32,502 nt of DNA from a virus. The position numbers and the translations under genes were made by a program. Below the pieces are notes generated by a model. That model saw only the letters and a program-made list of their open reading frames with translations. It was not told the DNA's origin and did not search any database. This document shows, piece after piece, positions 1 through 32,502 of the stretch; the first letter of the stretch is position 1, and every line of letters begins with the position of its first letter. The stretch lies in IMG/VR virus record IMGVR_UViG_3300031576_001279, positions 1 to 32,502 of that record; one strand, written 5' to 3'.

Positions 1-119
1 ATGAACAAAGAATTTTATAAGCAGCCTTCATTTATTGCATCCTGCGTTGTAATTGTTTGCTATTTATTGTTCCCTTATTTCAGAGTTTCTATAGGAGGTT
101 TCGGTTCAGCATCAGCCAC
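1..119 (+). pseudogene. 5' fragment of a host membrane-protein gene, interrupted by the prophage
   Basis: An ATG at base 1 opens a frame that runs to a TAA at 145-147, giving 48 codons. About 40 of them come from the host side. The peptide has a short polar N-terminus and one hydrophobic segment (about residues 11-27, SFIASCVVIVCYLLFPYF region), as in a signal anchor. The last codons fall inside the prophage-end repeats, so the natural C-terminus has been lost. I do not recognise the family. The reading as a truncated host gene depends on placing the prophage end at base 120. Confidence 0.55.
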
Positions 120-128
120 TGAAATCTG

Positions 129-172
129 CAAAACGAAATGTACATAAATTTCAAAACGAAATGTACATAAAT
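129..172. repeat. Tandem 21-bp direct repeats at the prophage end, probable transposase-binding sites
   Basis: Bases 129-149 and 152-172 are identical over 21 bp, with core CAAAACGAAATGTACAT, and the period is 23 bp. An AAATCTGC octamer at 122-129 recurs at 169-176 and brackets the pair. In Mu, the R1 and R2 transposase sites are adjacent, about 22 bp apart and contain CGAAA, as here. The repeats lie between the interrupted host ORF and the last phage gene (stop at 212), where a transposon end should be. That MuA binds them is inferred. Confidence 0.65.
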
Positions 173-211
173 CTGCCTGTTTCGGACGTTATGTCAAAGA
201 ACTCCTAAAAA

Positions 212-1045
212 TTACGCTTCAGTGCTGAAGGCAGGAATCTGATCAAGCTGAATTCTCACCCCGCTCGCCATGTTATCCTGTGGTATAAATGAGGCCGCTC
301 CTGCTGTGTTTACTATCACTGTCCCAAGCTTGTGATCAGTGCCGTCATAAACTACAAAGCCACACTCGATCTGCTTGCCCGGACGTTTGCCAACCGGGTA
401 TGTAAACATGAGGTATGCTGATCCTGCAGTAAGTGATGAAGTGATCTTGATCCGTCCTCGTGTATGAATCCTTCCGAGTTCTTGTCTGTATCGGGCCACA
501 CCGTAAGTTCCGGTGCTTTCATCCGTCCATGATCCATTCAATGATAGATTTGAAAATGCCCCAAGCTGCGCACCGATCCGCGCTACCATTTCAGCAGCAA
601 GTGCATAAGGTAAACGCACAGCATCCATCGGCATATAATATGTACTCGGAACTAATGCCTGATTGAGAACTTCAGCCATGCGAATTTCATACGCATCATA
701 AGTGCCTCCACCCTGCAGTGTCTTCGTTCCACTTCCATCATAACCGAGAACAGCTTTCCACTGGTACGTATTAGGAAGTGAATCAGAAATTGAATGCGCT
801 TCAACCTTGAAAATTTCTCCTACGCGTACAATGTATCCTGCAGCAATATCATAATTGGGTGCATTGTGAACGATCTCGCAACCGGAAATGATAAATGATG
901 TTTGCGGTACACCGCTACCTAATCCTGCATCCTTCAGATAAGAAAAGATCGATGTGAACGTATCACGATACGCGCTGTCCATCCATCTCAAATCATCGAG
1001 CACGAATGGAAATCCGCCATTGGTATTTGTCCTTAATTGATTCAT
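212..1045 (-). CDS. Terminal fibre-like or baseplate-distal phage protein
   Basis: A 277-residue protein, last in the leftward tail operon and only 40 bp from the terminal repeats. This is the position of tail-fibre genes in Mu-type genomes. The N-terminus (MNQLRTNTNGGFPFVLDDLRW) looks like an attachment segment. The rest is rich in G, S, T, Y and aromatic residues, which suggests beta-structure. No enzyme motif, signal peptide or membrane segment is visible. The ATG at 1045 lies 13 bp beyond the upstream stop, so the gene is co-transcribed. The role in adsorption is inferred from position and composition. Confidence 0.55.
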   Translation of the reverse strand: MNQLRTNTNGGFPFVLDDLRWMDSAYRDTFTSIFSYLKDAGLGSGVPQTSFIISGCEIVHNAPNYDIAAGYIVRVGEIFKVEAHSISDSLPNTYQWKAVLGYDGSGTKTLQGGGTYDAYEIRMAEVLNQALVPSTYYMPMDAVRLPYALAAEMVARIGAQLGAFSNLSLNGSWTDESTGTYGVARYRQELGRIHTRGRIKITSSLTAGSAYLMFTYPVGKRPGKQIECGFVVYDGTDHKLGTVIVNTAGAASFIPQDNMASGVRIQLDQIPAFSTEA

Positions 1046-1058
1046 CGTTTATAGTCGT

Positions 1059-1694
1059 TTAATAAGTGTCAATGTAATATCGCTTGCCTGCTATCTTGTA
1101 CTGATTCACTTGCGCAGTCATCACATTCTCATCGTAAGTCACTGCAACTGGTACGTACACTATAAAATCAAACAAGCTGTCAAACTCTTCCTGATTAAGC
1201 AGAAACAAAACATCACCGTCATCACTCCACCATAATGGACTTACATCAGGTGTGTTGTTTGTGTTTGCATTCTGCAAGCTGATGTAGATGTCGTTTGCAA
1301 ACATTGAGTACTCATCCTCTGCGTAAGTAACCGCAGCATCATAATTATTGTACAGGTAAGTCTCAGTCGCTTGCTCTGCTGCGTTGAAGATGAAAGTGTA
1401 TGGATCATTCGTCACGTCCTCGATGTAAATAATATCGCCTGCAGCAATATCAACGTCACGGTCAGTAAGATTGTAAATCGTAATTCCGTAAGTGGTATTC
1501 AAATACTGTTCGAGATAAATTTTTTGTCCGTTGTACTGTAATTGTGTTTTGATTTCCGTCCTGAATGCAAGAAATAAATCGTTCACATCCTGCATTGCTT
1601 TCATCGCGCTGTAGATGACTGCAAGCAATTTAATCTTCCGAAGAAATGTCGGAATATTCGCGAACGCTATATTTCGGAAGTTGACGTTAAACAC
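1059..1694 (-). CDS. Baseplate-associated protein, Mu gp48 position
   Basis: A 211-residue protein that starts at GTG 1694, inside the last codons of the J-like gene (8-nt overlap). The GTG start is preferred because residues 1-35 (FRNIAFANIPTFLRKIKLL region) resemble the N-terminus usual for the protein that follows baseplate J in Bacteroidota contractile phages. The nearest ATG would remove that segment. The C-terminal half is acidic and aromatic. In Mu, gp48 follows gp47 and helps complete the wedge; assigning that role here rests on synteny and remembered resemblance. Confidence 0.55.
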   Translation of the reverse strand: MFNVNFRNIAFANIPTFLRKIKLLAVIYSAMKAMQDVNDLFLAFRTEIKTQLQYNGQKIYLEQYLNTTYGITIYNLTDRDVDIAAGDIIYIEDVTNDPYTFIFNAAEQATETYLYNNYDAAVTYAEDEYSMFANDIYISLQNANTNNTPDVSPLWWSDDGDVLFLLNQEEFDSLFDFIVYVPVAVTYDENVMTAQVNQYKIAGKRYYIDTY

Positions 1695-2553
1695 TTGGCT
1701 CGTATGTTATTTCAGTTGACAATGGATGTGCAGGATCAATCTCCATGTATCCGGCAAACGCTTCATAAAACTCTGTGAACGTTGAATATGGCAGCAGGCC
1801 GTATTTCGCTTTCGCTTGCGTAAGAAATGGTGATACAACTCCTTCAGCTTGCTGAACTGCATCAGTCAACAAAGTGAGATCGAGCGTTCCGTTGAAATAC
1901 AAATTGCTGATGAAATTGTTGATCGCATCTTCAACCGGAAATACTGCAGCATCAGAAATGAGTGATCCATCTGCAGCCATCACCAACGGATCATAATATA
2001 CCTTGTACTTGATCCACAATAAATCAGCATCCTCGCTGATCACCGCGAGATCAGTTCCTGCAAACTTGATCAGATTCATGTATGCAGAAAACGCATCCTT
2101 CTCCGGTGCGCTGAGTTTCGCAGGAACATCAGCAACAAGTTTTGCAACCTTAATTCTCACCTGTGATCCTACTTCAAGTGCTGCAGCACGTTTCACAATC
2201 ATTGCAGCTTCATCAATCGGATCGTAAACAAATTTTTCACCGTCCCACGTCAACACATCACCGTGCTGATATTCGAGCGCCTGATCAACGTACCAACGTA
2301 ATGTTCCGGGAACAACACTTGCAGCAATCGCTTCGATTTCTTCTTTGTGTTTATCAAATAACACTTCGTGCAACCACACTGCAGTTGCCATTACCCAATA
2401 ATGCAATCGCCAAATTGAAACCTTCGATGGTGTTGTAAGATCATCGAGGAAAGTTTGCGCATCATCAGGATTAGGAACTAATGCATCCAACTCTGAGAAT
2501 GTTTCCTTCTCAGTGATTATTGCGTTGTAGATTTCAGTGATTGATCTTGCCAT
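1687..2553 (-). CDS. Baseplate J-like wedge protein (Mu gp47 counterpart)
   Basis: A 288-residue protein expected to sit in the baseplate wedge that surrounds the hub and triggers sheath contraction. The C-terminal two-thirds has the layout of Bacteroidota J-like proteins: a conserved YDPLVMAADGSLI segment (about residues 192-204) followed by a helical section VEDAINNFISNLYFNGTLDL. The N-terminal 100 residues are helical and include WRLHYWVMATAVWLHEVLFD. The protein is shorter than Mu gp47. It lies between the fibre gene upstream and the overlapping gp48-position gene downstream. No catalytic function is expected. Confidence 0.65.
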   Translation of the reverse strand: MARSITEIYNAIITEKETFSELDALVPNPDDAQTFLDDLTTPSKVSIWRLHYWVMATAVWLHEVLFDKHKEEIEAIAASVVPGTLRWYVDQALEYQHGDVLTWDGEKFVYDPIDEAAMIVKRAAALEVGSQVRIKVAKLVADVPAKLSAPEKDAFSAYMNLIKFAGTDLAVISEDADLLWIKYKVYYDPLVMAADGSLISDAAVFPVEDAINNFISNLYFNGTLDLTLLTDAVQQAEGVVSPFLTQAKAKYGLLPYSTFTEFYEAFAGYMEIDPAHPLSTEITYEPSV

Positions 2554-2563
2554 CGTTGATCGT

Positions 2564-4147
2564 TTATAGTGAAATGTAAATGAGTGGCACGTTGCCGCTT
2601 TGATTCGTTACAGTTGGATTGTCAGTCACAACAGGTGTAGTGAATGTGATTGACGCTTGATAATAAGTTACTCCGGTTTCCGTTGTGCCTGAAATAGTAA
2701 CTCCAAGCGTAGAGCCTACCTGTGCTGCTGTTTGTGCATTAACGGTAACGGAGCCATTCACAATAACTCCTACAAAATACCAACCGGAAGGCATCGCAAC
2801 ATTGGGGGATTGTGTTTTTAATCCGGTTCCTGACATTGATATTTCACCGGAATCATAGAATATTGTTGTTGGAACTGCATTGGCAGAATTCCAAATTACA
2901 AGTCGGTACTTTGTGGCTGTGCCAGCACTTGTAATAGCAAAGTTTATAGAACCCAATGTAATATCGGAGTCAATAAATACAGGATGAATGTAAGCGATGT
3001 TAGCAGCCAATGCCACTGTTGTAGGTGCTCCATTAGCTCGCTGCAAGGTGTAATACACACCGCTTCTTTTTTGTGCGAACAGCGTTCCAAGATTTGCCCA
3101 CCTCATCCCATCTGATTGAGTCGAATCAGGTCGTAGGCTTTGACCGTTACTTCCAACTGCTTTTCTAATTGGAGTATTAGAAGCCGTAAATGATATTATA
3201 TCTCCCTTTGTTGTGCCGATTGATTTAGGAATCTTAGTATCGGCATAAGTTTTAGTTGCTCTCTGACTTGCATACTTGTCATCATCATTTGCAGCGAGTG
3301 TAACATCAGTGTCTTTGTTTGACAGCAATTCTCTCAATGTAATTTGCGCTTGCAGTTTCCCGAATGCAGATATAATTGAATCGCTCGCAGTAATTACTGC
3401 AGAACTTGCGAGACTGAGTCCAGTGAGCAGAGTGCCGCGAACTGCAGATAAGAAAGAAGAAAGTGTAAGTCCTACAGCGAATGCTTGCCACCATTTTTTT
3501 GCAGTGATGAAATCAGTATCGTTTGTTGTAGCAGAATCTTCAGCAACCGCTTGCGTTGCAACCTTACCAACTCCCTTCACTGATTCTGTTGCCTGATCAC
3601 GATTGCTCTCAATCACCTGCCAATTCGCATCTGTTTGTCCGGGAACATCAATGAGTGCTATCAGTAAATCCTCCGCGTTCACTGCAACAGTGCCCATCGT
3701 TCCTGCAGCACAACGGAATGTACTACCCGACTCGATAGGATCACCATCGTAAGTAGTTGGGTAACTTCCTGAAGGTGCAAACGCTTCAGGTTTCTTCATC
3801 GATGTATCAATGAGAACTGTCAGCGCATCAATCAAATCTTGTAAATCCTGATCAGCATTTGCGCGTGTAGTTGCCTCAGCAGTTATGTTGGTCTGAAGAG
3901 TTGTGTCTGCAGCAGCGCGCGCAGCAGCTTCTGCATTGAGTGAATCCTTCACCAATTTTTCACTAGGATAATAAGTGTCATCCGGTGTCACTTGAAACGT
4001 GGTGCGTTTGTATTCAAGCGACTCCAATGAATCAATCGCATCATTGAGAAAGTCATTCACCTTCTCACCTGTGATCGCATTCGCTCCATTCGTGTTGATG
4101 TCCGCATCAACCTGAGTGCGTAATTGCGCTTTTGTTTTTTGTGCCAT
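2564..4147 (-). CDS. Tail fibre / receptor-binding protein
   Basis: A 527-residue, modular protein. Residues 1-60 are a helical baseplate-attachment segment. Residues about 70-115 are an Ala/Thr/Asp-rich coiled coil with near-repeats (AEAAARAAADTTLQ, AEATTRANADQDLQ), typical of trimeric fibre stalks. Residues about 115-180 contain a Gly/Asp-rich domain with SGSTFRCAAGTMG. Then comes a fibre segment, ATESVKGVGKVATQA. The C-terminal 180 residues are beta-rich and probably bind the receptor. The ATG overlaps the upstream TAA by one base (TAATG). A fibre inserted between the LysM-like and J-like genes departs from the Mu order. Confidence 0.7.
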   Translation of the reverse strand: MAQKTKAQLRTQVDADINTNGANAITGEKVNDFLNDAIDSLESLEYKRTTFQVTPDDTYYPSEKLVKDSLNAEAAARAAADTTLQTNITAEATTRANADQDLQDLIDALTVLIDTSMKKPEAFAPSGSYPTTYDGDPIESGSTFRCAAGTMGTVAVNAEDLLIALIDVPGQTDANWQVIESNRDQATESVKGVGKVATQAVAEDSATTNDTDFITAKKWWQAFAVGLTLSSFLSAVRGTLLTGLSLASSAVITASDSIISAFGKLQAQITLRELLSNKDTDVTLAANDDDKYASQRATKTYADTKIPKSIGTTKGDIISFTASNTPIRKAVGSNGQSLRPDSTQSDGMRWANLGTLFAQKRSGVYYTLQRANGAPTTVALAANIAYIHPVFIDSDITLGSINFAITSAGTATKYRLVIWNSANAVPTTIFYDSGEISMSGTGLKTQSPNVAMPSGWYFVGVIVNGSVTVNAQTAAQVGSTLGVTISGTTETGVTYYQASITFTTPVVTDNPTVTNQSGNVPLIYISL

Positions 4148-4647
4148 TAGTTGAAGTCGCTGTTAAATTCAAGTATCGCAAAATCACCTCCGAACTCAGG
4201 ATACTTATCTGACATCGTGGAGGGAATTATTTTGTTCGCTACATAATAATCGTACACCGCTTTGTTGACCACATCATTCTGAATCTTCAACACTGATCCA
4301 ACGAGCGATTGATTAAACTCAGTGATCACTGAAGAATTATTTTCCTGCAGAATAAAAACACCTTCAATACTTCCGTATTCCTGAATTGCTAAATCCCAAA
4401 TACTTTGTCCGCTTGCTGCAGTGATCTTGTAATTGCGATCTTCATTCTTCATCACCTTCACTGCTGATCGGATCGGCTCAACGATTTTCTCACCACTCAC
4501 TTCGAGCACTGTTCCTGAAGGAAGAGTCGTAGACCAGGGCGAAGCGATTTCATTGCGCTCGATCATATCAAACACACCGAGTACAGAGCCGTAAGCTTGT
4601 ACTGCTACATCAAAAATTGATTGGCCGTTTACTACTATCACTTCCAT
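4147..4647 (-). CDS. Small baseplate protein with two LysM-like repeats
   Basis: From ATG 4647 this is a 166-residue protein. Two similar modules are visible: VVNGQSIFDVAVQAYGS followed by LPSGTVLEV (residues about 5-51), and AASGQSIWDLAIQEYGS followed by LVGSVLKI (residues about 76-122). The pattern, a GQS turn, a helix ending in YGS and a G-x-VL-x-I strand, is LysM-like. Such proteins in contractile tails strengthen the hub or tube joint. An in-frame GTG at 4650 is possible, but ATG 4647 gives TGATG coupling with the upstream gene. Whether it binds peptidoglycan is unknown. Confidence 0.65.
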   Translation of the reverse strand: MEVIVVNGQSIFDVAVQAYGSVLGVFDMIERNEIASPWSTTLPSGTVLEVSGEKIVEPIRSAVKVMKNEDRNYKITAASGQSIWDLAIQEYGSIEGVFILQENNSSVITEFNQSLVGSVLKIQNDVVNKAVYDYYVANKIIPSTMSDKYPEFGGDFAILEFNSDFN

Positions 4648-4958
4648 CACACAATTCTTTCAGTGAGAATTTCAAAGAGTCCCATTCCATCCTTCAGTGT
4701 CAAAACTGAATCGCCATATCCGTCAAGCTTCAACTGTTGCTTCAGGTTTTTTACAAAGTGTTGAACTTGATTTGAAGGCCCTTTTAAATACTTTCCAATC
4801 GCCACACCGATCACCGGAGTTTGTTTCCATTCTCCCGGATTGCTCAGCGCGATGAATTGTATATGCTGATTGTCGGAATGACCAACGGACAAATCACCGT
4901 TCACGATAATCAGATCAAAGTCATCATCTATCAACATATCTTTTCTCGGTGCTGCCAT
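4647..4958 (-). CDS. Baseplate wedge protein, gp46/gp25-like
   Basis: A 103-residue protein. It shows the conserved opening of short wedge proteins: DDDFDLIIVNGDLSVGHS (residues about 11-28), then QHIQFIALSNPGEWKQTPVIGVAI and a basic LKQQLKLDG helix. The size fits Mu gp46 and the GPW/gp25 class, which form the inner wedge at the sheath-baseplate junction. It sits between the spike and LysM-like genes, as in many myophage tail modules. Its start shares a base with the upstream stop (4958), and its stop overlaps the next start at 4647. Confidence 0.75.
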   Translation of the reverse strand: MAAPRKDMLIDDDFDLIIVNGDLSVGHSDNQHIQFIALSNPGEWKQTPVIGVAIGKYLKGPSNQVQHFVKNLKQQLKLDGYGDSVLTLKDGMGLFEILTERIV

Positions 4959-5503
4959 CAGTGTTTTACTTTTTCATTTTCGATGTCATTGTAATCCGGT
5001 AACTGCGCTCCGGTGAACAATGCTTTCAGCGCAAGCTGCAGTGCTGAAGGTGCGCCCAATCCCGCCTCTGGAATTGGTGCACCGTTCAGCAATGAAAAGA
5101 ATGCATTCCACAGCATGTTGTACTTCTGTAAGTCTGCTTTCAATTTTTCAATCTTGATCAATCCTCCATTCTCACCATCATTGATCACTGTCTCCGGGAC
5201 TTTCCATTCCACCTTAGTTATCTCGCTGCACTGGATCACGAAGCAGTTGTTTGGGTTGTTGTCAATGATCCCGACAATTACATCGCTGCCAACTTTCGGA
5301 TATGCTACGATGAAAGTGTCTTTCGTTTTTACAACAGCAGTGAGTCGCACATCAAATCGCTCCGGGCCGTCATCAATCGTTTTCACTTCTACAGTTTGCT
5401 CATCTTCATTCACACTCGTAACTGTTGCAGCGAACGCCTGAATCTTAATCATCGGCTTCACCAATCTCCTGATCAACGATGCTATGTCCTGATCTTCTTT
5501 CAT
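4958..5503 (-). CDS. Baseplate spike / gpV-like protein (Mu gp45 counterpart)
   Basis: A 181-residue protein. The N-terminal half alternates short strands (AATVTSVNEDEQTVEVKTI, then FIVAYPKVGSDVIVGII, residues about 25-85), consistent with the OB-fold of tail-spike proteins. The C-terminal half contains a NDGENGGLIKIEKL turn-helix and ends in ENEKVKH. In Mu, gp45 is the membrane-piercing tip mounted on the gp44 hub. Here it follows the hub gene with a 4-nt ATGA overlap (5500-5503) and precedes the wedge gene, the expected order. It lacks the long beta-helix of larger spikes, so an extra tip protein may exist. Confidence 0.65.
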   Translation of the reverse strand: MKEDQDIASLIRRLVKPMIKIQAFAATVTSVNEDEQTVEVKTIDDGPERFDVRLTAVVKTKDTFIVAYPKVGSDVIVGIIDNNPNNCFVIQCSEITKVEWKVPETVINDGENGGLIKIEKLKADLQKYNMLWNAFFSLLNGAPIPEAGLGAPSALQLALKALFTGAQLPDYNDIENEKVKH

Positions 5504-6444
5504 GCTGCGATTTTTCCTACTTCAACAATTCTGCGATAACCTCCTGAGCCGACTTTTACTCGTACACTGTCAATGAAATATTTTCCGTTGCGCTCAGTGT
5601 ATTCATCATTGATGATCTCCGCAACATCACCGTGCTCGATGTAAGGAATTCCAAACAGCGTGAGTGATCCATCGTAACCATCAACTTTTATTTTCTTCAT
5701 CTCTTCCTCTGCCTGAATTTTTAATTGTGATTCACTCAGGTTGAAAAAATGCAGTGTTCGCACATCTCCGCCATCCTCACCAACTTCCGCTTTGATGCTT
5801 GCGTTGTTTGGTTTCTTGCTGATGCCAATCACTTTGATCTTCACATCTTCCTTGCGAAGAAATTTCAGCGACTCGCCATTCACAATGTTCTTTTGAAAAT
5901 GAAGCTTCAACGTGTTGTAAGTTGCGCTGTAACGGAATCCGACAAATAATTTTTTCCCTCTGAACCATGACACTAATCCGTATTCACGCTTCAGGAAATC
6001 CAAAACGTTTGTTGCCGATCCGCCATCGATCATGAACGCTCCGAGATCAGAGTCGACCATCTCTGCAGTATCAGCATACGCAGGAGCGATGTACTTCACA
6101 ACTTCTTTGAGCGTAACGCTCTTCCAACTCTTTGTGAAATTCGTGCGCTTCAGTTTGCGCATTTCATCTTCGCATTCGATCACGACAGGAATGCCCGGTA
6201 TCAATCGAACAACGTATCCTTCAAACTCTGTTTTGAATTTTCCATTGTAACCGATTTCAATTTTCACTTCGTCATCTGCATGAACTAAATCTGTGACTCG
6301 CTGATCCTGCAGCTTCAGCTTGCGTGGTAGTGTGATCGTTGCAGTCCCGGTGAGTTCATTCCACGTATGGAATATGTCGATCTCTGTTGCGTATTTAAAT
6401 AGCAACTTGCCGATTGTAACTTTTATGCAAACGATACCGAACAT
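5500..6444 (-). CDS. Baseplate hub protein, gpD / Mu gp44 family
   Basis: A 314-residue protein matching the late-control-D/gp44/gp27 hub class, which forms the trimeric ring joining tube and spike. Visible features are the strand-turn block FHTWNELTGTATITLPRKL (residues about 26-44), a second barrel segment IEIGYNGKFKTEFEGYV, the central helical ATNVLDFLKREYGL followed by FRGKKLFVG, and a C-terminal YIEHGDVAEIIND...GKYFIDSVRV block typical of the final hub domain. The length is close to the family norm. It is co-transcribed with the DUF6046-like gene (7-bp gap) and the spike (4-nt overlap). Confidence 0.75.
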   Translation of the reverse strand: MFGIVCIKVTIGKLLFKYATEIDIFHTWNELTGTATITLPRKLKLQDQRVTDLVHADDEVKIEIGYNGKFKTEFEGYVVRLIPGIPVVIECEDEMRKLKRTNFTKSWKSVTLKEVVKYIAPAYADTAEMVDSDLGAFMIDGGSATNVLDFLKREYGLVSWFRGKKLFVGFRYSATYNTLKLHFQKNIVNGESLKFLRKEDVKIKVIGISKKPNNASIKAEVGEDGGDVRTLHFFNLSESQLKIQAEEEMKKIKVDGYDGSLTLFGIPYIEHGDVAEIINDEYTERNGKYFIDSVRVKVGSGGYRRIVEVGKIAA

Positions 6445-6450
6445 TTTTTC

Positions 6451-7071
6451 TCAGTCTATTTCTTCAAGTAAAACGATGTCTAATCCATCATCGGCCACCG
6501 CAGTTATTTCAAATGGTTGTGTGTCGGGAAATCCTTGTATCGGCTGAAACGTTGCTTCGTAAATCACCATGTTGGTGATACCGAAAATGTTGAACAGCTT
6601 TGAGTTCACCGATAACGTTGCGCCCACTTCACAAATTCTTTTCAGCAACTCAACTTCTTCATCCGGGAATGTTCCGTCACCGCTTACGATCAATCCTTTT
6701 ATGCTGATGGAATAATCAGAGAGGTTGATCATCTCTTTTACAATTCCTTTTCTGCCAACAATTTTTGTCTCGACAATTTCTTTTTTCTGTCCGAGTTCAA
6801 TCAGTGGATCAACCATGAATTTGTATTCAGGATAATCTTCGCCTTCAGGATGCTCGGTGTCAGGAATTGTTTTACCCGCTTCAATAGTCAATACATCGAA
6901 GAGCGGAGTACCCAACAAGCTCATGCCTGCAGCATCATCTTCACCGAGCAGAGGAATTTGTTTGTAAGGATTATCCGGTTGGTTGTTTTGCGGAAGCGTA
7001 GGAATCTTGCCCGGAATAAATCCGAAGATCAAATGGAAGCGCTCATAAATTTGTTCTATCGAAAGAGCCAT
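6451..7071 (-). CDS. DUF6046-like tail protein
   Basis: A 206-residue protein recalling the DUF6046 family of Bacteroidota contractile phages. The characteristic parts are LLGTPLFDVLTI (residues about 53-64), an ETKIVGRKGIVKEMI strand pair, and a C-terminal VIYEATFQPIQGFPDTQPFEI segment. It lies directly between the chaperone frame and the hub gene, a slot taken in other myophages by the tape measure and DNA-circularisation/LysM adaptor. A role in linking tube to hub is plausible but inferred. Its ATG (7071) falls 13 codons-worth of bases inside the frameshift extension that ends at 7056. Confidence 0.6.
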   Translation of the reverse strand: MALSIEQIYERFHLIFGFIPGKIPTLPQNNQPDNPYKQIPLLGEDDAAGMSLLGTPLFDVLTIEAGKTIPDTEHPEGEDYPEYKFMVDPLIELGQKKEIVETKIVGRKGIVKEMINLSDYSISIKGLIVSGDGTFPDEEVELLKRICEVGATLSVNSKLFNIFGITNMVIYEATFQPIQGFPDTQPFEITAVADDGLDIVLLEEID

Positions 7072-7271
7072 TTAGCAAGTCCTTTTAAAGATTCTTTTTC
7101 CTCCATTGTTCTAACCCACATCAGTTGTCTGAATTTGCGCTTCAGATCGTAATCAGAAAGTTTTTCAGGATGCGTAACGTGCATGTAGTAGGTGAGCAAT
7201 CCGAAAATCTTTTCGAGGGCTTGCTCAGGCGTACCTCCGTATCCTTCAGGAAGCGGATCGGAGGTTAGATA
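7056..7271 (-). CDS. -1 frame extension of the tail-assembly chaperone (gpT-like part of a G-GT pair)
   Basis: A frame of 71 codons with no suitable start of its own opens just before the chaperone stop (7265-7267) and runs to a TAG at 7056-7058. Slipping back one base after the TTT codon at 7273-7271 gives a 291-residue fusion. The extension begins YLTSDPLPEGYGGTPEQALE and ends KGLAKWLFR; it is a charged helical sequence with ordinary codon use. Lambda G-GT and Mu tail chaperones are made by a -1 frameshift in the same place. The slip site is a run of five T (GGTTTTTATC on the minus strand), not a perfect X-XXY-YYZ heptamer. Its first in-frame ATG lies 30 codons into the extension. Confidence 0.65.
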   Translation of the reverse strand, partial: YLTSDPLPEGYGGTPEQALEKIFGLLTYYMHVTHPEKLSDYDLKRKFRQLMWVRTMEEKESLKGLAKWLFR

Positions 7272-7930
7272 AAAACCGTATCGCCTACTGTGTCGGGAAT
7301 GAGATCAGCCAACGTGCGCAGTGTCCCAAAGAACAAACCGTCATCATCGAGAACAGATTTTACTCCGTGCAGCACACAATTTTTCACAAGCGATTCACTC
7401 GACTTGCGGGGATTATCTGCCAATCGTAAATAGTCTGTAATCACAAAGCGATCCGGTGTGCGGATCACTCCTTTGAATTCCTGCGTTCCTTCCTTCACCT
7501 CCGCTTCGATCTGCAGCAGCTTGTCAGCGCCATACTTCTTTTCCCATTCATCAACCATAGCGGCTGTAATGCCTTCAGGAAGCGATTCGCGATCAAGCTT
7601 ACTCGTTCTCACATCCGCATCAGGAATCAAGTCAGCAAGCTTCTTCATCATTCCGTAATACAGATCATCGTGCGCTTCCAGTGATTCACCTCCGCTCAGC
7701 ACGCAATTCGCAATCAGAATCTTGCTTGATTTCTCCGGGTCTTTCGCAAGCTTCAAATACTTGTTTACAATCTCCCGGTCAGGAGTTCGCGCAACACAAC
7801 TGAAAGGAGTTACTTCTCCATTCAGATTGTAGTTGGCATTCCAAATAAAAATTTTGCTGTGCGGAAACTTTTTCTTCCACTGGTCGATCTGCTCTTGGCT
7901 GATGCCGACCGGATATTTCACTTCACTCAT
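7265..7930 (-). CDS. Tail-assembly chaperone with an internally duplicated domain (gpG-like)
   Basis: A 221-residue protein with two homologous halves. Residues about 45-105 contain ARTPDREIVNKYLKLAKDP, then IANCVLSGG and KKLADLIPDA. Residues about 150-213 repeat the pattern as IRTPDRFVITDYLRLADNP, VKNCVLHG and RTLADLIPDT. The RTPDR...YL.LA..P.KSS...NCVL.G motif is typical of phage tail-assembly chaperones, which coat the tape measure before the tube polymerises. Position after sheath and tube, plus the -1 extension downstream, supports this. Most family members have one copy, so the tandem duplication is unusual. The ATG at 7930 is 18 bp after the tube stop. Confidence 0.7.
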   Translation of the reverse strand: MSEVKYPVGISQEQIDQWKKKFPHSKIFIWNANYNLNGEVTPFSCVARTPDREIVNKYLKLAKDPEKSSKILIANCVLSGGESLEAHDDLYYGMMKKLADLIPDADVRTSKLDRESLPEGITAAMVDEWEKKYGADKLLQIEAEVKEGTQEFKGVIRTPDRFVITDYLRLADNPRKSSESLVKNCVLHGVKSVLDDDGLFFGTLRTLADLIPDTVGDTVFI

Positions 7931-7948
7931 TCGGTGGTTGTGGTTTTT

Positions 7949-8365
7949 TTATTGAACGTTAAAATCAATTCCTGAACAGATGAATGGAAGATCAACGACC
8001 ATTTCAAGATCGCCTTGCGCTCCACCGCCTGCAGTTGCTGTAAACTCTAAATCCTTCAGCAGATGTTTTACGATCACCTGATCATCGCTGAGATAAACAA
8101 CAGGTGCATCAGTCGGAGCAATGTCAGTTTCATCCTTTCCAACTCCTGCAGCTTGACGGATCAGGTTCGACTCACTCAGCGCGAGCTTCATTGATCCTTC
8201 ATACTCTTCGTTACCGCGTGAACGCGATACAGGTTTCTTGCCGCGACCGTAATTGTTTTGCTTCGCGACACGTTTTTGATATGTCAGTTCTTTGATCTCG
8301 ACAACGATGTTGCCGAAGAGAACCAACTCTAAATCTTTCCATGCAAATGCACTTGGTACTGCCAT
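7949..8365 (-). CDS. Tail tube protein
   Basis: A 138-residue protein directly downstream of the sheath gene (11-bp gap), the universal sheath-tube order of contractile tails. It is small and strand-rich. A basic loop at residues 30-50 (KRVAKQNNYGRGKKPVSRSRG) is followed by NEEYEGSMKLALSE and a C-terminal block (LEMVVDLPFICSGIDF), as expected for a tube subunit that stacks as hexamers inside the sheath. It has no signal or membrane segment. It is the probable functional counterpart of the Mu tube protein M. Identification rests on size, fold pattern and synteny. Confidence 0.75.
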   Translation of the reverse strand: MAVPSAFAWKDLELVLFGNIVVEIKELTYQKRVAKQNNYGRGKKPVSRSRGNEEYEGSMKLALSESNLIRQAAGVGKDETDIAPTDAPVVYLSDDQVIVKHLLKDLEFTATAGGGAQGDLEMVVDLPFICSGIDFNVQ

Positions 8366-8376
8366 GATAAATTCGT

Positions 8377-9627
8377 TTAAACGTTAGTTACAAAAGTCAA
8401 ATGCCCTTCAATCTCTCCGATCTGTCCCATCTTCACAATGCCGAATGCAACATCAAGTTGTTTCGGTGCGTTGATTAAATCGGAATCAGGATCAACCTTA
8501 ACAGCGCGACCGGAGATTTCCAATTTGTTTGTCATGTTCAGATCGAGTGTCTTTTCTCCAACTGCATTCAGATATGCAATTGATGATGCTGAAAGTTTTC
8601 CTGTAGTCGGATTCAGCAGTTGCGATGATTTCACCAATGGCAAGTAAGCTGTGCGAAGAAGTCTTGCAGCTTTGTCTTTCACTCGACCGGATGAAATTGA
8701 TTCTTCCTGTTGCGTTGTAGCGCAGCATGTGTGATCATTGTTGAAGTAGTAACCATTGATGCCGACATAAGGCATAACGAAAATGAATCCCTTGTCTTCA
8801 ACAGCTTGATACGATGCTTCGTATGTTTCAATTGCAACACCGTTTGACAAAGCAGCTTTCACAAAACGCGATACTCCCGCGTCCTGAATATTTCCTTCCT
8901 GCACCCATCCGATGTTCTCATCAACTTTTCTGAGTGATACCATTCCGAGACAAGTACCGAGCGCTGATGCGCGTTTGTTCCATCCCGATAGCGCCAAATT
9001 TTTATCGTAGTCCGCACCGATACAAATTGAAACTTTCGGATTCTCACTTCCGAATGAACGCAGATTTGCAAGTGATGAAAGCGGAGTTTGAACATCGCAA
9101 CCTTCAAGTATCACCTGACATGGTTTGTGTGTTGTGTAAGCCCATGCAGCAAATGTTTGTGCGACTGAGATTGCAGCGCTCACCTCCGTTGGAATTCCTC
9201 CAACGTATGTTCCTGCTAAATGATTTTTGTTGACCATCACTGCAACCTGACGGATTTCACCGCCTGCATCGATCAACAATTTGCGGGCATAGATTTCAGT
9301 CGCATCAGTCAACATGGTTGAAGGCGACACTAATGGAGTACCATCTGATTCAATCAAACGAATCCACAATTTTCCTTTCGGAGACTTGCGGAAGAATTCG
9401 GAAATGTTCCAGTGAAGTAATTCACTGTTGGTTGTATCGTAGAGCGCAGTGATCCCTAAATCCTCAGCATCTTTTACCGAGAACAATTGCGCAGTCGTTT
9501 GAAACGCTAACCCGGATGGAGCAACCGCAACTCCTGCGATCAATCCACTGATCCGATCCGCGCCTTCCTGAGCAGGCCCAAGAGCGCCCTCTTCTTTGAT
9601 AATGCTTACACCTTGTACGTTCGACAT
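8377..9627 (-). CDS. Tail sheath protein (DUF2586-like)
   Basis: A 416-residue protein that forms the contractile outer sheath. It opens with MSNVQGVSIIKEEG, like DUF2586-type sheaths of Bacteroidota phages, and carries an FFRKSPKGKLWIRLI segment (about residues 79-93). A central region AAWAYTTHKPCQVILEG resembles the sheath core. The C-terminus ends in the interlocking strands IVKMGQIGEIEGHLTFVTNV, typical of the donor arm that extends to a neighbouring subunit. It is the first tail gene after the gp35-like protein. The Mu equivalent is L (gp39), about 495 residues, so this copy is compact. Confidence 0.8.
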   Translation of the reverse strand: MSNVQGVSIIKEEGALGPAQEGADRISGLIAGVAVAPSGLAFQTTAQLFSVKDAEDLGITALYDTTNSELLHWNISEFFRKSPKGKLWIRLIESDGTPLVSPSTMLTDATEIYARKLLIDAGGEIRQVAVMVNKNHLAGTYVGGIPTEVSAAISVAQTFAAWAYTTHKPCQVILEGCDVQTPLSSLANLRSFGSENPKVSICIGADYDKNLALSGWNKRASALGTCLGMVSLRKVDENIGWVQEGNIQDAGVSRFVKAALSNGVAIETYEASYQAVEDKGFIFVMPYVGINGYYFNNDHTCCATTQQEESISSGRVKDKAARLLRTAYLPLVKSSQLLNPTTGKLSASSIAYLNAVGEKTLDLNMTNKLEISGRAVKVDPDSDLINAPKQLDVAFGIVKMGQIGEIEGHLTFVTNV

Positions 9628-9653
9628 CGTTTACGTTTTTGAATTGAGAAAAT

Positions 9654-10085
9654 TTATTCAGTCGTGGATGAAGCGCTCGCCTTCTGCTCATCATCCAGTT
9701 CAAGCAGTGCGATCAAATCTTTTTTGAAATCCTTTTCACCGAATTTCAAATTGCGATCAGTGCAGAGTTGCTGCAGCTTTTCTTTGTTCATCAGGGAGTA
9801 GTCAACCTTCTTGTCTTCTTCGTTGCCGGATTCATTCTCGCCATCATCATTGGATGAAGCAGAGTTATTTTCATTTGATGATGTGTCATCATCCTTCACC
9901 GCTTTGAGTTTCATTTCATCGCGTGTGAACGAATCAATCTGCGATGCTTTGTCTTCACCTTCAACTGATCCGAGTGCGTCATTCAAATTTGAGAATGCAT
10001 GTCCGTGATTGTTTACATGCACTTCATCGAAAGGATGAGTTTCAAAAACTCCCTTCGCGATTTTTTTCTTTTCGTTGCGATTCAT
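9654..10085 (-). CDS. gp35-like protein with a C-terminal HeH/SAP-like domain
   Basis: A 143-residue protein. The N-terminus has the segment ETHPFDEVHVNNHGHAF, recalling the FluMu/HI1506-type proteins found between capsid and tail genes in Mu-like phages. Residues about 65-95 are a low-complexity acidic linker rich in D, S, N and E. Residues about 95-130 (YSLMNKEKLQQLCTDRNLKF, then FKKDLIALLELDDEQ) form a helix-extension-helix as in HeH/SAP motifs. It probably sits at the head-tail junction or on the capsid; this is inferred. It lies 4 bp from the holin/spanin ORF and 26 bp before the sheath. Confidence 0.6.
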   Translation of the reverse strand: MNRNEKKKIAKGVFETHPFDEVHVNNHGHAFSNLNDALGSVEGEDKASQIDSFTRDEMKLKAVKDDDTSSNENNSASSNDDGENESGNEEDKKVDYSLMNKEKLQQLCTDRNLKFGEKDFKKDLIALLELDDEQKASASSTTE

Positions 10086-10089
10086 TTTT

Positions 10090-10620
10090 TTAAATGGGTT
10101 TAATAAGTCTTAAAAGTCTGTGAGGCTTCATGTAGCCGATAACAATTCCGATCAGCCCATAAAGCGGGATCATGTACCATTTCGCATAGCGAGGCACACG
10201 CTTAACAGTTAAAGTCGTTGTCTCTTTTGTCCCGGTGGATTGAAAAGCGAGTTGAACGATTGTTTCTCTTTGTTTGGTGATGATCATTTCAAGTGAGTCA
10301 CATCTTGCCTCAGCATAAATTGAATCACCGCGTGACTCGATGATGATCACTGCATTGTTGTTTCCTTTCTTCTCAATGTAGAAGTCCTTTAGATGTCCGT
10401 TGGAATCGCAGGGAGATTCAATCAGTGCAGTGACTGTATCGAGTTTTGTTTTGATGATGGTGTCACGCACTTCAACAAGTCTGTCACGGAAGAAAGAATC
10501 CGTTTTGATGATCTCAGTTCGATCACCAAATTTTTGTGCGCATCGCTTTTGCGTTACGCACGAAGAGAGTAAACCCAACGAGACCAGGAATAAAAGAAAT
10601 TTCAATTTCCCGATCTTCAT
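10090..10620 (-). CDS. Nested u-spanin from the internal ATG
   Basis: The ATG at 10620-10618 (codon 60 of the larger ORF) would give a 176-residue product. It begins MKIGKLKFLLFLVSLGLLSSC, a textbook lipoprotein signal with the lipidated Cys at position 21, and it ends with an inner-membrane segment about 13 residues before the C-terminus. A signal peptidase II site cannot work from the middle of a two-pass membrane protein in the usual way, so an independent start is the simplest reading. No strong Shine-Dalgarno is seen; the leader is CCGAAA, acceptable in Bacteroidota. Confidence 0.5.
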   Translation of the reverse strand: MKIGKLKFLLFLVSLGLLSSCVTQKRCAQKFGDRTEIIKTDSFFRDRLVEVRDTIIKTKLDTVTALIESPCDSNGHLKDFYIEKKGNNNAVIIIESRGDSIYAEARCDSLEMIITKQRETIVQLAFQSTGTKETTTLTVKRVPRYAKWYMIPLYGLIGIVIGYMKPHRLLRLIKPI

Positions 10621-10797
10621 TTTCGGATCAGGCAGTCCGATCAGGATCACTCCGATTGCAATGATCGCTGTCACCTCTTCCCACTTCAACTTCAAAACGA
10701 AGATGCTTGCAATGCCCGCAAGAACGATGATCACTCCGATGATGGTTGTCACCGGGCCGCCTCTTACGTTTTCTCTGATGTACTTTAAAATTTCCAT
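10090..10797 (-). CDS. In-frame holin plus u-spanin polypeptide
   Basis: A 235-residue ORF with two functional parts. Residues 1-58 have two hydrophobic segments (about 16-35 and 42-55) and look like a small two-pass holin. From Met60 the sequence restarts as a lipoprotein: MKIGKLK, a hydrophobic stretch and a lipobox LLSSC (Cys80). A charged, strand/helix periplasmic region (81-205) follows, then a C-terminal membrane segment (about 207-223). An outer-membrane lipid anchor plus a C-terminal inner-membrane segment is the architecture of unimolecular spanins (T1 gp11 type), which fuse inner and outer membranes at lysis. No stop separates the parts. The endolysin gene is next upstream. Confidence 0.65.
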   Translation of the reverse strand: MEILKYIRENVRGGPVTTIIGVIIVLAGIASIFVLKLKWEEVTAIIAIGVILIGLPDPKMKIGKLKFLLFLVSLGLLSSCVTQKRCAQKFGDRTEIIKTDSFFRDRLVEVRDTIIKTKLDTVTALIESPCDSNGHLKDFYIEKKGNNNAVIIIESRGDSIYAEARCDSLEMIITKQRETIVQLAFQSTGTKETTTLTVKRVPRYAKWYMIPLYGLIGIVIGYMKPHRLLRLIKPI

Positions 10798-10810
10798 TTT
10801 GAGTTTTTAA

Positions 10811-10850
10811 AAAGTGGCGGAGTTAATTAACCACAATGCTCCGCCACTTT
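10811..10850 (-). terminator. Strong hairpin after the endolysin gene, probable intrinsic terminator
   Basis: Arms 10811-10822 (AAAGTGGCGGAG) and 10839-10850 pair perfectly over 12 bp around a 16-nt loop that contains TTAATTAA. Read on the minus strand, the stem is followed by a short T-run and AAAAAC. It lies between the endolysin stop (10875) and the holin start (10797). It may terminate or attenuate the capsid/endolysin transcript before the holin/spanin and tail genes, or it may stabilise an mRNA end. On the plus strand the T-run is weaker. Confidence 0.6.
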
Positions 10851-10874
10851 GCATGAACCACCTGATTGAAGAGT

Positions 10875-11321
10875 TTATCCTTCCTGCTGATTTATGATTT
10901 CTAATTCAGCAGTTTTTGTTGTTCCAATTTGCGTGAAGAGGTAATTGTAGAAAGCTTCGAATGCGCTCTTGCTTTCTGTTACCATGTCAACAGCTTTCGA
11001 TTTACCGGGCAGAATACATCCTGCAGTATCTGCATCTGTATTGCCCGGATGAATCCTGATCCCGCTCCATGTTGTCCCGGCTTCCTCCACAGTAAGTTTC
11101 GGATTGTCGTAAACAAGCGGCATCAGTTTATTGTATCGATTGCTGTGAGTGATCTTCACAGTATAATTTCCTGCAGGAATACAAGTCTCAGATTTGATCT
11201 TCACTCCAACTACCCGCGCAACATCTTCCAACGTGTAACATTGGAAAACACCATCCACATACAACTCACCAATGGTGGAGTTGGTCGTGAATATTTTGCG
11301 GATCAGTTTTAGTTTCAGCAT
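10875..11321 (-). CDS. DUF5675-like protein, probable endolysin
   Basis: A 148-residue protein recalling the DUF5675 family, common in Bacteroidota phages and prophages. It has IGELYVDGVFQCYTLED near the N-terminus and a signature GIRIHPGNTDADTAGC (residues 87-102), where His91 and Cys102 are arranged like the H...GC active site of L,D-transpeptidase-type folds. A peptidoglycan-cleaving role fits the neighbouring holin/u-spanin ORF and the lack of any other lysozyme in the window. It has no signal peptide, so release would depend on the holin. The family's biochemical activity is not known to me. Confidence 0.6.
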   Translation of the reverse strand: MLKLKLIRKIFTTNSTIGELYVDGVFQCYTLEDVARVVGVKIKSETCIPAGNYTVKITHSNRYNKLMPLVYDNPKLTVEEAGTTWSGIRIHPGNTDADTAGCILPGKSKAVDMVTESKSAFEAFYNYLFTQIGTTKTAELEIINQQEG

Positions 11322-11353
11322 GAGAATTATATTCCTGCAGTCAGAATTTCAGA

Positions 11354-12472
11354 TTACGATACAAGAGTTTCAATCAACGAAACGATTCCCTTTCCGTCTG
11401 TGCGGAATTTCTTGAATCCTCCGAGTACCAGTGCAGACAATATGTTTCCATAATTTGCCGCGTCCTCTTCATTGATGAAGACTTTCACATCTGTTACACC
11501 ACGAGCGGTGTAAAGCGGATGGAAGAAAAGAATACTCTCGTTGTCTGTTGCAGCGCCTGCAGCACCAACAGCTTTTACAACCGGAGTTCCCGTATTGTCA
11601 TACACGGCATTTCTGCTGCGAGTCATTACATCAAATCCAAAAATTCTTCCGATTGCGCCTTCGGTCAATCCTGCAGATGATCCGATTTTGTCAGCGTGAA
11701 TGAATTCGTCAATCTTCAAAATGTCAGCAAGAAGATCAGCAGGAACAAGCATGATCTTTCCCTGATCAGGAATATCCATGCGCCCGGTCAACCGATGAAC
11801 TTCAACAATGTCAGCACGTGTAACAGCACTTCGTGTTCCTGTTGCTGATGGTGACAGTGCAGCGCGAGCTGTACCTGTAGTTCTCACTTGATTTGCCGCC
11901 AATGATGCTGCCCATGCAACGGCTGCTTCATCAGCCATTCGCGTGATCAATTGAGAATTATGTGCTGAAAGCAAATCAATTCGCTTGGCATAAGAAGCTT
12001 GCAACTCTTCCGTCCATTGCAGCAACGTTGGAGTTGTTGTGTATTCGTCAACACTAAGTTGATTGATTGTGTCGGTACGCTTTACTGCAGTTGCAGGAAG
12101 TGATGTTCTGTTTTTAACAACAGCCGGATCAGTACCAGCTTGCGGTATGTTAATTGTCTTCGCTCCCTTCTCTGCATAAATTCCGAAGTCTCGACTCTTC
12201 ATGAAGATTTCGTTTGCAGGGAAAAGTGTCGATGCTAATTGCTCCGACCATATCTCCGGTTCGATGCCACTATAATGAACACCGGGCATGATCTGCGGCT
12301 TCGGAAGAAATTTCAGTGAATAGATTCCACCTGTAATTGGAATGCTCCACAACGGATCAATGTCCGGTGCTGCACTCATTGGGAATCCGGTAATGCAAAA
12401 ACAGATCATCAAATGGATGAGTGTTTTTACAATGGCGAACGAACGTGTCTTACTGTGCTTGTTGCGTTTCAT
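11354..12472 (-). CDS. Major capsid protein
   Basis: A 372-residue HK97-fold-type capsid candidate, directly downstream of the protease/scaffold gene. Supporting features are a helical-spine-like region (VDEYTTTPTLLQWTEELQAS, residues about 140-160, then a long helix through ITRMADEAAVAWAASLAANQ), an LVPADLLADIL segment, GRIFGFDVMTRS as in phage capsid A-domains, and a C-terminal block with FINEEDAANYGNIL. The first 31 residues look like a signal peptide (KRNKHSKTR, then a hydrophobic run ending GFPMSAAP), which is odd for a capsid. A start at Met32 (ATG 12379-12377) would give 341 residues. Confidence 0.75.
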   Translation of the reverse strand: MKRNKHSKTRSFAIVKTLIHLMICFCITGFPMSAAPDIDPLWSIPITGGIYSLKFLPKPQIMPGVHYSGIEPEIWSEQLASTLFPANEIFMKSRDFGIYAEKGAKTINIPQAGTDPAVVKNRTSLPATAVKRTDTINQLSVDEYTTTPTLLQWTEELQASYAKRIDLLSAHNSQLITRMADEAAVAWAASLAANQVRTTGTARAALSPSATGTRSAVTRADIVEVHRLTGRMDIPDQGKIMLVPADLLADILKIDEFIHADKIGSSAGLTEGAIGRIFGFDVMTRSRNAVYDNTGTPVVKAVGAAGAATDNESILFFHPLYTARGVTDVKVFINEEDAANYGNILSALVLGGFKKFRTDGKGIVSLIETLVS

Positions 12473-12539
12473 TTTACTCTGAGTTTTGATTTGAATTGAA
12501 AATGTTGTTTTGAATTAGTAATGACTGCGACAAGCAGTT

Positions 12540-13013
12540 TTATCTTTTCGGCTTCCGTTTGAACTTCGCCTCAAATATTTTTTCGTATTCATCGGGACGC
12601 GAATTCTGCATCTCAGCTAAACCCTTCGGGTCTTTCTTGCTCCACTCATCATATCCCCACTTGCTGCGATCTTCACCATCCTCGCCTTTCTTTTCATCGC
12701 GCTTCAGGTTTGTTAAATCCTTTACCGCTTCCATGCCGTCAAACATTTTTCTCATTGCATCGACAGATGAACTCTGCGCAATGTTCTCGAAGCTTTCACG
12801 TTGCTTCTCTGTGATCTTACCCGCACTGATTGCAGCGCTGATAATTTCCTTTTTCATGTTTGTCATTTGCGCATCCGCTTCCGTTTTTAAGCGAGTGTTT
12901 TCATCACCGAGCGATTTGATTTTTGTTTCAATCGCTTCAGCTAATCCTTTCTCAGAAAGGTTTTCGAAGTTGGTCATACCCAACTGCAGAGCAAGTTTTT
13001 TTAATTGTTCCAT
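12540..13013 (-). CDS. Nested scaffold protein from an internal start
   Basis: Codon 232 of the protease gene is an ATG (13013-13011) that opens MEQLKKLALQLGMTNFENLS. It starts exactly where the helical scaffold begins, after a linker (PNTKIDENNSD). The product would have 157 residues with a long coiled coil and an acidic-to-basic C-terminus. Mu and lambda-like phages make a separate scaffold from such an internal start. Translation from this ATG is inferred; no strong Shine-Dalgarno is visible. Confidence 0.45.
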   Translation of the reverse strand: MEQLKKLALQLGMTNFENLSEKGLAEAIETKIKSLGDENTRLKTEADAQMTNMKKEIISAAISAGKITEKQRESFENIAQSSSVDAMRKMFDGMEAVKDLTNLKRDEKKGEDGEDRSKWGYDEWSKKDPKGLAEMQNSRPDEYEKIFEAKFKRKPKR

Positions 13014-13706
13014 GTCAGAATTGTTTTCGTCAATTTTTGTGTTTGGTTTGTGAGCCGCCATCAATGCGGAAAATTTTTGCGTGAGTTCCGTGTTCATCGA
13101 ATTGAGGAACATGTCCACGTTCGCTTTGTCTTTCTTTTCAGGAAGTCTTGTATTGGTAGCAACCGGATCAACGATCTCATCGATCAATCCTGCTGTAATC
13201 ATTTCTTCAGGAGTAAACCATGATTCAACACCGTAGCCCATCCATGTTGCAACTTCCTCTTTTGTTTTTCCGGTGATGCGGATCAGTTCATCAGAAAGTA
13301 AGTTGGTGAGCTTGTCAGCTACATCAGCAGCTTGACGCAATTGCGATGCATCACCGCAAGCATAACCTTGCACCGGGTGCAACATCAACATCGATACTTG
13401 CGCAGCATATCTTTTTCTTCCTGCTAAGAATATAAGCGCTGCAATGCTCGAAGCTTCACCGTCAATAAAGCAGTGAACTTCTACCGTTGCGGTTTTGATG
13501 ATGTTGTAAATGGCGAGACCTTCGAACACTCCGCCTCCGCGAGAATTGATCCGCACTTTGATCAGTGGATAAACTGAAGCGAGTAAATTGAAATCATCGA
13601 GAAACTTTTTCGCGCTGAAATCTGACCACGAAAAAATATCTCCGTAGAGATAAATCGTAGCGTAGTTGCCACTCGAATTTTCAAAAATGTACCAGCCTCT
13701 ATTCAT
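12540..13706 (-). CDS. ClpP-like prohead protease with C-terminal scaffold (Mu I/Z arrangement)
   Basis: A 388-residue protein. Residues 1-185 are a ClpP/S49-like serine protease: INSRGGGVFEGLAIYN (53-68), the nucleophile elbow DGEASSIAA with Ser87 as the likely nucleophile, MLMLHPVQGY with His110, and WFTPEEMITAGLIDEIVD near the end. Residues about 230-388 are charged coiled coil and form the scaffold, ending in a basic KFKRKPKR tail. In Mu the protease (I) removes its own scaffold (Z) from the prohead. Here it reads away from the divergent terminase block and precedes the capsid by 67 bp. Confidence 0.85.
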   Translation of the reverse strand: MNRGWYIFENSSGNYATIYLYGDIFSWSDFSAKKFLDDFNLLASVYPLIKVRINSRGGGVFEGLAIYNIIKTATVEVHCFIDGEASSIAALIFLAGRKRYAAQVSMLMLHPVQGYACGDASQLRQAADVADKLTNLLSDELIRITGKTKEEVATWMGYGVESWFTPEEMITAGLIDEIVDPVATNTRLPEKKDKANVDMFLNSMNTELTQKFSALMAAHKPNTKIDENNSDMEQLKKLALQLGMTNFENLSEKGLAEAIETKIKSLGDENTRLKTEADAQMTNMKKEIISAAISAGKITEKQRESFENIAQSSSVDAMRKMFDGMEAVKDLTNLKRDEKKGEDGEDRSKWGYDEWSKKDPKGLAEMQNSRPDEYEKIFEAKFKRKPKR

Positions 13707-13864
13707 GATTCGGAGGCAAAGAAAAGTTTCGATTACACTGAGAAAAAGAGTGGGTTTTGTATTCTTCCGCGAATCGGGAAAAGTTTTCCGCGCAGACGGA
13801 AAATTAGAATTCGCGCACTGTGGCTGCGTTTGCTACGGAGGTTACTTTGCAGCAAACAATTTCA
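13707..13864. promoter_or_regulatory. Divergent late-gene control region
   Basis: 158 bp between the start of the leftward protease/capsid block and the rightward terminase block. It contains a 7-bp inverted repeat with a 6-nt loop (TTTTCCG 13784-13790, CGGAAAA 13797-13803) and a TTCCGCG word near 13775 that partly repeats the left arm. A TTACTTTG at 13842-13849 resembles a Bacteroidota -7 box but lacks a clear -33 partner. Both late operons must start here or near here, so the inverted repeat is a candidate site for a late activator. The function is inferred from geometry. Confidence 0.4.
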
Positions 13865-14308
13865 ATGCATAAAGCGAAAAAAGTTTTCAGAAATAATTCG
13901 CGTGATAATAAGCGAGCGCTCGCTCTTGAATTGTACATGAATTCGGATTTGAACCAAAAGCAAATCTGTGAGATCATTGGATGGACTGAAAAGACATTTT
14001 CTGAAAACAAAATTAAGTTCGGGTGGGATGAATTAAAAGGTGCGACAACGATCACACCGCATAAGATCATTTCCAAATTGTACAAGCGGCTCGATACGAT
14101 GACAGAGGAAGGAATGCCTCTTGCCGCTGATGAGATCATCAAGATTGCAAAATCAATTGAGAAGCTCACGGATAAGCGCACAACCATTTCTCACATCATA
14201 AATGTTTTCAAAGAGTTTAACACGTTCGTCATGGGTAGGGATGGTGATCTCGGAAAAAAAGTAAATGATTTGATGAACGAATTCATCGCAGGAAAAATCA
14301 ATGGCTAA
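13865..14308 (+). CDS. Terminase small subunit-like protein (DUF1804/gp27 position)
   Basis: From ATG 13865 this is a 147-residue protein. Residues about 20-55 form a helix-turn-helix of terminase small-subunit type (MNSDLNQKQICEIIGWTEKT, then FSENKIKFGWDELK). The rest is helical and probably drives oligomerisation. The start at ATG 13865 (MHKAKK) is chosen over an in-frame GTG at 13820, whose extra residues look like leader sequence. The gene overlaps the large terminase by 8 bp, so the two should be translated together. The role is DNA recognition at the start of headful packaging. Confidence 0.7.
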   Translation: MHKAKKVFRNNSRDNKRALALELYMNSDLNQKQICEIIGWTEKTFSENKIKFGWDELKGATTITPHKIISKLYKRLDTMTEEGMPLAADEIIKIAKSIEKLTDKRTTISHIINVFKEFNTFVMGRDGDLGKKVNDLMNEFIAGKING

Positions 14309-15839
14309 TCACCTCGCATCAACTACAGTAAGACGCTCACTCAAAGAATGGCAATTATTCTGCGAGCAGGTTCAAGCGTCCAGTGCTGTTCCTTTCAATG
14401 ACACGAAAGCGAAACAGAAAGCGAGAGTTGATCGCGCATTGAAGGATTACGAATTCTTTTTTCAAACGTATCTGAAAGAGTTAGCAGATTCACCGAGCGC
14501 AAAATTTCAAATCGCTGCAGCGAATAAAATTCTGAAAGAGAAAAAGATCGTTGCTGTTTTAGAGTGGGCGCGTGAACATGCGAAGAGTATTGTTTCCAAC
14601 ATCGCAATTCCAATGTGGTTGATCGCGCACAACGAATTAACCGGAATGGTTCTCGTTGGAAAGAACGAAGATGATGCTTGCAACTTACTCAGTGATCTGC
14701 AGGCGCAGCTTCAGTTCAATGAATTGTTCGCTCATGATTTCGGAGTGCAATACAATTTCGGAAGTTGGGAAGAAGGAAGATTCACAACAAAAAACGGATC
14801 ACACTTTATCGCGCTCGGAAGAAAACAATCACCGAGAGGTATTCGCAAAATGGCGAAGCGTCCAAATCTTGCAGTGGTGGATGACGTTGATGATGATGAG
14901 TTAGTTCTCAATCCGAAATTGGTTGACAAGATTTACAAAATTCTTTTTGGTGCGTTGTATTTCGCGCTGTCGATCAAAGGGCCTGCGAGAATGATTTTCG
15001 CAGGGAACAGAATTCATCAGCGCTCAGTGCTCGCACATGTTGTTGGTGACATCGCTCCGGGAGTTCCGAAGCGCGAAGGAATATTTCATTCCAAAGTTTG
15101 TGCGATTGAAAAGGGAAAACCCGCATGGCCGGAACGATATACACTTGCAGAGTTGAATGAAAAGATTCGTGTCGCAGGCCCGACATTAGCGAACAGAGAA
15201 TTCTTTCACATCAATCATGTGGAAGGAAAAATTTTCAAAGACACTTTGTTTCATTGGAGACCACTCCCGCCATTGAAGGATTACAAAGTGATCATCGGAT
15301 ATTTCGATCCATCATTCGAAGACAAACCAACATCTGATTTCAAAGCGATCAGAGTTTGGGGATTGCACAAGGATGATCTTCATTGCATCAAATCTTTCTG
15401 CAGAAGATGCTCGCTGAACATTGCGTTTGAATGGATGATTGAAGTTGAGAAAAAACTTCCTGCAGGAGTCGGCATCATTTGGTATTGCGAGAAACAATTT
15501 TTTAACCGCCCTGTGATTGATGCGCTTTATGAAGTCGTGAAAACAACCGGACATAATCTTAGTGTGATTCAGGATAGCCGTGTCAAGGAAAATAAATTCA
15601 CGCGCATTGTAAAAATGGAATCGCAGTACACGTTGAATCATGTGTACTACAATGCCGAAGAGCAGCACAGCGCAGATATGATCGAGGCGAATAATCAGGT
15701 GAAAGGAATTGAACCCGGTTACAATGGCCCTGATGATGCACCGGATGCTGATGAAGGTGCATGGCATTACTTATCAATGCACTTACCCGGTGCGGATTTC
15801 AGACCACAAATTTTCAAACGAAAACCAAACGGTTGGTAA
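14301..15839 (+). CDS. Terminase large subunit (Mu gp28-like)
   Basis: A 512-residue packaging motor and headful nuclease. The ATPase half has a degenerate Walker A at residues about 89-96 (WAREHAKS, with His-Ala where Gly is usual, as in many Mu/P2-type terminases), a Walker B NLAVVDDVDDDE (189-200) and a coupling-type segment around FAGNRIHQ. The nuclease half begins VIIGYFDPSFEDKPTSDFKA, with Asp336 and Asp346 as likely metal ligands, and later contains an IIWYCEKQFF strand. The C-terminus is acidic (GPDDAPDADEG). It overlaps the small subunit by 8 bp and lies 1 bp from the next gene. Confidence 0.85.
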   Translation: MANHLASTTVRRSLKEWQLFCEQVQASSAVPFNDTKAKQKARVDRALKDYEFFFQTYLKELADSPSAKFQIAAANKILKEKKIVAVLEWAREHAKSIVSNIAIPMWLIAHNELTGMVLVGKNEDDACNLLSDLQAQLQFNELFAHDFGVQYNFGSWEEGRFTTKNGSHFIALGRKQSPRGIRKMAKRPNLAVVDDVDDDELVLNPKLVDKIYKILFGALYFALSIKGPARMIFAGNRIHQRSVLAHVVGDIAPGVPKREGIFHSKVCAIEKGKPAWPERYTLAELNEKIRVAGPTLANREFFHINHVEGKIFKDTLFHWRPLPPLKDYKVIIGYFDPSFEDKPTSDFKAIRVWGLHKDDLHCIKSFCRRCSLNIAFEWMIEVEKKLPAGVGIIWYCEKQFFNRPVIDALYEVVKTTGHNLSVIQDSRVKENKFTRIVKMESQYTLNHVYYNAEEQHSADMIEANNQVKGIEPGYNGPDDAPDADEGAWHYLSMHLPGADFRPQIFKRKPNGW

Positions 15840-15840
15840 C

Positions 15841-16212
15841 ATGGAAGGAAATGGATTGATCGCTGTAATCGCTGCAGTTGCTGCAGTTGTCGGAGGAGTA
15901 ATCGGAAGAATATTTCCATCGGCAGATAAAAAGTTAGATGCTGAAACTGCAATTCGTCAGGACATGATGAAGATGGAACTCGAATTGCGAAAATCACTCA
16001 ACGATGAAGTTGACAGCCGGAGAGAACTTGAAAAGGAGTTGGATCAATTTAAAGATCGGTACTATAAAGTATTGGAGAAATACAATCATCAGCTTGCGGT
16101 GAATAAAGAACAACATGCTGAGATAGAAAAATACAAACAGGAAGTGAAATCACTGACTGATAAAATAAATAAGATGGGCGAAGAGATCAAGCATCTGAAG
16201 AATGAATCTTAA
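15841..16212 (+). CDS. Membrane-anchored coiled-coil protein
   Basis: A 123-residue protein. Residues about 5-22 are a hydrophobic, Ala/Val-rich segment (LIAVIAAVAAVVGGVIG), and residues 30-120 are an almost unbroken charged coiled coil (MMKMELELRKSLNDEVDSRR and onward). The start at ATG 15841, one base after the terminase stop, is preferred to an upstream in-frame ATG that lies inside the terminase gene. The shape resembles Rz-type inner-membrane spanins or membrane scaffolds, but it is far from the lysis genes. Function unknown; it is co-transcribed with packaging genes. Confidence 0.55.
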   Translation: MEGNGLIAVIAAVAAVVGGVIGRIFPSADKKLDAETAIRQDMMKMELELRKSLNDEVDSRRELEKELDQFKDRYYKVLEKYNHQLAVNKEQHAEIEKYKQEVKSLTDKINKMGEEIKHLKNES

Positions 16213-16230
16213 AACGTGGAGGTAGTGAAA

Positions 16231-17034
16231 ATGAAAACACCAATTAGTTATTACGGAGGTAAGCAGAGGCTTGCAGGAAAAATTGTTAAACTGATCCCAC
16301 TGGATCATGTGCTGTACGCAGAACCTTTTTGCGGAGGTGCTGCAGTATTCTTTGAAAAGAAAAGATCGGAAGTTGAAGTGATCAACGACACCAACAAAGA
16401 GTTGATCAACTTTTACAAAGTGGTGCAGAATGAATTTGTTTCTCTTGAAAAAGAAATTCTGATCACGTTGCATTCACGCGATCTTCATCGCAAAGCGAGT
16501 GTGATCTACAATAACCCGGATATGTTCAGCGAGATCAAACGCGCATGGGCTGTGTGGACTCTTGCTTCGCAATCGTTCAGCTCTATTCTCGATGGCACGT
16601 TCGGTTATGATCGCGTCACCGGATCAATGGGAAAGAAGGTGAGCAACAAACGAAAATCTTTTACTGAAGAGTTTGCGATCCGCCTTCAGGAAGTATGCAT
16701 TGAATGCACCGATGCTTTGCGCATCGTTCGTTCACGCGATGCAAAAGAATCTTTCTTCTACATCGATCCGCCATATTACAATTCCGATATGGGACACTAT
16801 GACGGTTACACGATTGAAGATTTTGAAATGCTGTTGACTACGCTTTCAAAAATCAAAGGAAAATTTCTTCTCTCTTCTTATCCTTCACCGATGCTGACTG
16901 AGTACACAAAAAAATTTGGTTGGGATTCTACCAAGTTTGATTTTACTGTATCGGTTGCAAACAGCGCGAAGGGAAAGAGAGATAAAAAGAAAGTTGAAGT
17001 TCTCACTGGTAATTATGAATTCAATCTAAACTGA
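16231..17034 (+). CDS. D12-class DNA N6-adenine methyltransferase (Dam-type)
   Basis: A 267-residue protein. The N-terminus KTPISYYGGKQRLAGKIVKL (2-21) and AEPFCGGAAVFFEKK (30-44) form the S-adenosylmethionine-binding region of D12 methylases. VINDTNKELINFY follows, and the catalytic DPPY motif is at residues 179-182, then YNSDMGHYDGYT. It transfers methyl groups to adenine in phage or host DNA. The ATG 16231 is preferred to the GTG at 16216 because a GGAGG Shine-Dalgarno sits 9 bp before it. No cognate endonuclease is nearby, so it is probably an orphan protecting phage DNA. GATC is frequent in the window, which fits Dam specificity but does not prove it. Confidence 0.85.
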   Translation: MKTPISYYGGKQRLAGKIVKLIPLDHVLYAEPFCGGAAVFFEKKRSEVEVINDTNKELINFYKVVQNEFVSLEKEILITLHSRDLHRKASVIYNNPDMFSEIKRAWAVWTLASQSFSSILDGTFGYDRVTGSMGKKVSNKRKSFTEEFAIRLQEVCIECTDALRIVRSRDAKESFFYIDPPYYNSDMGHYDGYTIEDFEMLLTTLSKIKGKFLLSSYPSPMLTEYTKKFGWDSTKFDFTVSVANSAKGKRDKKKVEVLTGNYEFNLN

Positions 17035-17038
17035 CGCT

Positions 17039-17584
17039 ATGGGATTTCTTGTTTCATCAGACTACAGCTCGCAGATCAGAGCGGAAGTAAAAACGATCAT
17101 CACTGGTAACAGTGCAACTATTCAGCTTGATGCCGAACTCAAAGCACAGGCATTGATGGAATCATATCTCCGCCATCGGTACAAAGTGGCAGAGGTGTTC
17201 ATTGATATTCCTGCGCACAACATGCTCGTTGCGTATGTCGTGAATGATGAGGTGTACTATACCGATGGCGGAGTGGTGTACACTTATCTCGCTATTCAGG
17301 CGGGCACTGGTCACTTGCCTACTGATACAGCATACTGGAAGAAAGGTGACAAACGCGACAAGCATCTTGTGAAGCTGTACGTTGACATCGTGCTTTACAA
17401 TTTGCACTGCAGCAACAATGCGCGAACAATCCCGGAGCATATCGATGATGCATACAGTGAGGCACTGAAATGGTTGGAATGGGTTGCTCAGGGCAAGATC
17501 AGCGCGGGCCTTCCATTGCTCACTGATGATACCGGAAACCCTTTCAAACATGGAGGGATTCCGCAAACAGGTCATCACTGGTAA
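17039..17584 (+). CDS. Head-tail connector, gp36/DUF1320-like
   Basis: A 181-residue protein. The first 55 and last 75 residues are helical, as in gp36-type head completion proteins (SDYSSQIRAEVKTII, ALMESYLRHRY; then HLVKLYVDIVLYNLHC, IPEHIDDAYSEALKWLEWVA). Between them is a compact aromatic insert (residues about 70-110, YYTDGGVVYTYLAIQAG, then DTAYWKKGD) like the small carbohydrate-binding-type modules seen in other phage connectors. Mu gp36 is about 140 residues; the insert explains the extra length. It sits between the methylase and portal genes. Its likely place is the neck below the portal. Confidence 0.6.
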   Translation: MGFLVSSDYSSQIRAEVKTIITGNSATIQLDAELKAQALMESYLRHRYKVAEVFIDIPAHNMLVAYVVNDEVYYTDGGVVYTYLAIQAGTGHLPTDTAYWKKGDKRDKHLVKLYVDIVLYNLHCSNNARTIPEHIDDAYSEALKWLEWVAQGKISAGLPLLTDDTGNPFKHGGIPQTGHHW

Positions 17585-17702
17585 GATGGTGATCCGTTTA
17601 AAAAGTTTGGAAAGCGGGCAAGGTCGAACGATCTCAACTTGCCTGCCTCAATACACGCAGTTTTTGAGATCGTGGCTTAAATCGGCTTAAAATCAATTTC
17701 GG
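17585..17702. other. Non-coding gap with competing hairpins before the portal gene
   Basis: No convincing gene is seen in these 118 bp. A 10-bp perfect inverted repeat joins ACGATCTCAA (17628-17637) to 17664-17673 across 26 nt. A second pairing, GGCAAG (17617-17622) with CTTGCC (17638-17643), uses the loop side of the first arm and spans it, so the two could exclude each other. GGCTTAAA occurs twice just upstream of the portal start. In a block where genes otherwise abut, this suggests an mRNA control or processing element. Confidence 0.35.
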
Positions 17703-19757
17703 ATGGCAACCAAAAAAGCAAAGAGCAAAGCGCCTGTAACGGAACAGGAACAGGCGAAAGACCTAATCGTTAAACTGATCCGCAGAAGGGTATATGAATA
17801 TCGAAAGGATATTACCCGGTGGACATTGGCAAAGAACGAAGCAAAGAATCTCGACCGTCCGAGACGGTTCGCGATGCATGATCTCTTTGCTGACATCGTT
17901 CTTGATGGTCACGTAACTGCAGTTACAGAAACAAGATTGCTGCGCGTACTCAATACAAGCTTCACGCTTGTTGATGCCAAAGGAAAAGTGGATGAAGTAA
18001 ATACTGCGCTGATCAAAAAGAGTTGGGCGATCCAGTGTAACTATCATGCGCTGCAATCAAAGTTTCACGGATACTCGCTGATCTTCTTTGACCGTAAAGG
18101 TTCGAACGAAATCAAAGAGTGCAGAATTGTTTCGCGCTATCATGTTATTCCCGAAGAGAAAGCTGTGCTGCTCGACACAACAGGCGAGGAGAAAATTTAT
18201 TTCACCAATCCACCTTACACAAATTTTTATCTCGGTGTTGGTGAGCCTGATGATTTTGGTTTGCTCAACAAAGCTGCTCCGCATTTTATTTTCAAAAAGA
18301 GTTCGCTCGGAAATTGGAGCAAGTTTCAGGAACTCTTCGGCATTCCGATCAGGACTGCAAAGACAGCATCGCGTGATCCGCAAGTGCAAGCGGAAATTGT
18401 GAAATGGTTAGAAGAAACCGGAGCAGCCGGTTATGGATTATTTCCTGAAGGCACTACACTTGAATTGATCCAAGCAAATAATGCGGGTGCTTCCGGTGTT
18501 GACATTTTCGATAAAGCGGTTGACCGTGCGAATAGTGAGATTTCAAAATTGGTGTTGTTGCAAACGATGACAACCGATGACGGATCAAGCAGATCACAAG
18601 GTGAAGTGCATGAGCGAAAAGAAGATGAAGTTATTCTTGCTGATTACGTCTTCCTCGAATTTCTGTGGAATGATCAAATACTTCCGCTGCTGAGAAAGCA
18701 CGGTTACAATATTTCTGAAGATCATCGTTTCGTTTTTGACAAGCAGAAAAAATTAACGCTCACTGCGCTGTGGGATATTGCGAACGGTTTAATCACACAG
18801 GGTTATATCATTCCTGAATCGTATCTGCAAGACACTTTCGGAATTCCAATCGAAGGACGCAACGAACCCATGCCGCAGCTTCCCGGAGGTGGGCCTCCAA
18901 ATTTTAATAATCGCTCAGCGAAGGTGACGCTGAGCGCAATGGACAGACAAATCTTTTCTCTGTACAATAATCCGCATAGACACGAATTCACCAATGCGGG
19001 CGGACTCAATTTCAAAAGCATTTTAAGTGTAGTTGAAAAGGTTTTCAATGGCACTTATACTCCCGGTGATATTGATCCCGATTTACAAAAAGCGCAGTTC
19101 GATTTTCTCATGAAAGGAATCGGTGAAGGTTACGGTGTCGACATCGATGAAGTTGATTACTCAACTCCTGATCTGAAGAAGTTAAAATTCATGCGCGACA
19201 ATGTTTTTGTTTTCAGCACGATGAAGAATTACAATCAGTTGAAAGCGATGAGTGACCTGCTGCTTGATGACGAAGGAAAGGTTCGCGCATTCGCTGACTT
19301 CAAAAAACTTGCGCTTCAAATCAACGAGCGATACAACGTAAATTATCTGAGCGCTGAATACAATCATGCAGTTGGATCATCGCAGATGGCTGCACGTTGG
19401 CAAACATTTGAGAAGGAAAAGAAATCGCTTCCGATGTTGCGATATGAAACTGTTGGTGATGACCGCGTGCGCCCGGAGCATGAAGCGCTCGATGGAATTA
19501 CTCTCCCGGTTGGTCATGCGTTTTGGAATAAATATTATCCACCTAATAGTTGGGGTTGCCGTTGTGATGTTGTACAAGCTCCTGCAGGAAGAGCAACATC
19601 TGAAGACCGGATCACTTATCCTGAAGTAAATGCGATGTTTCAAAACAATGTAGGTAAATCAGGAATTGTATTTCCTGACAAGCATCCGTACTTCAATGCA
19701 AGTGGTGATGATAAAAAGAAGATCAAGGAGTATTTGAAAAACAATAAACCTGAATAA
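17703..19757 (+). CDS. Fused portal (gp29/DUF935-like) and Mu F-like minor head protein (gp30)
   Basis: A 684-residue protein. Residues about 20-400 match the DUF935 portal: FAMHDLFADIVLDGHVTAVT, FKKSSLGNWSKFQELFGIP, and LLQTMTTDDGSSRSQGEVHE, typical of Mu-type portals. A Pro/Gly linker (residues about 388-398, MPQLPGGGPPNFN) leads to a second half. It carries the Mu F/SPP1 gp7 signature YETVGDDRVRPEHEALDGI and NKYYPPNSWGCRCDV (about residues 580-625), and ends in a KHPYF-containing tail. In Mu these are separate genes. The fused product would supply the dodecameric vertex and the attached head-morphogenesis domain. It is 3 bp from the tape measure. Confidence 0.85.
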   Translation: MATKKAKSKAPVTEQEQAKDLIVKLIRRRVYEYRKDITRWTLAKNEAKNLDRPRRFAMHDLFADIVLDGHVTAVTETRLLRVLNTSFTLVDAKGKVDEVNTALIKKSWAIQCNYHALQSKFHGYSLIFFDRKGSNEIKECRIVSRYHVIPEEKAVLLDTTGEEKIYFTNPPYTNFYLGVGEPDDFGLLNKAAPHFIFKKSSLGNWSKFQELFGIPIRTAKTASRDPQVQAEIVKWLEETGAAGYGLFPEGTTLELIQANNAGASGVDIFDKAVDRANSEISKLVLLQTMTTDDGSSRSQGEVHERKEDEVILADYVFLEFLWNDQILPLLRKHGYNISEDHRFVFDKQKKLTLTALWDIANGLITQGYIIPESYLQDTFGIPIEGRNEPMPQLPGGGPPNFNNRSAKVTLSAMDRQIFSLYNNPHRHEFTNAGGLNFKSILSVVEKVFNGTYTPGDIDPDLQKAQFDFLMKGIGEGYGVDIDEVDYSTPDLKKLKFMRDNVFVFSTMKNYNQLKAMSDLLLDDEGKVRAFADFKKLALQINERYNVNYLSAEYNHAVGSSQMAARWQTFEKEKKSLPMLRYETVGDDRVRPEHEALDGITLPVGHAFWNKYYPPNSWGCRCDVVQAPAGRATSEDRITYPEVNAMFQNNVGKSGIVFPDKHPYFNASGDDKKKIKEYLKNNKPE

Positions 19758-19759
19758 CC

Positions 19760-21667
19760 ATGTTCACCGGATTAGCAAAATTGCAAGTGCTCATTGAGTT
19801 GAGAGATAAACTCACGAAACCATTTCAGTTGGTTGATGATAAAATTACCAACCTGAATAAAAGCATGGGCAAGTTTAAGAAGGGTGCGCTCGATGCTTTT
19901 TCATCAGTTAAAAATTCTGTGCCTGGTCTTTCGGGTGCGCTCGAAGCTTTAACAAATCCTTACGTTGCACTCACTGCTGCTGTTATCGGATTAGGAGTTG
20001 CGAGTGTGCAAGCTGCAGCAAAATTTGAAAGACAATTTCAACAAGTGAATCTTCTCAACCTTGACAAACCTGTTGCAGAAATAAATCGTTTGCGTGAACA
20101 GGTTTTGGATTTGAGTTATGCCGGAGGATTTGATGCAACGAAAACAGCACAAGGATTTTTCGATGTTCAATCGCTCACTGGTAAATACGGAAAGGAAGTT
20201 GAAGACATCGTAAGTAAGATCAGCGAATTCTCAATGGTGTTTGGATCGGATCAAAACGAAACGATCAATTCAACTGTGAAGGCGATGAAGATTTACGGAA
20301 TTGAAGTGGAGAACATTGATAGCATCCTTGCATCGAATTTTAAAACCGTTCAAACTGCGAAGACTACTTACGAAGAATTATTCCGGGTGCAATCTGAATA
20401 CATGGGCAGCGCTGCAGCGAAAGGTCAAACGCTCGATACCGCGAACAAAGTTTTTTCTGCGTTCACCATCGCTTCAAAAAATGTTGAAGTCGCAGCCAAC
20501 AAAACAAAAACTGCATTCGAAGGATTGACGCAACAGAGCACGATTGATGCATTCAAAAAGATTGGCGTGAATCTCTATGATGCAAACGGAAGCTTGATGA
20601 GCGTAGATAAAATTTTGGAAACGATCATCCCGAAGCTGCAGGCAATGTCGCAACAGCAATTTGATTTGTTCGTGAACACAGTCGGAGGGCCTGATGGATT
20701 TAAAGATTTGTTATTACAGGCAAGAACTGCAGGAGATAAATTACTCGAAGGGTTCAGAGGTTTTGACGAAAAAGAATTCGCCTACGAGAAAGCGGTAGAG
20801 TTGGCAGTGAACAGCGAGTGGTATCAGATGCAACAAGCACAAAACAGGATCAACGCACTCCTGATTGACGTTGGAGGCAACATTCTTCCGGTGATGGTCG
20901 CTCTGCTAAAGCCAATCAACAAAGCATTATTTCAACTGAAAGCAATTGGTGAAATGTTTTCATGGCTTGCCGACAAGCTCAGTCCGATCTTCACAACGCT
21001 CGGAGATTTGTTCGGTGGGTTGGTTGATGTTTTAGGATCAGCAATTGAAATGATTGATTCGAAACTCGGAGGATGGGGAAAGAAGGCTGTTGATTGGGTG
21101 AAGGATTTATTCGGAGGTAAAGCTGCAGATGCAGCAACACAAACAGGAGTTGATCCATCGAAAATGTGGAGGAACAAATTCGATGAAGTGATGGACAACA
21201 TGATCCGCGTTCAATCAACGACTCACAATCTCAATCGCCTGAAGGACGGAACTGTTAATCCGAAAACGCACGACTCTGTTTTATCCGGGACTTTCAATGA
21301 AGCGTTCGCTCTCAACTATGAACCGTTACTGCGAAGAGTTGTAACAGAGCAAGGCGCTGTACTCGAAAAACTTTATGCGAAGAAACCTTTTTTGCTGCAG
21401 AAATATCTCGATGTCAGAGAACGGTTTTTTCCTTCAGGAAGTAAATCACCGGATGCTGATACTGATTTCAATTTTGACGAAACGAAATTTCGTGACGTTG
21501 TTTCCGGTGGAACAAAAACAACGAACCTCACTGTCAATATTCAAAAGCTGATTGAGGGCGGTGTAAATATTTATTCAACTACACTTACGCATGGCGCTGA
21601 TGAAGCGAGTAAAATTGTTCAGGAAGGTTTGTTGCGTGCAGTAAGAAATTTTGAGCAGTCACAATGA
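19760..21667 (+). CDS. Tail tape measure protein
   Basis: A 635-residue protein. The N-terminal 340 residues resemble the TP901-type tape-measure core: helical KLQVLIELRDKLTKPFQLV, a hydrophobic ALTNPYVALTAAVIGLGVAS, then QAAAKFERQFQQ and repeated GF/YD, T-A-Q-G, FDVQSLTG elements. A membrane-active segment follows (about residues 370-450, LLIDVGGNILPVMVALLKPI, then FGGLVDVLGSAIEM). At about 1.5 angstrom per residue it would measure a tail near 95 nm, a family rule of thumb. It lies in the packaging/portal block, opposite the sheath, tube and chaperone genes, and overlaps the gpG-like start by 4 bp. Confidence 0.8.
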   Translation: MFTGLAKLQVLIELRDKLTKPFQLVDDKITNLNKSMGKFKKGALDAFSSVKNSVPGLSGALEALTNPYVALTAAVIGLGVASVQAAAKFERQFQQVNLLNLDKPVAEINRLREQVLDLSYAGGFDATKTAQGFFDVQSLTGKYGKEVEDIVSKISEFSMVFGSDQNETINSTVKAMKIYGIEVENIDSILASNFKTVQTAKTTYEELFRVQSEYMGSAAAKGQTLDTANKVFSAFTIASKNVEVAANKTKTAFEGLTQQSTIDAFKKIGVNLYDANGSLMSVDKILETIIPKLQAMSQQQFDLFVNTVGGPDGFKDLLLQARTAGDKLLEGFRGFDEKEFAYEKAVELAVNSEWYQMQQAQNRINALLIDVGGNILPVMVALLKPINKALFQLKAIGEMFSWLADKLSPIFTTLGDLFGGLVDVLGSAIEMIDSKLGGWGKKAVDWVKDLFGGKAADAATQTGVDPSKMWRNKFDEVMDNMIRVQSTTHNLNRLKDGTVNPKTHDSVLSGTFNEAFALNYEPLLRRVVTEQGAVLEKLYAKKPFLLQKYLDVRERFFPSGSKSPDADTDFNFDETKFRDVVSGGTKTTNLTVNIQKLIEGGVNIYSTTLTHGADEASKIVQEGLLRAVRNFEQSQ

Positions 21668-22266
21668 GCGAGCATATCAAAGGATTGGATCAGATTAAAA
21701 ACATGCGCAAGGGCATGGAGAATTTGCGCAAGCGATTACCGGATGTTGTGGGTGCAACTGCTGTTGAATTTTACAAAGGTTCTTTCAGGCGACAAGGTTA
21801 CATCGACAACACGATGGAGAAATGGAAGGGAAGAAAGAAACAAAAAAAAGATCGCGGAAGCAAGCGTGCAATACTTGTTCAATCAGGCGCGTTGCGCAGA
21901 TCTATTCGTGTAACCCACAAAGATCAAAATCAAGTGCGCGTGGGAACAGATGTTCCTTACGCGAGAGCGCACAATGATGGAGCAACGATCAACAAAACAG
22001 TTGAGGTGACCGCGCATAAGCGAAGAAAGAAAACAAAATTCACTTCATCTTTTTCTGATGTTGAAACAAGAAAGGAGCGCAAGCGCACAACTAAAAAACA
22101 CACTGGTGAAACTGTTGAAGTAAAAAGTCACAGCAGAAAGATGAACACTAAAATTCCGAGGCGACAATTCATGGGGGCTTCGAAGTTTCTTGATAAACGA
22201 ATTGCAATGCGATTAGAAAACGATGTTGCAACAATTATTAAAACCGCTACAACAAGAATGAAATGA
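21664..22266 (+). CDS. Virion morphogenesis protein, gpG / P2 gpS-like
   Basis: A 200-residue, strongly basic protein. The opening helix LDQIKNMRKGMENLRKRLPD leads to FYKGSFRRQGYID and KWKGRK, then ILVQSGALRRSIRVTHKD and VRVGTDVPYARAHNDGA, the core of the Phage_tail_S/gpG family involved in head-tail completion. A Lys/Arg/Thr-rich insert occupies residues about 115-160 (HKRRKKTKF, RKERKRTTKKH), and a conserved-looking IPRRQFMGASKFLDKRI follows. Both ends overlap neighbours by 4 bp (ATGA), so the gene is translationally coupled to the tape measure and the next gene. Confidence 0.75.
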   Translation: MSEHIKGLDQIKNMRKGMENLRKRLPDVVGATAVEFYKGSFRRQGYIDNTMEKWKGRKKQKKDRGSKRAILVQSGALRRSIRVTHKDQNQVRVGTDVPYARAHNDGATINKTVEVTAHKRRKKTKFTSSFSDVETRKERKRTTKKHTGETVEVKSHSRKMNTKIPRRQFMGASKFLDKRIAMRLENDVATIIKTATTRMK

Positions 22267-22817
22267 TTGAACTACTGCAATCCTACACGGAGATTCAAAC
22301 CTATCTGATGGGCGCAGTGAATACGCTGCTCGCTTCAGAAAATCTTTCACAGATAAAACTCGTTGATCATTACAACGGTCAATATCTCCCGGACATTTAC
22401 GACCACACCAATGCGTTTCCGATGCCTGCAGTATTTGTTGAGTTCGCTTCAATCGAGTGGCAGGACTATCACCGATTGCAACAGGAAGGCGCAACGAATG
22501 TGCGCTTGCATATTTGTTTAGAGCGATACAGTCAGGGAACAAACGACTCGCGTGACAAGGATGATTTTTTGAAGCTGCTGAAGATTCCTGCAGTGATCAA
22601 TTTTAAAATGCACGGATTCAAAGGAGAATATCACAATGGATTAGCGCGAAGAAAAGATACACCGGACTCCGAGTTCGATATGATGTATGTGCATGTGATT
22701 GACTACCTCACGCTGATGAAAACGAGCAGCAGCAAAACAACTGTTCAATATGTTGCTTCAACTGATCCTACAAGAGAAGTGAGTGTAACGCAGGATCAGG
22801 ATTTGGTGAATCCGTAA
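22263..22817 (+). CDS. Putative neck / tail-terminator protein (Mu gp37 position)
   Basis: A 184-residue protein at the end of the rightward late block. The helical N-terminus (IQTYLMGAVNTLL) is followed by NAFPMPAVFVEFASIEW, VRLHICLERYSQGTND and a C-terminal strand (FDMMYVHVIDYLTLMK). That alternation of strands and helices is common in tail completion/terminator proteins that cap the tube. The family is not certain. Its TAA (22815-22817) abuts the stop of the convergent gene at 22818 with no space for a dedicated terminator. Confidence 0.45.
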   Translation: MIELLQSYTEIQTYLMGAVNTLLASENLSQIKLVDHYNGQYLPDIYDHTNAFPMPAVFVEFASIEWQDYHRLQQEGATNVRLHICLERYSQGTNDSRDKDDFLKLLKIPAVINFKMHGFKGEYHNGLARRKDTPDSEFDMMYVHVIDYLTLMKTSSSKTTVQYVASTDPTREVSVTQDQDLVNP

Positions 22818-23177
22818 TTATTCGCAGAGATCAATTGCTGCGCTGACTAATAGATCAAGGCCTTTGCCATCGATGGAAATTTCATCAATGTCATTCCAGT
22901 CATTTGCTTTCATTTGTGCGCGTGCAACTCCATTGACTGCCCACACTTTTTTTGTGCTTGGTTTTTCTGCAACGACACATAAACCTTCGAGACAATAAAC
23001 GCGAACGCAATCAATTGTGAGCGGCCACTGATCTCCATACTCTTCTTTGCACAACTCAACGTATTTGTAATCATCTTCAAGAGAACTCTCAGGAAATATT
23101 GCAGCGAGAATTGCAATCAAGATGATGCCTCCAATGATGGAGAAAATTACTTTTGGATTTGAACGCCAATTACTCAT
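22818..23177 (-). CDS. Membrane-anchored DUF2511 (YebY)-like protein, lysogenic accessory gene
   Basis: A 119-residue protein with an N-terminal membrane anchor (residues about 9-28, VIFSIIGGIILIAILAAIF). The exported domain has the DUF2511-like core GDQWPLTIDCVRVYC (48-62), where a Trp-Pro-Leu-Thr strand precedes a Cys pair, then CVVAEKPSTKKVWAVNGVA. Three or four Cys residues suggest disulfides. It is the last gene of the leftward repressor transcript, 5 bp after the preceding gene. Genes placed there are typically expressed in the lysogen and often alter the cell surface or block superinfection; that role is inferred. Confidence 0.5.
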   Translation of the reverse strand: MSNWRSNPKVIFSIIGGIILIAILAAIFPESSLEDDYKYVELCKEEYGDQWPLTIDCVRVYCLEGLCVVAEKPSTKKVWAVNGVARAQMKANDWNDIDEISIDGKGLDLLVSAAIDLCE

Positions 23178-23182
23178 TCAAT

Positions 23183-23641
23183 TTACCGCTCTAACACGTT
23201 AAGTGATGTGAGGTATTGAGTATCCTTTGTTAGAATAAGCCCGCAGTAGAAATAATTATCAACCGGAACTCCGAACCCGTTCTCTGCAGTTACTTCACCG
23301 ACAACTGTACAAATGCCCGAATCAGGATCAATGATCTGCGCACGAGAAAGCCAACTGTATTCATCTGTAAATTCAACAGTCTTTCTGTATTTGAAATGAT
23401 CAGTAACCATCTCTTGAATAACATATTGCAGAAGGAATTGATCTTCTGCTGATGGATCAGAAACAAAATCCTGAATCCATTCTCGATGTTCGGAGGTGGT
23501 CATATCATTCCATCCATTTCCTTTTTTTGATCCAGATGACTCTTCAATCGGATCGACAATGCTACCGATCAAACCGATAATGAAAATTGCACCGACAATT
23601 GATCCTGCAATGATTGCGGCTCGCTTTGTTCCTTTGTCCAT
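23183..23641 (-). CDS. Membrane-anchored accessory protein in the repressor operon
   Basis: From ATG 23641 this is a 152-residue protein. It has one N-terminal membrane segment (about residues 8-28, AIIAGSIVGAIFIIGLIGSIV) and an acidic exported domain with WNDMTTSEHREWIQDFVSD, a Tyr/Trp-rich middle and two Cys near the C-terminus. A GTG at 23683 would overlap the repressor stop, but the ATG is preferred because it begins the signal anchor directly. I do not recognise the family. It shares topology with the next gene, and the two together look like a lysogeny-expressed membrane module. Confidence 0.5.
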   Translation of the reverse strand: MDKGTKRAAIIAGSIVGAIFIIGLIGSIVDPIEESSGSKKGNGWNDMTTSEHREWIQDFVSDPSAEDQFLLQYVIQEMVTDHFKYRKTVEFTDEYSWLSRAQIIDPDSGICTVVGEVTAENGFGVPVDNYFYCGLILTKDTQYLTSLNVLER

Positions 23642-23673
23642 GATGAAGTTATTTAAGTGATTCGAAATTACTG

Positions 23674-24306
23674 TTACTGCCACTCATCTCTGATCGGGCC
23701 TTTCACCATGAACAATTTGAGAACTTTCTTTTTGGGCAAATGGATGTCATCATATTTATCGTTCTCCGACCGCAGGAGTAACTGATCAGCATCCTTTGCT
23801 CTTCGTAAATATTTTATCATGCGCTGATTGTCCTTCGTTACAAGCATATAAGTTTGCCCCCACTGAATAATTTCTCTATCGGTAACGGGAACAAGTCCAA
23901 TGATGTCTCCTGCTCTATACTTCGGATACATTGAATCGCCTCGCACATTTAAGAATGCAATGCAGTCGCGGAAGTTTGGAAGGTTGATATATCCTCGAAT
24001 TGTTTCCGGTATGTGATTGCTCAATTCAATATTTCCTGCTGTCGCATCAAGATCATAATAAGGCACTCCCTCTGCTCGATCCTGAACGTTTGCAAGCACA
24101 GCCTTCTTCATGTCAACGTTTATGATGTCATCTAATTTGACATTGAGAACGTTCGCTATTCTGATCAGTGTATCGTATTCGGGTTTTGAAATCTCGGTCT
24201 CGTAATTTGCGAGCGTGCTCCTGCTAATTCCGAGTTTTTTAGCGAACTCTTCCTGAGTGAGTTTCCTCGCTTCCCGTAACCCTTTAATGTTTTTACCCAA
24301 GTGCAT
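23674..24306 (-). CDS. CI-like repressor: HTH_XRE plus S24 peptidase domain
   Basis: A 210-residue protein. Residues 1-60 are an XRE helix-turn-helix (LREARKLTQEEFAKKLGISR, then STLANYETEISKPEYDTL). The C-terminal half is an S24/LexA-type domain with VRGDSMYPKYRAGDII (Ser125 the probable nucleophile) and RMIKYLRRA (Lys165 the general base). An Ala90-Gly91 in DATAGN is a possible self-cleavage site, so induction by the SOS response is plausible. The start at ATG 24306 is chosen because the 46 residues upstream run through the operator. It would silence the early operon at 24307-24388 and is followed by two lysogenic genes. Confidence 0.85.
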   Translation of the reverse strand: MHLGKNIKGLREARKLTQEEFAKKLGISRSTLANYETEISKPEYDTLIRIANVLNVKLDDIINVDMKKAVLANVQDRAEGVPYYDLDATAGNIELSNHIPETIRGYINLPNFRDCIAFLNVRGDSMYPKYRAGDIIGLVPVTDREIIQWGQTYMLVTKDNQRMIKYLRRAKDADQLLLRSENDKYDDIHLPKKKVLKLFMVKGPIRDEWQ

Positions 24307-24388
24307 GGTGGAAAAGATTTTTGTCGTTTTATTTGGCAATGTCAAATAATTGGACAATGTTTGCATCACAAAATTGTAAGGCAAGGTT
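24307..24388. promoter_or_regulatory. Lysis-lysogeny switch: early promoter with repressor-site candidates
   Basis: Between the repressor and the Ner-position gene lie two related words, TTGGCAATGT (24333-24342) and TTGGACAATGT (24350-24360). The second contains an ATTG-GA-CAAT near-palindrome at 24349-24358. A TTTG at 24332-24335 and AATGTTTG at 24356-24363 are separated by exactly 20 nt, close to the Bacteroidota -33/-7 pattern, and point right into the early operon. A weaker leftward TTTG/ATTATTTG pair overlaps. The repeats sit on the promoter, as operators should. Binding is inferred. Confidence 0.55.
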
Positions 24389-24574
24389 ATGAAGAAAAAA
24401 CGAGCAATCAAAAAGCAATTGAAGAGTGGCGACCTGATCACCATCTCAAAGATCAGTGGCCGCGACTACGATTACACTCGACAGGTGGTCAGCAAATTAC
24501 TCGACAGCGATGCAGTTTGGGAAGCGGCAGAAAAAGTAATTGAGTCCCGGAAACAACTTCTTCAACCCGCATAG
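24389..24574 (+). CDS. Small basic DNA-binding-like protein in the Ner/Cro position
   Basis: A 61-residue protein and the first gene of the early transcript. A Lys/Arg-rich start (MKKKRAIKKQLKSGD) is followed by a helix-turn-helix-like section (ITISKISGRDYDYTRQVVSK) and an amphipathic helix (WEAAEKVIESRKQLL). Mu ner and lambda cro occupy this place and shut off the repressor and early promoters. The sequence is not close enough to name. The ATG at 24389 lies 26 bp after the proposed -7 box. It is 14 bp from the transposase gene. Confidence 0.55.
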   Translation: MKKKRAIKKQLKSGDLITISKISGRDYDYTRQVVSKLLDSDAVWEAAEKVIESRKQLLQPA

Positions 24575-24588
24575 AAACCACACTCCCT

Positions 24589-26616
24589 ATGAAGCTGATC
24601 GGAAACCACCTCTACCTCACTTGGCAGGATGCGCTTGATGCAGGAATTCCTGAAGGAACATTGAAAGCTGCGAGTGTTCGTGGATCAAGATGTTGGAATA
24701 TAATTCCTGATCCAAATGACAAACGGTGCAAGCTGATTCAATACGATGCACTCCGGGATGAATACAAAGAGATGGTGGGCAATCTTCTCTGCAATGGAAA
24801 TGATCCGTACAAGTTCTTTGAAAATTCAAAGCTGCAGGAACTGCAGAAATCATCAGCAACAATATTTGATCAGATTGCTACTGATCCGGTTGAGCAACTT
24901 GAACTGAATAAATTATTTCCTGCGGACTTCGACAAAGCTGCTGCGATTGCTAAAGCATGTGGCGTTTGCAAATTCTACAATAACCTTCCTGCGAAGATCG
25001 ATGTGCTGAAAAAGTTTGGTTACAATTCGAAGAGCGCTCTGCTCACCTCATTAAGTGATTGGTGTAAAAAGAATCTCACCGATCTGTTCCCAAATAACCT
25101 TCGCAGATTTCAGGACAAGTTCGCTCAATACAAATCAGAAGGCTACCGCGCATTCATTTCAAAGAAGATCAGCAACGCGAATGCAACGAAGTTGGGCGAC
25201 ATGCAGAAACTAATCCTGCGTTCGTTCTATGCGCTTCCAAACAATTACGATATACAGCGTGTGGCGGATATGTTCAACAATGCCGTTGCAATCATCAACG
25301 CTGAGCGAAATGAAAAGTGGAAGGAGATCAGTTACTCTACTGCTTACAATTATCTGATGCTCCCGGAAGTGCAACAGCAAACATTGCTTTCGCGCAATGG
25401 CTTCGGTGCATGGAGAAATAATTACGATGCTTCGATTCAGCGCGAGCGCCCATCTGCACCAAATATTTTGTGGGTTGAAGACGGATGGAATTTCGAGTTG
25501 TATTACAACAACGAGAATGAGAGTGGCAAGAAAGATTTATGGCAGCGCACATCTGTAAGTATTATCCTCGATGCATTCAATGATACGATTGTCGGTTACG
25601 CAATCGGTGTGCGGGAAAATTCATTGGTGAAATATCTCGCTTGGAAAAATGCGATTGAAACAACCGGAGTGCTGCCTCGCGAAATCAAGATGGACAACTT
25701 CGCGAAGAAAGCGCTCGGAGATTTTTATACGAGCATCGCAAAGCATGTTCGTTTTGCTGCTGTAGGAAATGCTCGCGATAAAGTCATTGAACCATTCTTC
25801 GCCCGGTTCAACAATCAAATTCTCAAAGACTATCCGAATTGGAGTGGCAGCAACATCACTGCAAAACGCGATTCATCACATCCGAATCGTGAGCTACTGA
25901 TCCGCAATAAAAATTCTTTCCCGAATCAGCACGAAGTGATCGGACAAATAACTGAAGCGATCAATCGATGGAATACGCTAATCCGCAAGCGCGGAGTTCA
26001 TGCCGGAGAGAGTGTGCTTGACAAATGGGCGAATGCTGATCATAGCAACGACATCAAGCTGACACCACAAAAGCGTGTTGAAATTTTCGGTATCAATCAC
26101 AATTACAAAAACTCACTCACAAAGGAAGGACTCACAATCACAATTGACGGAGTGAGAAAAGTTTATCGCCTGTGGGATCATGAATTTATGAATCGCATTG
26201 GTGATCAATTCACCATTCGCTATTTACCGGGCAACACAGAAATGATCATGGCGACTGATTCAAAAAAGAACAAGTGGTTCGTTCCTGAGGAGGGCAAGGA
26301 AAAGATGGCGCTGTATGATCAGCAGGAAGGAGATCGCACCCGATTAAATGAGAAGCTGCTGTTTAAGAAAGATCACTTCGCGCTGATCCAATCAAAGAAC
26401 ACTGATGATTGGCACAGGCTGCAGCAGATGGCGCTCGCAAAATATGTGCTGCCTGACAATAGCGGAAACGCGAAGTATGCTTTGAATGCAGCAGAGCAAT
26501 TATCAAAAACATTGACGCACGCAACAACAGAGGATGAATTTGACGCTGATCTATTAGTGCCTGTAATTGCTGCATCAAAAAACAACGATGAGATCATTGA
26601 TGAATTCGATTACTAA
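24589..26616 (+). CDS. MuA-type DDE transposase
   Basis: A 675-residue protein. Residues 1-60 are a Mu-type end-binding start (YLTWQDALDAGIPEGTLKAA, then RGSRCWNIIPDP). The catalytic triad can be placed at Asp298 in NILWVEDGWNFELYY, Asp369 in REIKMDNFAKKAL and Glu401 in RDKVIEPFFARFNNQI, the last with the family K-x-IE-x-FF pattern. A beta-barrel-like domain follows (RKVYRLWDHEFMNRIGDQF), and the acidic C-terminus matches the MuB/ClpX-interaction tail of MuA. It catalyses replicative transposition of the prophage. It is followed by the MuB gene, as in Mu, after a 72-bp gap with a hairpin. Confidence 0.9.
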   Translation: MKLIGNHLYLTWQDALDAGIPEGTLKAASVRGSRCWNIIPDPNDKRCKLIQYDALRDEYKEMVGNLLCNGNDPYKFFENSKLQELQKSSATIFDQIATDPVEQLELNKLFPADFDKAAAIAKACGVCKFYNNLPAKIDVLKKFGYNSKSALLTSLSDWCKKNLTDLFPNNLRRFQDKFAQYKSEGYRAFISKKISNANATKLGDMQKLILRSFYALPNNYDIQRVADMFNNAVAIINAERNEKWKEISYSTAYNYLMLPEVQQQTLLSRNGFGAWRNNYDASIQRERPSAPNILWVEDGWNFELYYNNENESGKKDLWQRTSVSIILDAFNDTIVGYAIGVRENSLVKYLAWKNAIETTGVLPREIKMDNFAKKALGDFYTSIAKHVRFAAVGNARDKVIEPFFARFNNQILKDYPNWSGSNITAKRDSSHPNRELLIRNKNSFPNQHEVIGQITEAINRWNTLIRKRGVHAGESVLDKWANADHSNDIKLTPQKRVEIFGINHNYKNSLTKEGLTITIDGVRKVYRLWDHEFMNRIGDQFTIRYLPGNTEMIMATDSKKNKWFVPEEGKEKMALYDQQEGDRTRLNEKLLFKKDHFALIQSKNTDDWHRLQQMALAKYVLPDNSGNAKYALNAAEQLSKTLTHATTEDEFDADLLVPVIAASKNNDEIIDEFDY

Positions 26617-26630
26617 ATCATAAAAAGAAA

Positions 26631-26654
26631 GCGACATCGCTTGAACGATGCCGC
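26631..26654 (+). promoter_or_regulatory. Intercistronic hairpin between transposase and MuB-like genes
   Basis: GCGACATCG (26631-26639) pairs with CGATGCCGC (26646-26654) over 9 positions with one A-C mismatch around a CTTGAA loop. No T-run follows, so it does not look like an intrinsic terminator. It sits just upstream of the MuB-like start (26689) and could set the ratio of the two products by attenuation or mRNA processing. Confidence 0.35.
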
Positions 26655-26688
26655 CTCCATTAAATCACTTAAATACAAACGCAAAACT

Positions 26689-27561
26689 ATGTTAAGCAAA
26701 GAAGACAAACAAAAAATTGCAGATGCGCTCCGAATGAAAATGGACACAGAGAAACTGAGTCAGAAAGTTGTGGAGCGTGCATCAGGAGTTTCACTCACCA
26801 ATGTCAATCACATCTTCAACGGCAAGTGGTATGACAAAGTGATTGGAGACATTCAGTGGATTCGTATTGCTGAATGGTTAGGCATTGCACTGGAAGGTGA
26901 ATCGTGGGTTTTGGTGAACACGAAAAACTTTAAGCGGATCACCAACATGTGTGTTGATGCGCAACGCAACGGCATCATGTATATGATCAGCGGGAAGCAA
27001 GGAAGCGGGAAGTCCGCAAGCTTGCGCAACCACACCCGGAACAATTCTGCAAACACATTTTACATCGAGTGCCATGCGCATTGGGGCAAAAAAGATTTCC
27101 TGAACGAATTGAAAAAACGTTTGGGATTGGATGTGACACCGGAAAGCATCAACGATATGGTGACAGCCATCGTGAACTTCCTGAAGAAAACAATCAAGCC
27201 GCTCGTGATCATTGATGAAGCGGACGAATTGAAGGAAGGTGTTTTCGGATTCATCAAGTCACTCTACAATTTACTTGATGAGCATTGCGGCTTCATCATT
27301 TGCGGAGGATTGCATTTGCGCAAACGCATGGACAAAGGTGTGAAGTTGGCGAAGCAATCTTACTGCGAAATCTTTTCCCGCTGTGGCGGTGAGATGCGCG
27401 GAATGCATGAGATCACTGAAGGTGAAATTGAAGCCATCTGCAAAGCGAACGGTTTAATCGAAGGGCCGGATGTACAGGAAGTGATCAATAGTGCAAACAA
27501 CGATTTGCGCAGAGTAGAAAGAAGAATTCATTCCATCAAGCTTTTAAAACAAGTTGCATAA
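26689..27561 (+). CDS. MuB-like AAA+ transposition ATPase
   Basis: A 290-residue protein. An N-terminal XRE-like helix-turn-helix (QKVVERASGVSLTNVNHIFN, residues 25-44), as in Mu B, precedes an AAA+ core with Walker A SGKQGSGKSA (101-110) and Walker B LVIIDEADEL (172-181), then IICGGLHLRKRM as sensor region. The C-terminus has INSANNDLRRVERRI, the sensor-II-type helix. MuB binds target DNA, activates the transposase and gives target immunity. The start at ATG 26689 is used rather than the TTG at 26641, which lies in the hairpin. The next gene begins 2 bp after the stop. Confidence 0.85.
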   Translation: MLSKEDKQKIADALRMKMDTEKLSQKVVERASGVSLTNVNHIFNGKWYDKVIGDIQWIRIAEWLGIALEGESWVLVNTKNFKRITNMCVDAQRNGIMYMISGKQGSGKSASLRNHTRNNSANTFYIECHAHWGKKDFLNELKKRLGLDVTPESINDMVTAIVNFLKKTIKPLVIIDEADELKEGVFGFIKSLYNLLDEHCGFIICGGLHLRKRMDKGVKLAKQSYCEIFSRCGGEMRGMHEITEGEIEAICKANGLIEGPDVQEVINSANNDLRRVERRIHSIKLLKQVA

Positions 27562-27563
27562 TC

Positions 27564-27974
27564 ATGGTACTAACCTTAAATCACAAACACGCGATACGCC
27601 TTGCGCTGTCGCAGAATGCAGAGAAGATCAAAGCAGCACGCATTGATCAACTGAAGGCGATGATTGACCGGATGCTGAAGGAAACAAAGGGATTTGATTT
27701 AATGAGTGACATCAATCTCTATGCGATGGCATACGAGTTCTGCATCAGCCTGATCAACGACAAAGTGTACGTTGAGAAAGCAGGAAGAGAATTGTCAATG
27801 CTCGACATCGATCAGGAGTTGATCCTGATCCGCGCTGAGAAAGCTGCGCTGTGGATTTACATTCTTCATGCTGATCGCGATGATGCTGAATTCAAATCAA
27901 GCTGTGATCGCTACAAAGAGTTGGTTGCTAATGATGACTATTTAGAGAAACGCAAAAACATCATCGCAGCATGA
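27564..27974 (+). CDS. Early-operon protein of unknown function
   Basis: A 136-residue, mostly helical protein that follows the MuB-like gene by 2 bp. Long charged helices are visible (IKAARIDQLKAMIDRMLKET, then ELILIRAEKAALWIYILHAD). It has no membrane segment, Cys motif or recognised enzyme signature. Mu has small kil/arm-type genes here, but this one is larger and I do not recognise it. It overlaps the next gene by 4 bp (ATGA), so it belongs to the coupled early chain. Confidence 0.55.
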   Translation: MVLTLNHKHAIRLALSQNAEKIKAARIDQLKAMIDRMLKETKGFDLMSDINLYAMAYEFCISLINDKVYVEKAGRELSMLDIDQELILIRAEKAALWIYILHADRDDAEFKSSCDRYKELVANDDYLEKRKNIIAA

Positions 27975-28168
27975 ACTACGAAATAGAAATTCCGAAGTTG
28001 CTGAATCAACTCGCTGAAGCAATTGATAGCGGAGACAAGGGACGAATTATCGAATGCTATGATGTACTTGAAATTCTACCTGTCAATTGGAATAAAGACG
28101 TTGACAGGAACGATGCGAATCGCTATGACAAACTGATTGGAAAAGCAAATGACGTTCTCTATTCATGA
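27971..28168 (+). CDS. Small early protein, paralogue of the gene at 29437
   Basis: A 65-residue acidic protein. It aligns with the 67-residue product at 29437-29640 through a shared pattern: hydrophobic pair, L..AI...D...I, then a W...V....A..Y..L...AN..L.YS ending. In this copy the end reads WNKDVDRNDANRYDKLIGKA and NDVLYS. Function unknown; two copies in one operon suggest a small adaptor or inhibitor. It overlaps both neighbours by 4 bp. Confidence 0.55.
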   Translation: MNYEIEIPKLLNQLAEAIDSGDKGRIIECYDVLEILPVNWNKDVDRNDANRYDKLIGKANDVLYS

Positions 28169-28527
28169 ATCATTCTGAGACCATACAAAAGCTTCAACTG
28201 CATTGCGGGCCGAACGCCCACCCGGTGATGAAAGTCACCGGGCTGCGCGAGGATCAACTGTCAGAGATCATTCTCTACGCAGGGCTGCAATTCATTGCGG
28301 AGTTTGAACCGGGAGTTGCTGATCGCATGGCGAAGAGCGCACCGTTTTGGAGTTGGTTCAAAATGTATTGGTACTCGCTCGATGCTGAATTCGTGAAGGT
28401 GTATCACAACATCAAAGTGAGTGCTGACTTCTACAAGGATCATCATCTCGAAAGATTGCGTGTGGTGTATCCTGATCGATGCACGTTGATCGCCATTAAG
28501 AAATCACTGAAGGAGGTATCATGCTGA
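28165..28527 (+). CDS. Early-operon protein of unknown function
   Basis: A 120-residue protein with an aromatic-rich core (APFWSWFKMYWYSLDAEFVK, about residues 59-78) and charged ends. No membrane segment or known motif is visible. It ends in KKSLKEVSC and overlaps the next gene by 7 bp; the AGGAGG Shine-Dalgarno of that gene lies inside its last codons. It is part of the tightly packed run between MuB and Gam. Confidence 0.5.
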   Translation: MNHSETIQKLQLHCGPNAHPVMKVTGLREDQLSEIILYAGLQFIAEFEPGVADRMAKSAPFWSWFKMYWYSLDAEFVKVYHNIKVSADFYKDHHLERLRVVYPDRCTLIAIKKSLKEVSC

Positions 28528-28895
28528 CCATTGAACACTATATCAGGAAGAAGCCAGTGACGAAGAAAGTAACGGTGGATCAGTTCTTCGAGATCATCAT
28601 GATCATGGAGGAAGTTGAGCGCTGCATGAAACGCCTTCCGCTTGTTGCGGTGAAAAATAAAATGTACTACGTGCAGCAGTACGCTTGTCTCCGCAGATGG
28701 AACAAGCGATACGTTGACAAAGCATTCGAACCCGGAGTGAAAACAAAAACAACTCTGCGATGGGAACATGATGAAGCAATGGTTTTCGTTGACGTTATTC
28801 AAGTTCCTGCAGTACAAAAGATCATACAGGCATCACCACTCGCATCGGTGTTGATGAATGAAATCATTGATGCACTTACAAAACAATATTCATAA
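28521..28895 (+). CDS. Early-operon protein of unknown function
   Basis: A 124-residue protein. The start ATG 28521 has a strong AGGAGG at 28511-28516, one of only a few clear Shine-Dalgarno boxes here. The N-terminal half has an acidic-hydrophobic helix (VDQFFEIIMIMEEVERCMKR). Then come YYVQQYACLRRWNKRYVDKA and, near the C-terminus, ASPLASVLMNEIIDALTKQY. No recognised family. It lies 20 bp upstream of Gam. Confidence 0.5.
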   Translation: MLTIEHYIRKKPVTKKVTVDQFFEIIMIMEEVERCMKRLPLVAVKNKMYYVQQYACLRRWNKRYVDKAFEPGVKTKTTLRWEHDEAMVFVDVIQVPAVQKIIQASPLASVLMNEIIDALTKQYS

Positions 28896-28915
28896 ACATT
28901 TAAAACGCTTTTAAC

Positions 28916-29440
28916 ATGGCAACAAAACGAGAAAAAAAAGTGGTGATCAAGAATGTGTCACCACAACAGGCGGATGAAGCAATGGGCAAATATGCCGTTG
29001 CGGATGCGCAGATTGAAAAGACTACTGCAACAATGGATTTAGAAATTGCTGCAATCAGAGAGAAACACTCTGAGAAATTAGACAAGCTGACGAGTGAGCG
29101 CGATGATCAATTCGACATCATTCACAAGTATTATGAAGAGCATCCCGAAGCATTTGGTGAAAAGAAATCTCTTGAAGTCACTCATGGCAGAGTGGGATTC
29201 AGAACCGGAACACCGAAGCTGAAACTGATCAAAGGTTTCACTTGGGCAAGTGTAACGAACCTTCTTAAATCATTTCTTCCTGACTACGTGCGCACGGTTG
29301 ATGAACCATCAAAGGAGAAACTCCTTGCTGATCGCAACGATGCTGCAGTGAACAAGAAGTTTGAGAAATGCGGAATCACCGTTGATCAGGATGAAACATT
29401 TTTCATTGAACTGAAAAAAGAAGAAGCTGCGGTAGCATGA
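28916..29440 (+). CDS. gam: Host-nuclease inhibitor Gam
   Basis: A 174-residue protein, the same length as Mu Gam. A helical start with ATMDLEIAAIREKHSEKLDK and a coiled coil precede YYEEHPEAFGEKKSLEVTHG (about residues 78-97) and VGFRTGTPKLKLIKGFTWA, the signature of the Mu Gam family. The C-terminus carries FEKCGITVDQDETFFIELKK. Gam binds ends of double-stranded DNA like eukaryotic Ku and blocks exonucleases, protecting transposition intermediates. As in Mu it lies after B and a few small genes. It overlaps the next gene by 4 bp. Confidence 0.9.
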   Translation: MATKREKKVVIKNVSPQQADEAMGKYAVADAQIEKTTATMDLEIAAIREKHSEKLDKLTSERDDQFDIIHKYYEEHPEAFGEKKSLEVTHGRVGFRTGTPKLKLIKGFTWASVTNLLKSFLPDYVRTVDEPSKEKLLADRNDAAVNKKFEKCGITVDQDETFFIELKKEEAAVA

Positions 29441-29640
29441 AATATCTAAGAGTAAAGCCGGGCAACATCATTAAGAAACTGGAGCGCGCAATAAAACGTC
29501 ACGATGTTGATTTGATTCTGCGAGCGACAGAAGAAAGTTACTCATCTGATATTGATTGGGCGCGTCATGTTACTGATGCGGCTGCTCGCAAGTACACGGA
29601 GTTGATGCATCAAGCGAATCTAATTCTCGCGTACTCATGA
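29437..29640 (+). CDS. Small early protein, paralogue of the gene at 27971
   Basis: A 67-residue basic protein. It shares with the 27971-28168 product the L..AI...D...I pattern and a W...V....A..Y..L...AN..L.YS ending (here DIDWARHVTDAAARKYTELM, QANLILAYS). The N-terminus MKYLRVKPGNIIKKLERAI is more basic than that of its paralogue. It is coupled to Gam by an ATGA overlap and is the last gene before the tRNA. Function unknown. Confidence 0.55.
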   Translation: MKYLRVKPGNIIKKLERAIKRHDVDLILRATEESYSSDIDWARHVTDAAARKYTELMHQANLILAYS

Positions 29641-29708
29641 TCGTTCTTTTCATGGTTACTTATTTATTAAGGAACACGGGCGCACCCGGTGTCAATCAGG
29701 GTGCAGAA

Positions 29709-29781
29709 TGCGGGATGGAGCAGTTGGTAGCTCGTCACACTCATAATGTGAAGGTCACAGGTTCGAGTCCTGTTCCCGCTA
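29709..29781 (+). tRNA. tRNA with CAU anticodon, initiator-like (tRNA-Met family)
   Basis: A full cloverleaf can be drawn. The acceptor arm is 29709-29715 with 29774-29780, leaving position 1-72 as a U-U mismatch. The D stem is GAGC/GCTC, the anticodon stem TCACA/TGTGA, the loop CTCATAA with CAT at 29742-29744, the T stem ACAGG/CCTGT, and A73 the discriminator at 29781. The encoded 3' end is CGA, not CCA, so CCA must be added. The 1-72 mismatch and A11-U24 pair are initiator traits. The anticodon stem lacks the three consecutive G-C pairs of true initiators. Charging with Met is likely; lysidine-modified Ile is a remote alternative. Confidence 0.85.
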
Positions 29782-29785
29782 CGAA

Positions 29786-30013
29786 ATGAATATTCTGAAA
29801 ACATTGAAGCGCATGAAGCGCGATGTACCGGAGTTGGATGTCAATTATTATTTGTCTCGATACAATGCGTATCCGTCAATGAAATGGTTTCTGCCAACGA
29901 ATGATGGTGATCAGGATTTTCAAATCTGCAATGAGTTATTCGAGCGCGGAGCGATGGAAAGAAAACCTGTATTGAAAGGACAATCTCTCATTGTGTACTT
30001 CAAAAAAATTTAG
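29786..30013 (+). CDS. Small early protein after the tRNA
   Basis: A 75-residue protein that starts 5 bp after the tRNA. It reads MNILKTLKRMKRDVPELDVN, then an aromatic middle (YYLSRYNAYPSMKWFLP) and a basic end (SLIVYFKKI). The layout, a charged helix followed by a small aromatic domain with strands, gives no family match that I recognise. It is co-oriented with the early genes, and its stop is 21 bp before the next small gene. Confidence 0.5.
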   Translation: MNILKTLKRMKRDVPELDVNYYLSRYNAYPSMKWFLPTNDGDQDFQICNELFERGAMERKPVLKGQSLIVYFKKI

Positions 30014-30033
30014 CTGATGAAAAATCTTGCAAC

Positions 30034-30213
30034 ATGCATAATACAAATTACCCCCCCCGTTCGCGGGGTGTTGGAGAAATCAATCGCGAGTTTGTCGACT
30101 GTCTCAAACTCATTCAGGAGTTCGATGGGAAAAGCGGAACACGCGAATGGCTCGAAGCAAAAAAGAAACGGCTCGCTGAAGAATTGTACAACGCAATCAG
30201 GAATGCAAAATGA
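30034..30213 (+). CDS. Small early gene (59 codons) with a C8 tract in its 5' end
   Basis: ATG 30034 opens a 59-residue product beginning MHNTNYPPRSRGVGEINREF. It continues with KLIQEFDGKSGTREWLEAKK and ends ELYNAIRNAK, and codon use and composition are like the neighbours'. Its TGA overlaps the next ATG by 4 bp (30210-30213), the coupling seen throughout the operon. An eight-C run (30051-30058) and a short hairpin with a TTCG loop (30055-30068) fall in codons 6-12. The longer frame covering 30017-30388 is rejected in its favour. Confidence 0.6.
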   Translation: MHNTNYPPRSRGVGEINREFVDCLKLIQEFDGKSGTREWLEAKKKRLAEELYNAIRNAK

Positions 30214-30860
30214 ATTACAACGAGTTCAGAATATTTCAACGCACAATGGACGAAGCCGGGCTGATCAGCTTCATCAACCGGATAGGAGCAGGGAAATTTC
30301 TGATGTACGAAGTGCAACTGAATGGAGAATTAAAACGCAGCTACAAACAGCGCAGGAGCGCGAAGAAATATTTGATCAGAATTTTTAACCACTTAAATCG
30401 AACACACATGAATGGAGTAGAACTCATTGCGCAAGAGCGCAAGGAACAAATTGAAAAACACGGTCGCACAGTCGAGCGTGATGTAATTGAAAATGCTCAC
30501 TACGAATTATCAGGAGGCGCAGTTCAACTTCTCGGTCTTAACGGACAGAAGCCGCAAGATTGGGATGCAGCGATATGGGAACGTATGGTTGGCAAATCGT
30601 TGAAAGAACGATTGATCATCGCGGGTGCATTGATCGCTGCAGAGATTGATCGTATGCAAGCAATTGAAGGAGAACCACAGCAAGCTGATCAACCATTTGA
30701 AAGACGTGACGAAGGAAAGGAGGGACTTGAAGTTCGATTCGGCAAGGAAAGAACTTGTACAGAATGCGGTCATGATTTACCGAGTTACAATTTCAACAGT
30801 GAGAATGATGTGTGCTATATGTGTGAAGACAAGCAACCAAAGGGAGGGAGAGAGGTATGA
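30210..30860 (+). CDS. Two-part early protein with a C-terminal zinc ribbon
   Basis: A 216-residue ORF. Residues 1-65 form one small basic domain (YNEFRIFQRTMDEAGLISFI, then LKRSYKQRRSAKKYL). From Met67 (ATG 30408) a different module starts: MNGVELIAQERKEQIEKHGR, then IIAGALIAAEIDRMQ, a sequence common in Bacteroidota phages as a free protein. The C-terminus has Cys183, Cys186, Cys202 and Cys205 in a CxxC-15-CxxC zinc ribbon. Bases 30381-30407 look like a former intergenic leader read through in frame, so the two modules may be translated separately or be a recent fusion. Confidence 0.6.
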   Translation: MNYNEFRIFQRTMDEAGLISFINRIGAGKFLMYEVQLNGELKRSYKQRRSAKKYLIRIFNHLNRTHMNGVELIAQERKEQIEKHGRTVERDVIENAHYELSGGAVQLLGLNGQKPQDWDAAIWERMVGKSLKERLIIAGALIAAEIDRMQAIEGEPQQADQPFERRDEGKEGLEVRFGKERTCTECGHDLPSYNFNSENDVCYMCEDKQPKGGREV

Positions 30861-31234
30861 GTAAAGCAACCACCACCACTTTACCCAAAGTGAGTCTGTC
30901 AATTCGTTGGCGTGAATTGTTTGGTAACACCATACATGAAACGAGCAAAGAGATTCGTAGAGCTCGATGGGATGAGTGGAAATCCATCGGAAACAAATCC
31001 GGTGGACGCGCGAGACAAATGGTCAACTATTGGTCACGCGACAATGTAGAAGAAACCTGTTCCGGCTGTAAACATCGTGATGGTGATTGGTGTAAGCTGC
31101 AGGGATTACCTTGTAATGTGAATCCGATTTTGACTTTCGATAATAACCTTATCGGAATGGCATGTATGGGTGTAGGTTATGAGGGAGAATCAAAACGTAA
31201 CTCGACAGTAACTAACAAGGAGGTAACACAATGA
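30857..31234 (+). CDS. Cys-rich early protein
   Basis: A 125-residue protein. After a Thr-rich start, a basic segment RELFGNTIHETSKEIRRARW leads to a Cys cluster: C68, C71, C79, C86 and C103 (CSGCKHRDGDWCKLQGLPCN, then GMACMG). The spacing could hold zinc or another metal, although the pattern matches no ribbon I can name. G-rich bases upstream of ATG 30857 (GGGAGGGAGAGG) may serve as ribosome-binding site. It overlaps both neighbours by 4 bp. A nucleic-acid-binding role is possible but unproven. Confidence 0.5.
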   Translation: MSKATTTTLPKVSLSIRWRELFGNTIHETSKEIRRARWDEWKSIGNKSGGRARQMVNYWSRDNVEETCSGCKHRDGDWCKLQGLPCNVNPILTFDNNLIGMACMGVGYEGESKRNSTVTNKEVTQ

Positions 31235-31647
31235 AAGCACTATCAATGCATCAACCTTGGGCGCAAATGATTCTCGATGGTGTAAAGACTATTGAAACAC
31301 GCAAGTGGTCAACTAACTATCGTGGTGAAATTCTCATCTGCGCATCGAAGCAATTTGACTTTGCGATTCCACTATCAACGCAACGAATTCTTCATGATGA
31401 GAAGAATCACTACAACATCAGCTTTCTTTTTCCGATTGGTGTGACATTGTGTATTGCAGATTTGGTTGATTGCAGAAAGATGACTCACGAAGACGAAACG
31501 GAAGCGTGCATTGAAGTTTATCCAAAAGCACATTCACTGATCCTTCAGAATGTGCGCAGGGTGAGACAACTCGAACTACCTAAAGAAATCAAATGGCGAT
31601 TGGGATTATTCCCTGTGCCTGATGAATTTGTCAAGCAATTACTTTAA
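31231..31647 (+). CDS. ASCH-domain protein
   Basis: A 138-residue protein. The N-terminus has the ASCH/PUA-like signature SMHQPWAQMILDGVKTIETR, then KWSTNYRGEILICASKQFD. The strand FPIGVTLCIADLVDCRKMT follows, and the fold closes with LGLFPVP. ASCH domains bind RNA or modified nucleotides and are found in phages and in nucleic-acid-modification systems. A strong AAGGAGG lies 9 bp before the ATG, and the start overlaps the upstream stop (ATGA). Here it could bind host RNA or modified bases; no enzymatic residue set is clear enough to claim catalysis. Confidence 0.8.
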   Translation: MKALSMHQPWAQMILDGVKTIETRKWSTNYRGEILICASKQFDFAIPLSTQRILHDEKNHYNISFLFPIGVTLCIADLVDCRKMTHEDETEACIEVYPKAHSLILQNVRRVRQLELPKEIKWRLGLFPVPDEFVKQLL

Positions 31648-31665
31648 TTAAAAACAATTACAACA

Positions 31666-31962
31666 ATGAGCAATTTTTTAAACGAAGAAACAATCAGACC
31701 TAAAGGCTTCAGAATCGAAGTTGAGAAAGGTGACTCCGGTAAATGGTTTTACCGCGTAGTGAGCAGCAATAAAAACACGAACACAACTGCAGAGGTGTAC
31801 AGTAAATCGAAGAGTTCTGCGATCATAGCTGCGAAGGATCATCGCAAAGCATGGGCGAAACAATTTCACAAAACTGCTGATAGGCTTTACTTGAAAGATG
31901 TTGCGGGCCGTATGCCGATTTACGTCAAGGATAAAGGACTGTGGAGTTTCTACACGAGGTAA
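31666..31962 (+). CDS. Small early protein of unknown function
   Basis: A 98-residue basic protein. It has a strand pair (RPKGFRIEVEKGDSGKWFYR, then VVSSNKNTNTTAEVYSKSK) and a helical Lys/Ala/His-rich section (SAIIAAKDHRKAWAKQFHKT). The YSKS...A...A pattern recalls small nucleic-acid-binding or DUF1508-like folds, but I cannot name it. The gap to the next gene is 3 bp. Confidence 0.5.
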   Translation: MSNFLNEETIRPKGFRIEVEKGDSGKWFYRVVSSNKNTNTTAEVYSKSKSSAIIAAKDHRKAWAKQFHKTADRLYLKDVAGRMPIYVKDKGLWSFYTR

Positions 31963-31965
31963 ATC

Positions 31966-32502
31966 ATGAAACTGATTAAAGCAATAGAAATCGCAGAACG
32001 TATCGTGGCGCAATTGCAGCCATTCTGCGAGCGCATTGATATTGCCGGAAGTATCAGACGGAAGAAAGAAGATGTTGGTGACATCGAGATCGTGTGCATC
32101 AGGAAGGGCAGTGAATTGTTTTCGTTTGTTGGGGCGATAAACAAATATGTCATCATCAAAGGCGGTGCTGATGGAAAATACACTCAGCGAATTGTTGAGT
32201 CAGAACATGGACAGATCAACCTTGATCTGTTCATGCCATCAGCACCGGACTACTTCCGTCAGCTTGCGATACGCACCGGATCATCTGACTACAGCGCGAG
32301 AGTGATTGCTTCAGGATGGAAAGCAAAAGGATGGTGCGGTACTGATGGTGGATTGCGAATGATTAAAGAGTGTCGCAGCATCGGTAAGAATAAATGGGTT
32401 TGCATTACGAGCCGCCCGACATTGCCTCCGGTGTGGCATAGTGAAGAGGAATTTTTTGAGTGGTTAGGAATAGAGTGGATTGAACCTGAAAAAAGAATTT
32501 GA
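31966..32502 (+). CDS. DNA polymerase beta-like nucleotidyltransferase
   Basis: A 178-residue protein. The family-X motif is clear: IAGSIRRKKEDVGDIEIVCI (residues 26-45), with Gly28-Ser29, Asp39 and Glu41 in place of the usual second Asp. A third acidic residue, Asp87, is in QINLDLFMP. The RRKK basic stretch and the compact size match phage-encoded polymerase-beta palm proteins. The final residues WHSEEEFFEWLGIEWIEPEK resemble the C-terminal GLEWIEP-type end of PolX. It probably fills gaps or adds nucleotides, perhaps repairing transposition intermediates. The stop lies at the last base of the window. Confidence 0.75.
   Translation: MKLIKAIEIAERIVAQLQPFCERIDIAGSIRRKKEDVGDIEIVCIRKGSELFSFVGAINKYVIIKGGADGKYTQRIVESEHGQINLDLFMPSAPDYFRQLAIRTGSSDYSARVIASGWKAKGWCGTDGGLRMIKECRSIGKNKWVCITSRPTLPPVWHSEEEFFEWLGIEWIEPEKRI

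Follow-up and report, generated by a model that had tools for sequence, protein, structure and literature searches.

The gene at 29709-29781 of the virus contig analysed here (the window, 32,502 nucleotides in full) is an intact tRNA(CAU) with the body of an initiator, in which the three consecutive G-C pairs of the anticodon stem (29-41, 30-40 and 31-39; 3GC) are absent. To our knowledge, initiators of all domains of life are described as conserving the 3GC element. The window tRNA lacks this defining initiator feature, so it is not a canonical initiator; judged from its bases, it most likely works like one, and atypical initiation is our best reading of it. Neither tRNA-Met genes in phages nor initiator tRNAs are new in themselves, and no description of phage initiators without 3GC was found in the open-access literature searched, the coverage of which was incomplete. 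With little but 3GC replaced, in a form close to a laboratory P-site mutant, this natural tRNA offers a ready-made test of the role of 3GC, and because cultured phages show a related pattern, the question can be addressed in laboratory hosts. If our reading is true, phage initiator tRNAs would gain a function other than codon compensation.

The tRNA gene and its fold

ARAGORN called 29709-29782 as tRNA-Met(CAT), and Rfam matched 29709-29781 to RF00005 with 66 bits; for both programs this was the single tRNA of the window, on the + strand. The gene is 73 nt long without an encoded CCA, and its linear positions are those of standard tRNA numbering. Read from the bases, the acceptor strands are TGCGGGA (1-7) and TCCCGCT (66-72) with discriminator A73, the D stem is GAGC (10-13) with GCTC (22-25), the anticodon arm is TCACA (27-31), CTCATAA (32-38) and TGTGA (39-43), and the T stem is ACAGG (49-53) with CCTGT (61-65). 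The 5' strand of the anticodon stem, UCACA, lies at 29735-29739 (+), with ACA at 29737-29739 where host initiators have GGG at 29-31. The CUCAUAA loop at 29740-29746 (+) is the same as in the host initiator and holds the anticodon CAU at 29742-29744, as in bacterial initiator tRNA (tRNAfMet). The 3' strand, UGUGA, lies at 29747-29751 (+), with UGU at 29747-29749 for the host CCC of 39-41.

The minimum-energy fold was a cloverleaf with an open 1-72 pair, and every stem of the tRNA is paired. A 1-72 mismatch together with A11-U24 marks a tRNA for formylation and opposes elongation. The first-pass annotation had named these two as initiator marks and had described the stem as TCACA/TGTGA without the three G-C pairs, and the bases bear it out: the non-Watson-Crick U1·U72, G2-C71, C3-G70 and A11-U24 are all present, and the anticodon stem consists of five Watson-Crick pairs, of which 29-41 is A-U, 30-40 is C-G and 31-39 is A-U, leaving 0/3 of 3GC.

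The phage and the gene neighbourhood

The contig encodes a MuA-like transposase (24589-26616, +; phrog_310, 8.7e-44), a MuB-like transposition protein (26641-27561, +; phrog_296, 2.1e-45) and, 5' of the tRNA in the run of early genes, a Mu Gam-like DNA-end protection protein (28916-29440, +; phrog_491, 1.4e-30). It also encodes a repressor, a major head protein, a protease, a sheath protein, a baseplate hub and a portal protein fused to a head-morphogenesis domain. With these transposition, repressor and virion genes, the contig is therefore a Mu-like transposable phage. Searching viral contigs with its MuA gave no match. The large terminase (14301-15839, +) was used for placement among Bacteroidota prophages. 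Its relatives, at 53-62% identity, lie in prophages of Chryseobacterium, Flavobacterium, Aquimarina, Apibacter, Mucilaginibacter and a Sphingobacteriales bacterium, so the host is a member of Bacteroidota.

The tRNA sits 3' of the Gam gene within the early run, 68 bases beyond a 67-aa ORF (29437-29640, +) that had no Pfam match. After a gap of 4 bases it is followed by a called 75-aa ORF (29786-30013, +), and no terminator-like site was found between the two. Near the tRNA there was neither a promoter-like sequence nor a Bacteroidota promoter motif, the sole match in the window being at chance level. A GC-rich hairpin at 29682-29704 ends 4 bases 5' of the tRNA, in a region that folds no better than its shuffles. 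The same early run contains an ASCH-domain protein (PF04266) at 31231-31647, and the ASCH fold has been linked to RNA metabolism. At 31966-32502, up to the contig end, lies a protein whose palm and thumb are DNA polymerase beta-like.

Comparison with host initiators

The closest initiators found were those of four Sphingobacteriales genomes (G458, G439, G480 and G143), which share 66/73 bases with the window tRNA, in agreement with the earlier view that its body resembles a Bacteroidota initiator. U1·U72, G2-C71, C3-G70 and A11-U24, all marks for formylation, are common to both, as are the CUCAUAA loop and A73. The Sphingobacteriales initiators thus have U1·U72 themselves, and the mismatch of the window tRNA is evidently inherited from the host and not a phage trait. 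The differences, by contrast, fall at positions 29, 30, 31, 39, 40, 41 and 50 only (7/73). Six of the seven are all six 3GC bases, every one re-paired, giving A29-U41, C30-G40 and A31-U39; the seventh, in the T stem, turns U50·G64 into the better-paired C50-G64. Under random placement of seven differences, six would hit the 3GC bases, six in number, with a probability of 4e-8, which indicates that the departure of the stem from the host is not chance noise.

Comparison with the host initiator had been proposed beforehand; the host has GGG/CCC, and the window stem is different. In 25 prophage-bearing genomes, GGG/CCC was found in 39/39 chromosomal initiators, and the two other matches were prophage genes. 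A pattern-matching initiator was present in 341/395 genomes of Bacteroidota, with GGG/CCC in all of about 150 among the matches listed. A pattern that excluded G from position 29 hit only 2/247 genomes. One of these tRNAs (L175) lies in a prophage, with phage head genes alongside as read from the ORFs. The other (L176:1056-1129), beside an ftsY-like gene, has the stem CCAGG/CCUGG, which departs from 3GC at 29-41, and it seems to be a genuine variant on the chromosome, a rare host departure from 3GC. Taken over these genomes, Bacteroidota host initiators keep 3GC almost without exception.

No host initiator with the same body and differing only in the stem was found in 300 genomes. The exact window anticodon arm with its D-stem flank had no match in IMG/VR and GTDB contigs; therefore, no copy with the window stem was found outside the window. 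A chimera with a host elongator arm was tried and rejected: no such arm was found in 41 Sphingobacteriales genomes, and G458 has different stems in its CAU tRNAs.

Initiator-type tRNAs in viruses and in Mu-like relatives

Initiator-type tRNAs were pulled by pattern from viral contigs, giving 167 distinct, well-folded sequences, about 60% of which had no other tRNA in the stretch examined. Full 3GC was missing in 105/167. These 105 variants keep the remainder of the arm largely intact, with all five stem pairs in 100/105 and the CUCAUAA loop in 103/105, and 1-72 is without a Watson-Crick pair in 79/105. Departures at a single pair were the commonest (79/105) and lay mostly at 29-41. Over the whole set, G-C was found at 29-41 in 72/167, at 31-39 in 137/167 and at 30-40 in 161/167. 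The 30-40 pair was G-C in 161, C-G in 5 and G-U in 1, that is, a strong pair in 166/167, into which the C30-G40 of the window fits. A change of all three 3GC pairs occurred in 0/167. An unconstrained viral scan gave non-3GC stems in 76/100 (76%) among the matches listed, a value that was not used as a host-versus-phage contrast because A29-U41 may be native in some bacterial groups (the host initiators compared here are all from Bacteroidota) and viral contigs can hold host DNA. On the present sequences, changes of 3GC milder than that of the window are found in many unrelated phages and almost never in the Bacteroidota chromosomes checked.

Several named phages have, like the window, a CAU initiator-type tRNA without full 3GC. 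The stem is AU/GC/GC in the cultured phages Myrna, Phendrix and pEa_SNUABM_47 and in the crAss-like phage cr60_1 (from a metagenome), and UA/GC/GC in CcrRogue, CcrBL9 and CcrColossus. S-CRM01 combines A29-U41 with an altered 31-39, and DSS3P8 has A29-U41, U30·G40 and C31-G39. In contrast to the window, mostly one or two pairs are changed in these phages, DSS3P8 being the only listed one with three altered. The Kolesnikvirus phages phiEa21-4 and SE5 have an initiator-like tRNA-Met in which the loop reads UUCAUUA and the anticodon stem has U31·U39 mismatched.

Among the terminase relatives, only a minority has a tRNA. Each of the tRNA-bearing Mu-like relatives (L114, L115, L131, L132/L134, L141 and L339) has a solitary CAU initiator-type tRNA; the search in related phages that the first-pass annotation had proposed thus recovered initiator-type tRNAs, none of them with the window stem. 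Full 3GC is kept in L114 and L131, whereas the stem is GC/GC/AU in L115 (with A32) and L132, UA/GC/GC in L141, and AU/GC/GC with the loop UUCAUUC in L339. In L115, L131, L132 and L141 the tRNA lies in the late region, with the major head protein side on one flank and the sheath gene on the other, and in L114 it is just 5' of the sheath gene; the window tRNA, in the early run, occupies a different site. The tRNA of L339 (3460-3534), a terminase-related phage from human faeces, is changed at loop positions 37 and 38.

Possible function of the tRNA

The 3GC mutant of the E. coli initiator, U29:A41/C30:G40/A31:U39, is charged, is formylated and binds IF2; at normal initiator levels it does not initiate and harms ribosome maturation (PMC10486304). 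It initiates when metZWV is deleted or when Fmt or formylation is low (PMC7949028). The window tRNA resembles this mutant in having an initiator body with the three G-C pairs replaced and with identical 30-40 and 31-39 pairs, whereas it is natural and phage-borne, has A29-U41 instead of U29-A41 and has a Bacteroidota body. Pairs 29-41 and 30-40 contact 16S G1338/A1339 (PMC4611024). These contacts and the constraint on 30-40 in the viral set suggest that viral initiator-type tRNAs are still used in the P site.

In this study, we propose that the phage tRNA descends from an initiator of a Bacteroidota (Sphingobacteriales-like) host, and that selection would have rewritten 3GC into three other Watson-Crick pairs, leaving the features for charging, formylation and IF2 untouched. 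Three further steps would follow, here in falling order of support: the tRNA would share the transcription of the early genes and would receive Met and a formyl group; in infected cells it would initiate on phage mRNAs although it lacks full 3GC; and it would do so mostly when few intact host initiators are left, after depletion of their pool or cleavage by a host nuclease recognising the canonical stem-loop. The E. coli mutant is known to initiate under such depletion. That this mutant is inactive and harmful to ribosome maturation at normal initiator levels speaks against the proposal by analogy, as does the full 3GC of the relatives L114 and L131, and we hold the whole account only tentatively, with somewhat less than even confidence. 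A wider version, in which phages broadly encode a class of initiators that keep formylation identity, escape the 3GC rule and start translation when host initiators are destroyed or sequestered, with the window as an extreme form, is doubtful.

The change of 3GC may instead reflect relaxed constraint, in which an extra initiator boosts initiation and, having no need of 3GC, would lose it by drift one pair at a time, without the action of a nuclease. The prevalence of single-pair departures in viral contigs, mostly at 29-41, and the full-3GC copies that phages also have would fit such drift. Yet extra initiator copies in host genomes have GGG/CCC in every copy among the matches listed, and drift alone does not easily account for three pairs changed and re-paired while just one more of the 73 bases differs, so that this account is rather unlikely. 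Decay to an inert gene would agree with the window tRNA not being seen in close terminase relatives and with the lack of a nearby promoter motif; every stem is paired, U50·G64 has become C50-G64 and the Rfam score is high, and we give decay very little credence. The window stem resembles that of E. coli elongator tRNAMet, the source of the laboratory mutant stem (PMC7949028), as would be expected of an elongator at Met codons. An elongator should have a paired 1-72 and Y11-R24, whereas here 1-72 is mismatched and 11-24 is A-U. The two other CAU tRNAs of G458 have the stems GAAGA/UCUUU and UAGGA/CCCUA and bodies with C11-G24, and the window arm is therefore no copy of a host elongator arm. Repurposing for elongation, which had been suggested at first, is thus hard to maintain with both marks unchanged here and the mismatch kept in most phage variants, and we consider it highly improbable. 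The intact features for charging, formylation and IF2 argue against both elongator and decay, and favour a working, formylatable initiator without a 3GC requirement.

Two other accounts place the tRNA outside productive initiation. In host shut-off, the tRNA would be charged and formylated and would bind IF2 but fail P-site inspection, and would thereby occupy initiation factors or immature 30S subunits and slow host translation. Overexpression of the E. coli mutant, with which the window stem has 2/3 pairs in common, caused a 30S maturation defect and sensitised the cells (PMC10486304, PMC7949028). Phage translation would be slowed too, and the known effect requires high copy number or cold, making this improbable. 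A role as decoy or sponge, binding RNA-modifying toxins or nucleases directed at initiators, would suit an intact body with a changed ribosome-facing element; since the recognised anticodon stem-loop should then stay, and the stem is the very part that changed, there is only a slight chance of it.

Within our proposal of atypical initiation, the nuclease would be of the VapC type, reading the canonical initiator stem-loop, which the rewritten stem would escape. VapC toxins (PIN) cleave tRNAfMet between A38 and C39 (PMC4105405). Evasion of anticodon nucleases has been proposed for phage tRNAs mutated in the anticodon loop, and phages facing VapC are reported to have generally avoided encoding tRNA-fMet (PMC10264068). 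The anticodon arm is altered in those tRNAs and in the window; there the mutation is in the loop at or near the cleavage site, whereas in the window tRNA the loop is the same as in the host, the stem is rewritten and position 39, by the VapC cut, is changed from C to U. Against an escape, most phage variants change 29-41 and not the 38/39 cleavage site, and no account of how sensitive altered stems are to VapC was found in the literature consulted. PIN domains are common, and we infer those of the closest hosts to be candidate initiator nucleases only; PIN-domain proteins of VapC size are encoded in 4/4 of the genomes with the closest initiators.
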